64,000 bases of DNA from Clostridia bacterium. Lineage in GTDB: Bacteria > Bacillota > Clostridia > Oscillospirales > Acutalibacteraceae. Position 1 is the first letter of the stretch. The number at the start of each line of letters is the position of its first letter. The notes under the pieces are model-generated. The model was not told where the DNA came from, ran no database searches, and saw only the letters and a program-made list of their open reading frames with translations. A program made the translations under genes and the position numbers. This document shows, piece by piece, positions 1 to 64,000 of the stretch. The stretch is taken from NCBI GenBank assembly GCA_017415025.1, contig JAFQJH010000025.1, positions 1 to 64,000 on the forward strand, written 5' to 3'.

Positions 1-15
1 CAGTCAAACTGAAAT

Positions 16-525
16 TTATCTTTTCTTATATGTCGCTACAATTCCAACTACAGAAGCCAAAAAAGTAATCGGTGCAATTCTTACAAACAAGAACTCAAAC
101 CCATGCATTATTGTTCCCGCCACCGCCAACTCAGGATCATTGTAATTCCAATCCAGATAAGAACTACTCATTGATGCAAGCACGATAAATATTATCACTA
201 TAACCGCACACAATGAAATAAGAATCCATCGAATCGTTTTGACCGTTGTTATACTTCTTTTTGCAAGCTGCAAATTAATAACTTCCAACTTTTTAGAAAG
301 GGTCTTTAAATCATCAGTAGTCGGTTCTGCTATGGGTTCTCCAAGTAATTCACTTACAGTAGTATTCAATTCATCCGCCAACACAATCAGCATACTGGAG
401 TCAGGAACTGACACACCATTCTCCCATTTTGATACAGTCTGTCTTACTACATTCAGTTTAATTGCAAGTTCTTCTTGCGATAGCCCTTTTGACTTTCTAA
501 TTCTTTTGATGTTTTCATTAAGCAT
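16..525 (-). CDS. XRE-family HTH regulator with C-terminal membrane segments
   Basis: Probable DNA-binding regulator of 169 residues. Residues about 5-60 form a Cro/C1-type helix-turn-helix (LSQEELA, then RQTVSKWENG), the usual arrangement in XRE proteins. The C-terminal half has two hydrophobic stretches (about 98-118 and 145-164), so it is likely membrane-tethered, a common architecture in Firmicutes. The ATG has a strong AAGGAGG SD about 8 nt upstream. The next gene upstream on the same strand (654-1160) is 128 bp away. Target and signal cannot be read from the sequence. Family call is solid; the membrane topology is inferred from hydrophobicity. Confidence 0.85.
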   Translation of the reverse strand: MLNENIKRIRKSKGLSQEELAIKLNVVRQTVSKWENGVSVPDSSMLIVLADELNTTVSELLGEPIAEPTTDDLKTLSKKLEVINLQLAKRSITTVKTIRWILISLCAVIVIIFIVLASMSSSYLDWNYNDPELAVAGTIMHGFEFLFVRIAPITFLASVVGIVATYKKR

Positions 526-653
526 AATCTATGCCTCCTTGTTTTGATGGCTCAATTATATATTCAAAAGAGCCGTTGCCACAAGCAACGCATATTAACA
601 TCCGCTTATTTATCGGCTTTTCACAGACAAATTCTTATTTGTCGCTCTAAAAA

Positions 654-1160
654 CTAAACAAATTCTCGTCCTTTTCTGATATAGTATCCTTCTTGAATTG
701 CAGAAAGTGTTGCAAGAAAACACACAACTATGGCAGTGTATTTTAATTCCACGAAGGATACTGTCAAAGGCAACAGGAACAGCAGTAATCCCGTTATTTT
801 ATTCATAACCGTATGCAGGGATACAAACTGTTTTTCAGTAACATATCCTAATATGATATTGCTGATTTTAATAGCCGCAATCACACCGCCCCATATCCAC
901 AACCATCCCGGGATATGAATTGCCGGCACCAACTTAAACAAGGATACCACTACAAAAATAAGGTCGGCAACAGTGTCCAGTCGGTTTCCGAATTTGCTGA
1001 TACTGTTTGTTTTTCTGGCAATGGTACCGTCTATCATATCACTAAAACCGCAGATGAGATATGTGATATAAAAAGCTAAGGAAAAAGTAGGAAAGAACAG
1101 TAACAGAATACTGCCGATAATACGGCAACCGGTAATTATATTTGCAATATGTTTTGTCAT
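654..1160 (-). CDS. CDP-alcohol phosphatidyltransferase family membrane enzyme
   Basis: Integral membrane enzyme of 168 residues that would transfer a phosphatidyl group from CDP-diacylglycerol to an alcohol in phospholipid synthesis. The family signature D-x2-DG-x2-AR-x8-G-x3-D-x3-D is present: D41, D44-G, AR49, G58, D62, D66. The rest is hydrophobic and fits several membrane helices. It is slightly short for a housekeeping PgsA, so the acceptor alcohol (glycerol-3-phosphate or another) is not assigned. ATG start with AGGTGA SD. It is not obviously linked in function to its neighbours. Confidence 0.85.
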   Translation of the reverse strand: MTKHIANIITGCRIIGSILLLFFPTFSLAFYITYLICGFSDMIDGTIARKTNSISKFGNRLDTVADLIFVVVSLFKLVPAIHIPGWLWIWGGVIAAIKISNIILGYVTEKQFVSLHTVMNKITGLLLFLLPLTVSFVELKYTAIVVCFLATLSAIQEGYYIRKGREFV

Positions 1161-1413
1161 TTGTTCACCTACAAATTTTTATTTGTTTAAACAATTATAA
1201 CATATACCATTAAAACAAATCAACCTGAATCCGGTTTATGAATATTCACTTTGACACAAGAGATGGGACACGGCTTTGCTTCGCAAATCCTGCGTCCTCG
1301 GCGACCGTCGCTTTGCAACAGTACCCGCCTCAGACTTCGTCGTTAAAAACAGTCCACCGGACTGTTTTCTTAACGCTCCTCACCCCCTTGGGGTTCAAAA
1401 GTACGTCTTCGGA
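1161..1413. other. Intergenic region with GC-rich palindromes
   Basis: No gene seen. It contains a 9-bp hairpin, AAACAGTCC/GGACTGTTT, at 1349-1369 and short GC-rich complementary words. A minus-strand word at about 1400-1416 (ATATCCGAAGACGTAC) resembles one at the right edge of the window (ATACCCGAAGGCGTAC, 14 of 16 matches). Possibly a dispersed repeat downstream of the tRNA terminator. Confidence 0.4.
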
Positions 1414-1452
1414 TATAAAAAATTATCCGGCATCAGTCGATACCGGATAATT
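1414..1452 (-). terminator. Intrinsic terminator of tRNA-Leu
   Basis: Perfect 10-bp stem AATTATCCGG (1421-1430) with CCGGATAATT (1443-1452), followed on the minus strand by a T-rich run. It starts 2 nt after the encoded CCA. Confidence 0.85.
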
Positions 1453-1453
1453 T

Positions 1454-1537
1454 TGGTGCGAGAGACGGGACTTGAACCCGTACGGGATTACCACACGCCC
1501 CTCAAACGTGCGCGTCTGCCGATTCCGCCACTCTCGC
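1454..1537 (-). tRNA. tRNA-Leu (anticodon GAG), copy 1
   Basis: 84 nt including the encoded CCA. Acceptor stem GCGAGAG/CTCTCGC, 5-bp anticodon stem around loop TTGAGGG (anticodon GAG), a long variable arm, and T-loop GGTTCAAGTCC. It reads CUC/CUU leucine codons. Sequence is identical to the copy at 10742-10825 on the other strand. It has its own promoter and terminator. Confidence 0.97.
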
Positions 1538-1570
1538 ATATTCAGTTGCGTCCCTCGCGGAACGATTGTT

Positions 1571-1599
1571 ATTATATCAAAGTAAAATACATTTGTCAA
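1571..1599 (-). promoter_or_regulatory. Sigma-A promoter of tRNA-Leu copy 1
   Basis: On the minus strand TTGACA (1594-1599), 17-bp spacer, TATAAT (1571-1576): a perfect consensus match about 33 bp before the tRNA. Confidence 0.92.
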
Positions 1600-1690
1600 C
1601 ACTTTTTTACCAATATTTTTAAAAAAATCAGCGGCATTTTTCTGACCGTGCCAAAAGCACAAAATCAGAAAAACGTCGCTGAATTTTCAT

Positions 1691-2446
1691 TTAAGATACC
1701 CTCATCTGCAGGCGTAATCTGTCGGCAATCATTGCTATAAATTCGGAATTTGTGGGCTTGCCTCTGGATGATTGGATGGTATAACCGAAATAAGAGCTCA
1801 GAACATCCACGTCTCCCCTATCCCACGCGACCTCAATTGCGTGACGGATTGCACGTTCTACTCGTGACGAGGTTGTTTTGAATTTCTTTGCAACATAAGG
1901 ATACAGGAGCTTGGTAACAGAGCCCATTATCTCCGTATTATTTATCGAAACAATAATCGCTTCTCTTAAGTATACATATCCCTTAATATGCGCCGGAACA
2001 CCAATCTGATGCATTATCTCCGAAACAACGACTTCAATATCCTTTGTTTTGTCCTCTTCCCTAACCTTGTTTTTCCAGCCGGTAATCTGTGAAAGTCTTT
2101 CAGTAATTACTCTGACATCAACAGGCTTGAGAAAATAATAGTCAGCTCCCGAAGAGATAATTTCATTTTCAAAATGCTGATTGTCTACACTTGAAAGAAC
2201 AATCATAACAGGCTTGCGGATATCCTTCATTTCTCTTATCTGCTTAAGAACTCCCAAAGCATCAACGTGAAGCATAAAGGCATCCATAATAATGATATCG
2301 GGATTTTCGAACTTCAGACGTGAAAGAATCTGCGAACCGTCTTTTTCGACCAGAAAGGCATTATAGCCCAACGAAACAAGCGAACTGACACAATTCTGAC
2401 CGAAATCACTGTTTTCTGCTACCATAACTTTTAAATTTGTTTCCAT
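1691..2446 (-). CDS. spo0A: Sporulation master regulator Spo0A
   Basis: Response regulator that commits the cell to sporulation when phosphorylated; 251 residues from the ATG at 2446, which has GGAGG 9 nt upstream (an upstream in-frame TTG overlaps that SD). The receiver domain (1-120) has phospho-acceptor D55, S85/S86 and K107. The Spo0A C-terminal DNA-binding domain (about 140-251) is almost identical to Bacillus, including [15 protein letters not shown]. The usual acidic pair near residue 10 (ADD) reads AEN here, and the P after the phosphorylated Asp region is L. It lies next to spoIVB, as in Bacillus and Clostridia. Identity is certain; the effect of the pocket changes is not known. Confidence 0.97.
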
Positions 2447-2479
2447 AAAAATCAACCTCCGTGAATTATTTTCACGTTT

Positions 2480-2508
2480 ATATTACCATAAAGCGGTATT
2501 TATGTCAA
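2480..2508 (-). promoter_or_regulatory. Sigma-A-like promoter of spo0A
   Basis: Minus strand TTGACA (2503-2508), 17-bp spacer, TAATAT (2480-2485). It shows spo0A can be transcribed apart from spoIVB, which is separated by a terminator. Confidence 0.75.
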
Positions 2509-2560
2509 TAAAATCCATACAAAATCTTACGAAATTTTATCCTCAAAAACTGACAAGTTT

Positions 2561-2593
2561 CGTAAAAACAAAACTTCCGACGAATCGGAAGTT
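2561..2593 (-). terminator. Terminator of spoIVB
   Basis: AACTTCCGA/TCGGAAGTT stem (2572-2580 and 2585-2593), loop of 4, followed on the minus strand by TTTGTTTTT. It lies between spoIVB and spo0A. Confidence 0.85.
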
Positions 2594-2610
2594 AAGTGTT
2601 TATTAAGATT

Positions 2611-3825
2611 TCAGGATGCTTTTCTTTTTTGAAGGGTTGAAATATTTTCAGCCGTATCGAGCATATTTTCGGCAAAAATCCCGTAGCCTTCGGTGCAGTC
2701 ATCAATAAAAACGTGAGTGACCGCACCTACCAGCATACCGTTCTGAACAATCGGACTTCCGCTCATCCCCTGCACTATTCCGCCCGTTATATCAATCAGT
2801 TTTTTATCCGTAACCTTGATTGTCATATTACGCTGACTGTTCGAAGCAGATTTGAATATCTTTTTAATCTCAATGTCATAATATGCAGGGCCGTTTTCGT
2901 CAATTGTGCAGATTATCTGTGCAGGACCTTCGGCAATCTCCTGTCTGAGAGCTATGGGCAAGACCTCTTCTGTCGAGGAATATTTTTCAAGAACCCCGAA
3001 AACTCCCGTAGATGAATTGATATACAATTTACCGATCGAGCCCGAAGAAAAAACTCCGCAAAGCTCGCCTGCACTTCCTGATGTGCCCTTATAACAGCCC
3101 GTTACCCTCGCGTCAACAATGTCGCCGCCCGATAACGGCATTATTTCTCCCGTATCAACATCGCATACTGCGTGTCCCAGACCTGCAAAAACTCCGTCAT
3201 TACGGTCATACCAGGTAACTGTTCCGATACCTGCTGTACTGTCTCTTATCCATAAGCCGCCTTTATATGACGAATCGTCGGACAGCACCGGGGTAAAATC
3301 TATTTCTTTAATATGACCGTCGCGTTCTATTTGCATTTTAAGCGTTCTTCCGCCGCTTTCTGCAAATATCTTCGATAATTCCTTGTTGCGTGTTATGGAT
3401 ACGCCCTCAACGGAAATTATCATATCCCCTTCTTTTAATCCGGCCTTCTTACCCGGACTTACGTTACCCGACGAGGTAGTTACCCCGTCAATGCGGATAA
3501 CCATTACGCCTTTTGTATACAGGCGAATTCCGAATACGTTGCCACCCGGAACAACATATTTTCTCTGCGTCACGGTTACTTTTGCTTCCTTTACGGGAAA
3601 AATGTTAAAGAGCCTGACGGAGGTGATATATTCGTCAGCGGTTCTTTTTTCGGCGGAAGTGTTTACAAGTGCCTGACAAACATAGGGCTTTCCGACATTG
3701 ATTTTATCATATTCATTAACCGTCATAACATCAGGAATCCTGACATAACTAATCATCAGAAACATCAGCACTGCGCTTGCAACAAAAAAACAGATCACAC
3801 TGAAAATTCGGACACACTTTCGCAT
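2611..3825 (-). CDS. spoIVB: SpoIVB serine peptidase (stage IV sporulation)
   Basis: Forespore-made S55-family peptidase that, in Bacillus, is secreted to the intermembrane space and triggers SpoIVFB to process pro-sigma-K. 404 residues: N-terminal membrane anchor (about 5-27), PDZ domain (about 110-180, SPGKKAGLKEGDMI), then the SpoIVB peptidase domain with catalytic His in GHAV (H218) and Ser in GMSGSP (353-358). Length is close to the Bacillus protein. ATG with GGAGG SD. BofA, which controls the same checkpoint in Bacillus, is encoded at 44855-45109. No clear sigma-F/G promoter could be read upstream. Confidence 0.95.
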   Translation of the reverse strand: MRKCVRIFSVICFFVASAVLMFLMISYVRIPDVMTVNEYDKINVGKPYVCQALVNTSAEKRTADEYITSVRLFNIFPVKEAKVTVTQRKYVVPGGNVFGIRLYTKGVMVIRIDGVTTSSGNVSPGKKAGLKEGDMIISVEGVSITRNKELSKIFAESGGRTLKMQIERDGHIKEIDFTPVLSDDSSYKGGLWIRDSTAGIGTVTWYDRNDGVFAGLGHAVCDVDTGEIMPLSGGDIVDARVTGCYKGTSGSAGELCGVFSSGSIGKLYINSSTGVFGVLEKYSSTEEVLPIALRQEIAEGPAQIICTIDENGPAYYDIEIKKIFKSASNSQRNMTIKVTDKKLIDITGGIVQGMSGSPIVQNGMLVGAVTHVFIDDCTEGYGIFAENMLDTAENISTLQKRKAS

Positions 3826-3879
3826 AAAATAACCTCCGATTTTAATGTAACCTGTTTTATCGAAAATATTTAATTTTTA

Positions 3880-3911
3880 AAAAAATTTGCGGTGCCGAAA
3901 ATCAGCACCGC
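3880..3911 (-). terminator. Terminator of lipase gene
   Basis: GCGGTGC/GCACCGC stem (3889-3895 and 3905-3911) followed on the minus strand by AAATTTTTTT. Confidence 0.8.
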
Positions 3912-3925
3912 ATTGAAATCAATAT

Positions 3926-5197
3926 TTAATTTGTTACGGGAAGAGAATTTATCATCGAAATCATATCAAGATAAAAGCTCATCGTCAATTCCTCGGAAAT
4001 ACCGATGCCTATTGCGCTGCCGTGGTCGCCCGTGCTCAGCGGCATAACGTTCCAGATACCTGCAGAAACGTTGTTCGGGTCGTAAGCCTTATGAGCATCG
4101 TCCAACGGATAAAGTGCCGATTTGACACTTACAAGCCCGTCATTCGGAAGCCAGGTCTCATCAATAGGATAGTCGCTGATACCGTTCCTGTGATAACTGC
4201 CGATCATAAGCGTAAATGGCTGCAGCACAGCAAAGGTGCTCGGCAAGGGATAGTAAAAATTGCCGATGCTGCTCTTTTTTGAGGTATCAAAGGCATAAGA
4301 GAAATAATATGTATGAGGGTCGAGGTCGGACATATCGTTCAACACCTGAACACCGTCGGGTGACATATCATTCATAGCTGTATCTTCCCAATGCTGAAGC
4401 ATAATAAACATCGCATCAAGAATATGACGTTCATTCGACTGCTCGCCCGGAACGTACGTAAGTCCGAATTGCTCCAGATGGAAATCAACGTATCCGTTGA
4501 GCGGAGAACGACCCATAACGCCTGCATAGGCATAGGCAAGAACCGTAAGTAACAGAGCAATATTCAGCTCGTCCGCTATGTAATAAAGAGTTGTACCGTT
4601 GTTCGGAGAGCATATCGTAACAAGAGCGTTGATATAGTCCACCTTGCCGCCGACAAACAGCGGTGATACATCATCGGGAGAAGCCGCACGTTCCTCGGCA
4701 CTGCCCTTTTCTAAAAGTGCCTGCAGCAAGCGAATTGTATTGCCGCCGAAGCTGTGGCCGATAAGATTGACCTTATTTATAAGTCCGTTTTCATCCTTCT
4801 GACCCCAATTTTCAATAAGAGGCTCATCATAGGTTCTGCCGTAACGGCTGTGATTATGCGCCTTTGCGTGCGCTTCGCCATAGTCAACCGTCGTGCCCAT
4901 AAGCTGGGCATAAAGCTCGCAGGCTCTGTCCCAATTGCTGGAAAGAGGTCCTACTGATGCACTGTAACACTCATATCCCGCTTCGTTTATATTTCCGATA
5001 AGGTCACAGGCGGTTGCACCCCAATAAGAAAGATGCTCATCAATACCCTCATCCTCGCCCCAGCCGAGAAAACCGTGAACGAAAACATAGGGATAGGTTT
5101 TCGCAGGCTCGGCGTTCACAGAAGGAGCGACAAAGCCCGGAACAAAATTGACAAAAAGCATTGCAAAAGAAACCCAAATAGAAATTAAAGCCTGCAT
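3926..5197 (-). CDS. Secreted triacylglycerol lipase-like hydrolase
   Basis: Exported alpha/beta-hydrolase of 423 residues resembling the large staphylococcal/Geobacillus lipases. Signal peptide at about 1-29 ending SVNA. Conserved HGFLGWG (41-47) supplies the oxyanion region, the nucleophile is S149 in GHSFGG, and the triad is completed by D353 (NDGLVS) and H392 (GDHGSAIG). The segment around 108-130, rich in His and Asp, matches the zinc-binding region of that lipase family. It is monocistronic: own promoter and terminator. The likely role is extracellular ester hydrolysis; the substrate is not known. Confidence 0.85.
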   Translation of the reverse strand: MQALISIWVSFAMLFVNFVPGFVAPSVNAEPAKTYPYVFVHGFLGWGEDEGIDEHLSYWGATACDLIGNINEAGYECYSASVGPLSSNWDRACELYAQLMGTTVDYGEAHAKAHNHSRYGRTYDEPLIENWGQKDENGLINKVNLIGHSFGGNTIRLLQALLEKGSAEERAASPDDVSPLFVGGKVDYINALVTICSPNNGTTLYYIADELNIALLLTVLAYAYAGVMGRSPLNGYVDFHLEQFGLTYVPGEQSNERHILDAMFIMLQHWEDTAMNDMSPDGVQVLNDMSDLDPHTYYFSYAFDTSKKSSIGNFYYPLPSTFAVLQPFTLMIGSYHRNGISDYPIDETWLPNDGLVSVKSALYPLDDAHKAYDPNNVSAGIWNVMPLSTGDHGSAIGIGISEELTMSFYLDMISMINSLPVTN

Positions 5198-5229
5198 AAA
5201 AACACCTCTTTACATTCTTTTATGAGTAT

Positions 5230-5258
5230 ATTTTAATACAATTTCGCCGTTTTGTCAA
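5230..5258 (-). promoter_or_regulatory. Promoter of lipase gene
   Basis: Minus strand TTGACA (5253-5258), 17-bp spacer, TAAAAT (5230-5235), about 33 bp before the ATG. Confidence 0.7.
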
Positions 5259-5310
5259 TGTCGTTTTGTTTATTTTAGACAATAATATTCAACACTTTTA
5301 TTGATATTGT

Positions 5311-5733
5311 TTAATTAATATCAAAAACATTTAAATTTGTCAGCGGATTTACAGCTCTGTTTATCACGCCGTTATAAGCAGTTATAAAAATTTCTGCCGT
5401 TATGCTGATAACAGCACTGTTAAGATGTCCTGCAACCAAGGAATAGTCTTCCCTCGAAAAAGCACCGTGAAGATGCAGGTACGGCTCGTTGTCCTTTGTG
5501 CTTATATTTCCCGTCAGTGAAACAATTTCAAACTGCTCTTTGAAGGTCTTTGTCAGGTACTTTTTGGTTTCGAGCGAATAATATCCAATATCCGCACAAT
5601 TGGTTGCACCAATACCCTGCACCGAGCCTGCAGTGATTCCTTCATCCTTACAAAGCTTTTTAATACTTTCAACAATTTCGTCACCGACATCAAGACGGAC
5701 AACATAAGTATTATCAATTTTCTGTACCTTCAT
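5311..5733 (-). CDS. PPC/DUF296-domain protein
   Basis: 140-residue protein made of one PPC (DUF296) domain. Conserved features are GSVQGIGA (about 37-44) and LHLHGAFSRED...GHL (about 87-105), whose histidines form a metal site in solved bacterial homologues. In plants the domain accompanies AT-hooks; stand-alone bacterial versions have no settled function. ATG has an AGGGGG SD. It lies downstream of the acyl carrier protein gene but a terminator separates them. Family is clear, biochemical role unknown. Confidence 0.85.
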   Translation of the reverse strand: MKVQKIDNTYVVRLDVGDEIVESIKKLCKDEGITAGSVQGIGATNCADIGYYSLETKKYLTKTFKEQFEIVSLTGNISTKDNEPYLHLHGAFSREDYSLVAGHLNSAVISITAEIFITAYNGVINRAVNPLTNLNVFDIN

Positions 5734-5743
5734 AATATCCCCC

Positions 5744-5778
5744 TAAAAACAAGACCCGAGGTATTAAGCCTCAGGTCT
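5744..5778 (-). terminator. Terminator after acyl carrier protein gene
   Basis: AGACCCGAGG (5752-5761) pairs with CCTCAGGTCT (5769-5778) with one mismatch, followed on the minus strand by TTGTTTTTAG. It sits directly before the SD of the PPC-domain gene. Confidence 0.75.
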
Positions 5779-5787
5779 GATTTATTA

Positions 5788-6018
5788 TTATACGTTTGCT
5801 TCGAGATATTCAACAACGTCCTTAACAGTTACGAGAGTCGGAAGAACTCTGTCAGGAATTGTAATCTCATACTTTTCCTCGATAAGGCAAATCATATCGA
5901 AGAGTTCAAAGGAGTTAAGACCGAGGTCTGATGTGAGAACGTCATCGGGATTAACCTCTGTAATTCTGCCGTCTGTGTAGTCTCTGAGCATTTCGAGCAT
6001 ATCGTTTCTGATATCCAT
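5788..6018 (-). CDS. Acyl carrier protein
   Basis: 76-residue acyl carrier protein. The phosphopantetheine attachment site is S36 in DLGLNSFELF, a variant of the usual DSL motif (N-S instead of D-S). Four-helix length is typical. The gene follows the acyltransferase gene (6034-7341) by 15 nt on the same strand, so the pair probably forms an acyl-ACP / acyltransferase module for lipid synthesis. The noncanonical serine motif suggests a specialised ACP and not the FabD/F housekeeping one. Confidence 0.9.
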   Translation of the reverse strand: MDIRNDMLEMLRDYTDGRITEVNPDDVLTSDLGLNSFELFDMICLIEEKYEITIPDRVLPTLVTVKDVVEYLEANV

Positions 6019-6033
6019 AATAAAAATCCTTTC

Positions 6034-7341
6034 TTATTTAGCAGCAAGACTTTCTTCTTTACGCTTGCGCCAGATTTCGTTGTAAATCTCTTCAGTTGCA
6101 AGTGAAATCTTTGTAACTGAAAACTCTTCAGCATGCGGGTAAACATACCAGGTATCATCGAGTGTGTTAAGGTCAATACAATCCTTATACTGACCGAAAC
6201 GGTAATTATATTCAACGTGAACAGCATACTGACCTGCCGCATCAATCTTCATCTCAAACGGCTGACCGTCATAATCTCTGATGCCTTCAACGTGGAATCC
6301 GTTCATATCGTGAACAATCTTGCCGTTACCGAGACGGACATAGCCCTTTGAGTTAGGAAGATCGTTAACGTGACATTCGCTTTCAAAGCGGTAAGTACCT
6401 GCAAGAATTTCCTTCTTAACCTGCTCACGCTCCCACTTGTACCAGTCGCTTGCAAACTTAAACTCAGTTTCGCCGCTCTGTGCCTCAAGCTCACCGTAAA
6501 CATTAAGAGTCCATCTCTTGCCGCAATGCTCGCAGAAAATTTCCGTACCCTTTGAATTCATCTTATACTCTGTCATACAGTGCGGGCACTGATAAAGAAC
6601 CTTATGAAGACCCTCGGCACGCTTTCTGTATGCCATCTTAACACGGTTTTCGCTCTGCCAACGGAAATCGTCGTTATACATTGCAGTTCTGACCTTATCC
6701 GTGATCTCATCAGGAGTAAGAGACTTGATTTCCTCGGGAGTAAGAACCTGCTCCATTGTTGTTTCAAGACCTGTAACAAATCTCTTCTTATGATCGCCCC
6801 AGAACGGGTCATAAATGTGATGTCCCTTACAGTTAAGAACAACAACGGGAACCTTGTGGTGCTTGATAAGCTGACCGATAGCGTCGGGAATAACCTCTGT
6901 TACACCGCAAAGTGAATATCTTGCCTCGGCATAGATACCGAAAATCTGATTCTCTTTAAGCGCCTGTCTTGCGACTCTCAAGAGGCTGATGTCTGCAGTA
7001 TACTTTCTTTTGGGAACAGTACCTGCGATACGAAGCAGATACTCTCTTCCGATGTAGTCATCGACTGCAGCCGGATGGATTGCTCTGTAAGGTGCGATAG
7101 CACACATCATAACGTAGAAATCATAGAATGAGTTATGATTACACAGCATAATATAAGGCGGCTTCAAGCCTTCCATTCTGATTTTCTTTATCGGCTCAAG
7201 ATGATGAGCTCTTCTTATATTACAATAAGCCCATACAAAAGGCAGCAGATAAGCACGAGTTTTTACAACCGGCTTGTTAATGTCAAATTTTTCGGTTTCG
7301 GGAGCACCTCCGCGAACGAATCTTCCGTATTCTTTTGACAC
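6034..7341 (-). CDS. PlsC-like acyltransferase with zinc ribbon
   Basis: 435-residue lysophospholipid/glycerophosphate acyltransferase-type enzyme. The N-terminal half holds the acyltransferase motifs: NHNSFYD with H69 and D74 (H-x4-D) and GIYAEARYS around E139. The second half adds a zinc ribbon (C252, C255, C270, C273) and a beta-rich C-terminal region, an extension not found in standard PlsC. GTG start with GGAGGTG SD 10 nt upstream. It is followed at once by an acyl carrier protein gene, which fits acyl-ACP as donor. The acceptor lipid is not identified. Confidence 0.85.
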   Translation of the reverse strand: MSKEYGRFVRGGAPETEKFDINKPVVKTRAYLLPFVWAYCNIRRAHHLEPIKKIRMEGLKPPYIMLCNHNSFYDFYVMMCAIAPYRAIHPAAVDDYIGREYLLRIAGTVPKRKYTADISLLRVARQALKENQIFGIYAEARYSLCGVTEVIPDAIGQLIKHHKVPVVVLNCKGHHIYDPFWGDHKKRFVTGLETTMEQVLTPEEIKSLTPDEITDKVRTAMYNDDFRWQSENRVKMAYRKRAEGLHKVLYQCPHCMTEYKMNSKGTEIFCEHCGKRWTLNVYGELEAQSGETEFKFASDWYKWEREQVKKEILAGTYRFESECHVNDLPNSKGYVRLGNGKIVHDMNGFHVEGIRDYDGQPFEMKIDAAGQYAVHVEYNYRFGQYKDCIDLNTLDDTWYVYPHAEEFSVTKISLATEEIYNEIWRKRKEESLAAK

Positions 7342-7373
7342 TACACATACACCTCCATTTTAACATTGGAAAG

Positions 7374-7403
7374 ATTATATCATAGTTTCAAACGATAAAT
7401 CAA
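7374..7403 (-). promoter_or_regulatory. Promoter of acyltransferase-ACP operon
   Basis: Minus strand TTGATT (7398-7403), 18-bp spacer, TATAAT (7374-7379), about 33 bp before the GTG start. Confidence 0.7.
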
Positions 7404-7468
7404 CCAAAAATCGAAAAACCCATAAATTGGACAAAAATCTCACGGAAAGCGAAATTTTTTATATAAAG

Positions 7469-8095
7469 TTAAAACAAATTCCACGGATATTTTGTGTTAT
7501 CAGGTTTTGACAAAAATGATAATTTGTCGTGATTATATGTAAATTCAATTTCACCTGACCATAAAGCTACCGTACAGCGGTTATCCTTGCTTCCGTACTT
7601 GCCGTCTCCTATGAGCGGCATTTTCCTTGAAGAGAACTGTACTCTTATCTGATGCGAGCGGCCTGTATGGAGCAACACGCTGACAAGTGACATATCTCCG
7701 TTGCTTGCAAGAAACTCGTATTCGAGCTTGGCTTTTTTTACACCCTTACGCTCGCGTCTGACAACATAGCTCTTATTCTTCGATGAATCCTTAAAAAGCA
7801 AATCCTCAAAAACTCCGTTGCTTTCATCCGGTTTTCCCGAAACAACAGCCAAATAATGCTTTTTGAAGCTGCCGTCGGCGACCTGCTTTGACAAGGCTGC
7901 GGCAGTCTTGGAATTCTTGGCAAAAACCATTGTTCCGCCAACAGCGGTATCAAGACGGTGAACGGGATAAATTTCTGAACCAAGCTGCTCCTTCAAGAGC
8001 TTCACCATATCCTCGGCACCGTCATTCTGTGAGCAGATTCCGACAGGCTTTACGCATACCGCAAAATCATTATTTTCGAATAATATTTCAATCAT
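7469..8095 (-). CDS. RluA-family RNA pseudouridine synthase
   Basis: Converts uridine to pseudouridine in rRNA or tRNA. 208 residues from the ATG at 8095 (MIEILFENND); a longer in-frame extension to 8161 overlaps the upstream gene and lacks conservation. The family signature HRLDTAVGG carries the catalytic Asp (residue 49). GRSHQIRVQ and PLIGDGKYG are the usual later motifs. No S4 domain, so it belongs to the short RluA/YlyB-type class. The start overlaps the end of the upstream coding region by 8 nt, so the two are probably translationally coupled. The target uridine is not known. Confidence 0.9.
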   Translation of the reverse strand: MIEILFENNDFAVCVKPVGICSQNDGAEDMVKLLKEQLGSEIYPVHRLDTAVGGTMVFAKNSKTAAALSKQVADGSFKKHYLAVVSGKPDESNGVFEDLLFKDSSKNKSYVVRRERKGVKKAKLEYEFLASNGDMSLVSVLLHTGRSHQIRVQFSSRKMPLIGDGKYGSKDNRCTVALWSGEIEFTYNHDKLSFLSKPDNTKYPWNLF

Positions 8096-8396
8096 TTCCA
8101 AATTCACTCTTTGCATTGTCGGCAAGCTTTTTGAGCTTGGTAAGCGATTTGATAAAAGCAATTATCTCCATTGCATTTGCGCCGTGCTTTACTTCATCAT
8201 CAACGCCCGACATCAGTACCTTGACATCCTCTAAACGCAGTTTGAGAGCCTCTTTCTCCTCATCGGACATTGAGCCTCCCTTTTTCTTCGCTTTGATTGC
8301 TTTATTGAAGATGCTCTCAATTTCATCAATTTCTTTTGTAATATCGAAAAGCTGTTCAATACCGACCGCTCTTCCGTTTTCATCTCTGATAATCAT
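8088..8396 (-). CDS. Small charged protein of unknown function
   Basis: 102 residues from the ATG at 8396, preceded by GGTTGGTGAT; an upstream in-frame TTG falls inside a terminator hairpin and is rejected. Highly charged, rich in Lys and Glu, predicted mostly helical, possibly coiled-coil (about 20-65). I recognise no family. It overlaps the RluA-type gene by 8 nt, so the two form one transcript; a role linked to that enzyme is only a guess. Confidence 0.65.
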   Translation of the reverse strand: MIIRDENGRAVGIEQLFDITKEIDEIESIFNKAIKAKKKGGSMSDEEKEALKLRLEDVKVLMSGVDDEVKHGANAMEIIAFIKSLTKLKKLADNAKSEFGND

Positions 8397-8407
8397 AATA
8401 TCACCAA

Positions 8408-8439
8408 CCAAAAATAAGGCACAGAAGCTAATCTGTGCC
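8408..8439 (-). terminator. Terminator after HTH-like lipoprotein gene
   Basis: GGCACAGA (8418-8425) pairs with TCTGTGCC (8432-8439), followed on the minus strand by TTATTTTT. It lies 8 nt after the upstream stop codon and runs into the SD of the next gene, so transcription of that gene may depend on read-through. Confidence 0.85.
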
Positions 8440-8446
8440 AAAATAA

Positions 8447-8800
8447 TTATTTACTTGCAGCTTCCTGAAGGAACTTGAAGTTATATGCACCGTGCTCGTC
8501 CATAATCTTGTCAACAGCCTCATTGAGTGCGTCCTTTTTATAAACGATATCGGTTACTTCTTTACCGTTTGCATCAAGATACATATAAGCCATATATGCG
8601 CCCTTGAAAAGACCGAGCTTTTCGCGCATCATAACCATAACCTCATCGGTAACGCCGATATAGTCAGCAGCTTCTGCTTCTGTAAGATAATCAGCGACTG
8701 CTGTATCAGCCTTTGTGTCAGGTGTGCAGGAAGCGTAGGTTACGCAGAGAGCAACCACGCAGAGAATTGCAACAATGCAGGAAATAATTGTGTTTTTCAT
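8447..8800 (-). CDS. Exported/membrane-anchored protein with excisionase-like HTH fold
   Basis: 117 residues from the ATG at 8800, which has AAAGGAG 7-8 nt upstream. An N-terminal hydrophobic segment (about 4-24) ends YASC, an imperfect lipobox, so it is lipid-anchored or single-pass. Residues about 38-105 (YLTEAEAADYIGV, later KKDALNEAVDKIM) resemble the HTH_17/excisionase fold normally found in cytoplasmic DNA-binding proteins. Finding it outside the membrane is odd. Function unknown; monocistronic, with its own terminator. Confidence 0.7.
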   Translation of the reverse strand: MKNTIISCIVAILCVVALCVTYASCTPDTKADTAVADYLTEAEAADYIGVTDEVMVMMREKLGLFKGAYMAYMYLDANGKEVTDIVYKKDALNEAVDKIMDEHGAYNFKFLQEAASK

Positions 8801-8885
8801 TATAAAAACTCCTTTGTTTTGATTAACGGAAATATAATAACACATCGGGATATAGATTTCAATGTGTTTTTCAGTTTTTATTGAA

Positions 8886-9227
8886 TTATTCCCAATCCTT
8901 CCATATTTCGGGCTTATATCCCACGGTTGCTTTTTTACCGTTACGGACAATGGGTGTTTTGAAAAGCGACTGATTTTCAAGAAGCTTCTCTTCAATCGCT
9001 TCCTTGCTTGCAAGATACTTGATAAAGCAATCCTCATAGGCCTTGGATTTTTCGTCAATCAGCTCGTCCATACCGCCGACGGCATTTTTTATATTGCGGT
9101 ACTCCCCTTCGCTCATACCGTATTTGACAAGGTCAACAAACTGATATTTTATCCTGCGTTCCTTAAAATAACGCTCCGCTTTTTTAGTATCAAAGCATTT
9201 CGCTTTACCGTAAATCTGAATATTCAT
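8886..9227 (-). CDS. ArsC/Spx family thioredoxin-fold protein
   Basis: 113 residues with the ArsC/Spx fold: N-terminal YGKAKCFDTKKAERYF with a single cysteine, C11, at the active position, and the later TPIVRNGKKATVGYKPE segment. It lacks the CxxC redox switch of Spx, and the arsenate reductase arginine pattern is only partial, so it is closer to the YffB/ArsC-like group. Role as a reductase is inferred from the fold. Divergently transcribed from cca; their promoters overlap. Confidence 0.8.
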   Translation of the reverse strand: MNIQIYGKAKCFDTKKAERYFKERRIKYQFVDLVKYGMSEGEYRNIKNAVGGMDELIDEKSKAYEDCFIKYLASKEAIEEKLLENQSLFKTPIVRNGKKATVGYKPEIWKDWE

Positions 9228-9250
9228 TTAATCACCTTTTGCATTTAGTC

Positions 9251-9279
9251 TTGATAATTATACTTTAAAATGTTAAAAT
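9251..9279 (+). promoter_or_regulatory. Promoter of cca
   Basis: TTGATA (9251-9256), 17-bp spacer, TAAAAT (9274-9279). The 5' UTR then contains a hairpin motif (9288-9310) shared with two other loci. Confidence 0.65.
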
Positions 9280-9284
9280 TGTAA
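9257..9284 (-). promoter_or_regulatory. Promoter of ArsC-like gene
   Basis: Minus strand TTACAA (9279-9284), 16-bp spacer, TATAAT (9257-9262). It overlaps the divergent cca promoter almost completely, so the two probably compete for RNA polymerase. Confidence 0.6.
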
Positions 9285-9287
9285 AGT

Positions 9288-9310
9288 GGGGTGACGATAG
9301 TAATCCGAAC
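9288..9310 (+). repeat. Copy of the GRTTACNATNGTAATCC-like hairpin motif
   Basis: GGGGTGACGATAGTAATCCG matches ends of the element at 45149-45426 and the hairpin at 60040-60063. It lies between the cca promoter and its SD, so it would be in the mRNA leader. Confidence 0.6.
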
Positions 9311-9326
9311 CTTAAGGAGTGATTAA

Positions 9327-10661
9327 ATGTATATTGAGTATCCCGAATATATAAGTACCGCCGTAAAACTGCTTGAGCAAAGCGGTTATAAGGCTTATGC
9401 CGTCGGCGGATGTATCAGAGATGCTCTTATGAACAAAGCTCCGAACGATTGGGATATGACCACCTCATCAAAGCCGGAGGAAACGATAGAGGTCTTTAAA
9501 AACTACCGTGTAATACCCACCGGACTCAAGCACGGAACGGTTACGGTTATTATTGACGGTGCTCATATCGAAATAACAACGATGCGTATTGACGGCGAAT
9601 ATCACGACAACAGACGGCCTGATGACGTGGAATTCACACAGGATATAACACAAGACCTCAGCAGACGTGATTTTACGGTCAATGCAATTGCATATAACCA
9701 TACAAGCGGGATAACTGACCCGTTTTGCGGCAGAGAGGATATAGAAAGCAGAATAATCCGTTGTGTCGGCGACCCTGACAAGCGTTTCAATGAGGACGCG
9801 TTGAGAATTATCCGTGCGTTGAGATTTGCAAGTGTTCTTGATTTTCAAATAGAAAAGAATACCGCCGACAGTATAAGGCGAAATGCTCACCTGCTGAATA
9901 ACGTCGCCGCGGAGCGAATCAGAGTTGAGCTGTTAAAGCTTTTATGCGGCTGTGCGGTCGAGAGAGTTCTCGGGGAATTCAAGGACGTAATTTTCACCGT
10001 AATTCCCGGGCTCAGGGAAAGTGACGGTTTTCCGCAGAACACGCCTTTTCATATATACGACGTCTGGGGGCATACGATAAAGGTTGTTGCCGGAGTTAAG
10101 AACACGCCCGAATTAAGATTCGCGGCACTTCTGCACGACGTTGCCAAGCCGCAGAAATTTTATCTTGACGATAAGGGAATCGCTCACTTTAAAGGACATC
10201 CCGAGCTGAGCGCGGAAATAGCGTTTGATATTATGAAAAGACTGCGCTTTCCGAACGCAGAGATAAAAGATATTTGCGATATCATACACCTGCACGACAC
10301 ACGTCCTGACGGAAGCAAAAGCAAACTCGCAAGACTTTGCTCGGAATATTCGTGTGATACGGTACGGCAGACACTCGAGCTTATGCGCGGCGATGCGGCA
10401 GGCAAGAACCCCGTGTATTACGAAGAAGACATTCAGTCCTACGCCCTGGCCGAAAAACAGATTGACGAAATCGAGCAATCTGCACTCTGCCTCTCCGTGG
10501 CGGAGCTTGACGTGAGCGGACAGGATATTATGGCTCTCGGCTTTAAAGGTCGGGAAATCGGCAACACTCTCGAAAGGCTGTTACAGCTTGTAATTGATGA
10601 GAAAATCGAAAATAAAAAAGAGGTTTTACTCGGCACTGCAAAAAAGTTGAAAAATAATTAA
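9327..10661 (+). CDS. cca: CCA-adding tRNA nucleotidyltransferase
   Basis: Class II CCA-adding enzyme/poly(A) polymerase family, 444 residues; repairs or adds the 3' CCA of tRNAs. The head domain has GGCIRDAL (27-34) and the catalytic pair D41 and D43 in DWDMTT, then RRDFTVNAIAYN and the RFNEDALRIIRALRF motif. An HD domain follows (AALLHDVAKP, about 265-275), as in many Firmicutes enzymes. ATG with AAGGAG SD. The tRNA-Leu just downstream already encodes CCA, so the enzyme would act there in repair. Confidence 0.95.
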   Translation: MYIEYPEYISTAVKLLEQSGYKAYAVGGCIRDALMNKAPNDWDMTTSSKPEETIEVFKNYRVIPTGLKHGTVTVIIDGAHIEITTMRIDGEYHDNRRPDDVEFTQDITQDLSRRDFTVNAIAYNHTSGITDPFCGREDIESRIIRCVGDPDKRFNEDALRIIRALRFASVLDFQIEKNTADSIRRNAHLLNNVAAERIRVELLKLLCGCAVERVLGEFKDVIFTVIPGLRESDGFPQNTPFHIYDVWGHTIKVVAGVKNTPELRFAALLHDVAKPQKFYLDDKGIAHFKGHPELSAEIAFDIMKRLRFPNAEIKDICDIIHLHDTRPDGSKSKLARLCSEYSCDTVRQTLELMRGDAAGKNPVYYEEDIQSYALAEKQIDEIEQSALCLSVAELDVSGQDIMALGFKGREIGNTLERLLQLVIDEKIENKKEVLLGTAKKLKNN

Positions 10662-10679
10662 AAAAGTTTAAAAAAAGGC

Positions 10680-10708
10680 TTGACATAGGTTTTGGTTTTT
10701 GTTATAAT
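10680..10708 (+). promoter_or_regulatory. Sigma-A promoter of tRNA-Leu copy 2
   Basis: TTGACA (10680-10685), 17-bp spacer, TATAAT (10703-10708): perfect consensus 34 bp before the tRNA. Confidence 0.92.
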
Positions 10709-10741
10709 TTCACTCGTTCGTTGAGGACAAAAACCGAATAT

Positions 10742-10825
10742 GCGAGAGTGGCGGAATCGGCAGACGCGCACGTTTGAGGGGCGTGTGGTAATCCCGTACG
10801 GGTTCAAGTCCCGTCTCTCGCACCA
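10742..10825 (+). tRNA. tRNA-Leu (anticodon GAG), copy 2
   Basis: 84 nt with encoded CCA, identical in sequence to the minus-strand copy at 1454-1537. Acceptor stem GCGAGAG/CTCTCGC, anticodon loop TTGAGGG. Its promoter and terminator differ in sequence from those of copy 1, so only the tRNA body is duplicated. Confidence 0.97.
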
Positions 10826-10826
10826 G

Positions 10827-10858
10827 AAAAACTCAAGTCGCAAGGCTTGAGTTTTTCC
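10827..10858 (+). terminator. Terminator of tRNA-Leu copy 2
   Basis: AAAAACTCAAG (10827-10837) pairs with CTTGAGTTTTT (10846-10856), ending in a T-run. Confidence 0.88.
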
Positions 10859-10892
10859 TTTTAATATCTACTAATCTTGTGAGGTAAACTAA

Positions 10893-11522
10893 ATGAAAAC
10901 CTTTCTTTTCCAGGGTGACTCGATAACGGATGCAAACAGAGATGACGAGAACGAGGATAATTTCGGTCTGGGCTGCGGTTATGCGCTGTTGCTTGCATCT
11001 GATTTTTCAAGAAAATATAAAGATAATTTCAAATTCATCAACCGCGGTAAAAGCGGAGACAGAATTACTGACGTATATGCAAGGATTAAAGAAGACATAA
11101 TCAACCTTAAGCCTGATTATATGTCAATTCTCATCGGTGTCAACGACGTTTCTCACGAGCTGACACAGGCTTGCGGTGTTCTGCCCGAAAAGTTTGAAAA
11201 AATATACTCAATGCTTATCGAGGAAGTTACACAGGCACTGCCCGAGATTAAAATTATTATTATTGAGCCGTTTGTTCTAGAGGGCTTGCATACAGCCGAG
11301 AGGTGGACCGAATTCAGCGGTGAAGTAAAAAAGATGGCAGATGCATCAAAGCGTGTTGCTGAAAAATTCGGTCTGAAATTTGTACCTTTGCAGAGCTTTT
11401 TTGATGAAGCTTCTGCTGACGGTGACACACGTTACTGGAGCGTTGACGGTATTCATCCCACTGCCGCAGGACATCAGATTATCAAAGAAGAGCTTGCAAA
11501 AGCAATTACGGACATTCTTTAA
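10893..11522 (+). CDS. SGNH/GDSL-type esterase
   Basis: 209-residue SGNH hydrolase. All four blocks are visible: GDSITD with nucleophile S10, a glycine block near 51-55, GVND with N84, and DGIHPT with D185 and H188. No signal peptide, so cytoplasmic. Such enzymes remove acetyl or acyl groups from carbohydrates or lipids; the substrate cannot be told. A CapA-like gene follows 23 nt downstream, suggesting one transcript and a shared glycan-related task. Confidence 0.88.
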   Translation: MKTFLFQGDSITDANRDDENEDNFGLGCGYALLLASDFSRKYKDNFKFINRGKSGDRITDVYARIKEDIINLKPDYMSILIGVNDVSHELTQACGVLPEKFEKIYSMLIEEVTQALPEIKIIIIEPFVLEGLHTAERWTEFSGEVKKMADASKRVAEKFGLKFVPLQSFFDEASADGDTRYWSVDGIHPTAAGHQIIKEELAKAITDIL

Positions 11523-11545
11523 TAAAACAGTGAGAGGTTGTTTTT

Positions 11546-12709
11546 ATGAAAGATAAAACTTCTTTAGTTTTTACGGGCGATATCGGTTTTGACAGATATA
11601 TGTACAAAAAATGGGAGGATGAGGAGCTCATATCCGAGGATATTCTCAAATTTCTCCACAGTGCTGATCACGTTATTGCAAATGTTGAGGGCCCGATTGC
11701 GCCCGTTGAGCAGAACACAACACAGGGCGGTGTTCAGCAATTGCTACACACAATCGACCCCGCCGCCGTTAAGGTGCTCAACAATATGCACGCCGATATC
11801 TGGAACATCTGTAACAATCACATTATGGACGCAAAGGAATACGGCATAAAAAGTACTCTTGATATTGCAAAGGCAAATTCAGTGCAGACTATCGGTGCAG
11901 GAATGAACATTGACGAAGCAAGAAAGCCCGTTATTCTTGACGAGGCAGGCGGAATCGGTATGTTCGGAGTCGGCTATCAGAGAGCCTGCCGAAAAGCTGA
12001 TATCGACAAGCCCGGCTGTTACAGCTGGAGTGACCTTGATGCGATACAGAACACAATCAACGAGATAAAGGCTAAATGCCGTTGGTGCGTTGTTGTGGCA
12101 CACGCGGGAGAAGAATTCACTCCGCTCCCCTCTCCCTATACAAGAGAGCGTTATCACAAATATCTTGAAATGGGTGCGGATATTGTTGTCTCCCATCACC
12201 CTCACGTTCCGATGAATTACGAAACTGTCGGCGATAAGGTTATTTTCTATTCTTTGGGTAATTTTATTTTTGATACCGATTATCAGCGTTCGCAGTTCAA
12301 TACTGAGCTCGGATTGCTTGTTAAAATCAATTTCACGGAAGACAGTTTCACCTGGGAGCCGATGGGACTTGAGATAGAGCGCGGTGCTGAACATATAGTG
12401 AAGGCTGATTTGCCGAGAATTTTTGTTGATGTTCAGGAAGATGAATATAAGCTTCTTGCTCCGCTTTCCGCTAAAGTGCTTGTGGCGGCGACAAAAAGAC
12501 AGATGACATATCTTCATCCCGAAGAATTCAAGAACGCTACCGAAGAGCAATGGAAAGAGCATTTTTCAATAGAACTCCGAACGGGACGCGTACCCGGTGA
12601 AACGCTTGATTTCTTTATTATATGTCCCCTTGCCGAAGAGGCAGAAAAGGGCGAATGGAAGAAAAGCAAATTAGAAGATGTTAAAGAATATATGATTGAA
12701 CAACTATAA
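11546..12709 (+). CDS. CapA-family (PGA_cap) metallophosphatase-like protein
   Basis: 387 residues of the CapA family, related to the poly-gamma-glutamate capsule protein and the calcineurin-like metal fold. Motifs: VFTGDIGFD near the N-terminus, ANVEGPIA, NICNNHIMD, AHAGEEF, SHHPHVPM and YSLGNFIFD. Unlike classical CapA there is no N-terminal membrane anchor, so it is probably cytoplasmic. No other capsule genes are nearby. Exact reaction unknown; the family's enzymology is poorly settled. Follows the SGNH gene at 23 nt. Confidence 0.85.
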   Translation: MKDKTSLVFTGDIGFDRYMYKKWEDEELISEDILKFLHSADHVIANVEGPIAPVEQNTTQGGVQQLLHTIDPAAVKVLNNMHADIWNICNNHIMDAKEYGIKSTLDIAKANSVQTIGAGMNIDEARKPVILDEAGGIGMFGVGYQRACRKADIDKPGCYSWSDLDAIQNTINEIKAKCRWCVVVAHAGEEFTPLPSPYTRERYHKYLEMGADIVVSHHPHVPMNYETVGDKVIFYSLGNFIFDTDYQRSQFNTELGLLVKINFTEDSFTWEPMGLEIERGAEHIVKADLPRIFVDVQEDEYKLLAPLSAKVLVAATKRQMTYLHPEEFKNATEEQWKEHFSIELRTGRVPGETLDFFIICPLAEEAEKGEWKKSKLEDVKEYMIEQL

Positions 12710-12725
12710 TTTTCAAAATTTGCTA

Positions 12726-12754
12726 TTGCAATTTAAACCATTAAAGTATATAAT
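12726..12754 (+). promoter_or_regulatory. Promoter of aminotransferase gene
   Basis: TTGCAA (12726-12731), 17-bp spacer, TATAAT (12749-12754). The in-frame ATG at 12757 lies at or before the transcription start, which supports the downstream start at 12787. Confidence 0.7.
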
Positions 12755-12786
12755 CTATGCGTATTTTGAAACAAGAAGGTGTTGTT

Positions 12787-14004
12787 ATGGATATCATTAA
12801 AACCGCTGAGAGAATGAAAAACGTTCACTCTGACATCAGAGGCCCTTTGTTCGTAGAAGCTATGGATATGCGTGCGAGAGGCATTGATGTTCTGAGACTT
12901 AATACAGGTAACCCTGCAACTTTCGGCTTCAAGCTCCCGAAAAGCCTTGAGGACGCACTCAAGGGCAACGAGCAGAAGGGCGTTGCATACTGTGATTTTA
13001 AGGGTATGCCCGACGCAAGAGAAGCTATCTGCGAATACGAAAAGACAAAGGGTATTGAAGGCATTGTTCCCGACGATGTATTCATCGGAAACGGTGTCAG
13101 CGAGGTTGTAAACTTTGCTCTTATGCCCCTTCTTAACGACGGTGACGAGGTGCTTGTCCCCTCACCCAGCTATTCACTCTGGGGTAACTCCGTTTACCTT
13201 GCAAGCGGTGTTCCCGTATTCTACACCTGCGACGAAAAGGCAAATTGGTATCCCGATGTTGCGGATATCCGTTCAAAGATTACACCCAAGACAAAGGCTA
13301 TCGTTATCATTAACCCGAATAACCCGACAGGTGCTCTTTATCCGAAGGAGCTTCTCCTTGAGATTGTGCAAATTGCAAGAGAAAACGGACTTATCATCTT
13401 CTCTGACGAAATATATGACAGACTTGTTATGGACGGTCTTGAGCATATTTCAACAGCTTCACTCGCACCCGACATCCCCGTTGTTACAATGAACGGTCTT
13501 TCAAAGTCACATCTTGTCTGCGGCTTCCGCTGCGGTTGGATGGTTCTCAGCGGTCCGCGTGAGCTGACGGAAGAATACCGCAAGGGTATTATTCAGATGA
13601 CATCTCTTCGTCTTTGCGCAAACACCCTGCCCCAGCTTGTTATCCCTGCAGCTATGGCAGATATGGAGACTCCGCGTTCAATGATTGTTCCCGGCGGACG
13701 AATCTACGAGCAGAGAGAAGCAACCTGCTCCGAGCTTGAGAAGATTGACGGCATCAGCTTTGTTAAGAACAGCGCCGCCTTCTACCTCTTCCCGAAGCTT
13801 GACGTTAAGAAGTTCAACATTACGGATGATAAGAAATTCGCATGGGATTTGCTCCACGCAACAAACATTCTTCTTATCCCCGGCAGCGGCTTTGATTGGA
13901 AGGAGCCCGACCATTTCCGTATTGTTATGCTTCCCGAGGCTGAAGAGCTCCGCGCCGCAATGAGACGTATGGGCGAATTCCTCGACGGATATAAGCAGAA
14001 ATAA
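12787..14004 (+). CDS. PLP-dependent aminotransferase (AlaA/AspC class I)
   Basis: 405-residue fold-type I aminotransferase. It shows the PLP-binding pattern: GNGVSEVVN (101-109), NPNNPTG (176-182), SDEIYDRL (206-213) and the Schiff-base lysine K240 in NGLSKSHLVCGFR. The overall sequence resembles the AlaA-type glutamate-pyruvate aminotransferases. Start chosen at the ATG 12787 with AGAAGG SD; the longer reading would begin inside the promoter. Monocistronic, with a terminator at 14026. Substrate preference inferred only from family. Confidence 0.9.
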   Translation: MDIIKTAERMKNVHSDIRGPLFVEAMDMRARGIDVLRLNTGNPATFGFKLPKSLEDALKGNEQKGVAYCDFKGMPDAREAICEYEKTKGIEGIVPDDVFIGNGVSEVVNFALMPLLNDGDEVLVPSPSYSLWGNSVYLASGVPVFYTCDEKANWYPDVADIRSKITPKTKAIVIINPNNPTGALYPKELLLEIVQIARENGLIIFSDEIYDRLVMDGLEHISTASLAPDIPVVTMNGLSKSHLVCGFRCGWMVLSGPRELTEEYRKGIIQMTSLRLCANTLPQLVIPAAMADMETPRSMIVPGGRIYEQREATCSELEKIDGISFVKNSAAFYLFPKLDVKKFNITDDKKFAWDLLHATNILLIPGSGFDWKEPDHFRIVMLPEAEELRAAMRRMGEFLDGYKQK

Positions 14005-14025
14005 GAATATTACAGAAGATAATTT

Positions 14026-14060
14026 GCCGAGTGTTCACAAGTACACTCGGCGGTTTTATT
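14026..14060 (+). terminator. Terminator of aminotransferase gene
   Basis: GCCGAGTGT (14026-14034) pairs with ACACTCGGC (14043-14051), followed by GGTTTT. Confidence 0.8.
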
Positions 14061-14426
14061 ATGCTTCGCATAGTGTTATTGACTTTCGGTCAATTTTTAA
14101 CAATTTGGCACATCGACAAGCTCCGTGCCCTACAATATGATTTTAAGTTTGTTCTATAATTGGGGTTTGTTGATGTCTTTTCAATTTTGAAACAAACTAA
14201 AGACAAGCAACCTTCTCTGAAAGGGAAGGTGCCCGACAGGGCGGATGGGTGGAGCGTCAGCGACCAAAAAGTTCTTTGATTTATCTTGTTTCCCTCGTTG
14301 CTTCGCAACGAAACCCCTCAGTCACGGCTTTGCCGTGCCAGCTCCCCTTTCAGGGGCGCCTTAAAGAGAAACCTTTAATTTTACTCCCCGACAAATTAAA
14401 ATTTGATAAACATTTTATAACACAGT
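14061..14426. repeat. Dispersed GC-rich repeat island, left of secreted-protein gene
   Basis: No gene seen. It contains short palindromic blocks typical of Oscillospirales repeats: AAGGGAAGGTGCCCGACAGG near 14220, CTCAGTCACGGCTTTGCCGT near 14320, CAGCTCCCCTTTCAGGGG near 14340, and the word CCCGACAAATTAAAATTTG at about 14388 that recurs at about 16765 (and in variant form at 16563). Confidence 0.6.
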
Positions 14427-14462
14427 AAGACCGACAGATTGCTTCGAATCTGTCGGTCTTTG
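14427..14462. terminator. Strong symmetric hairpin, probable bidirectional terminator
   Basis: AAGACCGACAGATT (14427-14440) pairs perfectly with AATCTGTCGGTCTT (14447-14460) around GCTTCG. T-run is better on the plus strand; it would also serve the minus-strand gene ending at 14511. Confidence 0.65.
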
Positions 14463-14510
14463 TTGTTATGCTATGTTTTTTCGGAACGCATAAATGCGTT
14501 CTCTACGATT

Positions 14511-16001
14511 TTACTCTGCTGTATATTCGAGAGTGCCGACAGTTTTCCAGATATTTTTGCGGTAAATTTTGACTTCAATTTCGTTAAGTCCGTCCTCATT
14601 CATCCAAGCATTGCCTGTGAATATCTTGTTGCCGTTTTCGTCTGTTGCGGTTGAAGCAACCGTTACTGACGTATTGTTCGGCATTTTGAACATTACTTTT
14701 TCCGTCTTTTCATCTGCTACAACCGTTGCGGGTACGGGGCCCTTCTTGCCTGAAGTTGTGGAAAGCTCCATTGAAACAATGGGGTTATACGGTTCAATTG
14801 TGAAGCTGTATTCAGCGCTATCCCATACATAGTTTTCCTTGCCGCGGACTTTGATTTCAACGCCGACGCTCATATTAGAATGAATATTCCACACCTCATA
14901 AGCAAGGTCGCGGCTCAATTCGCTTACAACCTCACCGTCTGCATTGTAGCTTGTGATTGACACATTTTTATTGTATCTGTCGTAGGTTCTTGTACCGCCG
15001 TCAGGCTCAATGAACTGAATCATCTGCTGTCTGCCGTTGGCTGTGACTGTGAAATCTTTGTGTGTGTCTTCTTGCTGAAGGTAATCTACGTTTTGAATAT
15101 CTTGGCGGTAGTTGTAGTGGATCGAAGAATATGTTAACAATTGCTCATTTCCGTCTTCAATATTTATTCTGTTCCAATCTTCTTCAGAGCCTTCATAATA
15201 AACATTTAGTAATGTACCGTAATTATTGCCAAAAGCACTTTCATCGATTTGAGTAACACTTATTGGAACTACAATATCAGTCCAGTTCCGCATATATTGC
15301 ATATACTGACTAGGTGCACTAGAAATTCTTATTATTTCTGTATCTAAAATTATTTTTTTCACTAAACTAAGAGCGTTATACAAACATCCTCCGTCTCCCA
15401 AATACATATAAAAATACATTTCAGGAGCATAAAAAGAGTCCGTTCTTGTAACCGTAAGTGTACCATTTTCATCAAATATGTATTTACCGTCTGCAAAACT
15501 AATTGTGGCAACATATTTGCAATCATAATTATAAACAATTTGATTTTTCGGAATACTGTTTTCTACTTTTTCCCAATCACCTTCAGAACCCTCATAACAT
15601 ATAATAGGTATTCTACCGGTTTCGTCACTTACATTAGTAACACTCGTTGGAATAACTATGCTTACGCAGTTATTCAATTGATTAATCGGAAACTCTCCAT
15701 ATATATCTGTAAAACCATCTTTAATAACAATCTTTTTGACTTGTCCAAGATAATTATTAACTGCAATATCGACGCTTTGTTGATACAAATAATAATACAT
15801 TTCAGAAGCAAGAAATGTGCCTGTTCCCGTAACAGTAAGCGTACCGTTTTCGTCAAGCACATATTTACCGTCAGCAAAAGAAATAGACCCGTTAATTTCT
15901 AACGCACTTGCAGCAACATCAAGGTCTGCAAGCGGAACAATGCCGACAAGCATTACAAGCGCCAGCAACGCTGATAGAATTTGTTTAATTTTCCTCTTCA
16001 T
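14511..16001 (-). CDS. Secreted protein with two BspA-like repeat units
   Basis: 496 residues from the ATG at 16001 (SD AGGAGG). Signal peptide about 1-32 (MKRKIKQILSALLALVMLVG...). Two related units follow (about 38-160 and 166-300), each opening with SISFADGKY.. or TISFADGKY.., then DENGTLTVT, and closing with YEGSE(G/E)DW before Y-N-Y. This pattern is typical of BspA/LRR_5-type surface proteins of gut Clostridia. Residues 310-496 are beta-rich, without a recognised domain or LPxTG anchor. It stands alone between two repeat islands and is preceded by an unusual structured leader. Role in surface binding is inference. Confidence 0.8.
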   Translation of the reverse strand: MKRKIKQILSALLALVMLVGIVPLADLDVAASALEINGSISFADGKYVLDENGTLTVTGTGTFLASEMYYYLYQQSVDIAVNNYLGQVKKIVIKDGFTDIYGEFPINQLNNCVSIVIPTSVTNVSDETGRIPIICYEGSEGDWEKVENSIPKNQIVYNYDCKYVATISFADGKYIFDENGTLTVTRTDSFYAPEMYFYMYLGDGGCLYNALSLVKKIILDTEIIRISSAPSQYMQYMRNWTDIVVPISVTQIDESAFGNNYGTLLNVYYEGSEEDWNRINIEDGNEQLLTYSSIHYNYRQDIQNVDYLQQEDTHKDFTVTANGRQQMIQFIEPDGGTRTYDRYNKNVSITSYNADGEVVSELSRDLAYEVWNIHSNMSVGVEIKVRGKENYVWDSAEYSFTIEPYNPIVSMELSTTSGKKGPVPATVVADEKTEKVMFKMPNNTSVTVASTATDENGNKIFTGNAWMNEDGLNEIEVKIYRKNIWKTVGTLEYTAE

Positions 16002-16015
16002 TATTTTTCCTCCTA

Positions 16016-16047
16016 AAAATAAAAAGTGCGCAGCCGAAGCTGCGCAC
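16016..16047 (-). terminator. Terminator hairpin in the leader of the secreted-protein gene
   Basis: GTGCGCAGC (16026-16034) pairs perfectly with GCTGCGCAC (16039-16047) around a 4-nt loop and is followed on the minus strand by TTTTTATTTTT, immediately before the AGGAGG SD. This is the layout of a transcription attenuator, or of an independent small RNA end. Confidence 0.88.
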
Positions 16048-16189
16048 GAAAAATACATAGCTCCAACTGTCGCCAAACAAATCCCCACAGACAAACAAGT
16101 GTATGCAGAAACAGAGCATCTGTATTTTTGCCAAAAGGCAGAAAAATACACACACTTAGTTTGTCCAACAATATTCGGATTTGTTTGGC
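16020..16189 (-). ncRNA. Candidate structured leader RNA or small RNA
   Basis: On the minus strand the transcript predicted to start near 16189 begins GCCAAACAAATCC (16177-16189), which pairs perfectly with GGATTTGTTTGGC (16072-16084). Inside this 13-bp stem lies a second imperfect stem (GACAAACTAAGTGTGTG with its partner around 16089-16106) and a terminal hairpin (TATTTTTC-TGCC/GGCA-AAAATA). A perfect terminator follows, then the SD. Total about 170 nt. I do not recognise a known riboswitch class, 6S RNA or SRP RNA in it. It could be a cis-regulator or a stand-alone small RNA. Confidence 0.6.
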
Positions 16190-16195
16190 AATTTT

Positions 16196-16224
16196 AGTTT
16201 ATCACAAAAAAGAAGAAAAATCAA
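16196..16224 (-). promoter_or_regulatory. Candidate promoter of the structured leader
   Basis: Minus strand TTGATT (16219-16224), 17-bp spacer, TAAACT (16196-16201). Transcription would begin near 16189, exactly at the first base of the 13-bp closing stem. Confidence 0.5.
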
Positions 16225-16921
16225 CAGTAAGATAAATTGACAAAAATTATTCGGCAAATCGGGCAGTTGCGGACAAGCTGTTTTGACCATAAAAAGAATA
16301 ATGAATAATCAAGTGGCTTCGCAACGATTTTAGGACGGCGGGAGCAAGCCCCCGCCCTACCGCATACAAATTTCATTCGGGTCGGTAGGGGCAGATATCA
16401 TCTGCCCGCGGATTCTGATATGATTTTCGGGAGCATACTATGCTCCCCTACTGGCATAATTGTATTAGGGGGCGTAGGGCGTGGCGTTTACGACATGCTG
16501 TTATTTTTTGCTGAAGCTTCGGCACGTTGGCGAGCGCCGTGCCCTACAAAATAAATTTTAATCTGCCCGACAAATTGGAGTTTGTAGGGATGTTTAAATA
16601 TTTGCTGTTTCCTAGCCCTCCTTGAAAGCGGAGGGTGGCACGGCGTAAGCCGTGACGGGAGGATTGTTTTTTAGCAATCCCTCAGTCTTTTGCTTCGCAA
16701 AATCCAGCTCCCTTTACACAAGGGAGCCGGCTCTATCCAAGCTGAATCTAACTGTAAATTTCCCCGACAAATTAAAATTTGTGCTGATTTGACGGGACGT
16801 CGTGGCGCCGTCCCCTACTAAACGCATTAAATCTACGGACATAATTAATGTCATCCCAAGCGAAGCGAAGGCTCTTTAAAAAAGATTCTTCACCACGTTC
16901 AGAATGACACAATCGAAGAAC
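16225..16921. repeat. Dispersed GC-rich repeat island, right of secreted-protein gene
   Basis: About 700 bp without a gene. Repeated blocks seen: GGGCGTAGGGCGTGGCG near 16470, CGCCGTGCCCTACAAAATAA near 16530 (similar to 14115), variants of CCCGACAAATT..A.TTTG at 16563 and 16765, TGGCACGGCGTAAGCCGTGA near 16635 and CAGCTCCCTTTACACAAGGG near 16705. These are palindromic, extragenic-type repeats. Confidence 0.6.
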
Positions 16922-16954
16922 GCAGAAAAAAAGACGGCAGATTGCTCTGCCGTC
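16922..16954 (-). terminator. Terminator of ChbG-like gene
   Basis: GACGGCAGA (16933-16941) pairs with TCTGCCGTC (16946-16954), loop TTGC, followed on the minus strand by a T7 run. Confidence 0.88.
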
Positions 16955-16971
16955 AACAAGGTAGTGTTCAA

Positions 16972-17859
16972 TTAACCCTTGAGCTTGCCGCCCTTCATCT
17001 TGATAAGCTCGCGGTAGCTGATAAGCTCTACGCCGTGGTCCTTGAGGTACTTATGTACATAAGGGTCCTTCATAAGCTCATATTCCCATACTCTGTCCTG
17101 CCATCTGCCGGTGATACCCTTGAGCTCATCGGTTTCAACTGACGGGTGGATGAACGTCTCTGTTACGCCGTCCTCGGGGATATTTGTCCAGATTTTAAGG
17201 ATTGTGTCACGGTATGTTTCATAGCTGACACGCATATCGTCGTTCCAATCCGGGAAAAGAAGATAATCGGGAATTACAACATCGTACTTCTTGCCCCAAT
17301 GCTTTGAAAGAAGAGTTACGGCAGCATAAAGGAAGTAAGGTGTACCCTTCGGGCAGATGCGCTTGTCGTGCTTTGTATAAAGACGGTAAGCATAGCCGTA
17401 TTCACCGCAGACACGAAGTGCAAGCTTTGAAAGACCGAGTCTGCCTGTATAATGGCCGTAGAGTGAGCCCATGTGGTTATCTGTATGAGAAGGCTTCATA
17501 CCCCAGCTATGTGCAAGGTCAATCTGCGCACGGATTTCAGCTTCAAGGTCTTCATAAGATGCGTTCTTTTCGACCTGATCGCTCTCGTGCCACATAAAGC
17601 CCTCTTCATCAACGAGAGTTTTACCGTTTGTAAGAGGTTTCCAACGATACTCTCCCCACTCGCTGGTCATTGTGAGATGAACGCCGACAGCGTGCTCGGG
17701 ATGCGCATTTGAAAACTCAACAGCCTCCTTTGCCGCAGGGCAAGGAATCATAACGGTTGCTGATTTGAGCCAACCGCCCTCAAAAAGCTCTGCAACGGCA
17801 GTATTGGCCGCCTTGCACATTCCATAGTCGTCTGCATTAACAATAAGGTATTTAGCCAT
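16972..17859 (-). CDS. ChbG/HpnK-family (YdjC-like) carbohydrate deacetylase
   Basis: 295 residues of the YdjC/ChbG/HpnK family, metal-dependent enzymes that deacetylate N-acetylated sugars such as diacetylchitobiose or related glycolipids. Metal and catalytic motifs: NADDYGMC (8-15) with D10 and D11, GVHLTMTSEW (about 78-87), PSHTDNHMG (about 124-132), and the late FIHPSVETDE. No signal peptide, so cytoplasmic. Own promoter at 17896-17923. Neighbouring PAP2 and PHP-MFS-GH127 genes point to glycan-related functions but do not fix the substrate. Confidence 0.88.
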   Translation of the reverse strand: MAKYLIVNADDYGMCKAANTAVAELFEGGWLKSATVMIPCPAAKEAVEFSNAHPEHAVGVHLTMTSEWGEYRWKPLTNGKTLVDEEGFMWHESDQVEKNASYEDLEAEIRAQIDLAHSWGMKPSHTDNHMGSLYGHYTGRLGLSKLALRVCGEYGYAYRLYTKHDKRICPKGTPYFLYAAVTLLSKHWGKKYDVVIPDYLLFPDWNDDMRVSYETYRDTILKIWTNIPEDGVTETFIHPSVETDELKGITGRWQDRVWEYELMKDPYVHKYLKDHGVELISYRELIKMKGGKLKG

Positions 17860-17895
17860 AATTCAAGTCCTTTCTTTTAAGAAACTAACATAATG

Positions 17896-17923
17896 ATTAT
17901 ACCACACAGGATAAAAAAATCAA
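17896..17923 (-). promoter_or_regulatory. Promoter of ChbG-like gene
   Basis: Minus strand TTGATT (17918-17923), 16-bp spacer, TATAAT (17896-17901). Confidence 0.65.
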
Positions 17924-17930
17924 TAGTACA

Positions 17931-17959
17931 TTGATTTCTTTAAAGAAATATGATATTAT
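17931..17959 (+). promoter_or_regulatory. Promoter of PAP2 phosphatase gene
   Basis: TTGATT (17931-17936), 17-bp spacer, TATTAT (17954-17959), divergent to and 8 bp from the ChbG-like promoter. Confidence 0.6.
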
Positions 17960-17986
17960 TCTGAAAAAATATAAAGGAGAATTAAT

Positions 17987-18862
17987 ATGTTCCCCAATGA
18001 AATCACCTTTCTGCAGACTCTTGAAGGTATGCGTACGGAATTTCTTAACAAGCTGTTTGAATTCGTCACAATGTTCGGCGAAGAAACCTTACTGATTGTT
18101 TTTGTATGCGTTATCTATTTTGTTTTCGATAAGATGCTTGCCCGCAGAATTTTCTTCATCACGGCGGCATCCCTCGGAGTAAACGGAATTGTCAAAAACT
18201 TTGCAAAAGTTCCCCGTCCGTTCGCTGACGGTACGATCACCTGTGTAAGACCTGATACTGCAACGGGATATTCCTTCCCAAGCGGTCACACTCAGAACGT
18301 TGCAACTTGGACATCCGCATTCGCAGTTCACCTTAAAAAATGGTGGGTAACTGTCGCCGCAATCGTACTTACGGTCGCCGTCGGATTTTCTAGAATGTAT
18401 CTCGGTGCTCATTATCCGAGCGACGTTATTGTCGGAACGGTTATCGGCGTGCTTTTCGCTATTTTCGGAAACCTTGCCTACGACAAAATTGAGAACAAGA
18501 ACATAATCCACGCGGCTGTTGTTATCGCTTATGCTCCGTTCATAGTTTTCTTCCTTTTCAGCGGCGCCAACGAGCTTTACGCGGATTTCTACAAGCTTTT
18601 CGGTATGCTCGTCGGCTTCCTTTTCGGCGTTATGTTCGACGACAAATATGTCAAAATGACCTGCGACGGTGCGATATGGAAGAGACTTCTTCGCGTTGTT
18701 ATTTCCGTTGTACTCGTCCTTGCGGTTAAAGAAGGACTTAAGCTTGTTTTCGATTTTTCGAACATTCAGTTGTCCCTTATTTTTGACGGTGTAAGATACT
18801 TCTTTGTTGTATTTACAATTCTCGGCTTCTGTCCGTGGCTTTTCAAAAAAATCAAGATATAA
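17987..18862 (+). CDS. PAP2-superfamily membrane phosphatase
   Basis: 291-residue integral membrane phosphatase of the PAP2 family; removes phosphate from lipid phosphates (phosphatidic acid, undecaprenyl-PP or similar). The tripartite signature is complete: K-x6-RP as KNFAKVPRP, PSGH as SFPSGHTQN, and SR-x5-H-x3-D as SRMYLGAHYPSD. About eight hydrophobic helices; the C-terminal extension (about 185-291) has extra membrane segments beyond the core. AAAGGAG SD. Single-gene unit with its own promoter and terminator. Confidence 0.9.
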   Translation: MFPNEITFLQTLEGMRTEFLNKLFEFVTMFGEETLLIVFVCVIYFVFDKMLARRIFFITAASLGVNGIVKNFAKVPRPFADGTITCVRPDTATGYSFPSGHTQNVATWTSAFAVHLKKWWVTVAAIVLTVAVGFSRMYLGAHYPSDVIVGTVIGVLFAIFGNLAYDKIENKNIIHAAVVIAYAPFIVFFLFSGANELYADFYKLFGMLVGFLFGVMFDDKYVKMTCDGAIWKRLLRVVISVVLVLAVKEGLKLVFDFSNIQLSLIFDGVRYFFVVFTILGFCPWLFKKIKI

Positions 18863-18868
18863 AAAATT

Positions 18869-18899
18869 TCTCCGAATGATTGCTCATTCGGAGATTTTT
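18869..18899 (+). terminator. Terminator of PAP2 gene
   Basis: TCTCCGAATGA (18869-18879) pairs with TCATTCGGAGA (18884-18894), followed by TTTTTC. Confidence 0.88.
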
Positions 18900-18915
18900 C
18901 ATTATCCTGCCGTAA

Positions 18916-18944
18916 TTGACAATGCTGATTATAATTGATAGAAT
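18916..18944 (+). promoter_or_regulatory. Promoter of PHP-MFS-GH127 operon
   Basis: TTGACA (18916-18921), 17-bp spacer, TAGAAT (18939-18944), 24 bp before the TTG start. Confidence 0.75.
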
Positions 18945-18967
18945 AAACAGGTAAAGGACGTGATATT

Positions 18968-19720
18968 TTGTTTCTGACACAAGGAATTTATGACATTGAT
19001 GAGCTTGCTCATTACAACTTGCACATTCATACCTGTTTTTCGGGCTGTGCAAAGGATGAAATGACTTTTGAAAATATCGTAAAGACCGCTGAAAATGCAG
19101 GTCTTGAAACTATTGCGCTTTGTGACCATATATATAGACCTGATGATTTGCCTGATTTCATCGAAAACTGCAAAATGTTAAGAATGAAGCGCGACGAATC
19201 GGACAGCAGGGTAAAAATTCTTATCGGCGGTGAATTTTCGTGCTACGGGACGGACCAATATACGCTCAAAGGTATTGAGCTTGACACGGAATACCGTCTT
19301 TATGCGCAAAATCACTTTCACGTAACAGGCTGGCAACAGGGTGAAGAAAAAACACCCGAGGCTTATAAGGAGCTGACAAAAAAGATGCTTCATAATCTTT
19401 TTAAGGACAGGGCGGCAGATACGGTCGCTCATCCGCTTAACGGAACTTACCTTCGTAAAATGATGGGTTGGGACGCCGACGTTTTAGGCAACTGCTGGCG
19501 CGACGACGAGATAGCCGAAATTTTAAAGGAAGGCTATGAAAGCGGCTGTGCCTGGGAGTTAAATGCCGCCGCATTTTCGTCAGATCCGATGCTTGTAAAA
19601 AGAATATATAATATCGGCAAGGAGCTCGGAGTTGTTTTCACTCTCGGAACTGATGCACACAGACTTGAGAGCATCGACACAAAAAGCTTTACGGATGCGC
19701 TGAAAAGAATTCTGTATTAA
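18968..19720 (+). CDS. PHP-domain phosphoesterase-like hydrolase
   Basis: 250-residue PHP-domain protein. Metal ligands are visible in NLHIHTCFS (H19, H21), ALCDHIY, the GGEFSCYG glutamate, AHPLNG and GTDAHRLES. The fold serves histidinol phosphatases and DNA-polymerase-associated phosphoesterases; here the substrate is unknown. It starts at TTG, since the first internal ATG lies past the metal motif; AAAGGA is 9 nt upstream. It heads an operon with an MFS transporter (11 nt away) and a GH127 glycosidase, so a sugar-phosphate or related substrate is plausible. Confidence 0.82.
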   Translation: MFLTQGIYDIDELAHYNLHIHTCFSGCAKDEMTFENIVKTAENAGLETIALCDHIYRPDDLPDFIENCKMLRMKRDESDSRVKILIGGEFSCYGTDQYTLKGIELDTEYRLYAQNHFHVTGWQQGEEKTPEAYKELTKKMLHNLFKDRAADTVAHPLNGTYLRKMMGWDADVLGNCWRDDEIAEILKEGYESGCAWELNAAAFSSDPMLVKRIYNIGKELGVVFTLGTDAHRLESIDTKSFTDALKRILY

Positions 19721-19731
19721 GGAGTGTTGTT

Positions 19732-21183
19732 ATGAAAACCAAAACAATGACACCTGAAAAATTAAAGAAAATTCAATCAAAGCGTGAAAAAGAAATTATA
19801 AAATGGGAAAAAGAGAAATCGAGACCGAAGAAATCGTATTATTTCGCTTATCTTGTTTTCATCATTACGCTCATTTACGCAACGGATGAAATTGCTTCGC
19901 AGATCGGTACGCTGATGGAAACAGAAATTGCAAACGATCTTTTTGCAAAATTCGGTGAAAGCTCAGTCGGTCTGTTGAATATATTGGGAATATTTGTTGT
20001 CCCATTTCAGGCGCTCGGTCTTTTATACAGACCTCTTGCCGACCGTTGGGGAAGAAAGACTTTCCTTATAATAAACACCTTTGGTATGAGCCTTGCGCTG
20101 CTTGTTATCTTCCTTTCAAATAATCTGTTCCTTTATTTTGTCGGTGCTTGTCTGGTACAGTTCTTCATACCGCACGATATGCACGTGGTTTACATAATGG
20201 AATCATCCCCCACCAAGCACCGCGGCAAGGTTTATTCTTCAATCAAATTTATCGCCAATATGTCTGTAATGCTCGTTCCGCTTTTAAGGCGGTTGCTTAT
20301 GACAGAGGCTTCCGAATGGAGATTGGTTTATTTTATCCCTGCCGTTGTCGGACTTATAACAAGCTTCATAGCATTGCTCACAGCCAGAGAAACAGACTCG
20401 TTTATTGAATCAAGACTTCGTTACCTGCGTATGACGGACGAAGAGCGTCTTGCAGAGCAAAAGAATTCACAGAACAGTCAGGGCGGACTTATCCCCGCGC
20501 TGAAATTTGCAATGAAGCACAAGCAGCTCCGCTGGCTTTACATCACTTCTTCGCTGGCAAACCTCGGATTCATCGGTACTATAAACTATCAGGTTATAAT
20601 GTCCTACGGCTACGCGCAGAACTACGTTAAAGAAGGATTGTTCGCAAAACTCGGTGAGGAGGTTATGAACGCCGTGAGCGTAGGACCTGTTACAGCCGCA
20701 TTGTTTATGTTCCCTGTCGGCTGTGCTGTTTCGCAGGTTATTATGGGCTTTATCTCCGATTCAAAGGGGCGTAAAGCGGCGGCTATCACTACCGCGACGA
20801 ACTGTCTGCTTGCATTTATCGGTTTTACGGTCGGCTCGAATATGGCACTCAACCCATATATTGTCGGCTTCCTTTGCGGTGCTTTCGTCGGAAGCTTTTA
20901 TTCAACGAACGACGTTATTATTATGATGATCGGTGAATCGTCGCCGACCAATCTGCGTTCCTCTGCAATGTCGGCACAGTTTATCGTTACCGCCGTGGGC
21001 GTTGCGGTTTCTTACGTTATAGGTCTTCCGCTTATAACATTTATCGGAAACAGCGTAACGGGAATTGTTTCCTTTGCACTTCTTGTTCCCGGCTTTGTTG
21101 CCGCATTGATTACGTTAATTTCAAAAACACACGACACCAAGGGCGTTGATATGGATACAGTGACAGGCTGTGAATGGGATTGA
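19732..21183 (+). CDS. MFS transporter
   Basis: 483-residue major facilitator superfamily permease with about 12 membrane helices. The loop 2-3 signature is present as PLADRWGRKTFL (about 101-112) and its repeat as GFISDSKGRKAAA in the second half. A charged cytoplasmic N-terminus of about 38 residues precedes helix 1. ESSPTKHRG and ESSPTNLRS mark the two pseudo-symmetric halves. It is placed between a PHP hydrolase and a GH127 enzyme, 4 nt from the latter, so it likely imports the arabinose-containing oligosaccharide that GH127 cuts. Substrate is inferred from context. Confidence 0.88.
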   Translation: MKTKTMTPEKLKKIQSKREKEIIKWEKEKSRPKKSYYFAYLVFIITLIYATDEIASQIGTLMETEIANDLFAKFGESSVGLLNILGIFVVPFQALGLLYRPLADRWGRKTFLIINTFGMSLALLVIFLSNNLFLYFVGACLVQFFIPHDMHVVYIMESSPTKHRGKVYSSIKFIANMSVMLVPLLRRLLMTEASEWRLVYFIPAVVGLITSFIALLTARETDSFIESRLRYLRMTDEERLAEQKNSQNSQGGLIPALKFAMKHKQLRWLYITSSLANLGFIGTINYQVIMSYGYAQNYVKEGLFAKLGEEVMNAVSVGPVTAALFMFPVGCAVSQVIMGFISDSKGRKAAAITTATNCLLAFIGFTVGSNMALNPYIVGFLCGAFVGSFYSTNDVIIMMIGESSPTNLRSSAMSAQFIVTAVGVAVSYVIGLPLITFIGNSVTGIVSFALLVPGFVAALITLISKTHDTKGVDMDTVTGCEWD

Positions 21184-21187
21184 TAAT

Positions 21188-23110
21188 ATGGACTCAAGAT
21201 TATTTTCTGAACACGTACCGCTAAAAAATGTGGAAATTGATGATGTTTTCTGGAACACCAGGCAGGAGCTCGTCAGAACGCAGGTAATCCCCTATCAATA
21301 TGAGGCTCTGCACGACAGAATTGACGGTGCGGAAAAAAGCTATTCTGTCTCTAACTTTATTAAAGCATCGGAAATTGTCAAAAAAATATCGGCAGGCTGT
21401 GACGTTCCCGTTTATCCTGCCGACAGATGGCACTATTCCGAGAAGGATTCCGATGAACAAGCTTTCCTCGGTTGGGTTTTTCAGGACAGTGACGTTTATA
21501 AATGGATAGAGGCTGTTGGATATTCGCTGACGGGGCATCCTGACAAAGACCTTCAGCAAAAAGCAGAAGCCGTAATACAGCTTGTATGCGACTCCCAGTT
21601 AGAAAACGGATATCTTGACACCTTATACGTTATAAACGACCGCAGTAAAATATTTTCAAATTTAAAAGACTACCACGAGCTGTATTGCTTCGGGCATCTG
21701 ACCGAAGCGGCAATCAGTTTTTATAACGCTACGGGCAAGCGAGAGCTTCTGGATGCGGCTTGTCGCTTTGCCGACCTTATCTGTGACACCTTCGGCGAGG
21801 ATAAGATAAGGGGTTATCCGGGACACGAAATTGCAGAAATGGCTTTGGTTAAGCTTTACGACATTACTCTGAAAAATCAGTATCTTGATACGGCAAGGTT
21901 TTTTATTAATGAAAGAGGCAAAAAGCCGTATTATTACGACAAAGTGCTCGGTAAAACAACAGTTGAGGATAATTATCACTATAATCAGGCACACTGTGAG
22001 CCGAGGTATCAGCACGAGGCTGTCGGTCACGCAGTCAGGGGTGTTTACCTTTACAGCGGAATGGCTGATATAGCAAAAAGATACAAGGACGACGAGCTTT
22101 ATTTTGCTTGTCGGAAATTAATTGACAACATTATAAACCAAAAGATGTATATAAACGGAGGCATCGGTTCAACAGTACACGGTGAGGCATTTTCTTACAA
22201 CTATGATTTGCCGAACGATCTGGCATACAGTGAAACCTGCGCTTCTGTCGGCTTGATTTTTTTTGCGAGAAGGATGCTTGAAATATCTCCCGACCCTGAT
22301 GTTGCAGATACCGTTGAGAGAGCTTTATATAACACTGTTCTTTCCGGTATGTCTGAGGACGGAAAAAGCTTCTTCTACGTCAATCCGCTTGAGGTTTTGC
22401 CTGAGGCTTCGCACAACGACGAAAGAAAAAAGCATGTCAAACCCATAAGACAGAAATGGTTCGGATGTGCGTGCTGTCCGCCGAACATTGCAAGACTGAT
22501 TTCTTCAATCGGTGAATACTGCTACACACAAAACGATACTGCAATCTTTATTCATCAATTTATCGGCGGAAGAATGAGCAGTGATAAGGGGCAGCTGACA
22601 ATCAATTCCGATTATCTGTCAAGCGGCAGAATTTCGGTTTTGGTTTCTCCGAAAAAAGACTTTACACTTGCCGTCAGAATTCCCGCTTGGTGCGATGAGT
22701 ACACATTTTCGCATAAGTGTGAAATTAACAACGGTTATGCATATTTTAAAATTGATGCTGAGACCCTGATTGATATTCAATTTAAATTAAAAATCAGAAT
22801 GATAAAATGCTCGAACCGTGTAAGAGCAAATATCGGCAAGATTGCCGTCACGCGAGGCCCCCTTGTTTATTGTCTTGAAGAGGCAGACAACGGAAATAAC
22901 TTACAGATGTTAAGCATTGACAGGCACACGGATTTTTCATTCGACGGTCAGTACATTTTAGCTGACGGGTTCCGTGAAAAGGATTGCGCAACGCTTTATG
23001 AGAGCTGGCGCGAAGCCGAAAAGGAAAGGGTTAAACTGAAATTTATTCCGTATTACAGATGGGCTAACCGCGGAGAAAACGAAATGAGTGTTTACATCAG
23101 AATAGAATAA
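21188..23110 (+). CDS. GH127-family glycoside hydrolase (beta-L-arabinofuranosidase-like)
   Basis: 640 residues from the ATG at 21188; a reading 18 nt longer overlaps the MFS stop. It matches the GH127 (DUF1680) family. The zinc-cysteine active site is seen: E349 and C351 in SETCASVG, then C427, C429 and C430 in FGCACCPPN, where C429/C430 supplies the cysteine nucleophile in HypBA1. An (alpha/alpha)6 barrel fills residues about 1-440, then a beta-sandwich. No signal peptide, so it acts on imported oligosaccharides. The last gene of the operon, followed by a terminator. Specificity for beta-L-arabinofuranosides is by family and not proven. Confidence 0.9.
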   Translation: MDSRLFSEHVPLKNVEIDDVFWNTRQELVRTQVIPYQYEALHDRIDGAEKSYSVSNFIKASEIVKKISAGCDVPVYPADRWHYSEKDSDEQAFLGWVFQDSDVYKWIEAVGYSLTGHPDKDLQQKAEAVIQLVCDSQLENGYLDTLYVINDRSKIFSNLKDYHELYCFGHLTEAAISFYNATGKRELLDAACRFADLICDTFGEDKIRGYPGHEIAEMALVKLYDITLKNQYLDTARFFINERGKKPYYYDKVLGKTTVEDNYHYNQAHCEPRYQHEAVGHAVRGVYLYSGMADIAKRYKDDELYFACRKLIDNIINQKMYINGGIGSTVHGEAFSYNYDLPNDLAYSETCASVGLIFFARRMLEISPDPDVADTVERALYNTVLSGMSEDGKSFFYVNPLEVLPEASHNDERKKHVKPIRQKWFGCACCPPNIARLISSIGEYCYTQNDTAIFIHQFIGGRMSSDKGQLTINSDYLSSGRISVLVSPKKDFTLAVRIPAWCDEYTFSHKCEINNGYAYFKIDAETLIDIQFKLKIRMIKCSNRVRANIGKIAVTRGPLVYCLEEADNGNNLQMLSIDRHTDFSFDGQYILADGFREKDCATLYESWREAEKERVKLKFIPYYRWANRGENEMSVYIRIE

Positions 23111-23113
23111 AAA

Positions 23114-23146
23114 ATGGCTGTATCGTTGTGATACAGCCATTTTTAG
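23114..23146. terminator. Bidirectional terminator between GH127 gene and yitT
   Basis: AAATGGCTGTATC (23114-23126) pairs with GATACAGCCATTT (23132-23144); A-run before and T-run after make it work on both strands for the convergent genes. Confidence 0.9.
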
Positions 23147-23154
23147 TCATCATA

Positions 23155-24069
23155 TCAATCACCTGCGGCGGGAGGGGTGAAGCCCTTGCCGAGGATTTCA
23201 TTTGCTTCTGAAAGAACAATAAAGGTTTCGGGATCGAGTTCTTTTACTTTTTTTCTGATTCTCGGAATTTCGTGACTGCGTGCCGCGCAGATTACAAGCT
23301 CATTCGTATCGCCCGTATATCCGCCCTTACCCTCGATAATAGTTGCACCGCGTCTGCATTCCCTTGTTATCATTTCAGCAACCTCTGCACCCTTTTTGGT
23401 GAAGATATAAAGCATTTTTCCGCTTCCCGTACCGTAAAGGATGTGATCCATAACCTCGGAGCTTGCGAAAATCAGAACAGCGGCATACATTGCACTGTCA
23501 ACACTTCCGAACACAATTGCCGCAGTAATTACAACTGCCGCGTCACAAAGAAGAATCATCGTGCCCATAGTCATGTGCGGCCAGATTTTTTTGAGTAATC
23601 TGCCGAGAACATCAGTTCCGCCCGATGTTGCGCCCCTGACAATTATCAGGGCAATACCTGCACCGCACATTACACCGCAGAACAGTGCCGCAAGAAGCTT
23701 ATCTCCCGTATATGCACCGATAAGACCTGCATTCATAACAGATGCAACACCGTCAATACAAAGAGAGAGCAGAACCGTAGTCCACAAGGTTTTGAGCGTA
23801 AAGGCTTTGCCGATAAAAATCCACGCAAGGATAATAAGCGGAATGTTGAGCACAAGTCCCGTTAAGCCGACGGGAAGCTGCGGTACTAGATAGTTGATAA
23901 TGATAGCAAGACCTGTTATGCCGCTTTGCGCAATGTTATTCGGAATCGCAAAAATGTTGACACCCAGCGCATAAAGTAAGCAACCGAGAATGTAATAAAT
24001 ATTGTCAACAGCAAAATCCTTGATATTGAAATTTTTAAAAACCGATTTCAGACTTTCACTTTTATTCAA
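23155..24069 (-). CDS. YitT-family membrane protein (DUF161/DUF2179)
   Basis: 304 residues from a TTG at 24069 with GGAGG 7 nt upstream; the alternative ATG at 24129 would overlap the preceding gene by 47 nt. Five to six membrane helices (about 25-210) with the YitT features GVNIFAIPNNIAQSG and GATSGGTDVLGRLL, followed by the cytoplasmic DUF2179 domain (about 225-295, TIIEGKGGYTGDTNELVICA). Transport function is suspected in the family but unproven. It is the last gene of the long minus-strand run that begins with the uronate genes. Confidence 0.88.
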   Translation of the reverse strand: MNKSESLKSVFKNFNIKDFAVDNIYYILGCLLYALGVNIFAIPNNIAQSGITGLAIIINYLVPQLPVGLTGLVLNIPLIILAWIFIGKAFTLKTLWTTVLLSLCIDGVASVMNAGLIGAYTGDKLLAALFCGVMCGAGIALIIVRGATSGGTDVLGRLLKKIWPHMTMGTMILLCDAAVVITAAIVFGSVDSAMYAAVLIFASSEVMDHILYGTGSGKMLYIFTKKGAEVAEMITRECRRGATIIEGKGGYTGDTNELVICAARSHEIPRIRKKVKELDPETFIVLSEANEILGKGFTPPAAGD

Positions 24070-24082
24070 AGCAATGCCTCCG

Positions 24083-24475
24083 TTAATCAGATATGATTTT
24101 GAAAAGCTCTGTAATCCTCTCAATTTCATCAGAAAGATACAGATAGCCTATCAATGCCTCAAAGCCCGTTGCCGCGTGGTAATCGCTCTGCGACGCATTT
24201 TTAGGCAGATGACCGACCTTTGCATTCCTTCCGCGCTTGAAAACGGCAACCTCTTTTTCTGTCAGCTCGGGCAAAAGCTTTTCGATAAACTCTGCCTGAG
24301 CAGAGGCTTTTACCTTTCTGACAGCAAGGTTATGGAGATCGTTTGCAGGTCTGTTAGCCGTGCAGATAAGGTCTTCACGCACAAGCAGGTCAAACACCGT
24401 ATCCCCGATAAAAGCAAGCGTAAGAGGACTCAGTTCGTTGGGTTTTACGTCCTTATGTTTCAGTAATCTTTCCAT
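24083..24475 (-). CDS. mrnC: Mini-ribonuclease III
   Basis: 130-residue dimeric RNase III-like nuclease without a dsRNA-binding domain. In Bacillus it trims the ends of 23S rRNA precursor. The catalytic domain has LAFIGDTVFDLLVRE (about 19-33) with the conserved Asp, HNLAVRKVKASAQAEFI and TGFEALIGYLYL with the conserved Glu. Length is exactly that of the family. Starts 6 nt after obg ends; usually it neighbours cysS in Bacillus, so this placement next to obg is a local arrangement. Confidence 0.93.
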   Translation of the reverse strand: MERLLKHKDVKPNELSPLTLAFIGDTVFDLLVREDLICTANRPANDLHNLAVRKVKASAQAEFIEKLLPELTEKEVAVFKRGRNAKVGHLPKNASQSDYHAATGFEALIGYLYLSDEIERITELFKIISD

Positions 24476-24481
24476 ATTATT

Positions 24482-25753
24482 TTACGGCACAAAATCAAAC
24501 TCGAGGTCATAGATTTCGACCGTGTCGCCTTCCTGAATTCCTTTTTCTTCAAGCGCAGCAATTATGCCGCTTGACTGCAACACACGCTGAAAATACTGCA
24601 GAGACTCATAGTCATCAAGATTGGTTCTTTGCAGAATTTTAAGCAACCATTCGCCCTCAACGGAATAAACGTCATCCTCAACCGTGATTGTAAATTTACC
24701 GTCACTGCTCTTTTCAAAGAATTCTGCAGGAATCTCTTCCTTTTCATATCTCTTGATGGGCGGAAGCGTTGCAAGCTTTGCCGCTACGGCATTGATTACC
24801 TCCTGTGTACCCTCAACAATAGGTGCACACATCGTAAAATACTGATAGCCATTTTCGGTAAAGTATTTTTCAAGCTTTTCAAGCTGTTCATCCGTCGCAA
24901 GGTCAATTTTATTGCCGACAACTATCTGCGGCAAATCAGCCATATCGGGGTTAAACTTGACAAGCTCCGCATTAATTTTATTGAAATCATCAATCGGGTC
25001 TCTGCCCTCACTGCCTGCCGCATCTATGATATGCACAAGCAGACGGCAACGCTCAACGTGGCGCAGGAACTCGTGACCGAGGCCGACACCGTCACTCGCA
25101 CCCTCGATAAGGCCGGGAATATCCGCCATAACAAATGAGTTGCCCTCGCCCATTGAAATAACGCCGAGAACAGGTGTGAGAGTTGTGAAATGATAGTCGG
25201 CAATTATCGGCTTTGCCTGACTGACAACGGAAATGAGCGTTGACTTGCCGACATTCGGGAAGCCGAGCAAACCTACGTCAGCAAGAAGCTTGAGCTCAAG
25301 GCTTACCTCCCATTCCTCACCCGGTACACCCGGCTTTGAGAAACGCGGTGTCTGACGGGTCGGAGTAGCAAAATGTGAGTTACCCCAGCCGCCTCTGCCG
25401 CCTTTTGCGGCAATGAATTCATCGTCATCTGACATATCCGCCATTACCTTACCGCTCTGAACCTCGCGGATAATCGTACCTCTCGGCACTTCAATTATAA
25501 GGTCTTCACCCTTTCTGCCGTTTCTGTGTCCTGCCTGACCCGGATCGCCGTTAGGGGCACGGTACTTTCTCTTATAACGGAAATCGGCAAGTGTGGAAAG
25601 GTTGTCGTTCACCTTAAAAACAACGTTTCCGCCTCTGCCGCCGTCACCGCCGTCAGGTCCGCCTGCAGCAACATACTTTTCACGTCTGAAGGCAACAGCA
25701 CCGTTACCGCCGTCACCTGCTTTTATTTTAATTTTCGCTATGTCAACAAACAT
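24482..25753 (-). CDS. obg: Obg-family GTPase (50S ribosome assembly)
   Basis: 423 residues from the ATG at 25753 (MFVDIAKIKIKAGDGGNG), which follows an AGAGGT SD. The glycine-rich Obg domain (1-158) is followed by the G domain with GFPNVGKS (G1), DIPGLIEGA (G3) and NKID (G4), then the C-terminal OCT domain (about 345-423). It is essential in most bacteria and links ribosome maturation to stress. It lies only 19 nt after the KDPG aldolase gene with no terminator seen, away from the usual rplU-rpmA partners. Confidence 0.96.
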   Translation of the reverse strand: MFVDIAKIKIKAGDGGNGAVAFRREKYVAAGGPDGGDGGRGGNVVFKVNDNLSTLADFRYKRKYRAPNGDPGQAGHRNGRKGEDLIIEVPRGTIIREVQSGKVMADMSDDDEFIAAKGGRGGWGNSHFATPTRQTPRFSKPGVPGEEWEVSLELKLLADVGLLGFPNVGKSTLISVVSQAKPIIADYHFTTLTPVLGVISMGEGNSFVMADIPGLIEGASDGVGLGHEFLRHVERCRLLVHIIDAAGSEGRDPIDDFNKINAELVKFNPDMADLPQIVVGNKIDLATDEQLEKLEKYFTENGYQYFTMCAPIVEGTQEVINAVAAKLATLPPIKRYEKEEIPAEFFEKSSDGKFTITVEDDVYSVEGEWLLKILQRTNLDDYESLQYFQRVLQSSGIIAALEEKGIQEGDTVEIYDLEFDFVP

Positions 25754-25772
25754 AGTAATACCTCTGAAAAAA

Positions 25773-26423
25773 TTATTTAAGTTCAGCTCTTGCTGCCTTG
25801 ATATTGGCAACAAACTGCTTTGCAGTTTCTGTAATCTTCTTATAGTCACCCGTGCTTGCGCCTGCCGTAAGTGATGAGCCTGCGCCGACTGCAACAGCAC
25901 CTGCTTTAATCCATTCACCAACATTATTGACGTCAACACCGCCTGTCGGCATCATTTTTGCATACGGAATAGGACCTCTGATATCCTTGATGATCTTCGG
26001 GCCGTAAAGGTCACCCGGGAAAACCTTGAGGATATCCGCACCGTGCTCCATAGCCATAACACCCTCGCGAACCGTCATAATACCCGGCATCATAGCGACG
26101 CGGTAGCGGTTACACATCTTGAGTGTTTCAAGGTCGAGATACGGGCTGACGATATACTGTGCACCGCTGAGCATAGCGATACGTGCCGTTGCGGCATCCA
26201 TAACCGTTCCTGCACCGAGGATGATGTCGTTTTCGTCATACTTCTTTGCGAGCTCTTCGATAACTCTGTCGGCGTGAGGTACGGTAAAGGTAAGCTCGAT
26301 AGCCGCAACTCCGCCCTCCATACAGGCATCAACAATACGCTCCGCCTTATCTGTGCTTTCTGCACGGACAACGGCAACAATACCGCAGTCCTGAATTCTG
26401 GTTAAAATTCTTTCTTTATCCAT
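25773..26423 (-). CDS. kdgA: KDPG/KHG aldolase
   Basis: 216-residue class I aldolase that splits 2-keto-3-deoxy-6-phosphogluconate into pyruvate and glyceraldehyde-3-phosphate, the last step of uronate breakdown. E43 (AIELTFT) and the Schiff-base lysine K133 (ILKVFPGD) are present, with GAGTV and PTGGV phosphate-binding motifs. Directly follows kdgK in the same operon (11 nt), which fits the KDG to KDPG to pyruvate route. Confidence 0.94.
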   Translation of the reverse strand: MDKERILTRIQDCGIVAVVRAESTDKAERIVDACMEGGVAAIELTFTVPHADRVIEELAKKYDENDIILGAGTVMDAATARIAMLSGAQYIVSPYLDLETLKMCNRYRVAMMPGIMTVREGVMAMEHGADILKVFPGDLYGPKIIKDIRGPIPYAKMMPTGGVDVNNVGEWIKAGAVAVGAGSSLTAGASTGDYKKITETAKQFVANIKAARAELK

Positions 26424-26434
26424 TGTGATTACTC

Positions 26435-27532
26435 CTATCTCTGTACTCTTGCGCCTGCACCGCTGACAATACGCTCAACCTCTGCCTTACTTGCCATTGA
26501 GGTATCACCCGGAGTTGTCATTGCAAGTGCACCGTGTGCAACACCGTAATTAACGGCTGTCTGTGCATCGCCCGTTGTCATAAGACCGTAAACAAGACCT
26601 GATGCAAAGCTGTCGCCGCCGCCGACACGGTCAAAAATCTCAAGTCCCGGAAGCTCCATTCCCTTGTTGATTTTGCCGTCTGCCCAGCAGATTGCACTCC
26701 AATCGTTGACCGTAGCGGTTTTAACAGTACGGAGTGTTGTAGCGATAACCTTGAAGTTCGGATAAACCTTAACGGCATTTTCAATCATCTTGTAATAGCC
26801 GTCAATATTAAGCTCTTTGAGATTTTCGTCATTGCCTTCAACCTCGAGTCCGAGACAAGCCGTGAAATCCTCTTCGTTGCCGATCATAACGTCAATGTAT
26901 TTTGCAATTTCCTTATTGACCTGCTGTGCCTTTTCCTTGCCGCCGATACCCTTCCAGAGCGACGGGCGGTAGTTGAGGTCATAGGAAACGATTGTGCCGT
27001 ATTTTTTTGCAGTTTTAACAGCCTCAATAACAACCTCGGCAGTTGTATCTGAAAGAGCGGCAAAAATACCGCCTGTATGAAGCCATCTTACGCCGAGAGT
27101 GCCGAAGATATAATCCCAGTCGATATCCCCTGCTTTAAGCTGTGATGCGGCTGTGTTACCGCGGTCGGAAACACCGACCGCACCGCGGATGCCGTAGCCT
27201 CTCTCCGTAAAATTAAGTCCGTTTCTGACAGTTCTGCCGATACCGTCATATTTCACCCATTTGACAAGAGAAACGTCAACACCGCCCTGAAGCATAAAAT
27301 CTTCAACAAGTCTGCCGACTTCATTGTCTGCAAGAGCTGTTACGATTGCAGTTTTCATACCGAAGCAACGGCGAAGACCTCTTGCAACATTATACTCTCC
27401 GCCGCCTTCCCATACACGGAATTCGCGTGCGGTTTTTATTCGTGAATCGCTCGGATCGAGTCGAAGCATAACCTCACCGAGGGAAATCATATCAAACGTA
27501 CATTCTTCCTGCGGTCTTAATTTCAAATCCAT
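26435..27532 (-). CDS. kdgK: 2-keto-3-deoxygluconate kinase (PfkB family)
   Basis: 365 residues from the ATG at 27532; an ATG 9 nt further upstream abuts the SD (GGAAAGGATGAG) and is less likely. PfkB/ribokinase fold: GEVMLRLDP and GGGEYNVARGLRR near the N-terminus, and the GVG-GGDSFASGL signature near residue 310 with the catalytic Asp. Phosphorylates KDG to KDPG. Assignment as KDG kinase and not another sugar kinase rests on the uxuA-uxuB-kdgA neighbours. Confidence 0.9.
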   Translation of the reverse strand: MDLKLRPQEECTFDMISLGEVMLRLDPSDSRIKTAREFRVWEGGGEYNVARGLRRCFGMKTAIVTALADNEVGRLVEDFMLQGGVDVSLVKWVKYDGIGRTVRNGLNFTERGYGIRGAVGVSDRGNTAASQLKAGDIDWDYIFGTLGVRWLHTGGIFAALSDTTAEVVIEAVKTAKKYGTIVSYDLNYRPSLWKGIGGKEKAQQVNKEIAKYIDVMIGNEEDFTACLGLEVEGNDENLKELNIDGYYKMIENAVKVYPNFKVIATTLRTVKTATVNDWSAICWADGKINKGMELPGLEIFDRVGGGDSFASGLVYGLMTTGDAQTAVNYGVAHGALAMTTPGDTSMASKAEVERIVSGAGARVQR

Positions 27533-27555
27533 AATACTCATCCTTTCCGAAATGA

Positions 27556-28407
27556 TTATACACCTGAATAAGCGTTAAAGCCGCCGTCAACAGCAATTGT
27601 TGTACCCGTTACAAAGCCCGAATATTCCTTGTCACAGAGGAAAAGGAGTGCGCCTGAAAGCTCCTCGGGCTCACCGAAGCGTCCCATAGGAGTTGCGGCA
27701 AGGATTTTGCCTGTTCTTGCTGTCGGTGTGCCGTCCTCATTCCAAAGAAGTGATTTATTCTGCTGTGTTGAGAAAAAGCCCGGTGCAATAGCATTAACAC
27801 GGATTCCCATTTCAGCAAAATGCACAGCCATAAACTGTGTAAAGTTAGCAACAGCCGCCTTTGCCGCAGAATATGCGGGAATTTTCGTAAGCGGTCGGAA
27901 GGCATTCATCGAAGTTACCATAATGATACAGCTATCATCCTTCATAGCCATATCACGGGCAAAAATCTGGGTCGGAATAAGAGTTCCGAGGAAGTTAAGG
28001 TTGAATACGAAGGAAATACCCTGCGGATCAAGATCGAAGAAGGTCTTGACGTTTTCATCCTTTTCGATAAGGTCAATTTTCTCAAGTGTTTCCTTTGTTG
28101 TTGTGCCCTTGGGGTTATTACCGCCCGCACCGTTAAGAAGGATATCGCAGGTACCGAGCTTTTCGGCAATGATATCTCTTGCCTTCTGCATACTTTCGGG
28201 TTCAAGCACATTACAGCCGACCGCAATTGCAGTACCGCCGTCTGCGTTGATTTCGTCCGCAACAGCCTGAGCTGCCGCTTCGTTAAGGTCAAGAACCGCT
28301 ACCTTAACACCCTGCTTTGCAAGTGTTTTGGCAAAGCCCGAGCAAAGGACTCCGCCGCCGCCGGTGATGACGGCTACTTTATCTTTAAGACTTTTATGCT
28401 CTGTCAT
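27556..28407 (-). CDS. uxuB: SDR-family D-mannonate oxidoreductase (fructuronate reductase)
   Basis: 283-residue short-chain dehydrogenase. NAD(P)-binding GGGGVLCSGFA (about 16-26), NGAGG (92-96), the catalytic Y-x3-K as YSAAK, and Ser upstream in MVTSMNA. It resembles the YjmF/UxuB type of SDR that interconverts D-fructuronate and D-mannonate. Located 3 nt downstream of the mannonate dehydratase gene, which supports this role; the SDR family alone would not decide it. GGAGG SD. Confidence 0.85.
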   Translation of the reverse strand: MTEHKSLKDKVAVITGGGGVLCSGFAKTLAKQGVKVAVLDLNEAAAQAVADEINADGGTAIAVGCNVLEPESMQKARDIIAEKLGTCDILLNGAGGNNPKGTTTKETLEKIDLIEKDENVKTFFDLDPQGISFVFNLNFLGTLIPTQIFARDMAMKDDSCIIMVTSMNAFRPLTKIPAYSAAKAAVANFTQFMAVHFAEMGIRVNAIAPGFFSTQQNKSLLWNEDGTPTARTGKILAATPMGRFGEPEELSGALLFLCDKEYSGFVTGTTIAVDGGFNAYSGV

Positions 28408-28410
28408 AGC

Positions 28411-29484
28411 TTACGCCTCCGTTTTATTTGATTTTTCAACAGCTTCCCAAAGACCGTTGAGATAAGCCGCGCCGAGTGCACGGTCATAAAGTCCGTAGCC
28501 CGGTCTTGCAACCTCGCCCCAGATCATTCTTCCGTGATCGGGACGGATATATCCGTCGAAGCCTGCATCCTGTAAAGCCTTGACAATCTCGTACATATCA
28601 AGTGAGCCGTCTGAGGAAAGATGTGCGGTTTCGTTAAACCAGCTTTCGCGGATTTTAACGTTTCGCAGGTGAGCGAAATAAATTCTGTCTCCTACCTCAC
28701 GGATCATTGCGGGCAGGTCATTCTTCGCGCTCGCTCCGAGTGAACCCGTACAGAACGTAAGACCGTTATACGGAGAGTCAACAAGCTTGAGGAACTTCCT
28801 GATATCCTCGATGTTCTTGATGATTCTCGGAAGACCGAAGATATCCCACGGCGGATCGTCGGGATGAATAGCCATTCTGACGTCACATTCCTCACATACG
28901 GGAATAATTTCTTCAAGAAAATGCTTGAGATTATTCCACATATCGTCAGCGGTTATATTCTTATATTTTTCAAACAGCTCCTTGATTTCGCCCATACGCT
29001 CGGTTTCCCAGCCGGGCATTGCATAGCCGTTTGAGTTATCGTCAATCTCTCTGAACATATCCTCGGGGCTCTTGCCCTCAACCTGAACACCGCTATAGCT
29101 AAGGCACGTAGCGCCGTTACCCATATCCATTGCTAGGTCCGTTCTTGTCCAGTCAAAAACGGGCATAAAGTTATAGCAGATAACCTTAACGCCTGCTTTT
29201 GCAAGATTTCTGATGCTTGTCTTGTAGTTCTCTATATACATATCGGCTGTCGGAGCACCGAGCTTGATATCCTCGTGAACGTTGACGCTCTCGATGCACT
29301 CCATTGTAAGGCCTGCCGCCTCAATTTCAGCCTTCATATCCATAATCATATCAAGCGGCCAGGCTTCACCCGCAGGTAAAGCGTGGAGAGCCGGAATTAC
29401 GCCGACAACGCCCGGCACCTGACGGATCTGTTCAAGTGAAACAGTATCCTTTTCCTTGCCGAACCATCTCATTGTCATTTGCAT
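28411..29484 (-). CDS. uxuA: Mannonate dehydratase
   Basis: 357-residue UxuA: dehydrates D-mannonate to 2-keto-3-deoxygluconate. TIM-barrel with the conserved MRWFGKEKDTVSL start, CYNFMPVFDWTRT, MAIHPDDPP, FCTGSLGA and YIRPDHGRM segments, which carry the metal-binding His, Cys and Asp residues. AAGGAG SD. Centre of the operon; its product is the substrate of kdgK two genes downstream. Confidence 0.96.
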   Translation of the reverse strand: MQMTMRWFGKEKDTVSLEQIRQVPGVVGVIPALHALPAGEAWPLDMIMDMKAEIEAAGLTMECIESVNVHEDIKLGAPTADMYIENYKTSIRNLAKAGVKVICYNFMPVFDWTRTDLAMDMGNGATCLSYSGVQVEGKSPEDMFREIDDNSNGYAMPGWETERMGEIKELFEKYKNITADDMWNNLKHFLEEIIPVCEECDVRMAIHPDDPPWDIFGLPRIIKNIEDIRKFLKLVDSPYNGLTFCTGSLGASAKNDLPAMIREVGDRIYFAHLRNVKIRESWFNETAHLSSDGSLDMYEIVKALQDAGFDGYIRPDHGRMIWGEVARPGYGLYDRALGAAYLNGLWEAVEKSNKTEA

Positions 29485-29488
29485 AAAA

Positions 29489-30502
29489 TCACTCCTTATT
29501 CAAATAAACCTTTTCTCCCGTTTCGGAAGATTTATAAATAGCAAGAAATTCCTCAACTGCTTTTCCGCCCTCAAGGGCATCTATCGGGAATTTTCTGCCG
29601 TTCAGAAGGCAATCGTAAAAATCGCTGATGAGAGAGGAATGTCCCTTTCCCCAATAATTTTTTCCTACAAAGCCTGTATTATCCGCAATATGAAGATGCT
29701 CTGTTTCTCCGTCAGTTATGACGTAAGCATTATTGCCCTCGATGCGAAGTGTCGCTTTTTCGCAGATAATATCAATAAGCACGGGAAGATTATCGGAAAA
29801 GGCTGTCGTTGCATTATATATAGCCCTTATTCCGTCATCAAACTCAAAGAGCGCATATACGGTGTCCTCCACCTCGATTACACCCTTGAGATGATCGTTA
29901 TAAACGTGACCCGTTACAGCCCTGATGCTCTTGCCGACAAGGAACCGCAATAAATCGTGCGTATGAATTGCCTGATTTACAACGACACCGCCGCCCTCCT
30001 TGCTGAGAGTGCCGTGCCAATCGTCGCTGTAATAATCCTCGTTACGCTCCCAATGCACGAAAGCGCGTGCGGAAAGGATTTTTCCGTACTGCTCTTTTTC
30101 AATAAGCTCCTTGATAAGCAGAACCGACTCGTTGTATCTGTTCTGAAAGCACACACCGAACTGTGCCTCGCTCATAAGCTGGGCAACCTTTATTTTTGAC
30201 AGTCCTTCAGCGGTTATTGCACAAGGTTTTTCGCAAAGAACGTTAACACCTGCAGAAAGTGCTTTTACAGACATTTCAACGTGAAGATAATGCGGAGTGC
30301 AGATATGGACACAATCGGGCTTATCATCCTCAAGCATTACATCAAAATCATAATATGCTTTGCAATTATATTCACTTGCCGCAGCATCCGCACGGTCCTT
30401 TTTTATATCGACAACGGATGAAATTGTAACATCTTTCATTTCTTTCAAAGCAGTCAGATGACTCTTTGAAACTCCGCCGCAACCTACAACAGAAACCCTC
30501 AT
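29489..30502 (-). CDS. Gfo/Idh/MocA-family oxidoreductase
   Basis: 337 residues from the ATG at 30502 (AGGAG 7 nt upstream; a TTG 6 nt earlier is less suitable). N-terminal Rossmann motif VVGCGGVSKSH and the family's EKP motif in VLCEKPCAI (about residue 94), then VNQAIHTHDLLRFL with the catalytic His region. NAD(P)-dependent oxidation or reduction of a sugar, cyclitol or uronate; substrate unknown. It lies between the fused enzyme and uxuA, so it likely feeds a sugar acid into the same pathway. Confidence 0.88.
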   Translation of the reverse strand: MRVSVVGCGGVSKSHLTALKEMKDVTISSVVDIKKDRADAAASEYNCKAYYDFDVMLEDDKPDCVHICTPHYLHVEMSVKALSAGVNVLCEKPCAITAEGLSKIKVAQLMSEAQFGVCFQNRYNESVLLIKELIEKEQYGKILSARAFVHWERNEDYYSDDWHGTLSKEGGGVVVNQAIHTHDLLRFLVGKSIRAVTGHVYNDHLKGVIEVEDTVYALFEFDDGIRAIYNATTAFSDNLPVLIDIICEKATLRIEGNNAYVITDGETEHLHIADNTGFVGKNYWGKGHSSLISDFYDCLLNGRKFPIDALEGGKAVEEFLAIYKSSETGEKVYLNKE

Positions 30503-30520
30503 AAGCAAACTCCTGTCTGA

Positions 30521-32542
30521 TTAAAACGTACTGCTCATATCCTCATTGACAACGGATATAACATCTTCCTTTGCTTTTGAGGACGCAACCTTCTTCATAA
30601 GAAGCTCGTAGTATTTTTCTTCATCTATCGGAAGCTCAACAGTTTCGCCCGTCCAGCTTGAATAGTGAGCCGCATTTGAAATCATAAGACCGCGGATACC
30701 CTCTTCACCGTTTGCAATCAGCGGTGAGCCGAAAAGAATGTGGTCTGCAAATGCATTGAGCACACCTGTGTGCTGATCGTTTATACCGTCAGTCTCAACA
30801 TCAATCTCCTTGACATTGATATCGGTAAAGCCGTTTTCGCAGTTCGCGATATTATCGGGAAGTGATTCCTCAAGCTCGTAAAGAGTGATTTTTCTTCCGT
30901 TTTCGCAAACGAGCTTTGCTTTATCCATTGTGATTTCAAATCTGTTTGAGCCGGGATAATCGCCCGTTGTTGTAATAAACACGCCTGTTGCGCCGTTGGG
31001 ATATTCCGCATAGATTGTAACGTCATCTTCAACCTCGATGTCGTGCCACTTACCCTCGTGGCAGAATGCACGGATTTTTGACGGCATACCGCAGATCCAC
31101 TGCCAGAGGTCGAGCTGATGCGGTGACTGGTTGAGAAGAACACCGCCGCCTTCGCCGACCCAGGTTGCACGCCATCCGCCTGAATTATAATAAGCCTGAG
31201 TGCGGTACCAATCGGTAATAATCCAGTTGACACGGCGGATTTCACCGTATTCCTTGCTGTCAACAATCTCTTTGATTTTTCTGTAAACGCAGTTTGTTCT
31301 CTGATTGAACATCATTGCAAAGGTTTTATCCTGCTTTGCCGCAAATTCGTTCATCTCGCGAACCTGCTTTGTATAAACACCCGCAGGCTTTTCCGAAACG
31401 GCGTGAAGTCCGTTTTTAAGAGCTTCGATAACAAGCGGAGGATGGAAATAATGCGGAACACAGATGATTACAGCATCCACCTCGCCGCTTTCGATAAGCT
31501 CTGTTGCGGAATTATATCTCTTTGCCCAGGGAAGATTTTTCTTTGACCATTCAAGCTTTTCGGGAACGATATCCGCAACAGCGGTGATACGCATTTCTCT
31601 TACATCACCGTTAAGGAAGTTTTTGGCGTGAGCCGTACCCATATTACCCATACCGATGATACCGAAGCGGATCGGCTGTACCTCCTCGGCAACAGCGTGC
31701 ATTGCATCAGCCGCCGCCTTGAAGGACTCTGCGTGAGTCGCATAGGTATGTACCTTCATTGCATTTGCGGTTTCATCGTCTGTTTCAAGATTTGAAAGTC
31801 CGTCAAAGACCTTGAGATGAGGCTCAAGTGAAAGGATGGCAACCTGATTACGCTTATCGAATTTTTTAAGAATTTCAACAAGTCTGCCGTCGCCCTGACC
31901 TGCAGGTACAACCTCTGCGCTGTTATAAAGAGCATCCTTGACGTGGAAGTACTCGATATAATCCTCAAGCATATCGTATGCCTTAACGGTATCAACACCG
32001 CACTGGATAAAGTTTGCAGGGTCAAAAACGGCTCTGAGCTTACCGCCGCAAGCCTCGAGAACATCGAGACAGCGCTCTGCAGTATCGCCGTAGATTCCTT
32101 TTTCGTTTTCGTGACAGCAGACAAGTCCGTTTTCATCGGCATAATCCACCATAGCTTTTACGCGGCGGATAACCTCGTCTCTGTACTCGCCGTAATCGTC
32201 ACCCTCATCAAAATAGAAGCTGAACATACGGATATACTTTGCTTCAAGGATTTTAGCGACCTCAACCGTGTTTTTGAATGCTTCAAAGTGAGGCTCAAAA
32301 TCATCCTTTATATTAATTTTGCCGTAGCCCGAGCCGATTGAAGAAACCTTCATACCCTCTTTGTCGATTTCAGCCTTCATTTCCTTTGCCTGGTCTACGG
32401 ACAAAATATTGATATTAAGTTCGTTGCCGAAGCCTCTCAGCTCCATCTGAGAAATTCCGTTGAGTTTACAGGCGGCCATCTGTCCGCCGATTGTTGCTTC
32501 TCCCGATTCATCGCAGAATGCGGAAAAAATAAAATGTGCCAT
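30521..32542 (-). CDS. Fusion: sugar phosphate isomerase/epimerase + Gfo/Idh/MocA oxidoreductase
   Basis: 673-residue two-domain enzyme. Residues about 1-265 form an AP-endonuclease-2-type TIM barrel with candidate metal ligands E145 (HENEKG), D174 (FDPANF), H200 (YFHVKD) and E240 (SLEPHL). Residues about 290-673 are a complete Gfo/Idh/MocA oxidoreductase with FGIIGMGNMGTAHA (293-306), EKP (384-386) and LLNQSPHQLDLW. The linker (about 265-290) is Ala-rich and helical. One uninterrupted reading frame, so a real fusion and not two adjacent genes. It heads the uronate operon. It may oxidise and epimerise the same sugar acid in sequence. Confidence 0.9.
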   Translation of the reverse strand: MAHFIFSAFCDESGEATIGGQMAACKLNGISQMELRGFGNELNINILSVDQAKEMKAEIDKEGMKVSSIGSGYGKINIKDDFEPHFEAFKNTVEVAKILEAKYIRMFSFYFDEGDDYGEYRDEVIRRVKAMVDYADENGLVCCHENEKGIYGDTAERCLDVLEACGGKLRAVFDPANFIQCGVDTVKAYDMLEDYIEYFHVKDALYNSAEVVPAGQGDGRLVEILKKFDKRNQVAILSLEPHLKVFDGLSNLETDDETANAMKVHTYATHAESFKAAADAMHAVAEEVQPIRFGIIGMGNMGTAHAKNFLNGDVREMRITAVADIVPEKLEWSKKNLPWAKRYNSATELIESGEVDAVIICVPHYFHPPLVIEALKNGLHAVSEKPAGVYTKQVREMNEFAAKQDKTFAMMFNQRTNCVYRKIKEIVDSKEYGEIRRVNWIITDWYRTQAYYNSGGWRATWVGEGGGVLLNQSPHQLDLWQWICGMPSKIRAFCHEGKWHDIEVEDDVTIYAEYPNGATGVFITTTGDYPGSNRFEITMDKAKLVCENGRKITLYELEESLPDNIANCENGFTDINVKEIDVETDGINDQHTGVLNAFADHILFGSPLIANGEEGIRGLMISNAAHYSSWTGETVELPIDEEKYYELLMKKVASSKAKEDVISVVNEDMSSTF

Positions 32543-32585
32543 TAAAAACGCTCCCTTCAGCCTTCATTGTTATGTAAAACTGTAC

Positions 32586-32601
32586 ACACGCGTGTATTAT
32601 A
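32586..32601 (-). promoter_or_regulatory. Promoter -10 with abutting palindromic operator of the uronate operon
   Basis: Minus strand TATAAT at 32596-32601 (weak -35 near 32619-32624). The perfect palindrome ACACGCGTGT occupies 32586-32595, right at the expected transcription start. This position fits a repressor operator, for example of a LacI- or GntR-type regulator of uronate genes; no such regulator lies in the window. Confidence 0.5.
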
Positions 32602-32695
32602 ACATATAACGTTAAAAAAATAAAGTAAATTTGCAAAGAAAATCAAGTTTTTAAGCCAAAAAATGCACCCCTTACGGAGTGCATAATTCTGAATA

Positions 32696-33319
32696 TTAAG
32701 CAAGGAAAACATCCTTGTTGCTTCGGATATATTCCGCAACCGCAGAGTAGATTTCCTCACCTTTTCCGTCAAGAACAGCTCTGAACTCTTCATCCATTTT
32801 TGCGAGTGCATCGTTGTCCACGGAGGTTGTTTCATCATTTTCATCGAGCATAACAAACTCAGAAGAGAAAATCTCCGAAAAACGACCGCCGACAATTTCG
32901 CTTACAGCCTTATCTGCCGTTGAGAGCAAGGGCTCACCGTTGGAACGGAAGAAATCAGAAAGACCTTTTTGGCTGTCCTCGAACACATATCCGAGGGCAT
33001 AGACGTATTTTTCAACCTCTGAAAGCTCGAAGAAAGCCGCGGTCATATCCTCTTTTTTCTCGATATTCTGCTGAACGTGGGCACACATTCCCGTTATGAG
33101 ACGGTAATTATCCTTACCCTGTGCAAACGTGGTTTCATCAACGTGTTTAAACTCCTTGCGGAGTGCTTTTTCCTTCTCAATATCAGCGATAATTCTTTCG
33201 CGCTCCTCACTTCTTTTTCTGCTTGCAAGCATCGCCTTAAGACAGACAAAAACGGTAAGAACTGCAAGTAAAGCAAGCGCTACGCCTGCTATGGGGTGCT
33301 GTGAAATATATTCGAACAT
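32696..33319 (-). CDS. Membrane-anchored protein of unknown function
   Basis: 207 residues. One N-terminal membrane helix (about 10-30) followed by a charged, probably coiled-coil stretch (about 34-60) and a mostly helical acidic cytoplasmic domain. I recognise no family. AGGAG SD. It is 4 nt downstream of rsmI on the same strand, so co-transcribed with the trmN6-rsmI pair. No catalytic motif seen. Confidence 0.7.
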   Translation of the reverse strand: MFEYISQHPIAGVALALLAVLTVFVCLKAMLASRKRSEERERIIADIEKEKALRKEFKHVDETTFAQGKDNYRLITGMCAHVQQNIEKKEDMTAAFFELSEVEKYVYALGYVFEDSQKGLSDFFRSNGEPLLSTADKAVSEIVGGRFSEIFSSEFVMLDENDETTSVDNDALAKMDEEFRAVLDGKGEEIYSAVAEYIRSNKDVFLA

Positions 33320-33323
33320 ATCT

Positions 33324-34151
33324 TTATTCTCCTAACAATTTCTTGTAAATTTCGCCCTTTTTGAAGCCTGAAATTTTAGCCGCCTGCTTTGCGGCTTCGC
33401 TGAGTGAAAGACCGTTTTCCGCACTCTTTTTTGCAAGTGCAACGGCATCCTCAAGGGTTAATTTTTCATCGTTTTTCTGCACCTCTGCACCGTGAATCAC
33501 AAGGACAATTTCGCCCTTTAGTCCGCCCTCTCCATAAAGCTCGGCAGCCTTTGAAAGCGTTGTTTTTATAACCTCCTCGTGAAGCTTGGTAATCTCCCTG
33601 ACGATTGCAATTTCACGGTCGCCGAAGGCTGAATACATATCCCTGAGAGTTGCACCCAGCTTATGCGGAGCTTCATAAAAAAGCATCGTTCGGGTTTCGT
33701 TCACCAGAGAATCGAGATGCTCACGTCTGCTCGGCTTGTTCACGCTCAGAAAGCCTTCAAATGTAAATCTTCCCGAGGGCATTCCCGACAGAGCAAGTGC
33801 TGTTGTAAATGCGCAGGGGCCGGGTACGGATTCCACTTTAATGTTATTCTCGTGACACAGCTTTACAAGATCCTCGCCCGGGTCGGAAATCGCGGGCATA
33901 CCTGCATCCGTCACAAGTGCACAGGTCTCCCCTGCAAGAATTCTTGAAACTATCATCTCTCCGCGTTCGCGGCGGTTATGCTCAAAATAGCTGACCATAT
34001 TCTTTTTTATGCCGAAATGGTTGAGAAGCTTAACGGTAACACGCGTATCCTCTGCCGCGATAAAATCGCAGTTTTCCAAGGTTTCAACAGCTCTCGGTGA
34101 AAAATCGCCGAGGTTGCCGATCGGTGTACCGACAATATATAATTTACTCAC
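33324..34151 (-). CDS. rsmI: 16S rRNA 2'-O-ribose C1402 methyltransferase RsmI
   Basis: 275-residue tetrapyrrole-methylase-fold enzyme that methylates the 2'-O of C1402 of 16S rRNA using SAM. Family signature at the N-terminus: YIVGTPIGNLGDFSPRA, then AAEDTRV, TDAGMPAISDPG and PGPCAFTTALALSG. GTG start overlapping the stop of the upstream methyltransferase gene (GTGA), with AGGAG SD. The order trmN6-like gene then rsmI mirrors yabB-yabC of Bacillus. Confidence 0.95.
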   Translation of the reverse strand: MSKLYIVGTPIGNLGDFSPRAVETLENCDFIAAEDTRVTVKLLNHFGIKKNMVSYFEHNRRERGEMIVSRILAGETCALVTDAGMPAISDPGEDLVKLCHENNIKVESVPGPCAFTTALALSGMPSGRFTFEGFLSVNKPSRREHLDSLVNETRTMLFYEAPHKLGATLRDMYSAFGDREIAIVREITKLHEEVIKTTLSKAAELYGEGGLKGEIVLVIHGAEVQKNDEKLTLEDAVALAKKSAENGLSLSEAAKQAAKISGFKKGEIYKKLLGE

Positions 34152-34882
34152 TTTGTGTTCTCCTTATATTCACCGTAAATGCGGACTACTTCATCCGAAA
34201 GCTCACCGTCATCGCCGTACATAATCAGCATCGGTTCAACGTCAAGATAGGGTTTACTGCCCTTTTTGCCTTCGATAAGAAACAGCCACGGTCTGGTATC
34301 TGGTCTTTTGACCACAAAACGAAGCCTTTTGGGCTCAATGCCCGCACGCTTCATCGCATAAAGCGTATCACTTAACCTTTCGGGGCGGTTGCACATACAC
34401 AGCCTGCCGCCGAAATTAAGAAGATGAGCCGCCGCCTGCGTGATATCGTCAAGATTACACTCAACCTCGTGACGGGCAATCAGTGCGGCTTCGGACACAC
34501 TCTTTATACCTGCATCTGCCGCCTTGTACGGCGGATTCATCGTAACAACATCCATCGAGGCGTGTTCAAATTCTTCTTTAACGTTTTTTAAGTTGAGATT
34601 CAGAAAGGTAACCTTTTCCTGTGCATCACTCAATCGGGACGACAGCACAGCCTGCTCATAGCCCTGACGCTGAAGCTCAAGCCCCCAGATATGCTTTGCA
34701 CAGCCGTTACGGTACCACAGCATCGGGATAATTCCGCACCCCGTGCCGAAATCACAGGCATTTTCCTTACGCTTGGGTGAAGCGAAATCGGCAAGCAAAA
34801 CGGCATCCGTTCCGAAGCCGTGCTCATCGGACACGCTGACATAAACGCCGCTTCCGAGATATTCTTTTCTGAATTCCGCCAT
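34148..34882 (-). CDS. TrmN6-like (YabB) N6-adenine methyltransferase
   Basis: 244-residue class I SAM methyltransferase of the tRNA1(Val) m6A37/YabB group. SAM-binding ACDFGTGCGIIPML (about 36-49) and the amino-methylase motif NPPYKAA (about 115-121). Precedes rsmI with a 4-nt overlap, the same order as yabB-yabC. It has a probable promoter supplied by the end of the inverted-repeat element at 34900-35134. Exact RNA target is inferred. Confidence 0.88.
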   Translation of the reverse strand: MAEFRKEYLGSGVYVSVSDEHGFGTDAVLLADFASPKRKENACDFGTGCGIIPMLWYRNGCAKHIWGLELQRQGYEQAVLSSRLSDAQEKVTFLNLNLKNVKEEFEHASMDVVTMNPPYKAADAGIKSVSEAALIARHEVECNLDDITQAAAHLLNFGGRLCMCNRPERLSDTLYAMKRAGIEPKRLRFVVKRPDTRPWLFLIEGKKGSKPYLDVEPMLIMYGDDGELSDEVVRIYGEYKENTK

Positions 34883-34901
34883 AGTACCACCTCTTCGGAG
34901 T

Positions 34902-34930
34902 ATTATACTTTAATTATCAACAACACACAA
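34902..34930 (-). promoter_or_regulatory. Outward promoter in left end of the repeat element, drives trmN6-like/rsmI
   Basis: Minus strand TTGTGT (34925-34930), 17-bp spacer, TATAAT (34902-34907), about 20 bp before the gene's ATG. It lies wholly within the inverted repeat. Confidence 0.65.
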
Positions 34931-35103
34931 GTCTGAAACTCAATATATCACGCACATTCGGGCAGTTTTTTCTTTGACATACGCGCGTATGTCTGCATCA
35001 AAAGACTACCCGACTGCACGCAATCTATTGTGTTTCAGATGCGAAACAGTTTTGAAAGAGAAGATTTTTGTCTCGGCAAGGCAAAAATATTCCTTTCAAA
35101 ACC

Positions 35104-35132
35104 TTGTGGCTTGTTGTTAATTAAAGTATACT
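35104..35132 (+). promoter_or_regulatory. Outward promoter-like sequence in right end of the repeat element
   Basis: TTGTGG (35104-35109), 17-bp spacer, TATACT (35127-35132). It points towards the ferredoxin gene in antisense orientation, so its use in the cell is unclear. Confidence 0.45.
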
Positions 35133-35156
35133 ACCAAAGTGAATTTATGTCAAAAA

Positions 35157-35184
35157 GAAAAACAGGGTGGAAAAATCCACCCTG
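35157..35184 (-). terminator. Terminator of ferredoxin gene
   Basis: CAGGGTGG (35163-35170) pairs with CCACCCTG (35177-35184), followed on the minus strand by TTTTTC. Confidence 0.88.
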
Positions 35185-35198
35185 CAAATGAAAATCGA

Positions 35199-35369
35199 TT
35201 ATTCCTCAACAGGAGCTGCTACCGGGCAAGCGTCTGCACAAGCGCCGCAAGAAACGCAAGCATCAGCATCGATCTCATACTTGCCGTCGCCTTCAGCGAT
35301 AGCGCCTACCGGGCACTCTGCCTCACAAGCACCGCAAGAAATGCAATCATCAGTAATTTTAAATGCCAT
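35199..35369 (-). CDS. 2[4Fe-4S] ferredoxin
   Basis: A 56-residue clostridial-type ferredoxin. Each half has the C-x2-C-x2-C-x3-CP pattern: CISCGACEAECP (9-20) and CVSCGACADACP (38-49), enough ligands for two [4Fe-4S] clusters. Small soluble electron carrier of anaerobic metabolism. ATG with an AGGAGG-like SD (GGACAAGGAGG context on the minus strand). Single-gene unit with a strong terminator; high expression is plausible. Confidence 0.97.
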   Translation of the reverse strand: MAFKITDDCISCGACEAECPVGAIAEGDGKYEIDADACVSCGACADACPVAAPVEE

Positions 35370-35457
35370 TTTGTCCATCCTCCTTGTCCCAGATTTGATA
35401 CCATTGTATCATAACGACAAAAAAATGCAATAGTTTTTACAAAAATTCATCGAAAGT

Positions 35458-36402
35458 TTATTTTATCTTTGTATTTGGGTAATAATATGTCAATATTTCA
35501 CGATAATCCGAGCCCTGACGTGCCATATAATCCGCACCGTACTGACTCATTCCTACAAGATGACCGTAGCCGTAGGTTTCAAAGGTAATTTCATCCTCCG
35601 AGGTATCAACGTCAAAACAACAGCTTCGCAGTTCAAGTGCCGTTCTGACATCTGCGGCGGCGACCTCGTTACCCCCTATGTAAATACCAAGCACATATCC
35701 GCTCGGATTTTTTTCAATCTGACCTATCCATTTTTCCTCGTCCTCACCGAGAGCTATACCGTCAATCTTTGTAATTTTTTCTTTAAAATCTTCATAAGTA
35801 AAGCCAACCTTTTCCGTATAATCCACAGCGAGCTTATCGCCCGGGCTTTCAACCTTGACAAGATACGGATAGCTCTTTTTCCATACCGTCTGTGCACTCT
35901 GTGTTGTTCCGCTGTTAAGAGCGTGATAAACAGCCATTATCGGCTTATCCTCATAGTATATCGCTTCACCCAGCACAGATTCCACAATATCGGTTGCTTT
36001 TTCTTCGTTTTTGCTGAAATTATCACCCCATTTTTTCTGACGTTCTGATTTAGAGAGATATCCCTGATGCTCCTTTGTGTTATCGCTGATATCAGCCTCG
36101 CCGTTTTCCTTACTGCCCTTTGTGTAAAGAGCATAGGTATAACACGCAACACACTGAGCCTTAAGCGCCTCATCGTGATGCGACATATCCGCTTCAGCCG
36201 CAAGTGCACCTATGAGATACTCTCTTTCAGGTATCTCCTCAATAACACCTTCATCCGTTTTCATAACGCTGATAAAGCCGTCATAATCATCCTGCGTGCT
36301 GACGTTAATTACAGGCTCTTCAGCCTTTTCGCGGATGCCTGTCAGGGGTATCAGCAGCATAGCCGCCGCAAGCACGGCACACAGCGTAAAATTTCTTTTC
36401 AT
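35458..36402 (-). CDS. spoIID: SpoIID/LytB-domain sporulation protein
   Basis: 314 residues with N-terminal membrane anchor (about 5-22) and SpoIID domain. SpoIID is a lytic transglycosylase that acts with SpoIIP and SpoIIM on peptidoglycan during engulfment. Seen here: the EYLIGALAAEADMSHHDEAL catalytic-region motif with E in LAAEADM, AVYHALNSGTTQSA, and the C-terminal YGHLVGMSQYGADYMA. SpoIIP and SpoIIM are not in the window. Assignment as SpoIID and not another LytB-domain paralogue is likely from length and sporulation context. Confidence 0.88.
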   Translation of the reverse strand: MKRNFTLCAVLAAAMLLIPLTGIREKAEEPVINVSTQDDYDGFISVMKTDEGVIEEIPEREYLIGALAAEADMSHHDEALKAQCVACYTYALYTKGSKENGEADISDNTKEHQGYLSKSERQKKWGDNFSKNEEKATDIVESVLGEAIYYEDKPIMAVYHALNSGTTQSAQTVWKKSYPYLVKVESPGDKLAVDYTEKVGFTYEDFKEKITKIDGIALGEDEEKWIGQIEKNPSGYVLGIYIGGNEVAAADVRTALELRSCCFDVDTSEDEITFETYGYGHLVGMSQYGADYMARQGSDYREILTYYYPNTKIK

Positions 36403-36486
36403 TTGTCATTCCTCCCACACTAAAGCATATTCAGACAAGCACCCTAAAATTACACTTGACGGAACAATATTTTATATGCAATTTTC

Positions 36487-36516
36487 TTGACTTTATCTGC
36501 TAATATATTGTATAAT
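36487..36516 (+). promoter_or_regulatory. Promoter of citrate synthase operon
   Basis: TTGACT (36487-36492), 18-bp spacer, TATAAT (36511-36516), about 30 bp before the ATG. Confidence 0.7.
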
Positions 36517-36545
36517 GTTCTGAAATATTATCCGGCGGTGAAACT

Positions 36546-37967
36546 ATGGCATCTTATATTACTCCCATTACAAACGAAAACGTAGACTTCCTTGTGGAAG
36601 AGCTTGTTAAAAATAATCAGATTAACCCCAACGACTTTACAAAATTTAATGTCAAGCGCGGTCTTCGAAATGCAGACGGCACGGGCGTTATGGCGGGTCT
36701 TACAAAAATCAGCTCGGTTAACGGTTACTACATCGATGACGGTGAAAGAGTTCCTATGGAAGGTAAGCTCTACTTCCGCGGTGTGAACCTGCAGGAAATT
36801 GTTGCAAACTGTAAGGAAGAGAACCGTTTCGGCTTTGAAGAGGTTGCGTGGCTTCTTATTTTCGGCTCTCTCCCGACCACACAGCAGCTCAGCAGATTCA
36901 GCGAAATTCTCGCAGAATGCAGAACCCTCCCCGATGATTTCATCGAGGATATGATTATGAAGGCTCCGTCACCGAACATTATGAACAAAATTACACGTTC
37001 GGTTCTTGCACTTTATTCTTACGACGAAAATCCCGATGACGCGTCAATCGAGAACGTTATCAGACAGTCAATTCAGATTATCGCTCAGATACCCGTAATT
37101 ATGTCTTACGCTTATCAGGTAAAAAGACGTCATTACTACAAGAAGAGTATGTATATTCACCCGCCCAAGGCTAACCAGTCAACAGCGGAATCTGTCCTTC
37201 GTTCAATGCGCTCGGACAAAAACTTTACGGACGAGGAAGCAAAGCTTCTTGACCTTTGTCTTATGGTTCACGCCGAGCACGGCGGCGGTAACAACTCCAC
37301 CTTCGCAACGAGAGTTCTTACCTCGAGCGGAACAGACACTTACGCTGCAATCGCGGCAGGTATCGGCGCCCTCAAGGGCCCCAAGCACGGCGGTGCAAAC
37401 ATCAAGACATCCGAGATGATTCATTATATTGAAGAAGGTGTTTCTGACATTACCGATGAGGGTCAGATTGCCGATTTCCTTACAAAAATCATCAGGAAAG
37501 AAGCAGGCGACCGTTCAGGTCTTGTTTACGGTATGGGTCACGCAGTTTATACACTTTCTGACCCGCGAGCCGTTATCCTTAAAGAGGAAGCAAGAAGATT
37601 TGCTTACAAGACGGGCTACGAAGAAAAATTCGAGCTTCTTAATATGATTGAACGTCTCACTCCCGAAATCTTCCTTAAGGTCAAGGGAAGTAAAAAGCCG
37701 ATGTGTGCAAACGTTGATCTTTATTCAGGTCTTATTTATGAGATGCTTCAGATTCCTGAGGATATTTATACTCCCCTGTTTACAACTGCAAGAATTGCAG
37801 GCTGGTCAGCACATCGTCTTGAAGAGCTGATGACAGGCGGAAAGATTGTCCGTCCTGCTTACAAGAGTGTTTCAACAAGAAGAAACTACATCAAGATTGA
37901 TGAGCGTGTTGATGAGTTTACGCTTGATTCCGACTACGTTCCGTTTGAAGAAAGGATATTAAAATGA
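36546..37967 (+). CDS. gltA: Citrate synthase
   Basis: 473-residue citrate/2-methylcitrate synthase that condenses oxaloacetate and acetyl-CoA. Active-site motifs: HAEHGGGNNS (about 239-248), GALKGPKHGGAN (about 271-282), and GMGHAVY with catalytic His (about 328-334), the usual His-His-Asp set. Slightly longer than the Gram-negative type, as in many Clostridia. It heads a long plus-strand operon running to 43256. The other TCA enzymes are not in the window, so it probably serves glutamate synthesis. Confidence 0.95.
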   Translation: MASYITPITNENVDFLVEELVKNNQINPNDFTKFNVKRGLRNADGTGVMAGLTKISSVNGYYIDDGERVPMEGKLYFRGVNLQEIVANCKEENRFGFEEVAWLLIFGSLPTTQQLSRFSEILAECRTLPDDFIEDMIMKAPSPNIMNKITRSVLALYSYDENPDDASIENVIRQSIQIIAQIPVIMSYAYQVKRRHYYKKSMYIHPPKANQSTAESVLRSMRSDKNFTDEEAKLLDLCLMVHAEHGGGNNSTFATRVLTSSGTDTYAAIAAGIGALKGPKHGGANIKTSEMIHYIEEGVSDITDEGQIADFLTKIIRKEAGDRSGLVYGMGHAVYTLSDPRAVILKEEARRFAYKTGYEEKFELLNMIERLTPEIFLKVKGSKKPMCANVDLYSGLIYEMLQIPEDIYTPLFTTARIAGWSAHRLEELMTGGKIVRPAYKSVSTRRNYIKIDERVDEFTLDSDYVPFEERILK

Positions 37968-38851
37968 AAAACTTGCTAAAGGATAACAACCTCATTTATA
38001 AGGTTCCTCTTTTTTCGACTTTGTTCGCAGCACTCGTCTGTATCCCGCTGAGAGTTTATCAGTACTGTAAGCTTATCAATCCGACAACAGGCTTTTATGA
38101 TGACAAAAACCTGTCAATTCCCGTTGTTTATGCCGTTCTTGTTATTTCGGTTGCGGTATGCTTGATATTCTCATACGTCAAGCATAAGTCAATAAAGCCC
38201 GTTTCAATCAATTATTCAAACAAAGGTCTCGCCGCCGTTTCGCTTATTATGGCACTCGGTGTTGCAGTTGATACCTTCGGTATTTTATCTGACTATCTTG
38301 CATTGTTCTCTTCCTCAAACGGCAGTTATATCTCCGTTGCGGAATATGCATCGGCTCAGGGCGGAACAATTATGCTCGCTCAGGTTATTACGGGTGCATT
38401 ATCCGCCGTTTACTTCATAGTCAGCGGTCTTGCATCATTTAACAAGGTTCTCCTCCCGAAGCTTAAGCTCTTCACAATTCTGCCCGTTATATGGTGCATT
38501 TTCCGTTTACTTTTCAGATTCAGAAGAACAATCAGCTTTGTCAACGTTTCTGACCTTCTTCTCGAATTATTTGCAATAGTTTTTGCTATGACATTTTTCC
38601 TTGCTTTGGCACAGGTTATCGCTGATATTGATGCAAATACTGTTTTCTGGAAGCTGTTTGCTTACGGTTTTCCTGCAGTAATGCTTAGTCTTGTATGTTT
38701 TCTTCCCAGACTCATACTCATAATAACAGGTAGCTCTACGCAGTTAAATCCGCTTTATACTGCAAATTTCTGTGACCTTACCTTTGCGGTATATGCAACT
38801 TATATATGCATCACGGCAGTCAAGACAAAGGCTGCAGCTAACGAAGACTAA
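37964..38851 (+). CDS. Polytopic membrane protein of unknown function
   Basis: 295 residues with about eight membrane helices; no charged motif or family I recognise. ATG overlaps the citrate synthase stop by 4 nt (ATGA), and AAGGATATTAAA provides the SD, so it is translationally coupled to gltA. Upstream of an AEC transporter. A transport or sensing role is only suggested by topology. Confidence 0.7.
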   Translation: MKNLLKDNNLIYKVPLFSTLFAALVCIPLRVYQYCKLINPTTGFYDDKNLSIPVVYAVLVISVAVCLIFSYVKHKSIKPVSINYSNKGLAAVSLIMALGVAVDTFGILSDYLALFSSSNGSYISVAEYASAQGGTIMLAQVITGALSAVYFIVSGLASFNKVLLPKLKLFTILPVIWCIFRLLFRFRRTISFVNVSDLLLELFAIVFAMTFFLALAQVIADIDANTVFWKLFAYGFPAVMLSLVCFLPRLILIITGSSTQLNPLYTANFCDLTFAVYATYICITAVKTKAAANED

Positions 38852-38871
38852 TTTTCACCAGGGGATTTTAT

Positions 38872-39804
38872 ATGTTTTTTGAAAATGTAAAAATTGCCGC
38901 ACAGCAGGTCGGGATACTCTACATCATCGTGCTTGTAGGTGCAATATGTGACAAGGTCGGCTTTTTCACCGAGCAAACCGCCAAGAAGTGTACGGATTTG
39001 CTTTTTTACATCATTACACCGTGCGTAATCATACGTTCATTCCTTACACAGGAATTTACCAAAGAAACAGGACTCAGCCTCCTTACCGCTGTCGGCTTCG
39101 GATTTCTTTTACATTTTGTTGCAATCGCTATCAACACTCTGCTCTACCTCAAGGGTGACAGAGAAGCCAACTGCATCTATAAATACAGCTCAATTTACGG
39201 TAACGTTGGTTATATGACTTTGCCGTTGACCGAGGCTATCCTCGGAAGTGAGGGCGTTTTCTACTGCTCGGCCGTTGTTATGGCTTTTAACGTTGTTTCC
39301 TTTACCCACGGTGTTTATATGATGGACCGCAAGTCGGGTAAGTTCGACCCCAAAAAGCTGATTTTCAATCCCGGTGTTATATCCGTGCTTATCGGACTTC
39401 CGCTCTTTCTGTTAAAGGTGAATCTTCCCGAGCTTATTTACAAGCCCGTGGATTTTATCGCATCCACGCAGACACCCGTGGCTATGCTGATTTTCGGCAC
39501 CTTCCTTGCTCACACCAAGCTTAACGACATCTTGAAGCACAAAAAGATTCTTCTTGTTGCTCTTTCAAAGCTTATAATTCTTCCTGCCGTTATGATTGTT
39601 ATTTACAAGCTTGCAGGACTTTCGGGCACTCTTCTGACAGCACTTACCATTTCCTCGTGTGCCCCCACGGCAAATAACACCGTTATGTTCGCCGCAAAAT
39701 ATGACAAGGACACGAGCCTTGCCGCACAGGTGGTTGCAACGGTCAGCTTTATGTCAGTTATCACGATGCCGATTATTATTGCGGCAGTACAGACAATAGC
39801 TTAG
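38872..39804 (+). CDS. AEC-family transporter
   Basis: 310-residue auxin-efflux-carrier-like permease with about 10 membrane helices in two five-helix repeats. Recognisable segments: GAICDKVGFFTEQ, FYIITPCVIIRSF, SIYGNVGYMTLPL and the unwound crossover region SSCAPTANNTVMFA. In bacteria AEC members carry malate or other organic acids. Neighbouring citrate synthase makes a carboxylate substrate plausible, but it is not shown. GGGG SD. Confidence 0.85.
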   Translation: MFFENVKIAAQQVGILYIIVLVGAICDKVGFFTEQTAKKCTDLLFYIITPCVIIRSFLTQEFTKETGLSLLTAVGFGFLLHFVAIAINTLLYLKGDREANCIYKYSSIYGNVGYMTLPLTEAILGSEGVFYCSAVVMAFNVVSFTHGVYMMDRKSGKFDPKKLIFNPGVISVLIGLPLFLLKVNLPELIYKPVDFIASTQTPVAMLIFGTFLAHTKLNDILKHKKILLVALSKLIILPAVMIVIYKLAGLSGTLLTALTISSCAPTANNTVMFAAKYDKDTSLAAQVVATVSFMSVITMPIIIAAVQTIA

Positions 39805-39812
39805 GTGCTTAT

Positions 39813-40604
39813 ATGAAAGATATTTTAAAAGAAATCTCTCCCGTGTTCGGATTTTGTCCGTTTGATAAAATCAGGGACAGTCTGATTGATTGCAGAGCAA
39901 AAAGCAGAATCCCCGAAAATACAAAAACGGTGATAGTTCTGCTATTTCCTTATAACTTCGGTGACGAAGCGTATCAGGATTCCGATATTTCACGATATGC
40001 CGTTGTCCCCGATTATCACGTGACGATCGGTAATATTCTTCAGGAGGCGGTAGGGAAGCTTACTGAAAGTTATCCTGATGAAGAATTTACGGCTTTCACG
40101 GATAACTCCCCTATCCCCGAGGTCAGAGCCGCAATGTATGCGGGTCTCGGAGTCAGAGGTCTTAACGGACTTTTCTTCAACAAGGACTTCGGCTCGTGGG
40201 TTTTTATCGGTGAAATTGTTACCACTTTACAGTGTGATTATCCCGATATTACCGACGAAGACCTGATGTGCATCAGATGCGGAAAATGCGTTTCCGCCTG
40301 CCCGACAAAGGCTATCGGCGAAAACGGTATTGATGCTCAAAAATGTCTCTCCTATATCACGCAAAAAAAGGGTGAGCTGACAGCCGAGCAGGAACAGCTC
40401 ATAAAGAAAAGCAACTGCGCCTGGGGATGTGACGTCTGCCAGAGCGTCTGTCCGATGAATAAAGGAGTAAAAGCCGAACCGATAGAAATATTCAGAAACG
40501 GCGCAGAATTCAAGGCGAGAACACAAGCGGATATATCCGACCGCGCCTATGCCTGGAGAGGCAAAAACGTTATTGAACGCAATTTAAAAATATTAAACAG
40601 ATAA
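39813..40604 (+). CDS. QueG-like 4Fe-4S protein (epoxyqueuosine reductase family)
   Basis: 263 residues resembling epoxyqueuosine reductase QueG: an N-terminal cobalamin-binding-type domain (SRYAVVPDYH, TDNSPIPEVRAAMYAGLG) and a C-terminal 2[4Fe-4S] module (CIRCGKCVSACP about 151-162; CDVCQSVCP about 207-215). It is shorter than typical QueG (about 350-380) because the C-terminal HEAT repeats are missing, so it may be a QueG paralogue. A queuosine role is inference. 9 nt after the AEC gene. Confidence 0.75.
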   Translation: MKDILKEISPVFGFCPFDKIRDSLIDCRAKSRIPENTKTVIVLLFPYNFGDEAYQDSDISRYAVVPDYHVTIGNILQEAVGKLTESYPDEEFTAFTDNSPIPEVRAAMYAGLGVRGLNGLFFNKDFGSWVFIGEIVTTLQCDYPDITDEDLMCIRCGKCVSACPTKAIGENGIDAQKCLSYITQKKGELTAEQEQLIKKSNCAWGCDVCQSVCPMNKGVKAEPIEIFRNGAEFKARTQADISDRAYAWRGKNVIERNLKILNR

Positions 40605-40619
40605 AGAAGGTAGATTGCT

Positions 40620-40943
40620 ATGAAACTTATCGTTGCCATTATAAACAGTGACGATTCGCAGAATGTTCTCAGCGAAATTACAAAAGCAGGCTTTTATGCC
40701 ACAAAGCTTTCGACCACAGGCGGTTTTCTCCGCGCAGGCAACCTCACCTTATTGATGGGTGTTGAGGATGATAAGGTTGACGAGCTTCTTGAAATTCTCA
40801 AGGCAAATTGCCGTAAAAGAGAAGAGCTTACTCCTGTTATGCCCTCAATTGAAGGCGGAATTATACCTGCAATTCCCGTAAAAATCACCGTCGGCGGTGC
40901 TACGGTTTTTGTAATTGATGTTGAGCAGTTCCATAAAATGTAA
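40620..40943 (+). CDS. darA: Cyclic-di-AMP receptor (DarA/YaaQ-like)
   Basis: 107-residue PII-like trimeric protein that binds c-di-AMP, formerly DUF970/YaaQ. Characteristic: MKLIVAIINSDDSQNVLSEI, FYATKLSTTGGFLRAGN, and the later GGATVFVIDVEQFHKM. Its target in the cell is still unclear in the family. Precedes holB and ricT, matching the Bacillus yaaQ-yaaR-holB-yaaT order apart from yaaR, which is missing here. Confidence 0.95.
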   Translation: MKLIVAIINSDDSQNVLSEITKAGFYATKLSTTGGFLRAGNLTLLMGVEDDKVDELLEILKANCRKREELTPVMPSIEGGIIPAIPVKITVGGATVFVIDVEQFHKM

Positions 40944-40960
40944 CGGAGCGTCATTCTTTT

Positions 40961-41824
40961 ATGAACAATGAGATTTTTCAGACAGTAAACGAGCTTATAA
41001 AAAACAAAAAGCTTCCTCACGCCATTCTTATTGACGCGGGAAGTGCTTGCGCGCGCGATGAGCTCGCTTTATATATTGCGGGTGCATTTGTTTGTGAAAA
41101 CGGTATTCCGTGCAACAACTGCATAAACTGTCTGAAGGTTCAGAACGGTTCACACCCTGACGTTATCATTTCCGACCCTGATGCGGAAAACGAAAAGACC
41201 TTCAAAATCGGTGTTGTCAGAGACATCAGAAAAGATGCATATATTATGCCGAATGAGGCAAAACACAAGGTTTACATCCTGAAAAACGTTGACAGGATGA
41301 ACATTCAGGCGCAGAATGCACTTTTGAAAATCATCGAAGAACCGCCCGAATATGCAAGGTTTATTCTTGTTTGCGAATCAAGAGCCGCCTTACTCGAAAC
41401 GATTATGTCGCGTGTAACGCCGTTCAATCTCGGCGCGGACGACCACGGAATTTCAAATGAATATCTTCAGGCGGCAGACGGGCTTGCAGATAAGCTGGTG
41501 CGTGCGTTGGCAAGTGTTACAGAGCTCGAATTTATGCGTCTGACGGCACAGTTTGAAAAGGATAAGGAGCTTCTCTCCCCTGTTCTGTCTTCAATGCAAT
41601 TAATTTTCCGCGATGCGGTTGCGGTAAGCACAGGAAGCAATCTTTTATTAAGCTCCCATTCGGAAACCGCAAAAATCATTGCTTCAAAGCTGCCGTTACG
41701 CACTATCATTGAGCTTATTCGTGTGACTGAACACTTTTTTGAATGTATAAACAAAAATGCAAATAAAAATCTGCTTATAACAAGACTTTGCAGTGTTCTG
41801 AGGAATACTGCATACGGAAGTTAG
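40961..41824 (+). CDS. holB: DNA polymerase III subunit delta'
   Basis: 287-residue clamp-loader subunit of the replicative polymerase. AAA+ domain with a non-functional Walker A (LIDAGSACARDELA), as in all delta' subunits, the zinc-binding CNNCINCLKVQNGSHPD (about 47-63), NVDRMNIQAQNALLKIIEEPP and sensor SRVTPF. Slightly shorter than E. coli HolB. GGAG SD. In conserved synteny with darA and ricT. Confidence 0.94.
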   Translation: MNNEIFQTVNELIKNKKLPHAILIDAGSACARDELALYIAGAFVCENGIPCNNCINCLKVQNGSHPDVIISDPDAENEKTFKIGVVRDIRKDAYIMPNEAKHKVYILKNVDRMNIQAQNALLKIIEEPPEYARFILVCESRAALLETIMSRVTPFNLGADDHGISNEYLQAADGLADKLVRALASVTELEFMRLTAQFEKDKELLSPVLSSMQLIFRDAVAVSTGSNLLLSSHSETAKIIASKLPLRTIIELIRVTEHFFECINKNANKNLLITRLCSVLRNTAYGS

Positions 41825-41852
41825 GCTTTATATATTATAGGAGGAATTATCC

Positions 41853-42713
41853 GTGGAAGTAGTAGGAATCCGTTTTAAAGAGGTCGGAAAAATATATTAT
41901 TTCGACCCGCTTGATATTAAATTCAGCAAGGGCGACCACGCTATCGTTGAAACCGTAAGAGGAATCGAATGCGGTGAGGTAGCAATGGAAAACCGTGAAA
42001 TTGACGATGAAGAAATCATAAAGCCGCTCAAGCCGATTATACGTCTTGCAACCGAGGAAGACCTTAAAATCGTAGAAACAAACAAGAAAAAGGAAAAGGA
42101 AGCTTTTGAAATATGTCTTAAAAAGATTGCGGCGCACAAGCTTGATATGAAGCTTGTTGACGTTGAATACACCTTTGACGGCAGTAAGGTTCTTTTCTAT
42201 TTCACGTCTGACGGCAGAGTCGATTTCCGTGAGCTTGTAAAAGACCTTGCAAGCGTTTTCAGAATAAGAATTGAACTTCGTCAGATCGGTGTCCGCGACG
42301 AATCGAAGATGAAGGGCGGACTCGGAATCTGCGGCAGACCCTTCTGCTGTAACAGCTTCCTCGGCGACTTCCAGCCCGTTTCCATCAAAATGGCAAAGGA
42401 GCAGGGACTTTCGCTCAACCCCACTAAAATCAGCGGTACCTGCGGAAGACTGATGTGCTGTCTGAAATATGAGCAGAATGCTTATGAGCATCTTCTGCAC
42501 GTCACCCCCAAGGTCGGCGCAATAGTTGATACGCCGCAGGGTAAGGGCACGGTTGTTGAGGTTAACCTTCTTAAAGGTATTCTTAAAATACGTCTTGACA
42601 GATATCCCGAGGCCGCTCCCGCTGTTTACAACAGAAAGGAAGTCAAGCTCATCAAGGATAAGCGTATCACGGTTGACAAGGCTGAAATTGATGCACTCAA
42701 GGATATTGAATAA
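41853..42713 (+). CDS. ricT: PSP1-domain protein RicT (YaaT)
   Basis: 286 residues of the PSP1 family; with RicA and RicF it forms the Y-complex, which carries Fe-S clusters and directs RNase Y processing in Bacillus. Cysteine motifs: GICGRPFCCNSFLGDF and GTCGRLMCCLKYE (about 152-167 and 194-206). GTG start with GGAGG 8 nt upstream. Immediately downstream of holB. Confidence 0.94.
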   Translation: MEVVGIRFKEVGKIYYFDPLDIKFSKGDHAIVETVRGIECGEVAMENREIDDEEIIKPLKPIIRLATEEDLKIVETNKKKEKEAFEICLKKIAAHKLDMKLVDVEYTFDGSKVLFYFTSDGRVDFRELVKDLASVFRIRIELRQIGVRDESKMKGGLGICGRPFCCNSFLGDFQPVSIKMAKEQGLSLNPTKISGTCGRLMCCLKYEQNAYEHLLHVTPKVGAIVDTPQGKGTVVEVNLLKGILKIRLDRYPEAAPAVYNRKEVKLIKDKRITVDKAEIDALKDIE

Positions 42714-42734
42714 ATTTCTTAAAGGAAGACGATT

Positions 42735-43256
42735 ATGAATTTCGAACAACTTGATAGAACCATTAAAGAAATCTGGATAAATGAAATCCAAAAAGATTAT
42801 AATGACGATATGATTTTGAACGAAGATACACTTAAAAATGTTCTGTATCATCACTTGCGTTCTCACCTTGAAAAGTCATTTGAATTAAATAGTTTCGTTA
42901 TATACACTGAGTGTACTAAATACGGTTTTTCAACAATTCACTCTCGACCTGATATGATTATCGTAGAAAAAGATACACAAAAAATAGTTGCAATTTTTGA
43001 AATAAAATATAAAACTGTTAGAAACTCTCGCGTAGAAGGTGCAGTATATTATGATTTTGATAAAGTCAAAGAATACATCAATACTCTCGATAGTGTTCAC
43101 AGTAAATGTAATTATTATATAGCCGCAATTACTTTAGGTGAATATAACAGACCTAACTGGCTCGACGGACGAAGTAAATGGGCTAAAGGCCGTGTTAATG
43201 AACTTATAGCTTATGAGCCAAATGAAACTCTTAGCTTTCAGGTAATCTCTCATTGA
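42735..43256 (+). CDS. PD-(D/E)XK-nuclease-fold protein of unknown role
   Basis: 173 residues. The motif P72-D73 (RPDMIIVEKD) and E89-I-K91 (FEIKYK) spaced 16 residues apart match the PD-(D/E)XK nuclease core. N-terminal part is helical. It is AT-rich compared with upstream genes and its codon use looks different, suggesting recent arrival at the end of a housekeeping operon. It could be a DNase of a small defence or repair system; no partner is nearby. Fold call from motif only. AAGGAAG SD. Confidence 0.7.
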   Translation: MNFEQLDRTIKEIWINEIQKDYNDDMILNEDTLKNVLYHHLRSHLEKSFELNSFVIYTECTKYGFSTIHSRPDMIIVEKDTQKIVAIFEIKYKTVRNSRVEGAVYYDFDKVKEYINTLDSVHSKCNYYIAAITLGEYNRPNWLDGRSKWAKGRVNELIAYEPNETLSFQVISH

Positions 43257-43262
43257 TTATGC

Positions 43263-43298
43263 AATAAAGCAGTGTCAATTATTCGACACTGCTTTATT
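43263..43298. terminator. Bidirectional terminator
   Basis: AATAAAGCAGTGTC (43263-43276) pairs with GACACTGCTTTATT (43285-43298); between convergent genes. Confidence 0.88.
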
Positions 43299-43304
43299 TG
43301 TTAT

Positions 43305-44504
43305 TTATAATGATTTCGCCGCTGATTTACCTGCTGTTATTCCGCTTGCCCACGCCCATTGAAGATTGAAGCCGCCGCAGGGTGCATCGACATTGAGCAA
43401 TTCGCCCGTGCAGTATAAGCCTTTTGTAATCTTCGATTCGAGAGTATTTATATCGAATTCATCAGTCACGGCACCGCCGACGGTTATCTGTGCGTTATCA
43501 AAGCCTCTTGTTCCCGTTACGGTGAAGGTAAGATGCTTAAGATTTTCCGACAGGGTAATTATTTGCTGATACTTTAATTCAGACATAATAACGTCTGCGC
43601 GCAGACCCGTTATTTTAATTAAATAATGACCGAGCTTTTTGGGAATAATTCCTGCAAGAGCCTCCTCGAGAAGCTGAGCGGGATTTCTTTTTTTGCAACG
43701 CTCGATGAAGGCTGATACGTCCTCTGCACGAAGCTCGGGAATAACGTTAAGCTCACAGATACATTTATTCCCCTTTGCACTGCGGCTGATGTCCATTACC
43801 GCTATGCCCGAAAGACCGTAATCCGCAAAAAGAATTTCACCCGATGAACGGTCGAGGATTTTCCCGTTATGAGTTTTCAGCGTAGCTTCAGCCTTAACTC
43901 TTATACCTTTGAGAACTCTTAGGTTTTCCTTGACGGTCAGTTGAACAAGACCGGGATAAAGCGGTGTTACCGAATGATTAAGGCTTTTGAGCAAATCGTA
44001 ACCGCTGCCGTCGGAGCCCTGTGAGGGTGAAGCCTTGCCGCCTGTTGAAACAATCAGCTTTTTTGCACGGATTTTTGAATTGATTATAAAAATCCCGTTC
44101 ACACTCTTGACAGACTCTGCTTTTGTTTCTGTCATAATTTCAATGCCGAGTCTTTCAATTTCAAAGCGCAGACAATCGAGCACGCTTGAGGCAGTATTAC
44201 TCATCGGATAAACTCTTGATTCGGAATCATTCACACATTCGAGACCGATTGAAGAAAAAAACGATACAATGCCTTCGGGAGGATATTTCGCCAGAACAGC
44301 AGCAACAAAAGGATTATTATAGCTTTCTGCTCCTGCGGTGAGATTTGTAAGATTGCATCTGCCGTTACCTGTGGCAAGAATTTTTTTACCCACTCTCGGC
44401 AATGCTTCGATAAGCAGAATTTCAGCCTTCGGTTTTTCTTTTTTTGCGCTGATTGCCGCCGCCATACCCGAAGCACCTGCTCCGATGATTGCTATATCAT
44501 ACAT
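43305..44504 (-). CDS. BaiN/HI0933-family flavoprotein
   Basis: 399 residues from the ATG at 44504 with AGAGGTGAG SD. FAD-dependent oxidoreductase: N-terminal dinucleotide site YDIAIIGAGASGMAAAIS, the HI0933 signature PRVGKKILATGNGRCNLTN (about 37-55), the C-terminal PCGGFNLQWAWASG. The family reduces various enones and includes BaiN of bile acid metabolism; the true substrate here is unknown. Its promoter lies at 44548-44576. Confidence 0.9.
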   Translation of the reverse strand: MYDIAIIGAGASGMAAAISAKKEKPKAEILLIEALPRVGKKILATGNGRCNLTNLTAGAESYNNPFVAAVLAKYPPEGIVSFFSSIGLECVNDSESRVYPMSNTASSVLDCLRFEIERLGIEIMTETKAESVKSVNGIFIINSKIRAKKLIVSTGGKASPSQGSDGSGYDLLKSLNHSVTPLYPGLVQLTVKENLRVLKGIRVKAEATLKTHNGKILDRSSGEILFADYGLSGIAVMDISRSAKGNKCICELNVIPELRAEDVSAFIERCKKRNPAQLLEEALAGIIPKKLGHYLIKITGLRADVIMSELKYQQIITLSENLKHLTFTVTGTRGFDNAQITVGGAVTDEFDINTLESKITKGLYCTGELLNVDAPCGGFNLQWAWASGITAGKSAAKSL

Positions 44505-44547
44505 TACTCTCACCTCTTTAGTAGCTGCCGAATAAATCGTTTTGATA

Positions 44548-44576
44548 ATATTATCATAAATCCTCAAACTTGACAA
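44548..44576 (-). promoter_or_regulatory. Promoter of flavoprotein gene
   Basis: Minus strand TTGTCA (44571-44576), 17-bp spacer, TAATAT (44548-44553). Confidence 0.6.
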
Positions 44577-44609
44577 TATTTATTTATATAACTATTGGAG
44601 GGACAGGAA

Positions 44610-44858
44610 ATGGTAATAGATTTATTTGCTGATAAAAGAGCCTTGTCCAAGGAGGACAAACTGATAACCAACGAAACCGGAAGGGTTGTTTCGGAGCTTA
44701 AAAAGGTGCGTTCGCTGTTCAACGAGGTAACGGACCCTTATGAAATTGAATCACTGATTTACAGAATGAAGGAGCTTGAGCTTCATTACAGCTTTCTTAT
44801 AAAGGAAGCAAAGCTCGGCAAAATCGTAAATCTTGATATTTACGGCGGTGAATTATGA
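44610..44858 (+). CDS. DUF2508 (YaaL-like) protein
   Basis: 82 residues from the ATG at 44610; SD GGAGGGACAGGAA. Charged helical protein of the DUF2508/YaaL group, found next to bofA in many spore formers. The C-terminal Y-x3-E-x3-L pattern (MKELELHYSFLIKEAK) matches the family. Function unknown. Overlaps bofA by 4 nt. Confidence 0.8.
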   Translation: MVIDLFADKRALSKEDKLITNETGRVVSELKKVRSLFNEVTDPYEIESLIYRMKELELHYSFLIKEAKLGKIVNLDIYGGEL

Positions 44859-45109
44859 GAATTGCTTTTATAATTATTTTTGTTATAGCGGGAACAGCGG
44901 TATTGTTCTCAATGATTAAAAGCGGTCATCCGATAAAAAGACTTTTTACGTCAGTAGTTCAGGGTATTGCTTCTATGATGGCGGTAAACGTACTCGGGCT
45001 TTTGACGGGAGTTACGATTGCCGTAAATTGGTATACCCTGTTCACGGTTTCCCTGTTCGGAATTCCGTCAGCAATATCAATAGTGCTTATGGATGCATTT
45101 TTAATTTAA
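44855..45109 (+). CDS. bofA: BofA, inhibitor of pro-sigma-K processing
   Basis: 84-residue double-spanning membrane protein; in Bacillus BofA holds SpoIVFB inactive in the mother-cell engulfment membrane until SpoIVB relieves it. The conserved part VVQGIASMMAVNVLGLLTG lies mid-protein; C-terminus ends GIPSAISIVLMDAFLI, typical for the family. Linked to DUF2508 as in Bacillus. Both BofA and SpoIVB are thus encoded in this window, although SpoIVFA/B are not. Confidence 0.9.
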   Translation: MRIAFIIIFVIAGTAVLFSMIKSGHPIKRLFTSVVQGIASMMAVNVLGLLTGVTIAVNWYTLFTVSLFGIPSAISIVLMDAFLI

Positions 45110-45112
45110 TTA

Positions 45113-45141
45113 TTGAGTTTTAATTCGATATGTTGTATAAT
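45113..45141 (+). promoter_or_regulatory. Promoter upstream of the second repeat element
   Basis: TTGAGT (45113-45118), 17-bp spacer, TATAAT (45136-45141). It faces the element at 45149-45426 and the metallophosphoesterase gene beyond it. Confidence 0.6.
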
Positions 45142-45148
45142 AACAAAG

Positions 45149-45426
45149 TTAGGGTAACGGTAATAATCCGAACCTGCCCGAAAGCGAGCCTTTTCAGCGC
45201 TTTTTGGCGTTTCGGCTTTGAAAGGCGTCAGCCTGTCGGCACCCTCAACATCCAAAAATCATCTGAAAAATCTCAGCTTTCGGGTCGAAGATTTTTTATC
45301 GAGAGGATTTTTGTCAATTCAAGGCAAAAACACAGCCAATCCTTGCGGATTGGCGAGTATTTTAACGAAGAAGTGGCAGAAATCATCCGATAAAAAACAC
45401 GATTCGGATTACTACCGTCACCCTAA
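45149..45426. mobile_element. MITE-like inverted-repeat element
   Basis: About 278 bp, no plausible coding capacity. Ends: TTAGGGTAACGGTAATAATC (from 45149) and its inverted partner ending 45426 in ACCCTAA, with 20 of 22 matches in the core (45151-45172 and 45403-45424). Internal hairpins include GCCAATCC/GGATTGGC at 45343-45363. Contains GATTTTTGTC....CAAGGCAAAAA as in the element at 34.9 kb. It lies between a promoter and the SD of the metallophosphoesterase gene, so it would be transcribed as a long 5' UTR. Confidence 0.65.
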
Positions 45427-45440
45427 GGACGTGATCAGAT

Positions 45441-46265
45441 TTGACGGCAAAGGTTAAAAGATGTATTATTCTGCTTCTTGCACTCGCGGTCGTTTTGTTT
45501 TCCGTCTGGTTTTACAATAACTTCACTTTAAAAATCACAGAAGAAACAGTTACCTCCGAAAAGGTTGAAGGTGAAATAAAAATCGTAGTAATGTCTGACC
45601 TTCATTCCTTCCGTTTCGGAAAGGACAACCTGAAGCTTATCGAAAAAACGAAGAAGCTGTCTCCCGACCTTATCTTCTTTGTCGGGGATATCTATTCGAG
45701 AGGACAGACAAGTAAAATCGGTCAGGCTGTCAGCCTTCTTGAAAGCCTTGGTAAAATTGCCGACGTATACGTTGTGACAGGCGACCACGATACAGACGAG
45801 CTGTATAAGAACGAGCTGAAAAAGGCTGAAAACGTCACCTTGCTCGATTATACAAAAAAGGATATAGCCGTAAAAGGCAACGAGCTTTCTTTATATGGAA
45901 TTGATAACGTTTATTTTTCTTCGACCTTTGACCTTGGCAATGAATTTGACACACCGTCAGAAAATCGGTTGAACATCCTGCTTTCACATATTCCGTCAAT
46001 TGAGCATTACGGAGATTTCGGATTTGATTTTATCTTCTGCGGTGATACTCACGGCGGTATGGTGAGACTTCCGTTTCTTAACGGTCTTTATTTTAACGGT
46101 TATCTTTTGCCTGAGCTCACCTATAACGGTATTGTAACCGACAAGGGGCTTTTTGAATTTGAAAACACAAGTCTGTTTGTAACATCGGGGCTCGGAAATT
46201 ATCCGTTGCCTCTGCGTTTTAACAACAGACCCGAAATTTGTTTAATAACAATTAAAGGAGAGTAA
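45441..46265 (+). CDS. Membrane-anchored metallophosphoesterase
   Basis: 274-residue calcineurin-like phosphoesterase with an N-terminal membrane helix (about 8-26). Metal motifs: VVMSDLHSFRFG (about 49-60), DLIFFVGDIYSRG, VTGDHDTDE (the usual GNHD is GDHD here), LLSHIPS and FCGDTHGG. TTG start with AAGGACG 11 nt upstream; the SD lies against the end of the repeat element. Similar to YaeI-type membrane phosphodiesterases; substrate unknown. 3 nt before thyA. Confidence 0.85.
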   Translation: MTAKVKRCIILLLALAVVLFSVWFYNNFTLKITEETVTSEKVEGEIKIVVMSDLHSFRFGKDNLKLIEKTKKLSPDLIFFVGDIYSRGQTSKIGQAVSLLESLGKIADVYVVTGDHDTDELYKNELKKAENVTLLDYTKKDIAVKGNELSLYGIDNVYFSSTFDLGNEFDTPSENRLNILLSHIPSIEHYGDFGFDFIFCGDTHGGMVRLPFLNGLYFNGYLLPELTYNGIVTDKGLFEFENTSLFVTSGLGNYPLPLRFNNRPEICLITIKGE

Positions 46266-46268
46266 AAA

Positions 46269-47114
46269 ATGAGCTACGCTGACAAATTGTTTATTGATAT
46301 GTGTAAAAACATCCTCGAAAACGGCACTGACACAAAGGGAGAAAAGGTGCGCCCCGTATGGGAGGACGGTACACCTGCATACACACAGAAGCTTTTCTGC
46401 GTTGTAAACAGATATGACCTTAAAAAGGAGTTTCCCGCACTTACCCTGCGCCGTACGGCTTTCAAATCCTGCGTTGATGAAATTCTCTGGATATGGCAGA
46501 AGAAATCCAACAACATAAATGAGCTGAACTCTCATATCTGGGATTCCTGGGCTGACGAGGACGGCAGTATCGGCAAGGCATACGGCTATCAGCTCGGCGT
46601 TAAGCACAAGTACAAGGAAGGTATGTTCGACCAGGTTGACAGAGTTATCTATGACCTAAAGAACAACCCGTTCAGCCGTCGTATTATGACCAACATCTAC
46701 AATCACCACGATCTGAGCGAAATGGGTCTTTACCCCTGCGCATACAGTATGACCTTCAACGTTACTCAGGGCGAAAACGGCAGACTCGTGCTCAACGGTA
46801 TTCTTAACCAGAGAAGTCAGGACGTGCTTGCAGCCAACAATTGGAACGTTGTTCAGTACAGCGTGCTTCTTCATATGTTCGCTCAGGTATGCGATATGGA
46901 AATCGGTGAGCTTGTTCACGTTATAGCGGACGCTCACATCTATGACAGACACATCCCCGTAATTGAGGAGCTTATCAAGCGTGAGCCTCTCCCTGCTCCG
47001 ACCTTCTGGATAAATCCCGAAATCAAGGACTTCTACGATTTCACCGTTGACGATTTCAGACTTGACGGATATGAAACACACGAACAGATTAAAAACATTC
47101 CGATTGCGGTATGA
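46269..47114 (+). CDS. thyA: Thymidylate synthase
   Basis: 281 residues; makes dTMP from dUMP using methylene-tetrahydrofolate. Catalytic C157 in LYPCAYS, folate/dUMP residues in RRTAFKSCVDEILW and the LNQRSQDVLAANNWNV stretch. Length fits the short ThyA family. AAAGGAG SD. Followed after 9 nt by folA, which regenerates the oxidised folate ThyA produces. Confidence 0.97.
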   Translation: MSYADKLFIDMCKNILENGTDTKGEKVRPVWEDGTPAYTQKLFCVVNRYDLKKEFPALTLRRTAFKSCVDEILWIWQKKSNNINELNSHIWDSWADEDGSIGKAYGYQLGVKHKYKEGMFDQVDRVIYDLKNNPFSRRIMTNIYNHHDLSEMGLYPCAYSMTFNVTQGENGRLVLNGILNQRSQDVLAANNWNVVQYSVLLHMFAQVCDMEIGELVHVIADAHIYDRHIPVIEELIKREPLPAPTFWINPEIKDFYDFTVDDFRLDGYETHEQIKNIPIAV

Positions 47115-47123
47115 GGTAGAAAT

Positions 47124-47612
47124 ATGAAATTGATTGTTGCAGTTGATAAGGAATGGAACATCGGAAACAAAAACGACCTTTTGTTTTACATCCCCGATGA
47201 CCTTAAGTTCTTCCGCTCGCAGACCGTGGAAAAGGTTTGCGTTATGGGAAGAAAGACTCTTGAATCCTTCCCCGGATCAAAGCCCCTGAAAAACAGGGTA
47301 AATATTGTTCTTTCAAGAAATGCAGACCTTGAGGTTGAGGGTGCAACCTTTGTTAAGGACATTGACGAATTAAAGGAAGAGCTGAAAAAATACAACTCCG
47401 ACGACGTTTACATTATCGGCGGAGAGACAATTTACACCCTGCTTCTTCCGATGTGCGACACAGCGGTAATAACACATATTGACGCTGTTGCGGATGAGGC
47501 TGACAAGAAGTTTCCTGCGCTCTCCCCTGACGAATGGATGCTCGCCGAGGATTCAGGCGAAAAAGAATGTAACGGATATAAGTTCCGTTGGTGCGAATAT
47601 AAGAGAAAGTAA
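47124..47612 (+). CDS. folA: Dihydrofolate reductase
   Basis: 162 residues; reduces dihydrofolate to tetrahydrofolate with NADPH. MKLIVAVDKEWNIGNKNDLLF start, PDDLKFF with the catalytic acidic residue, CVMGRKTLESF, and VYIIGGETIY. Standard length. Transcribed with thyA and the metallophosphoesterase, and closed by a terminator. Confidence 0.96.
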   Translation: MKLIVAVDKEWNIGNKNDLLFYIPDDLKFFRSQTVEKVCVMGRKTLESFPGSKPLKNRVNIVLSRNADLEVEGATFVKDIDELKEELKKYNSDDVYIIGGETIYTLLLPMCDTAVITHIDAVADEADKKFPALSPDEWMLAEDSGEKECNGYKFRWCEYKRK

Positions 47613-47616
47613 TTAC

Positions 47617-47658
47617 AAAACACTTGTAAAGCCGATAAAGCATTTACAAGTGTTTTTC
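47617..47658. terminator. Terminator after thyA-folA
   Basis: AAAACACTTGTAAA (47617-47630) pairs with TTTACAAGTGTTTT (47643-47656), T-run follows; also serves the convergent gene at 47672. Confidence 0.88.
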
Positions 47659-47671
47659 TTTGTTTGTTTAT

Positions 47672-49294
47672 TTATTTTTTAGTGCTTTTCCATTCGAGCC
47701 AGGTAAAAATCACGGTTGCAAGAGCACCGCCGCCTATACCGATGTAGCTGAAAACAGGATTTTCTTTCATAAATGTAAATATTTCTGAAATTGATTTACC
47801 TTCCATAACAAAGAGGAGCAAGGGTGCTATAAGAGAAAATCCGAGAGAAAACAGCACAAACACGATAAGCAGAGCGAAGAGATTAAGCTTTTTATCGCGT
47901 GTTAATACATTGTTGAAGTCATAATCTGACTTTTCCTGCTTTTTAAGTTCAGCCTTTCTGACAGCGGCTTCTGTGATTCTTTTCGTGTTTTCTTCATAAG
48001 TCTCGGCGGACATTGATTCGCAATAAAGCGTTGAAATAATCGAGAAAGCTGCTTTTCCGTTATTATCAAACATCGTCGAGTAAATATCCGTTACGGCATC
48101 ATCACTCTTATTAAAAATCACGCCTACGATAATATTGGTGTTGATTACCCCATCCTGCCAGACAGACCAACAGTGTATATGATGCTCAGCGTATTTTTTG
48201 CACGATACAACATAAGACATATTGTATGACCTGAACATAGTCGGCTTCATCACTCTGTCTTTTTTATAAAAGTCGGGATAAGAGCCCTCATATCCGAGTG
48301 AGTTCATCCGCTTTGTAATGAGGTTTTTATGGTTTTCAAAAGCTTCTTGTGAAACACTATCCTCAAGATATGAAGGTATACCCTCCTGACTTTCGACCAG
48401 CATATTGAAAATTTCACGCCAGAAGGGCTCGTATTTCTTCTTGCAGAGCGCAGGGGTCAGTAAGTCAAACGGGGATTTTAATACATTATGAAGATTATAT
48501 TTTTTGATAAGCTCATACAACTGAGGCGGTATTGTTGCACTCTCAATCAATCTGACACCTGCAATGTGTCTGACAAGCGCAGAAATCCGCTTTTCTTTAT
48601 CAGTCGCAAGACCGCTTTCAAGATGTGCATTGATATTGTCAGCAATCGCTTTTATGTATTGCCACGGGGTATCAATAAGCGGAATAAAAATTGAGTCAGC
48701 AACCGCGTTATATACCTTAAATACAGTTGACAAATTGCTGAATTTAATCTGACATCCTAAATCGTTATGATAATCTTTAAATTCAATGAAATATGAATCA
48801 TCGTTTTTGGTCAGATATATTGCATCGTAATCTACCGAAGTAATACTTTCTGTAATTCTTTTTCCGCTTGCTTGCACCTCAGCCGATTCAAAAGTAAGCT
48901 CGTGCAGAACACTTTCTGCAAACTCAACAAGCTTTGCCTGAGACTGAGTGATATTCAGCACAAAGCTGTTATTGTTTGATTCAAAATAGTCCTTGATATA
49001 ATCTGCATTATCAAAATCATTAAGCGCTTCAAAAAGCTCTTCCCGATTTATCTGTAACAATCTTTCATATTCTTTATTTGATTTTTTAAGTAATGATGCG
49101 ATTTCTTTTATTTTAAACGGCTCTCTGAAGAGATTTCTTGTTTTCTCCTCTGTCCACATCAAAGTGCTTCTTACATAATCGTTTTCAAGCTCTTTTCGCA
49201 GAGTCTCGGTAAAAAAAGCTTCATCATTTCTGCTTTCATACAAGATTTCATAGAGAGACGATAAAACCGCTAGCTCTTTTGAGATTTCTGTCAT
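47672..49294 (-). CDS. Large membrane protein with PD-(D/E)XK-like motif, unknown function
   Basis: 540 residues, no family recognised. A large soluble N-terminal part (about 1-460) has D157 (YDAIYL) and E171-F-K173 (FIEFKDY) 14 residues apart, the pattern of a PD-(D/E)XK nuclease core. Two membrane helices lie near the C-terminus (about 470-492 and 512-532) with a short Lys-rich tail. ATG overlaps the stop of the histidine phosphatase gene by one base (TAATG). It is the last gene of an operon with two glycosyltransferases and the phosphatase. The nuclease reading is a motif-level guess. Confidence 0.6.
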   Translation of the reverse strand: MTEISKELAVLSSLYEILYESRNDEAFFTETLRKELENDYVRSTLMWTEEKTRNLFREPFKIKEIASLLKKSNKEYERLLQINREELFEALNDFDNADYIKDYFESNNNSFVLNITQSQAKLVEFAESVLHELTFESAEVQASGKRITESITSVDYDAIYLTKNDDSYFIEFKDYHNDLGCQIKFSNLSTVFKVYNAVADSIFIPLIDTPWQYIKAIADNINAHLESGLATDKEKRISALVRHIAGVRLIESATIPPQLYELIKKYNLHNVLKSPFDLLTPALCKKKYEPFWREIFNMLVESQEGIPSYLEDSVSQEAFENHKNLITKRMNSLGYEGSYPDFYKKDRVMKPTMFRSYNMSYVVSCKKYAEHHIHCWSVWQDGVINTNIIVGVIFNKSDDAVTDIYSTMFDNNGKAAFSIISTLYCESMSAETYEENTKRITEAAVRKAELKKQEKSDYDFNNVLTRDKKLNLFALLIVFVLFSLGFSLIAPLLLFVMEGKSISEIFTFMKENPVFSYIGIGGGALATVIFTWLEWKSTKK

Positions 49295-50010
49295 TATTTT
49301 ACCTCCCGATTTCTTTCAAGATGAGCTGTGTTGTTGAGATAGCAAAGCTCAATATCAAAGCCGTAGGGACCTGTGTTTTCTTTATAAATAATGATTTTTG
49401 TTACGCCCGTATTGTCAAATGCGGGGTCAAAAAGACGGGTATCCTGCGCCTTGATTGCGTGCAGGAAAATATCGGTATTAAAGCCGCCGTGAGCAACGCA
49501 CATTACCCTTTCGCCGTTGCGATATCGCTCTTTAAGGTAAGCGATTACACTCTCGGCTCTTTTGCGGTGAGAAGCCTGATTCTGTCCGTCACCGTTTACA
49601 AGATATCCGCTGACATCTATTCCCTCGGGTGCAAGGATTCTGCCGTCAAATTCAGCGTTCAGCTCATCAAAGGTAACTGCCGAATAATCCTCACCCACTC
49701 CGCACTCAATAAGCCAAGGCATAGTGTAAATATGCTTGTCAGAGCACTCATTCTTGTTAAGAGCATAATAAGCCGTCATTGTTGCACGGCGCAAAGGACT
49801 TGCGTAAACTGCATCAAATTTTACGTCCTTATAATACTCACCGAGCTGTTCTGCCTGATGCTTGCCGAGCTCGGTCAGCGGCGGATTTTCGCGCTGATCG
49901 CGTGTCAGCTCCTCGGCGGGCACACCGTAACCATCCTTGATATTCATACAGGACTGGCCGTGGCGGACGATATAAAGCTCCATTTCAATTACGGGTGTTA
50001 CTTTTGACAT
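49294..50010 (-). CDS. Histidine phosphatase family protein
   Basis: 238 residues of the phosphoglycerate-mutase-like family. RHGQSCMN (about 15-22) carries the phospho-His, PLRRATMTA the second motif, and CVAHGGFNTDIFL the second catalytic His. Likely a broad or small-molecule phosphatase. AGGAG SD directly upstream. Sits between a GT2 glycosyltransferase (13 nt) and the unknown membrane protein. Confidence 0.88.
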   Translation of the reverse strand: MSKVTPVIEMELYIVRHGQSCMNIKDGYGVPAEELTRDQRENPPLTELGKHQAEQLGEYYKDVKFDAVYASPLRRATMTAYYALNKNECSDKHIYTMPWLIECGVGEDYSAVTFDELNAEFDGRILAPEGIDVSGYLVNGDGQNQASHRKRAESVIAYLKERYRNGERVMCVAHGGFNTDIFLHAIKAQDTRLFDPAFDNTGVTKIIIYKENTGPYGFDIELCYLNNTAHLERNREVK

Positions 50011-50023
50011 CTTGATTCTCCTG

Positions 50024-51292
50024 TTATTTTACGTCATAGGCGATTGAGTTGATTTCAACCGTTATTTTTGCGTTTTCATCCTGAACGTTCAGAGTCGGAT
50101 AAAACGAGGTCGGCTCACAGCTTGATTTATCGTAGCAGTCTGTTGCCATTTCAAAATCCGCGACAGCTCCGTTTACCTTAAGCTGTACCTGATTTTTCTT
50201 GAGGAAATTGAATACGGGTGATTTGAGAGTTACTTTTCCGTTATTTTTCGATGCTTTAAATGAGGTTGTCTTATGAATGATCTTGCCTTCACAGCAGATA
50301 AGCACCTGTGAGGAATCGTTGACAACCGTACAGCCTCCCCTTCGCTTTAACCAATAGAACATATCGACTTCGCTCAATGACGGATGCAGGATGATTGTAT
50401 CGGCATCCATACGCTTTAATAAAGCATCAATACGGCGGTTTGCCTTTATCCAATCGTCACCGTCAAGATGCTTCGGGAGGAATTTGTTATCCATAAGCTT
50501 CCAGCGGAAATCGTTGAATACCATTCCCTGAAAATACGGTGCAACACAGCCCTTGTAGTAAGAAAACAGCTCCTCGTAATAGTCCATTGAGGTATCGAAG
50601 ATATTTTCGGGAGAAAACTGCGTAGAAACGATACTGTTGACGTTGTTACGGTTATAGATATACTCACCCTTGTCACAGTAGCCGATTTTCATTTTCGGGC
50701 GGAGGATGTCACAGCAGTATTTCTGATCCTCGTGTCTGAATTTCGGCGTAGTATCAAACTTAATATTATTTTCAAAAAGATTTTTAACACAGATGTTGAC
50801 ATTCGTCTGCGTTATAAACCTGTTTTCGGGCGCGTTAAGGTCATAGACTCCGCTCTTATTAAGAGTCATATAGCGGTAATGAACAATATTCGGTCTGCCC
50901 TGATAATACTGAACAATTTTATAGGTTACAAGGTCAACCTCGTCGTAGACGGTATCGAAAAAGTCGCATACGGATTTGATTGTATCTTCGCATAACATAT
51001 CATCGGAATCGAAGAAGAAAATGTACTTTCCGTGCGCCTTTGTCAAGCCGAGATTTCTTGTTTTTGAGAGACCTTCGTTTTCTTTTGTGTAAAAGATAAT
51101 GTTGCTGTATTTTTCCGCATATTCCTTGCAGATTTCCGCGCTCGAATCCTTTGAGCCGTCATTAACGAGAATAACCTCCAGCTCCGAAAAATCAACAGTC
51201 TGCTTTAAAAGTGATTCGATGCAGTCGCGAAGGTATTTTTCAACGTTATATACGGGGATAATCACGCTCGCGCGGTAGGTAAAATCAGGCAT
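50024..51292 (-). CDS. GT2 glycosyltransferase
   Basis: 422 residues from the ATG at 51292 (GGAGG 8 nt upstream; a GTG 9 nt earlier overlaps the SD). Classical GT-A fold: ASVIIPVYNVEKYLRDCIES, VNDGSKDSS, ENEGLSKTRNLG and the metal-binding FFFDSDDML (D-x-D). The C-terminal half (about 250-422) lacks a known domain and resembles CDP-glycerol/teichoic-type sugar transferases only loosely. It adds a sugar to a cell-surface or secreted glycan by inference. Overlaps the next upstream gene by 8 nt. Confidence 0.9.
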   Translation of the reverse strand: MPDFTYRASVIIPVYNVEKYLRDCIESLLKQTVDFSELEVILVNDGSKDSSAEICKEYAEKYSNIIFYTKENEGLSKTRNLGLTKAHGKYIFFFDSDDMLCEDTIKSVCDFFDTVYDEVDLVTYKIVQYYQGRPNIVHYRYMTLNKSGVYDLNAPENRFITQTNVNICVKNLFENNIKFDTTPKFRHEDQKYCCDILRPKMKIGYCDKGEYIYNRNNVNSIVSTQFSPENIFDTSMDYYEELFSYYKGCVAPYFQGMVFNDFRWKLMDNKFLPKHLDGDDWIKANRRIDALLKRMDADTIILHPSLSEVDMFYWLKRRGGCTVVNDSSQVLICCEGKIIHKTTSFKASKNNGKVTLKSPVFNFLKKNQVQLKVNGAVADFEMATDCYDKSSCEPTSFYPTLNVQDENAKITVEINSIAYDVK

Positions 51293-52322
51293 CAAGTTCA
51301 CCTCCGAGAAGCTTCAGGAAGAGCTTACAGCCATACTTTTTAACTGCGCCGTCCTTCATACGGTAGAATTTATAATATCCCCACGCGCCGATGCATTTTT
51401 TGAGCACATCGACACCGAATTTTCCGAAATAAAAGTTTTTAACAACCGCATCGGCAGTTATCGGAAGCGTTACTTCCTTATAAAAAATGCCTGTTCCGTT
51501 GTTTTTGAAATCGGCAAAGGATGAGCTTTCGTCACAAAGCATTGCAGTATCCACAGCGAAGGTTGATTTAAGCCACGAAAGAACCGCATAATCATCGCTG
51601 TAAAGGCTTGTGACAGATTTTAATACTTCAACGCACTCAGCGTTAAGCTTATTAAGTAAAGCGGTAAAAACAGCTCTCAAAAAGAATATTGATGCGGCTG
51701 TATTTTGCGTCAGAGCAAATACATTTGCATATTCCGCAATAAAAGCAAGTGCGTTTTCCGCCGAATATTCCGTTTTGCCGTCGGTATAAATCAGCACCTC
51801 GTCAGTTGTATTGCAGATATCATAGCGATAGTAATCCGCGATGAAGAGCATAAGAGAAAAAGCATCAGTGCCGCAGGGCGCGATTGCATTGCCTCTGATA
51901 ACATCGGCAGACAGCAGATGATTGAAATAATACGGCTTTGATGACAGCTCATCGAAGCTGAAGCTCTGCGTAAATGCCTTTGCGGAGCTATCGGCAGAAA
52001 CAACACCGACATTGCAAGCGGAGGCATTACCCCTTGAAGCGACAATCAGCTTTTCGAGCGCGTTATCCGCAAACGTTACACTGACATCGGAAAGGAGAAT
52101 AAACTTTCCCCGTGCGGCTGAAAGAGCATCGTTGAGCGCGGTTAATTCATCGTCAGCCTCAATAACCTTAATTCTGTCTGCTAGTGCTTCGGGAATATCC
52201 GCACCGACCTTGCCGCAGATCAACAGTTCGACATCAAGACTGCCCGCAAAAAGTGTGGCACAGAACCTTGCTAACTTCTTATTCTCGGAAACTGACGGTA
52301 AAATCACGCTGATAATCGGCAT
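51285..52322 (-). CDS. GT2-like protein with degenerate metal site
   Basis: 345 residues from the ATG at 52322. N-terminal ISVILPSVSENKKLARFC and ARGKFILLSDVSVTFADN mirror the GT2 fold, but the D-x-D metal motif reads S-D-V-S, lacking the second Asp. The C-terminal two-thirds is helical and Ala-rich. Either a catalytically inactive partner of the GT2 enzyme encoded downstream or a member with another nucleotide mode. First gene of the four-gene operon; weak AAAGG SD. Confidence 0.7.
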   Translation of the reverse strand: MPIISVILPSVSENKKLARFCATLFAGSLDVELLICGKVGADIPEALADRIKVIEADDELTALNDALSAARGKFILLSDVSVTFADNALEKLIVASRGNASACNVGVVSADSSAKAFTQSFSFDELSSKPYYFNHLLSADVIRGNAIAPCGTDAFSLMLFIADYYRYDICNTTDEVLIYTDGKTEYSAENALAFIAEYANVFALTQNTAASIFFLRAVFTALLNKLNAECVEVLKSVTSLYSDDYAVLSWLKSTFAVDTAMLCDESSSFADFKNNGTGIFYKEVTLPITADAVVKNFYFGKFGVDVLKKCIGAWGYYKFYRMKDGAVKKYGCKLFLKLLGGELDA

Positions 52323-52414
52323 TAGAATACGACCTTTCGGATTTATTTTCGTCATTGTAACATAAAAGCCTTTAATTTTCAAGAAAATACGGTAAAGGAA
52401 ATAGTGTTTTGCAC

Positions 52415-52442
52415 TTGATAAATTAATTAAAAATGTTATAAT
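52415..52442 (+). promoter_or_regulatory. Promoter of metG-tatD operon
   Basis: TTGATA (52415-52420), 16-bp spacer, TATAAT (52437-52442). No T-box leader is visible between it and metG. Confidence 0.7.
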
Positions 52443-52473
52443 AACTGTATATGTAAATTCAGGAGGGATTTCC

Positions 52474-54417
52474 GTGAATAAAGGAAAATACTATATAACC
52501 ACAGCGATTGCGTACACATCACGCAAGCCGCATATCGGCAACACTTACGAAATAGTTATGACTGATGCTCTTGCTCGCTATAAGCGTATGCAGGGCTATG
52601 ACGTCTTTTTCCAGACAGGTACTGACGAGCACGGTCAGAAAATCGAAGAAATCGCAAAGGAAGCAGGCATCACACCAAAGGAGCACGTTGACAAGGTAGC
52701 AGGCGAAATCAAGGATATCTGCGACCTTCTTAACACTACTTATGATAAGTTTATCAGAACAACCGACGATTATCACGAAAAAGTTGTTCAGAAGATTTTC
52801 AAAAAGCTCTATGAGCAGGGCGATATTTATAAGAGTGAATACGAAGGTCTTTACTGCACTCCCTGTGAATCCTTCTGGACCGAGTCACAGCTCGTTGACG
52901 GCAAGTGCCCCGACTGCGGACGCGAAGTAAAACCCGCAAAGGAAGAGGCCTATTTCCTCAGACTTTCAAAGTATCAGAAGCAACTTGAGGATTATATTGA
53001 GAACAACGAAAACTTTATTTATCCCGAAAGCCGTAAGAAGGAAATGCTCAACAATTTCATCAAGCCGGGTCTTCAGGATCTTTGTGTTTCCCGTACATCC
53101 TTCAAATGGGGTATCCCCGTTGATTTTGATCCGAATCACGTTGTATATGTCTGGATTGATGCTCTTACAAACTACATCACAGGTATCGGCTATGATCCTG
53201 ACGGTTCAAGCGAGATGTACAAGAAATACTGGCCTGCTGATGTTCATGTTATCGGTAAGGATATCGTAAGATTCCATACAATCTATTGGCCGATTATGCT
53301 TATGGCACTTGGCGAGCCGCTTCCGAAGCAGGTTTTCGGTCATCCGTGGCTTCTCTTCGGCACTGACAAGATGTCAAAGTCAAGAGGTAACGTAATCTAT
53401 GCCGACGACCTTGTTGAGCTTTTCGGCGTTGATGCTGTAAGATATTATCTTCTTTCAGAGATGCCGTATACATCTGACGGCTCAATAACTTACGAAACAA
53501 TTATCGAGCGTTATAACTCTGACCTTGCAAACACACTCGGCAACCTCGTCAACCGTACGGTTGCAATGACAAACAAGTATTTCGGCGGTGAGATTATGCC
53601 CGCTGACACCTGTGAGGATGTTGACAACGAGCTTAAAACACTTGCAGTTGAAACTGTTGCAAAGGTTGACAAGCTCTTCAGCGAATACCGCGTAAGTGAC
53701 ACGCTCGAAGCTATTTTCGCTCTCGCAAAGCGTTGCAACAAATATATTGACGAGACAATGCCCTGGGCACTCTCAAAGGATGAGGAAAAGAAGGCAAGAC
53801 TCGGTACTGTTCTTTACAATCTTCTTGAGGGTATCCGTTTTACGGCTGTTCTCCTCTCCCCCTTTATGCCCGAAACTGCAGAGAAGATTTTTGAGCAGCT
53901 CAACACTGACGTTAAATCCTATGAAAGCCTTGAAGCTTTCGGCGGTCTCAAGGTCGGCACTAAGGTAGGCTCGGCAACTCCTCTCTTCGGCAGAATTGAT
54001 GCAAACGAGATGTTTGAAAAAATCGAAGCAAAGAGAAAGGCTCAGGAAGAGGCTGAAAAGAAGGAAGAAAAGCCCGAAATCGTCGGTCTTGCTCAGATCG
54101 GTATTGACGATTTTGCAAAGGTTGAGCTTCGCGTTGCCCAGATTAAGGATTGCGAGCCCGTTAAGCGTGCAAAGAAGCTTCTCAAGCTTACACTTGACGA
54201 CGGCACAGATACTCCGAGAACAGTTGCAAGCGGTATTGCAAAATGGTACAAGCCCGAGGATCTTATCGGCAAAAAGGTTATCCTCGTTGCTAACCTTAAG
54301 CCCGCCGTGCTTTGCGGTGTTGAAAGCTGCGGTATGATTCTTGCGGCTGACTGTGCAGAGGATGACGTTAAGGTTATCTTTGTTGACGGTATGCCTGCAG
54401 GAGCAAGAATAAGATAA
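52474..54417 (+). CDS. metG: Methionyl-tRNA synthetase
   Basis: 647 residues, class Ia synthetase. HIGN (21-24), zinc-binding C-x2-C-x14-C-x2-C including CTPCESF and CPDCGRE, KMSKSRGN near 297-304, anticodon-binding helical domain, and a C-terminal EMAP-II/MetRS-beta tRNA-binding domain (about 545-647, IGIDDFAKVELRVAQI). Standard long bacterial form. GTG start with AGGAGGG SD. Only 31 nt separate the promoter from the start, so no T-box riboswitch. Confidence 0.97.
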   Translation: MNKGKYYITTAIAYTSRKPHIGNTYEIVMTDALARYKRMQGYDVFFQTGTDEHGQKIEEIAKEAGITPKEHVDKVAGEIKDICDLLNTTYDKFIRTTDDYHEKVVQKIFKKLYEQGDIYKSEYEGLYCTPCESFWTESQLVDGKCPDCGREVKPAKEEAYFLRLSKYQKQLEDYIENNENFIYPESRKKEMLNNFIKPGLQDLCVSRTSFKWGIPVDFDPNHVVYVWIDALTNYITGIGYDPDGSSEMYKKYWPADVHVIGKDIVRFHTIYWPIMLMALGEPLPKQVFGHPWLLFGTDKMSKSRGNVIYADDLVELFGVDAVRYYLLSEMPYTSDGSITYETIIERYNSDLANTLGNLVNRTVAMTNKYFGGEIMPADTCEDVDNELKTLAVETVAKVDKLFSEYRVSDTLEAIFALAKRCNKYIDETMPWALSKDEEKKARLGTVLYNLLEGIRFTAVLLSPFMPETAEKIFEQLNTDVKSYESLEAFGGLKVGTKVGSATPLFGRIDANEMFEKIEAKRKAQEEAEKKEEKPEIVGLAQIGIDDFAKVELRVAQIKDCEPVKRAKKLLKLTLDDGTDTPRTVASGIAKWYKPEDLIGKKVILVANLKPAVLCGVESCGMILAADCAEDDVKVIFVDGMPAGARIR

Positions 54418-55184
54418 TGTATAAGCATATTTTTGACACACACGCTCATTATGACGATTTTAAGTTCGAGGAGGACAGAGACGCTGTCCTCTCCGAGCTT
54501 CCCGAAAACGGCGTTGAGCTGGTTATAAACTGCGGATGCGATTTGAAATCGTGCAAAAAGAGCATTGAAATCTGTGAAAAGTTTGAGCATTTTTATTGCG
54601 CTTCAGGTATTCATCCGAGTGAAATCAGCGATGAAAGCGAAGCGGAGTTTGAAGAAATCAAGAGGCTTTGCGATTACAAAAAATGCGTTGCAATCGGTGA
54701 AATCGGTCTTGATTACCATTATGATTTTGTTCCCCGTGACAGACAGCTTGTTTTTTTCGAAAAGCAGTTACAATTTGCTGTTGAAAGGGATTTGCCCGTT
54801 ATCGTACACGACCGGGAGGCGCACGAGGATACCTTGGCACTTTTGAAAAAATATAAGCCAAAAGGAGTTCTGCATTGCTTCTCCGGAAGCGTTGAAACGG
54901 CAAAGGAAATCATAAAGCTCGGAATGTATATCGGTCTCGGCGGTGCAGTTACCTTTAAGAACGCACGCAAGCCGCTCGAGGTTGCCGAATATCTGCCCGA
55001 GGACAGGCTTCTGCTTGAAACCGACTGTCCGTATATGGCTCCCGTTCCGCACAGAGGCAAGCGTTGCACATCGGATATGATTGCATTTACGGCAGAAAAA
55101 ATTGCCGAGGTCAGAAAAACTGACACTCAGCAACTGATTGATAAAGCTATGCTTAACGGCAAGGAATTGTTCAATATTAAATAA
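54417..55184 (+). CDS. TatD-family metal-dependent hydrolase/DNase
   Basis: 255 residues; TIM-barrel amidohydrolase-type nuclease. FDTHAHYDDFKF start, AIGEIGLDYHYDF (about 100-112), PVIVHDREA, HCFSGS and LLETDCPYMAP with metal ligands. In bacteria it acts as a 3'-5' exonuclease or in D-Tyr-tRNA-related repair. Start overlaps the metG stop by one base (TAATG), a very common metG-tatD pairing. Confidence 0.94.
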   Translation: MYKHIFDTHAHYDDFKFEEDRDAVLSELPENGVELVINCGCDLKSCKKSIEICEKFEHFYCASGIHPSEISDESEAEFEEIKRLCDYKKCVAIGEIGLDYHYDFVPRDRQLVFFEKQLQFAVERDLPVIVHDREAHEDTLALLKKYKPKGVLHCFSGSVETAKEIIKLGMYIGLGGAVTFKNARKPLEVAEYLPEDRLLLETDCPYMAPVPHRGKRCTSDMIAFTAEKIAEVRKTDTQQLIDKAMLNGKELFNIK

Positions 55185-55187
55185 ACT

Positions 55188-55217
55188 AACGGCAAGGCGC
55201 AAACCTTGCCGTTTTTC
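55188..55217. terminator. Terminator of metG-tatD
   Basis: AACGGCAAGG (55188-55197) pairs with CCTTGCCGTT (55204-55213), followed by TTTTC; it also lies just past the convergent DUF4364 stop. Confidence 0.88.
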
Positions 55218-55771
55218 TATGCCATAAGCAAAGATATTATGTTCGAATAAACCGTTACGGGGTCGGAGAGGAACTTTTCTTTAACCGCGAGTGCCTGCTC
55301 GTAATCGGCAACAAAAACAGTTACGGTCATCAGTGCATCACTTCCGTCAAGGACGGACATAGTAATATTACATCCGTTTTCAAGGCGTGTGATTTCGATT
55401 CTGTGCTCACTTTCACGTCTTAAGCGTGTCTGTAATTTTACAGCGGCATTGAATGCACTCTCACGCACAGTATACGGAATGTCGTTTTCAAGCGTTGCCG
55501 TATTCTGCTTACCGATTTGCGTTATATAAAGCTCGGGGTCATTTGAATCTGCAGACACGGTAACGTTACCGTTTTCAATAACCTCACTCAAAGCCTGATT
55601 GAGTTCAAAATAATTGGCAAGACCTTCCTCACAGATGATTGTATTGAGCTGACCTTTTGTAAGCGGTGTATCAAGGTGTGATACAAGATAACATATCAGT
55701 GTTTTTATCTCGTTACGGCTTCTGAGTCCGCCGGGCTCGATGCCCTCGGTAAATGCGTCGTAAGCTTCCAC
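55217..55771 (-). CDS. DUF4364 protein
   Basis: 184 residues starting at the second GTG (55771), since AGAGG overlaps the first. DUF4364 opens with a winged-helix-like region: DAFTEGIEPGGLRSRNEIKTLI then LTKGQLNTIICEEGLANYFELNQAL. A regulator-like fold is likely, role unknown. It is widespread in Clostridia. 3-12 nt after the PHP gene on the same strand. Confidence 0.85.
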   Translation of the reverse strand: MEAYDAFTEGIEPGGLRSRNEIKTLICYLVSHLDTPLTKGQLNTIICEEGLANYFELNQALSEVIENGNVTVSADSNDPELYITQIGKQNTATLENDIPYTVRESAFNAAVKLQTRLRRESEHRIEITRLENGCNITMSVLDGSDALMTVTVFVADYEQALAVKEKFLSDPVTVYSNIISLLMA

Positions 55772-55783
55772 TTGTGTCACCTC

Positions 55784-56596
55784 TTATTCAATGGGGATTT
55801 CGACGGGCTGACGCTTTCTGAAAATACAAACGCTGTCAAAGCCGCAATTCTTCGCAAGCTGCATACCCTGCTCGATACCTGCGCCCATATGCTCGGTAAA
55901 ATGTGAATCAGAGCCGACGGTTACCATTTTACCGCCGAGTGCTTTAAATCTCTTAACAATATCCTCGGCAGGCATTGTTATGCCGATAGGCTGACGAAGA
56001 CCTGACGTATTGATTTCAAGAGCCTTATCCTTTGAAACAAGAATAGAAAGAATCTCATCAACATCTTTCTGATATTTTGCCATATCAACGGGAATTTTAT
56101 TCTCACCGACGATGTAGCGAAGCGGATAAGTCAGGTGTGCAAAGGTATCAAACTTTGCCCAATCGGCAAGAAGCTTTAATTCGTTCCAATATGTTCTCAA
56201 CAAAGCATCAATATCCGCGCCGTCATATTTGAGGTAGCAGAAATCCTCCATATCGCGGAGATTATGGATTGAGCCGATAACAAAATCGTAATCCTTCGAA
56301 GAAATAAGCTCCTCGGATTCCTTAACGTTATAAGTCGGCTGACCGAGCTCAACACCGACACAGATTTCGATTCTGTCCTTGAAAAGCTCCTTTGCTCTTA
56401 CGATATCCGCAAAGGATTCGTCGGCTGTTTTATCAAACTCCTTCTCTCTGAAAAAGTCCATTTCAACGTGGTCGGTAAAAGCAACCGTTTTTATACCGCG
56501 CTCAATTGAGCTTTCGCACAGCTCCTCTATCGGATAGTTGCCGTCAAAGGAGTGGTTTGTGTGAGAATGCATATCAACAAAATTTTTAAAAATCAT
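55784..56596 (-). CDS. PHP-domain histidinol-phosphatase-like hydrolase
   Basis: 270 residues. Metal ligands in VDMHSHTNHSFDGN (about 7-20), AFTDHVEMD, GVELGQ, DFVIGSIHNL, LEINTSGLR and TVGSDSHFTEHMG. Same fold class as HisK histidinol-phosphate phosphatase; whether it acts in histidine synthesis cannot be told since no his genes are here. Upstream of DUF4364. A second PHP protein, different in sequence, is encoded at 18968-19720. Confidence 0.88.
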   Translation of the reverse strand: MIFKNFVDMHSHTNHSFDGNYPIEELCESSIERGIKTVAFTDHVEMDFFREKEFDKTADESFADIVRAKELFKDRIEICVGVELGQPTYNVKESEELISSKDYDFVIGSIHNLRDMEDFCYLKYDGADIDALLRTYWNELKLLADWAKFDTFAHLTYPLRYIVGENKIPVDMAKYQKDVDEILSILVSKDKALEINTSGLRQPIGITMPAEDIVKRFKALGGKMVTVGSDSHFTEHMGAGIEQGMQLAKNCGFDSVCIFRKRQPVEIPIE

Positions 56597-56723
56597 CTGA
56601 ACACTTCCTAAATATTATCACACTAAATAATATAACAAATTACTTATTTTTTCAACACTTAATCGAATAAAATTTTGCTTTACGGTCAAACTATCATTGA
56701 GCATAAATTTAGGAGATGATTTT

Positions 56724-56948
56724 ATGTTAGACAAAATCTCATTGATTTTGGTAATCGTCGGTGCTTTGAACTGGGGTTCAATCGGTCTTTTCCAATTTGA
56801 CCTTGTAGCCTGGATCGGCGGCGGTCAGGGTGCGATAGTCAGCAGAATTATCTACACCCTCGTTGCACTCGCAGGTGTATGGTGCATTTCAATGCTTTTC
56901 AGAGACAGAGAAGAGCTTGAGGTCGGCACGGTTGAAACAGTTGAATAA
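56724..56948 (+). CDS. DUF378 small membrane protein
   Basis: 74 residues from the ATG at 56724 with TAGGAGA SD. Two membrane helices with the family motif VIVGALNWGSIGLFQFDLVA (about 7-26), then an acidic tail. Widespread in Firmicutes; function unknown. Ends with a strong terminator at 56957. Confidence 0.88.
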   Translation: MLDKISLILVIVGALNWGSIGLFQFDLVAWIGGGQGAIVSRIIYTLVALAGVWCISMLFRDREELEVGTVETVE

Positions 56949-56956
56949 CCCGACGC

Positions 56957-56984
56957 GCGGACAGAAAATCTGTCCGCTTTTTAT
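56957..56984 (+). terminator. Terminator of DUF378 gene
   Basis: GCGGACAGA (56957-56965) pairs with TCTGTCCGC (56969-56977), followed by TTTTTATT. Confidence 0.9.
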
Positions 56985-57013
56985 TTGACAACAGGTTTTT
57001 ATGATTATATAAT
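56985..57013 (+). promoter_or_regulatory. Promoter of metallophosphoesterase gene
   Basis: TTGACA (56985-56990), 17-bp spacer, TATAAT (57008-57013): consensus, directly after the preceding terminator. Confidence 0.85.
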
Positions 57014-57050
57014 AGAAGTGTAAATCCGACGTAAAGGCAGGTATTTTTTT

Positions 57051-58187
57051 ATGAACAGAGAGCCATTGAGATTCAAAAACGGCAAATTCAAAATTATGCT
57101 CATCGGTGACTTGCACGAAAAATACGATATGCACACCGAAAAAGCGGCAGAAAAGGTTGAGGATATGCACGCCTTGCTCACAAAAGCGGTCGAACAGCTT
57201 AATCCTGACCTTGCGGTTTACCTCGGAGATAATGCGTGGGCAGATGACAAGATGCGTATGCGTTCGGTCATCAGCAGAATCCTCTACCCTGTTTCCGTTA
57301 AGGATATTCCCTTCGCACTCGTTTTCGGCAATCACGACCGCGAATGCGGTGTAAGCCTTGAGGAGCAGACACGTCTTTATAACGAGCACGACAACTGCTA
57401 CCTTTACAACGCCGATGACTCAATTACGGGCTGCGGTAATTATAACCTTCTTATAAAGGCATCAAAATCCGACGACAACGTACTTAACCTCTGGTTTATG
57501 GACAGCAATAACCTTGCTGAAAACAGAGAGCTTTCCAAATACGATTGGGTACATCAGGATCAGATCGACTGGTACAGGAAAACCGCACTTGAATTAAAGG
57601 AGAAAAACGGCGGTAAGGTTATCCCTGCACTGCATTTTCAGCACATCCCCGTGCCTGAGGAGTATGAGCTTTTAAGAGAAGCAAAACCTTACGAAAGGCT
57701 TGACTCCGTTCCCGGCCATGGAAAGTGGTCAAACAAAAATTACGTTCTTAAAGAAACCGTTGAGGGATATCTCGGCGAAGGCCCGTGCACACCGTGCGTA
57801 AACAGCGGTCAGTTTGCCGCCTGGAAGGAAATCGGTGACGTAATCGGCGCATTCTTCGGTCACGACCATATGAACGATTTTGCAGGCTACGTTGACGGTA
57901 TTATGCTCGCGCAAAGCAAGACCGCAGGCTTCCGCCCGTACACAGACGGCTGCCGCTCGGGCGTAAGGCTGATTACAATTGATGAAAACACTCCCGAAAA
58001 CATCCATACAAAAATGTACCACTTCAAGGACTTCGGACTTAAATCAAAAAGTCTGAGCCCTTATATGCAGAACGTAAGCGACAGACAGGATTTGAAATTA
58101 AAGGTTGCGGGTGCTCTGCTCGGCAGTGTGGCGGCAGTTGCTACGACCGCGGTTGCCGTGAATAAAGTCAGCAAAAACAAGAAATAA
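57051..58187 (+). CDS. Metallophosphoesterase
   Basis: 378 residues of the calcineurin-like group. MLIGDLHEKYD (about 16-26), LAVYLGDNAWAD, LVFGNHDRECG, ALHFQHIP and FFGHDHMNDF give the full metal-binding set. The C-terminal tail has a short hydrophobic stretch (about 352-370), LKVAGALLGSVAAVATTAVAV, possibly a membrane anchor. Similar to PA-PhoD/DevT-like hydrolases acting on extracytoplasmic or nucleotide substrates; substrate unknown. Single transcription unit. Confidence 0.87.
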   Translation: MNREPLRFKNGKFKIMLIGDLHEKYDMHTEKAAEKVEDMHALLTKAVEQLNPDLAVYLGDNAWADDKMRMRSVISRILYPVSVKDIPFALVFGNHDRECGVSLEEQTRLYNEHDNCYLYNADDSITGCGNYNLLIKASKSDDNVLNLWFMDSNNLAENRELSKYDWVHQDQIDWYRKTALELKEKNGGKVIPALHFQHIPVPEEYELLREAKPYERLDSVPGHGKWSNKNYVLKETVEGYLGEGPCTPCVNSGQFAAWKEIGDVIGAFFGHDHMNDFAGYVDGIMLAQSKTAGFRPYTDGCRSGVRLITIDENTPENIHTKMYHFKDFGLKSKSLSPYMQNVSDRQDLKLKVAGALLGSVAAVATTAVAVNKVSKNKK

Positions 58188-58197
58188 TAAGAAAAAA

Positions 58198-58234
58198 AGA
58201 CCGAACAATTCAAGTGATTGTTTGGTCTTGATTT
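58198..58234 (+). terminator. Terminator of metallophosphoesterase gene
   Basis: AGACCGAACAAT (58198-58209) pairs with ATTGTTTGGTCT (58217-58228) with one G-T, then TGATTTTT. It abuts the start of the CorA-like gene. Confidence 0.85.
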
Positions 58235-59176
58235 TTGGGGATGCTGACTTTGATTTTTGAATTTACACAGAGCTTTAAGGAAACGGATATAAATAATATT
58301 TCTGATAATCACACGGTTGCTTTTCTTTCCGCAAGCGAATTTGAGGAATATCATAACAAGCTTGGTATATCTGACTCTGACTATAAAAAATATATGCAGA
58401 AAGGAAAGAGCTTTCGTTCGGAAACAGAGGTTCACCACAGCTATATTTACGGAACGATACGAACAACAGAGCCTGATATCAACAGTAAAAATGAGGCCTT
58501 GATATCCTTTTGCTTTAAGAAAAAGCTGATTCTTCTTATCGAAACAGCAGGACACAGCGATAAAGCTCGCGAATACTTTATCCAATCGGTTCACCGCTTT
58601 TCCGAAAAAAAGTATTCGCCCGAGCAGTTTATCGCCGTGTTTATTGATACATTCATCCGAAACGACGGTGCAGAGCTTGAAAGCATTGAATTCGGAATAA
58701 ACAATATCGAGGACCGCATAATAAACGAAGCACAATACAAAAACTTTAACGAAGAAATGCTCAGCTACAAGCGCAAGCTCCTTCGGCTTCGCAATTATTA
58801 CGAGCAATTCATTGATATCGGTGAAGTTCTGGCCGGAAACGAAAGCGGCATTTTTCAGAATACTGTTTATTTCAGAAACTTCATACGAAAAGCGGAAAGG
58901 CTTTGTGACGACGTAAATCTGCTTCGTGACGGTCTTGTTCAGCTTCGTGATACGTATCAATCCCACCTCGATCAGAAGCTGAACAACACGATGAAGCTTT
59001 TTACCGTAATAACAGCATTTTTCTCGCCGCTGACACTGATTGCGGGCTGGTACGGAATGAATTTTAAATATATGCCCGAGCTCAACTGGCGGTACGGTTA
59101 TGCTTTTGTTATCGCGTTGAGCATTGCTTCGGTTATCGGCTGTCTGATAATATTCAAGCGTAAAAAAATGATTTAA
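58235..59176 (+). CDS. CorA-family metal ion transporter
   Basis: 313 residues of the CorA Mg2+/Co2+/Ni2+ channel family. N-terminal cytoplasmic alpha/beta domain, long stalk helix (about 150-250), two C-terminal membrane helices with the signature YGMNFKYMPELNW after the first (about 269-281). The start is a weak one (no clear SD after the terminator; TTG or GTG codons near 58235 possible). Ion specificity not known. Confidence 0.86.
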   Translation: MGMLTLIFEFTQSFKETDINNISDNHTVAFLSASEFEEYHNKLGISDSDYKKYMQKGKSFRSETEVHHSYIYGTIRTTEPDINSKNEALISFCFKKKLILLIETAGHSDKAREYFIQSVHRFSEKKYSPEQFIAVFIDTFIRNDGAELESIEFGINNIEDRIINEAQYKNFNEEMLSYKRKLLRLRNYYEQFIDIGEVLAGNESGIFQNTVYFRNFIRKAERLCDDVNLLRDGLVQLRDTYQSHLDQKLNNTMKLFTVITAFFSPLTLIAGWYGMNFKYMPELNWRYGYAFVIALSIASVIGCLIIFKRKKMI

Positions 59177-59919
59177 AGCTTTACAGCCTTGCAGATGTAA
59201 TACGGCTTTGAAAAAATGTACTGTCCGTTTGCCTGCGCTGTTTTCAGATTTTCGATAAACTCATTATATTCTTCCTCGCTCAGGGCTCCTGTGTTTTCCT
59301 TGTAAAGCCAGGCAATATCACAGCTTAAATCATAACCGAAAGTACCTTCCTTGTATTCGGTTTCGACAACATTATGAACGCTTACAGTGCTTTCAAACAA
59401 TTTATTTTGGTTAAAAAAGCCGTACATCCTTCTGCCGATCCAGCTATCGAGGTCGTCCATCCACGGTTGCTTTGTGACAGCATAAGCATGAACGGCTTTT
59501 GAAATAAGCTCTTTATTCTCACCGTTGTATACAACGCTGTCCCAATCGCAGTTGACACAGATTACTGCCCCGCCCGGCTTTAAAATCCTGTAAATCTCAC
59601 TTACAAGAAAGTCCTTATCCGAAACACATTCAAACATATCCTTTGTGAATACAAAATCGAAGGTATTGTCTTCAAATTCAAGCTTTTGCGCACAATTCAT
59701 AACTTTAAGCTTAATCGGCTTTTTATATTTAACTCTTTTAAAGTCTTTGTCATTTATATCAACACCGATAGCTGATTTGATTTTATCGGGAAAAGCCTCC
59801 TGAAAAGCCAAAAGAAAAGAAGCATCGCGGCAGCCAAGGTCTGCAATTACGGCATTATCGGGTAAAGCTGTCTGTTCTGAAATCGCTTTGAATAATGATG
59901 AATATTTATTGTTTTTCAT
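59173..59919 (-). CDS. Class I SAM-dependent methyltransferase
   Basis: 248 residues from the ATG at 59919 (GGAGG 8 nt upstream). SAM-binding VIADLGCRDASFLLAF (about 28-43), acidic end VDINDKDF, and YRILKPGGAVICVNCDW, giving the UbiE/methyltransf_11 type. Not an Erm rRNA methyltransferase. Target unknown. Preceded by a terminator and a poly-Arg leader peptide, an attenuator-like layout, and lies after the proBAC genes on the same strand. Ends overlap the CorA gene's end by 4 nt. Confidence 0.86.
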   Translation of the reverse strand: MKNNKYSSLFKAISEQTALPDNAVIADLGCRDASFLLAFQEAFPDKIKSAIGVDINDKDFKRVKYKKPIKLKVMNCAQKLEFEDNTFDFVFTKDMFECVSDKDFLVSEIYRILKPGGAVICVNCDWDSVVYNGENKELISKAVHAYAVTKQPWMDDLDSWIGRRMYGFFNQNKLFESTVSVHNVVETEYKEGTFGYDLSCDIAWLYKENTGALSEEEYNEFIENLKTAQANGQYIFSKPYYICKAVKL

Positions 59920-59935
59920 TTTAAAATTACCTCCT

Positions 59936-59977
59936 GAAAATAAAAATACTGTCAACAGCTATATGCCGTCAACAGTA
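59936..59977 (-). terminator. Terminator before the methyltransferase gene
   Basis: Minus strand TACTGTTGAC (59968-59977) pairs with GTTGACAGTA (59947-59956), 10 bp with two G-T, followed by TTTTTATTTT and directly by the SD of the methyltransferase gene. Confidence 0.75.
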
Positions 59978-59992
59978 ATAAAAGTTAATTCT

Positions 59993-60105
59993 TTCTTTAT
60001 CACTCTCTCAGGCACACAGCATTTTAAGCCTGTACCTGATTAGGGTTACGATAGTAATCCTAAAGATACAAGCTATCTTCGTCTGCGTCGGATAGTGATA
60101 AAGAA
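59993..60105 (-). promoter_or_regulatory. Attenuator-like leader with 12-bp long-range stem
   Basis: Minus strand TTCTTTATCACT (60094-60105, inside the leader peptide codons) pairs perfectly with AGTGATAAAGAA (59993-60004). Inside the loop are the hairpin TTAGGGTTAC/GTAATCCTAA (60040-60063) and a CAGGC/GCCTG stem. Ribosome movement on the peptide would open the outer stem. Confidence 0.55.
60040..60063 (+). repeat. Hairpin motif shared with 9.3 and 45.2 kb
   Basis: TTAGGGTTAC, GATA loop, GTAATCCTAA: arms complementary with one G-T. Matches ends of the element at 45149-45426 and the motif at 9288-9310. Confidence 0.6.
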
Positions 60106-60108
60106 CAT
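60073..60108 (-). CDS. Putative leader peptide MFFITIRRRRR
   Basis: An 11-codon reading frame, ATG at 60108 to TAG at 60073, with GGAGG 7 nt upstream. It begins just after the proC stop. Five consecutive Arg codons (CGA CGC AGA CGA AGA) close it. The SD and position in front of a terminator suggest a regulatory leader for the downstream methyltransferase gene. Expression is not shown. Confidence 0.5.
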   Translation of the reverse strand: MFFITIRRRRR

Positions 60109-60124
60109 ATTTTTTCCTCCAATA

Positions 60125-60922
60125 TTATTTGCCCAATTCCTTTGTTCTGTTATAAGCAGCGATAACTGCGCTGATAGCCGCACCGCGCATACCCTCGTCC
60201 TCTAGAGCCTTTACACCCATAATTGTTGAGCCGCCCGGAGAGCAAACCTCATCCTTGAGCTTTTCGGGGTGCTTATCGCTTTCGAGTATCATTTTTGCAG
60301 AGCCTGACAGCGTTCCTGCGGCATAAAGAATAGCCTTATCTCTCGGCAGACCGCAGGCAACGGCACCGTCGGCAAGAGCCTGAGCGAACATATAGACAAA
60401 AGCAGGTCCGCAGCCCGAAAGTGCGCTTGCGGCATCAATGTATTTTTCTTCGAGCCAATCAAAAATACCAACCTTACCCATTGACTTTTCAAAAGCCGCT
60501 TTTTGCTCCTCGGAAATATCTTCCGCACAGGCAAGAACAACACCCGCACCGACAGAAACGGGCATATTCGGCATTATTCTGATAACGCTGTCAACACCCG
60601 ACATCCTTTTAATGTCGCTTACAGCAACTCCTGCTGCCATTGAGACTATTACGGGCTTTATTTCTCTTGATTCAAGCACATCCCTGATACCTGCAAAGCA
60701 AGCTGAAAGAACCTGCGGCTTGACACCCATAAAAACAAAATCACATTCAGCGGCAACCGTATTTGCATCAGACGGATGTGCAGATATTTTTTGAGCGAGA
60801 TTATTCATCATTTCCGCATTGAGGTCGGCAAGAAAAATCTCGTTTGACTGCTCTGCCTGTGACACGGCTTTCGCAAGTGCACCGCCCATATTTCCGCAAC
60901 CGATAAAACCGATTTTAGCCAT
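60125..60922 (-). CDS. proC: Pyrroline-5-carboxylate reductase
   Basis: 265 residues; last step of proline synthesis, reducing P5C with NAD(P)H. Rossmann GFIGCGNMGGALA at the N-terminus and the C-terminal P5CR signature, here EVCSPGGSTIMGVKALE (about 230-246). Third gene of proB-proA-proC; ATG 12 nt after proA. Confidence 0.96.
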   Translation of the reverse strand: MAKIGFIGCGNMGGALAKAVSQAEQSNEIFLADLNAEMMNNLAQKISAHPSDANTVAAECDFVFMGVKPQVLSACFAGIRDVLESREIKPVIVSMAAGVAVSDIKRMSGVDSVIRIMPNMPVSVGAGVVLACAEDISEEQKAAFEKSMGKVGIFDWLEEKYIDAASALSGCGPAFVYMFAQALADGAVACGLPRDKAILYAAGTLSGSAKMILESDKHPEKLKDEVCSPGGSTIMGVKALEDEGMRGAAISAVIAAYNRTKELGK

Positions 60923-60934
60923 TTCGACGCCCCC

Positions 60935-62182
60935 TTATCTTATCTGACCGCATCCGCGGATGATGTATTTATACGTTGTAAGCTCGCGAAGTCCCATAGG
61001 ACCGCGTGCGTGAAGCTTCTGTGTTGAAATTCCCATTTCACAGCCGAGACCGAACTCTCCGCCGTCGGTAAAGCGTGTGCTGACATTGACGTAAACCGAT
61101 GAGCTGTCAACATCACGGGTAAAGATTTCCGCAGCCTCTTCACTTGAAGTAACAATCGCCTCGCTGTGGTGTGTTGAGTGCTCCGTGATGTGAGCAACGG
61201 CCTCGTTGACATCCTCAACAACCTTGACGGCAAGTATGTAATCAAGAAATTCAGTATCAAAATCATTTTCGCCCGCAGGTGTTCCGTCGATGAACTCCTG
61301 CGCGGATTTATCAAGTCTTAATTCAACAGGATTTACTGCTCTGTCATCAACGAGAAGCTTTTTGAGCTTCGGCAAAAACTCCGCCGCGATTTTCCTGTTG
61401 ACAAGGCACACCTCTTCGGCATTACAGACAGAAGGTCTGCTTGTTTTTGCGTTTTCGATGATTTTAAGTGCCATTTCGAGATCTGCTGTTTCGTCAACGT
61501 AAATATGGCAGATACCCGTTCCCGTCTGGATGCACGGAACTGTTGCATTCTTAACGCAGGCGTTGATAAGCCCTGCACCGCCGCGAGGAATGAGCAGGTC
61601 AACATAGCCGTTTGCTGTCATAAGCTCATTCGCACTCTGACGGCTTGTATCCTGAACCATATTGATTACAGTTTCATCAATTCCGAGCTTTTTAAGACCC
61701 TTGCGGAGTGCATTGACAACCGCGTTTGCACTTCTGAACGCTTCCTTACCGCCACGCAGAACGCAGACATTACCGCTCTTTAACGCAAGTGCCGCCGCAT
61801 CGGAAGAAACGTTCGGTCGGCTTTCATAAATAATGGCAACAACGCCCATAGGAACTGCTGTTTTTTCGATAACCATTCCGTTTTCGCGCTCAACACGCTC
61901 GAGCACCTTGCCGACGGGGTCGGGAAGCTTTGCAACCTCTCTGATACCGTCTGCCATACCGTCAATACGCTCCTTTGTAAGCGTAAGGCGGTCAATCATA
62001 ACATCGGAGATAACTCCCCTTGCCGCTTCGATATCGGCTTCGTTTTCTTTGAGAATATCATCGGCACATTCCTGCAGAGCATCAGCCATAGCGCAGAGTG
62101 CACTGTTCTTTTTTTCACTTGTAAGGCGCGCAAGAACACTTTTTGCCGCCTTTGCCTGCTTTAAAATCTCAAGTGTAGTCAT
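60935..62182 (-). CDS. proA: Glutamate-5-semialdehyde dehydrogenase (gamma-glutamyl phosphate reductase)
   Basis: 415 residues from the ATG at 62182 (the longer reading overlaps proB by 51 nt). Aldehyde dehydrogenase-like fold; catalytic Cys in [10 protein letters not shown] (about 255), family segment [21 protein letters not shown] (split at 20 here: begins about residue 105) and [20 protein letters not shown] near the C-terminus. Reduces gamma-glutamyl phosphate from ProB. Overlap with proB is nearly start-to-stop. Confidence 0.96.
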
Positions 62183-62183
62183 C

Positions 62184-62957
62184 TTACACACCGACCTTTT
62201 TGATAAATCTTGTTCCGACGGATTTTCCGTCAACTATATCGTAGAGAACATACGGGTTTTCACCGTTTGCAATTACCATATCACAGCCCTTTGAGGTGCT
62301 GATTTCTGCGGCGCGGATTTTTGTTTTCATACCGCCCGTGCCGAGAGTTGAACCTTCTCCGCCTGCAAGTGCACGGATTTCATCAGTAATCTCGGAAACA
62401 ACTGAAATTAAGGTTGCATCGGAATTCTTATGCGGGTCGCAGGTGAAAAGACCGTCAATATCCGAAAGCAGGACAAGCAAATCCGCCTTGACACTCACGG
62501 CTACCATTGCCGAAAGCGTATCGTTATCACCGACCTTGATTTCGTCTGTTGAAACGGTATCGTTCTCATTGATAATCGGAAGCGCCTTGAATTCAAGAAG
62601 CTTGTTCATTGTATTTATAAAGTTATTGTACCTGTCCTTATGGTCGAAGTCATCACCCGTCATAAGAAGCTGTGCAACGGTGTGGTTGTATTCGGAGAAA
62701 AGCTTATCGTAGGTATACATAAGCTCGCACTGACCGACCGCGGCAGCCGCCTGTTTGCCTGCGATATCAGTCGGCTTGCTCTTTAACTGAAGCTTGCCGG
62801 CGCCCATACCGATAGCACCCGAAGAGACAAGTATAACATCGTTGCCCGCGTTTTTCAGGTCACTTAAAACCTTGCAGAGCTCTTCAACCCTGCGGATATT
62901 GAGAAGTCCTCCCGCGTGAGCAAGAGTAGACGTTCCGACTTTAACTACAATTCTCAT
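62184..62957 (-). CDS. proB: Glutamate 5-kinase, short form
   Basis: 257 residues; phosphorylates glutamate to gamma-glutamyl phosphate, the first proline step. Amino acid kinase fold: [14 protein letters not shown] start, [30 protein letters not shown] and [13 protein letters not shown]. The C-terminal PUA domain of the E. coli enzyme (about 367 residues) is absent. Order proB-proA-proC on one strand makes a complete glutamate-to-proline operon. Confidence 0.95.
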
Positions 62958-62970
62958 TTCATATTCCTCA

Positions 62971-63774
62971 TCATTCTAATATTTTCAATGCGTTTTTATA
63001 AAATATCTTATCTTCCTCTTCCTTTTCAAGTCCTAAGCTTAAGAGGAAATCATATTCCTTTTTCGGCTCCTGCCAGGGAGAATCACTGCCGAAGAGGATT
63101 TTATCTGCACCGTGACTGCGTATAATCCGCTTGCACTGTTCGGGAGAAATAAACTTTGAAATAAAGGCAGTATCAAAATTTACAGGCGTGCCGACAAGGT
63201 GCTTTTCAACCTCATCCCAATTGACAAAAGCTCCGAGGTGGGCGGCAATGATATACTTTCCCGAAACGTAATCAAGAACGTTTTTGAGTCTGTCAGGCTG
63301 ACAATGAGCCGGAGGCGGCTGGCCGTAGTCAAAGCCTGCGTGCAGGGTGACGTAAAGTCCTAAATCCTCACATTTTTTAAGGATATCCAACGACCTTTTA
63401 CTGTCAACATAGAAGGACTGATATTCGGGATGAAGCTTAATTCCCTTAAAACCGTCCTCTGCGAGCTGTTCAAGCACTGCCTCCCAATCATCCTGTTCGG
63501 GATGAAGTGAGCCGAAGGACGCTATCCTGTCGCTTCTGATGCTTTTTGCAAAGCTGTTGATATTTTCGGTCTGTGTCGGCTTTGTTGCAATCGGCAGAAT
63601 TAAGGAAATATCAACGCCGTTATCATCCATTGATTTTAAAATTCCGTTAAGAGTGCCGTCGGTATAGTGCGGATAACGGACGCCCTGATATTTAACAATG
63701 CTGTCGCTCAACGACTTGAGCGCGCCCGCGGCAATTCTGTCGGGGAAAATGTGGCTGTGAAAATCTATTAACAT
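62971..63774 (-). CDS. Amidohydrolase-family metal-dependent hydrolase
   Basis: 267 residues, amidohydro_2 type TIM barrel. LIDFHSHIFPDR (2-13) holds the H-x-H metal motif, GFKGIKLHPEYQ, TLHAGFDYG and LFGSDSPWQEP complete the site. Related to 2-amino-3-carboxymuconate-6-semialdehyde decarboxylase-like hydrolases; substrate unknown. 13 nt upstream of proB on the same strand and so likely first in that operon. Confidence 0.87.
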   Translation of the reverse strand: MLIDFHSHIFPDRIAAGALKSLSDSIVKYQGVRYPHYTDGTLNGILKSMDDNGVDISLILPIATKPTQTENINSFAKSIRSDRIASFGSLHPEQDDWEAVLEQLAEDGFKGIKLHPEYQSFYVDSKRSLDILKKCEDLGLYVTLHAGFDYGQPPPAHCQPDRLKNVLDYVSGKYIIAAHLGAFVNWDEVEKHLVGTPVNFDTAFISKFISPEQCKRIIRSHGADKILFGSDSPWQEPKKEYDFLLSLGLEKEEEDKIFYKNALKILE

Positions 63775-63874
63775 TATCTGACCTTCTAATCCTTGCTTAT
63801 TTCTATAATAGTATTAACACAATTATTCAATTTGATTAAAGGTTAGTGTAACACAAAATGTATAAATATGCAAG

Positions 63875-63915
63875 AAATGAACTGTAAAAAAACGAAGTTT
63901 TACAGTTCATTTTTA
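63875..63915. terminator. Hairpin near the right edge, probable terminator
   Basis: TGAACTGTAAAA (63878-63889) pairs with TTTTACAGTTCA (63898-63909), A-run before and ATTTTT after. It could end a gene beyond the window. A second hairpin CCAAAACAAAG/CTTTGTTTTGG follows at about 63953-63980. Confidence 0.6.
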
Positions 63916-64000
63916 GGGGCTAGGAAAAAAAGCGCAGAATGAACAAACTGAGCCAAAACAAAGCTTTTACTTTGTTTTGGATACCCGAAGGCGTACAAAG

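Follow-up and report, generated by a model that had tools for sequence, protein, structure and literature searches.

The element and its locus

The window analysed here is the whole stretch of 64,000 nucleotides. On its minus strand a promoter, a folded RNA, a terminator, a Shine-Dalgarno (SD) sequence and an ATG follow one another, in the order described in the initial annotation. The promoter (16196-16224) consists of a -35 hexamer TTGATT at 16224-16219, a 17-nt spacer and a -10 hexamer TAAACT at 16201-16196; with a TG at 16204-16203 it is of the extended -10 type (TG..TAAACT, 16204-16196). The whole RNA element is matched by covariance model R1 at 16016-16190 (152.4 bits, E 2.4e-31, the window copy itself being among the 26 sequences used to build the model), and the match begins at 16190. 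The SD, AGGAGG, lies at about 16013-16008, 5' of the ATG at 16001 of the putatively regulated gene, an open reading frame of 496 aa (14511-16001) with a signal-like N-terminus. No Pfam family was found in its product at E 0.001; LRR_5 was found below threshold, at E 0.026.

The computed folding energy of 16195-16015 is -71.5 kcal/mol, compared with -40.7 (sd 3.5) in 200 dinucleotide shuffles (z -8.9), none of which folded as well. The closing stem P1 has its 5' strand at 16177-16190 and its 3' strand at 16071-16084, both supported by covariation over 102 copies. Within it, fold and covariation place the 5' strand of P2 at 16149-16166, with its partner at about 16105-16089; the sequence of this 5' strand varies strongly among copies. 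Three further strands are of importance to the interpretation: the 5' arm of P3 (GTATTTTT, 16142-16149), the A-strand (AAAAATACAGATGCTC, 16114-16129) and the tail (GGAGCTATGTATTTTT, 16049-16064). The intrinsic terminator (16026-16047) has nine perfect pairs and a UUCG loop, is followed by the T-run TTTTTATTTT, and lies just 5' of the SD as was first noted. All of these features are on the minus strand.

Several short palindromes with GTAGGG/CCCTAC ends are present upstream of the element, at 16330-16550. A pattern search of the same genome for these REP-like repeats gave 18 and 20 matches, against 79 and 59 for the reversed control. The window also contains two tRNA-Leu genes (anticodon GAG), at 1454-1537 (minus strand) and 10742-10825 (plus strand), which are in inverted orientation about 9 kb apart and have equal model scores.

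Distribution of the element

A BLAST search with the region gave a match in 52 of 118 relatives (E 0.01 or better). From 32 loci, 30 RNAs were extracted and 26 of them were aligned (alignment A1), leaving out four long variants and also loci L020 and L029. RNAalifold found 32 pairs in the 26 aligned RNAs, 24 of which have at least one double change. R1 was built from P1, the inner part of P2 and the terminator only, and the pseudoknot, P3 and antiterminator described below are not in the model. The later alignment A3 holds 100 of 142 loci, with long variants left out, and alignment A4 also holds 100 loci.

A search for homologues had been proposed in the initial annotation, and copies are numerous. 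R1 matches were identified in 113 of 300 genomes of the same family, spread over 58 of 135 genera (E 0.001), in 103 of 295 genomes of the order (E 1e-6) and in 79 of 291 genomes of the class, 77 of these being labelled as outside the order. In a phylum-wide sample of 398 genomes there was one match, in the genome of the window itself. Each genome contributed no more than 7 or 9 scored candidates to these scans, which used stricter filters; both presences and copy numbers are thus lower bounds, and up to at least nine matches were found in one genome. The genome of the window has six copies. A seventh, weak match comes from the window copy read on its opposite strand; such matches stem from the palindrome of P1 and were dropped from the counts.

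An exact 23-base pattern was found in 103 stretches. Among the 80 of these that were listed, the named relatives are metagenome-assembled or uncultured Oscillospiraceae, Ruminococcus, Monoglobus, Ruminiclostridium and other Clostridia, found mostly in gut samples, among them those of ruminants, rabbits and horses. A phage origin was rejected, an exact pattern being present in 0 stretches of viral_contigs, and no match to the element was found in plasmids. Two human faecal records labelled 'Bacteriophage sp.', both unverified, do match the element, at 141 and 131 bits (L273, 2076-2235, and L274, 2970-3131, each on the plus strand). These may be bacterial contigs, since the next open reading frames resemble, by eye, those of a lipoprotein and a zinc-ribbon protein.

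At eleven loci there are two to four copies in tandem. One of them (L124, 401-1373, plus strand) has four copies about 100 nt apart, followed by an open reading frame for a PIN7-domain protein.

The many copies at unrelated loci, tandem arrays included, and the patchy presence within a single family would fit a mobile palindromic repeat, MITE- or REP-like, that carries its promoter and terminator by chance. The conservation of the promoter and of the fold bears on this explanation.

Conservation of the promoter

The promoter named in the initial annotation keeps its register over 248 distinct copies. A -10 of the form TANNNT is in register in 240 of the 248, and in the control comparison the counts were 243 of 248 against 35 of 248 for registers 35 nt further up. 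The TGN is in register in 232 copies, the gap between the -10 and P1 is 5 nt in 226, and a -35-like hexamer is found in 234, compared with 92 of 496 shifted control positions. A consensus promoter scan did not list the element's promoter and found 9 promoters against 8.9 in shuffles; the support for the promoter is therefore its conservation among copies. By this comparison, the RNA is shown to have its predicted start at P1, where it would be driven by its own extended -10 promoter.

Conservation of the fold

Across 102 copies, 96.4% of the 4554 cells of P1, P2, the pseudoknot and the terminator are paired. The compensatory changes that the initial annotation had suggested looking for are abundant: double-change cells number 569, where 500 shuffles average 153.8 (sd 11.3) and never reach as many, and slid structures have at most 93. 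P1 is the 13-bp closing stem first described; 12 of its 13 pairs show double-sided changes and 96.9% of its cells are paired. The inner stems lie as described, and double-sided changes are present in all nine of the inner pairs of P2 (92.2% paired). In the nine pairs of the terminator 99.9% of cells are paired.

A pseudoknot escaped the initial annotation: the tail, 5' of the terminator, folds back to pair with part of the apical hairpin. The pseudoknot joins the tail (16064-16049) to the A-strand (16129-16114) by 14 pairs, with 96.3% of cells paired, and by itself contains 79 double-change cells against 18.9 (sd 3.2), with at most 13 in slid versions. In a tree of 194 RNAs whose construction excluded the strands under test, joint changes on one branch were counted for the two variable pairs of the pseudoknot: 19 for one pair (30 and 39 events, p 3e-14) and 12 for the other (22 and 50 events, p 1.5e-6), compared with p values of 0.01 to 0.26 for unrelated column pairs. 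Comparative sequence evidence of this kind shows P1, P2, the pseudoknot and the terminator to be real helices.

The copies do lie at unrelated loci, yet they are no plain palindrome. The compensatory changes throughout the fold indicate that the pairing is under selection, the promoter register is fixed, and orientation and spacing relative to genes are kept. A mobile repeat is for these reasons a very improbable account of the element.

No conserved unpaired pocket stands out in the letters of columns 13-22 and 109-118. Although P1 is a plain helix, its pairs 2, 3 and 5 barely vary (the same in 100, 97 and 99 of the 102 copies), as if the sequence were read. Together with the lack of an obvious small-molecule pocket, this would fit a protein-dependent antitermination leader, in which a protein acting in trans would bind P1/P2 or the tail and so control read-through, with no small ligand.

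Proposed exchange of pairing partners

The same letters of the A-strand that are coupled to the tail are also coupled to the 5' arm of P3, its first partner: column 98 with column 69 (Fisher p 8e-7) and column 97 with column 71 (p 5e-17), both values being without tree correction. With G in column 98, column 69 changed from T to C 22 times; with A in column 98, a background that makes up 23% of the tree length, it never did. By our own arithmetic the binomial probability of this bias is about 0.003. Co-changes of P3 on the tree are no better than the controls, with one shared branch (p 0.93) and five shared branches (p 0.03). Wobble pairing, which renders most single changes harmless, accounts for this. 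In P3 84.2% of cells are paired, compared with 81.8% when segments are swapped. On these sequence comparisons P3 is the least supported helix, and its tree-aware support is modest. A U-A-U triple helix formed by the three U/A/U tracts was considered and rejected, because the coupling between the outer columns is that of antiparallel Watson-Crick or wobble pairing.

The tail is also complementary to the 5' arm and loop of the terminator. Over 102 copies the resulting antiterminator has an energy of -18.1 kcal/mol, where the terminator has -15.7 and shuffling of the linkers gives -9.7; the median z against these shuffles is -4.0, and z lies under -2 in 91 of the 102. In 194 copies, 10.47 of 11 antiterminator pairs form between the tail and its own terminator; when terminators are swapped the number is 10.38 (sd 0.02), and none of 1000 swaps does as well. 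Per column, there are 34 double-change cells against 21.0 (sd 2.8) and 85.4% paired cells against 84.2%, and p is below 0.05 in three of seven column pairs and not in the other four, without correction for relatedness. Column-wise covariation of the putative antiterminator is thus weak. In the window copy the antiterminator (16031-16069) joins the region 16069-16054 to the region 16046-16031, and it is the minimum-energy fold of 16072-16020, at -20.2 kcal/mol (z -3.3). This fold of the lone strand, in which the antiterminator occupies the 5' arm of the terminator, was not seen in the initial annotation.

Longer variants, about 200-223 nt in length, have one more inner domain (L003, L027, L030, L031, L266 and L267) and keep the pairing of tail and A-strand. 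In six of the seven long variants examined, the tail has its best partner in the A-rich strand, with energies of -15.8 to -20.0 where shuffled tails give -7.4 to -9.4; the tail pattern did not recognise the seventh, L265. In the lone-strand optimum of the six, the antiterminator forms in four and the terminator in two.

The energy of P3 plus antiterminator (ON) minus that of pseudoknot plus terminator (OFF) has a mean of 0.0 (sd 3.8) kcal/mol and is -1.0 in the window copy, these sums leaving out the loop cost of the pseudoknot and co-transcriptional kinetics. A terminator as strong as this one, with nearly every cell paired, could also serve as an insulator or stabiliser that blocks upstream transcription or sets a low constant expression, the fold shielding the 5' end and no switching taking place. 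The complementarity of the tail to both the A-strand and the terminator arm, and the near-equal ON and OFF energies, are unexplained by such a role, which we regard as rather unlikely.

Associated genes

An SD and start codon are found 4-75 nt 3' of the element in 168 of 243 copies, and at 10-19 nt in 129 of these, so that the element usually abuts the start of a gene. The 243 are the copies with 120 nt or more of downstream sequence, and an abutting open reading frame had to reach 45 aa, or 40 aa where it was truncated. By this rule 75 of the 243 copies have no abutting frame; this number is an upper bound, as some start codons were overlooked (e.g. L218, by eye). A further copy is present within 400 nt downstream in 14 of the 243.

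It is possible that the 75 copies without an abutting frame are stand-alone small RNAs. A trans-acting small RNA with its own promoter and terminator, the downstream genes being incidental or fed by low read-through, would agree with the self-contained nature of the unit and with its tandem occurrence. The tight spacing to SD and start codon in the majority of copies argues against this for the element at large, as does the complementarity of the tail to the terminator arm, which a plain small RNA would not need, and the explanation is a doubtful one. The initial annotation had offered a riboswitch or attenuator, or a small RNA that is occasionally read through. The data support that description; the anatomy favours an attenuator, and a riboswitch in the ligand-binding sense is putative.

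There are 166 downstream proteins, of which 150 were scanned as a set; six others and one repeat were scanned separately. Among the 150, and from the 25 of 50 families that were tallied, there are matches to LRR_5 (BspA-type, 21), the overlapping families HTH_19 and HTH_3 (7 each), double zinc ribbon (5), and EcoRI-type methylase, AMP-binding enzyme, CHAP and dockerin (3 each). In the separate scan LRR_5 was present in five of the seven. Copies with a long P2 lie immediately 5' of EcoRI-type adenine methylase genes at L057, L066 and L077.

Using a simple, home-made rule for signal peptides and mechanically chosen control frames, signal-like N-termini were found in 90 of 130 downstream proteins of at least 100 aa, compared with 67 of 421 control frames, and in 63 of 80 of at least 300 aa, compared with 33 of 196. 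The putative regulon consists mostly of genes for exported and membrane proteins.

Relation to known RNAs and candidate inputs

The initial annotation could not match the RNA to a known class. With the covariance models of Rfam 15, the whole window gave two tRNA matches only and none to the element; at a permissive threshold, 15900-16400 gave five matches, all far under their gathering scores. No description of the element was noticed in literature listings, which does not in itself establish that it is unpublished. A survey of candidate structured RNAs from human microbiomes reports 3161 candidates, 508 of them directly upstream of genes (PMC8040213). One of these could be the element; passages of the survey's text describe no candidate that resembles it (PMC8040213). 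The element is a real structured RNA class that is absent from Rfam.

Riboswitches with a transcription-terminating expression platform have a mutually exclusive terminator and antiterminator in a 5' leader. The element shares this arrangement, the site before the SD and the presence of many copies before functionally related genes. It differs in that its sensor side resembles a helix-exchange pseudoknot with no pocket identified, and in that the conserved unit extends to the promoter. Amino-acid and T-box attenuators likewise choose between terminator and antiterminator in the leader RNA. The T-box sequence was not seen in the element by eye, and there was no Rfam T-box match; a leader peptide was rejected, with no kept frame by eye and a 1-nt length change after the tail.

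The c-di-GMP riboswitches are found in many copies per genome before genes for surface proteins and regulators, as is the element, which has no Rfam match to them. ANTAR target RNAs, leaders that overlap a terminator, have this feature in common with the element and differ from it in fold. The inputs of both were sought in 44 hand-picked genomes, most of high completeness. GGDEF domains were detected in 12 of the 28 RNA-bearing genomes examined, and undetected in 16, compared with presence in 11 of 16 genomes without the RNA; none was found in the genome of the window (83.6% complete). ANTAR proteins were present in 15 of the 28 and absent from 13, compared with presence in 15 of 16 without the RNA. 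On these counts neither c-di-GMP nor an ANTAR protein can be the general input. This search gave no candidate protein for the protein-dependent leader introduced above, an explanation that we consider possible but unlikely.

The type III toxin-antitoxin RNA ToxI consists of short tandem pseudoknot repeats before the ToxN gene. This identity was rejected for the element, which is as a rule single and about 170 nt long, and ToxN was neither among the 25 of 50 families tallied from the 150 downstream proteins nor found in the seven scanned separately.

A proposed switch

The element is probably a cis-acting transcription attenuator, of a class outside Rfam. Its status as an attenuator is well supported by its anatomy: a leader RNA runs from promoter to start codon and ends in an intrinsic terminator, and an alternative pairing, seen in energy and complementarity, would exclude that terminator. 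We infer that four strands, the 5' arm of P3, the A-strand, the tail and the 5' arm of the terminator, swap partners. In the ON state the A-strand would pair with the 5' arm of P3, leaving the tail free to capture the 5' arm of the terminator, and transcription would continue into the gene. In the OFF state the A-strand would pair with the tail in the pseudoknot, the terminator would fold, and transcription would stop just 5' of the SD. The direction of the switch, and that it has a trigger, we likewise infer. Since the ON and OFF states are computed to be nearly equal in energy, a modest input, be it a metabolite, protein or RNA or the pace of transcription, could decide between them.

It is also conceivable, as a speculative reading to which we give little weight, that the element is a ligand-free isoenergetic RNA coin, each transcript picking at random either pseudoknot and terminator or hairpin and antiterminator. 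A mean energy difference near zero and the lack of a visible pocket are compatible with this. If true, the set of surface and exported proteins on display would differ from cell to cell, and gut Clostridia would have a form of bet-hedging that is encoded in RNA and used repeatedly throughout a regulon.

With the element, the control of exported proteins in poorly studied Clostridia of the gut and rumen would gain a widespread class of structured RNA whose switch anatomy is complete. If one signal sets all of the copies in a genome, its discovery would reveal a global input to surface regulation; if there is no signal, the element would be an RNA-based source of heterogeneity.
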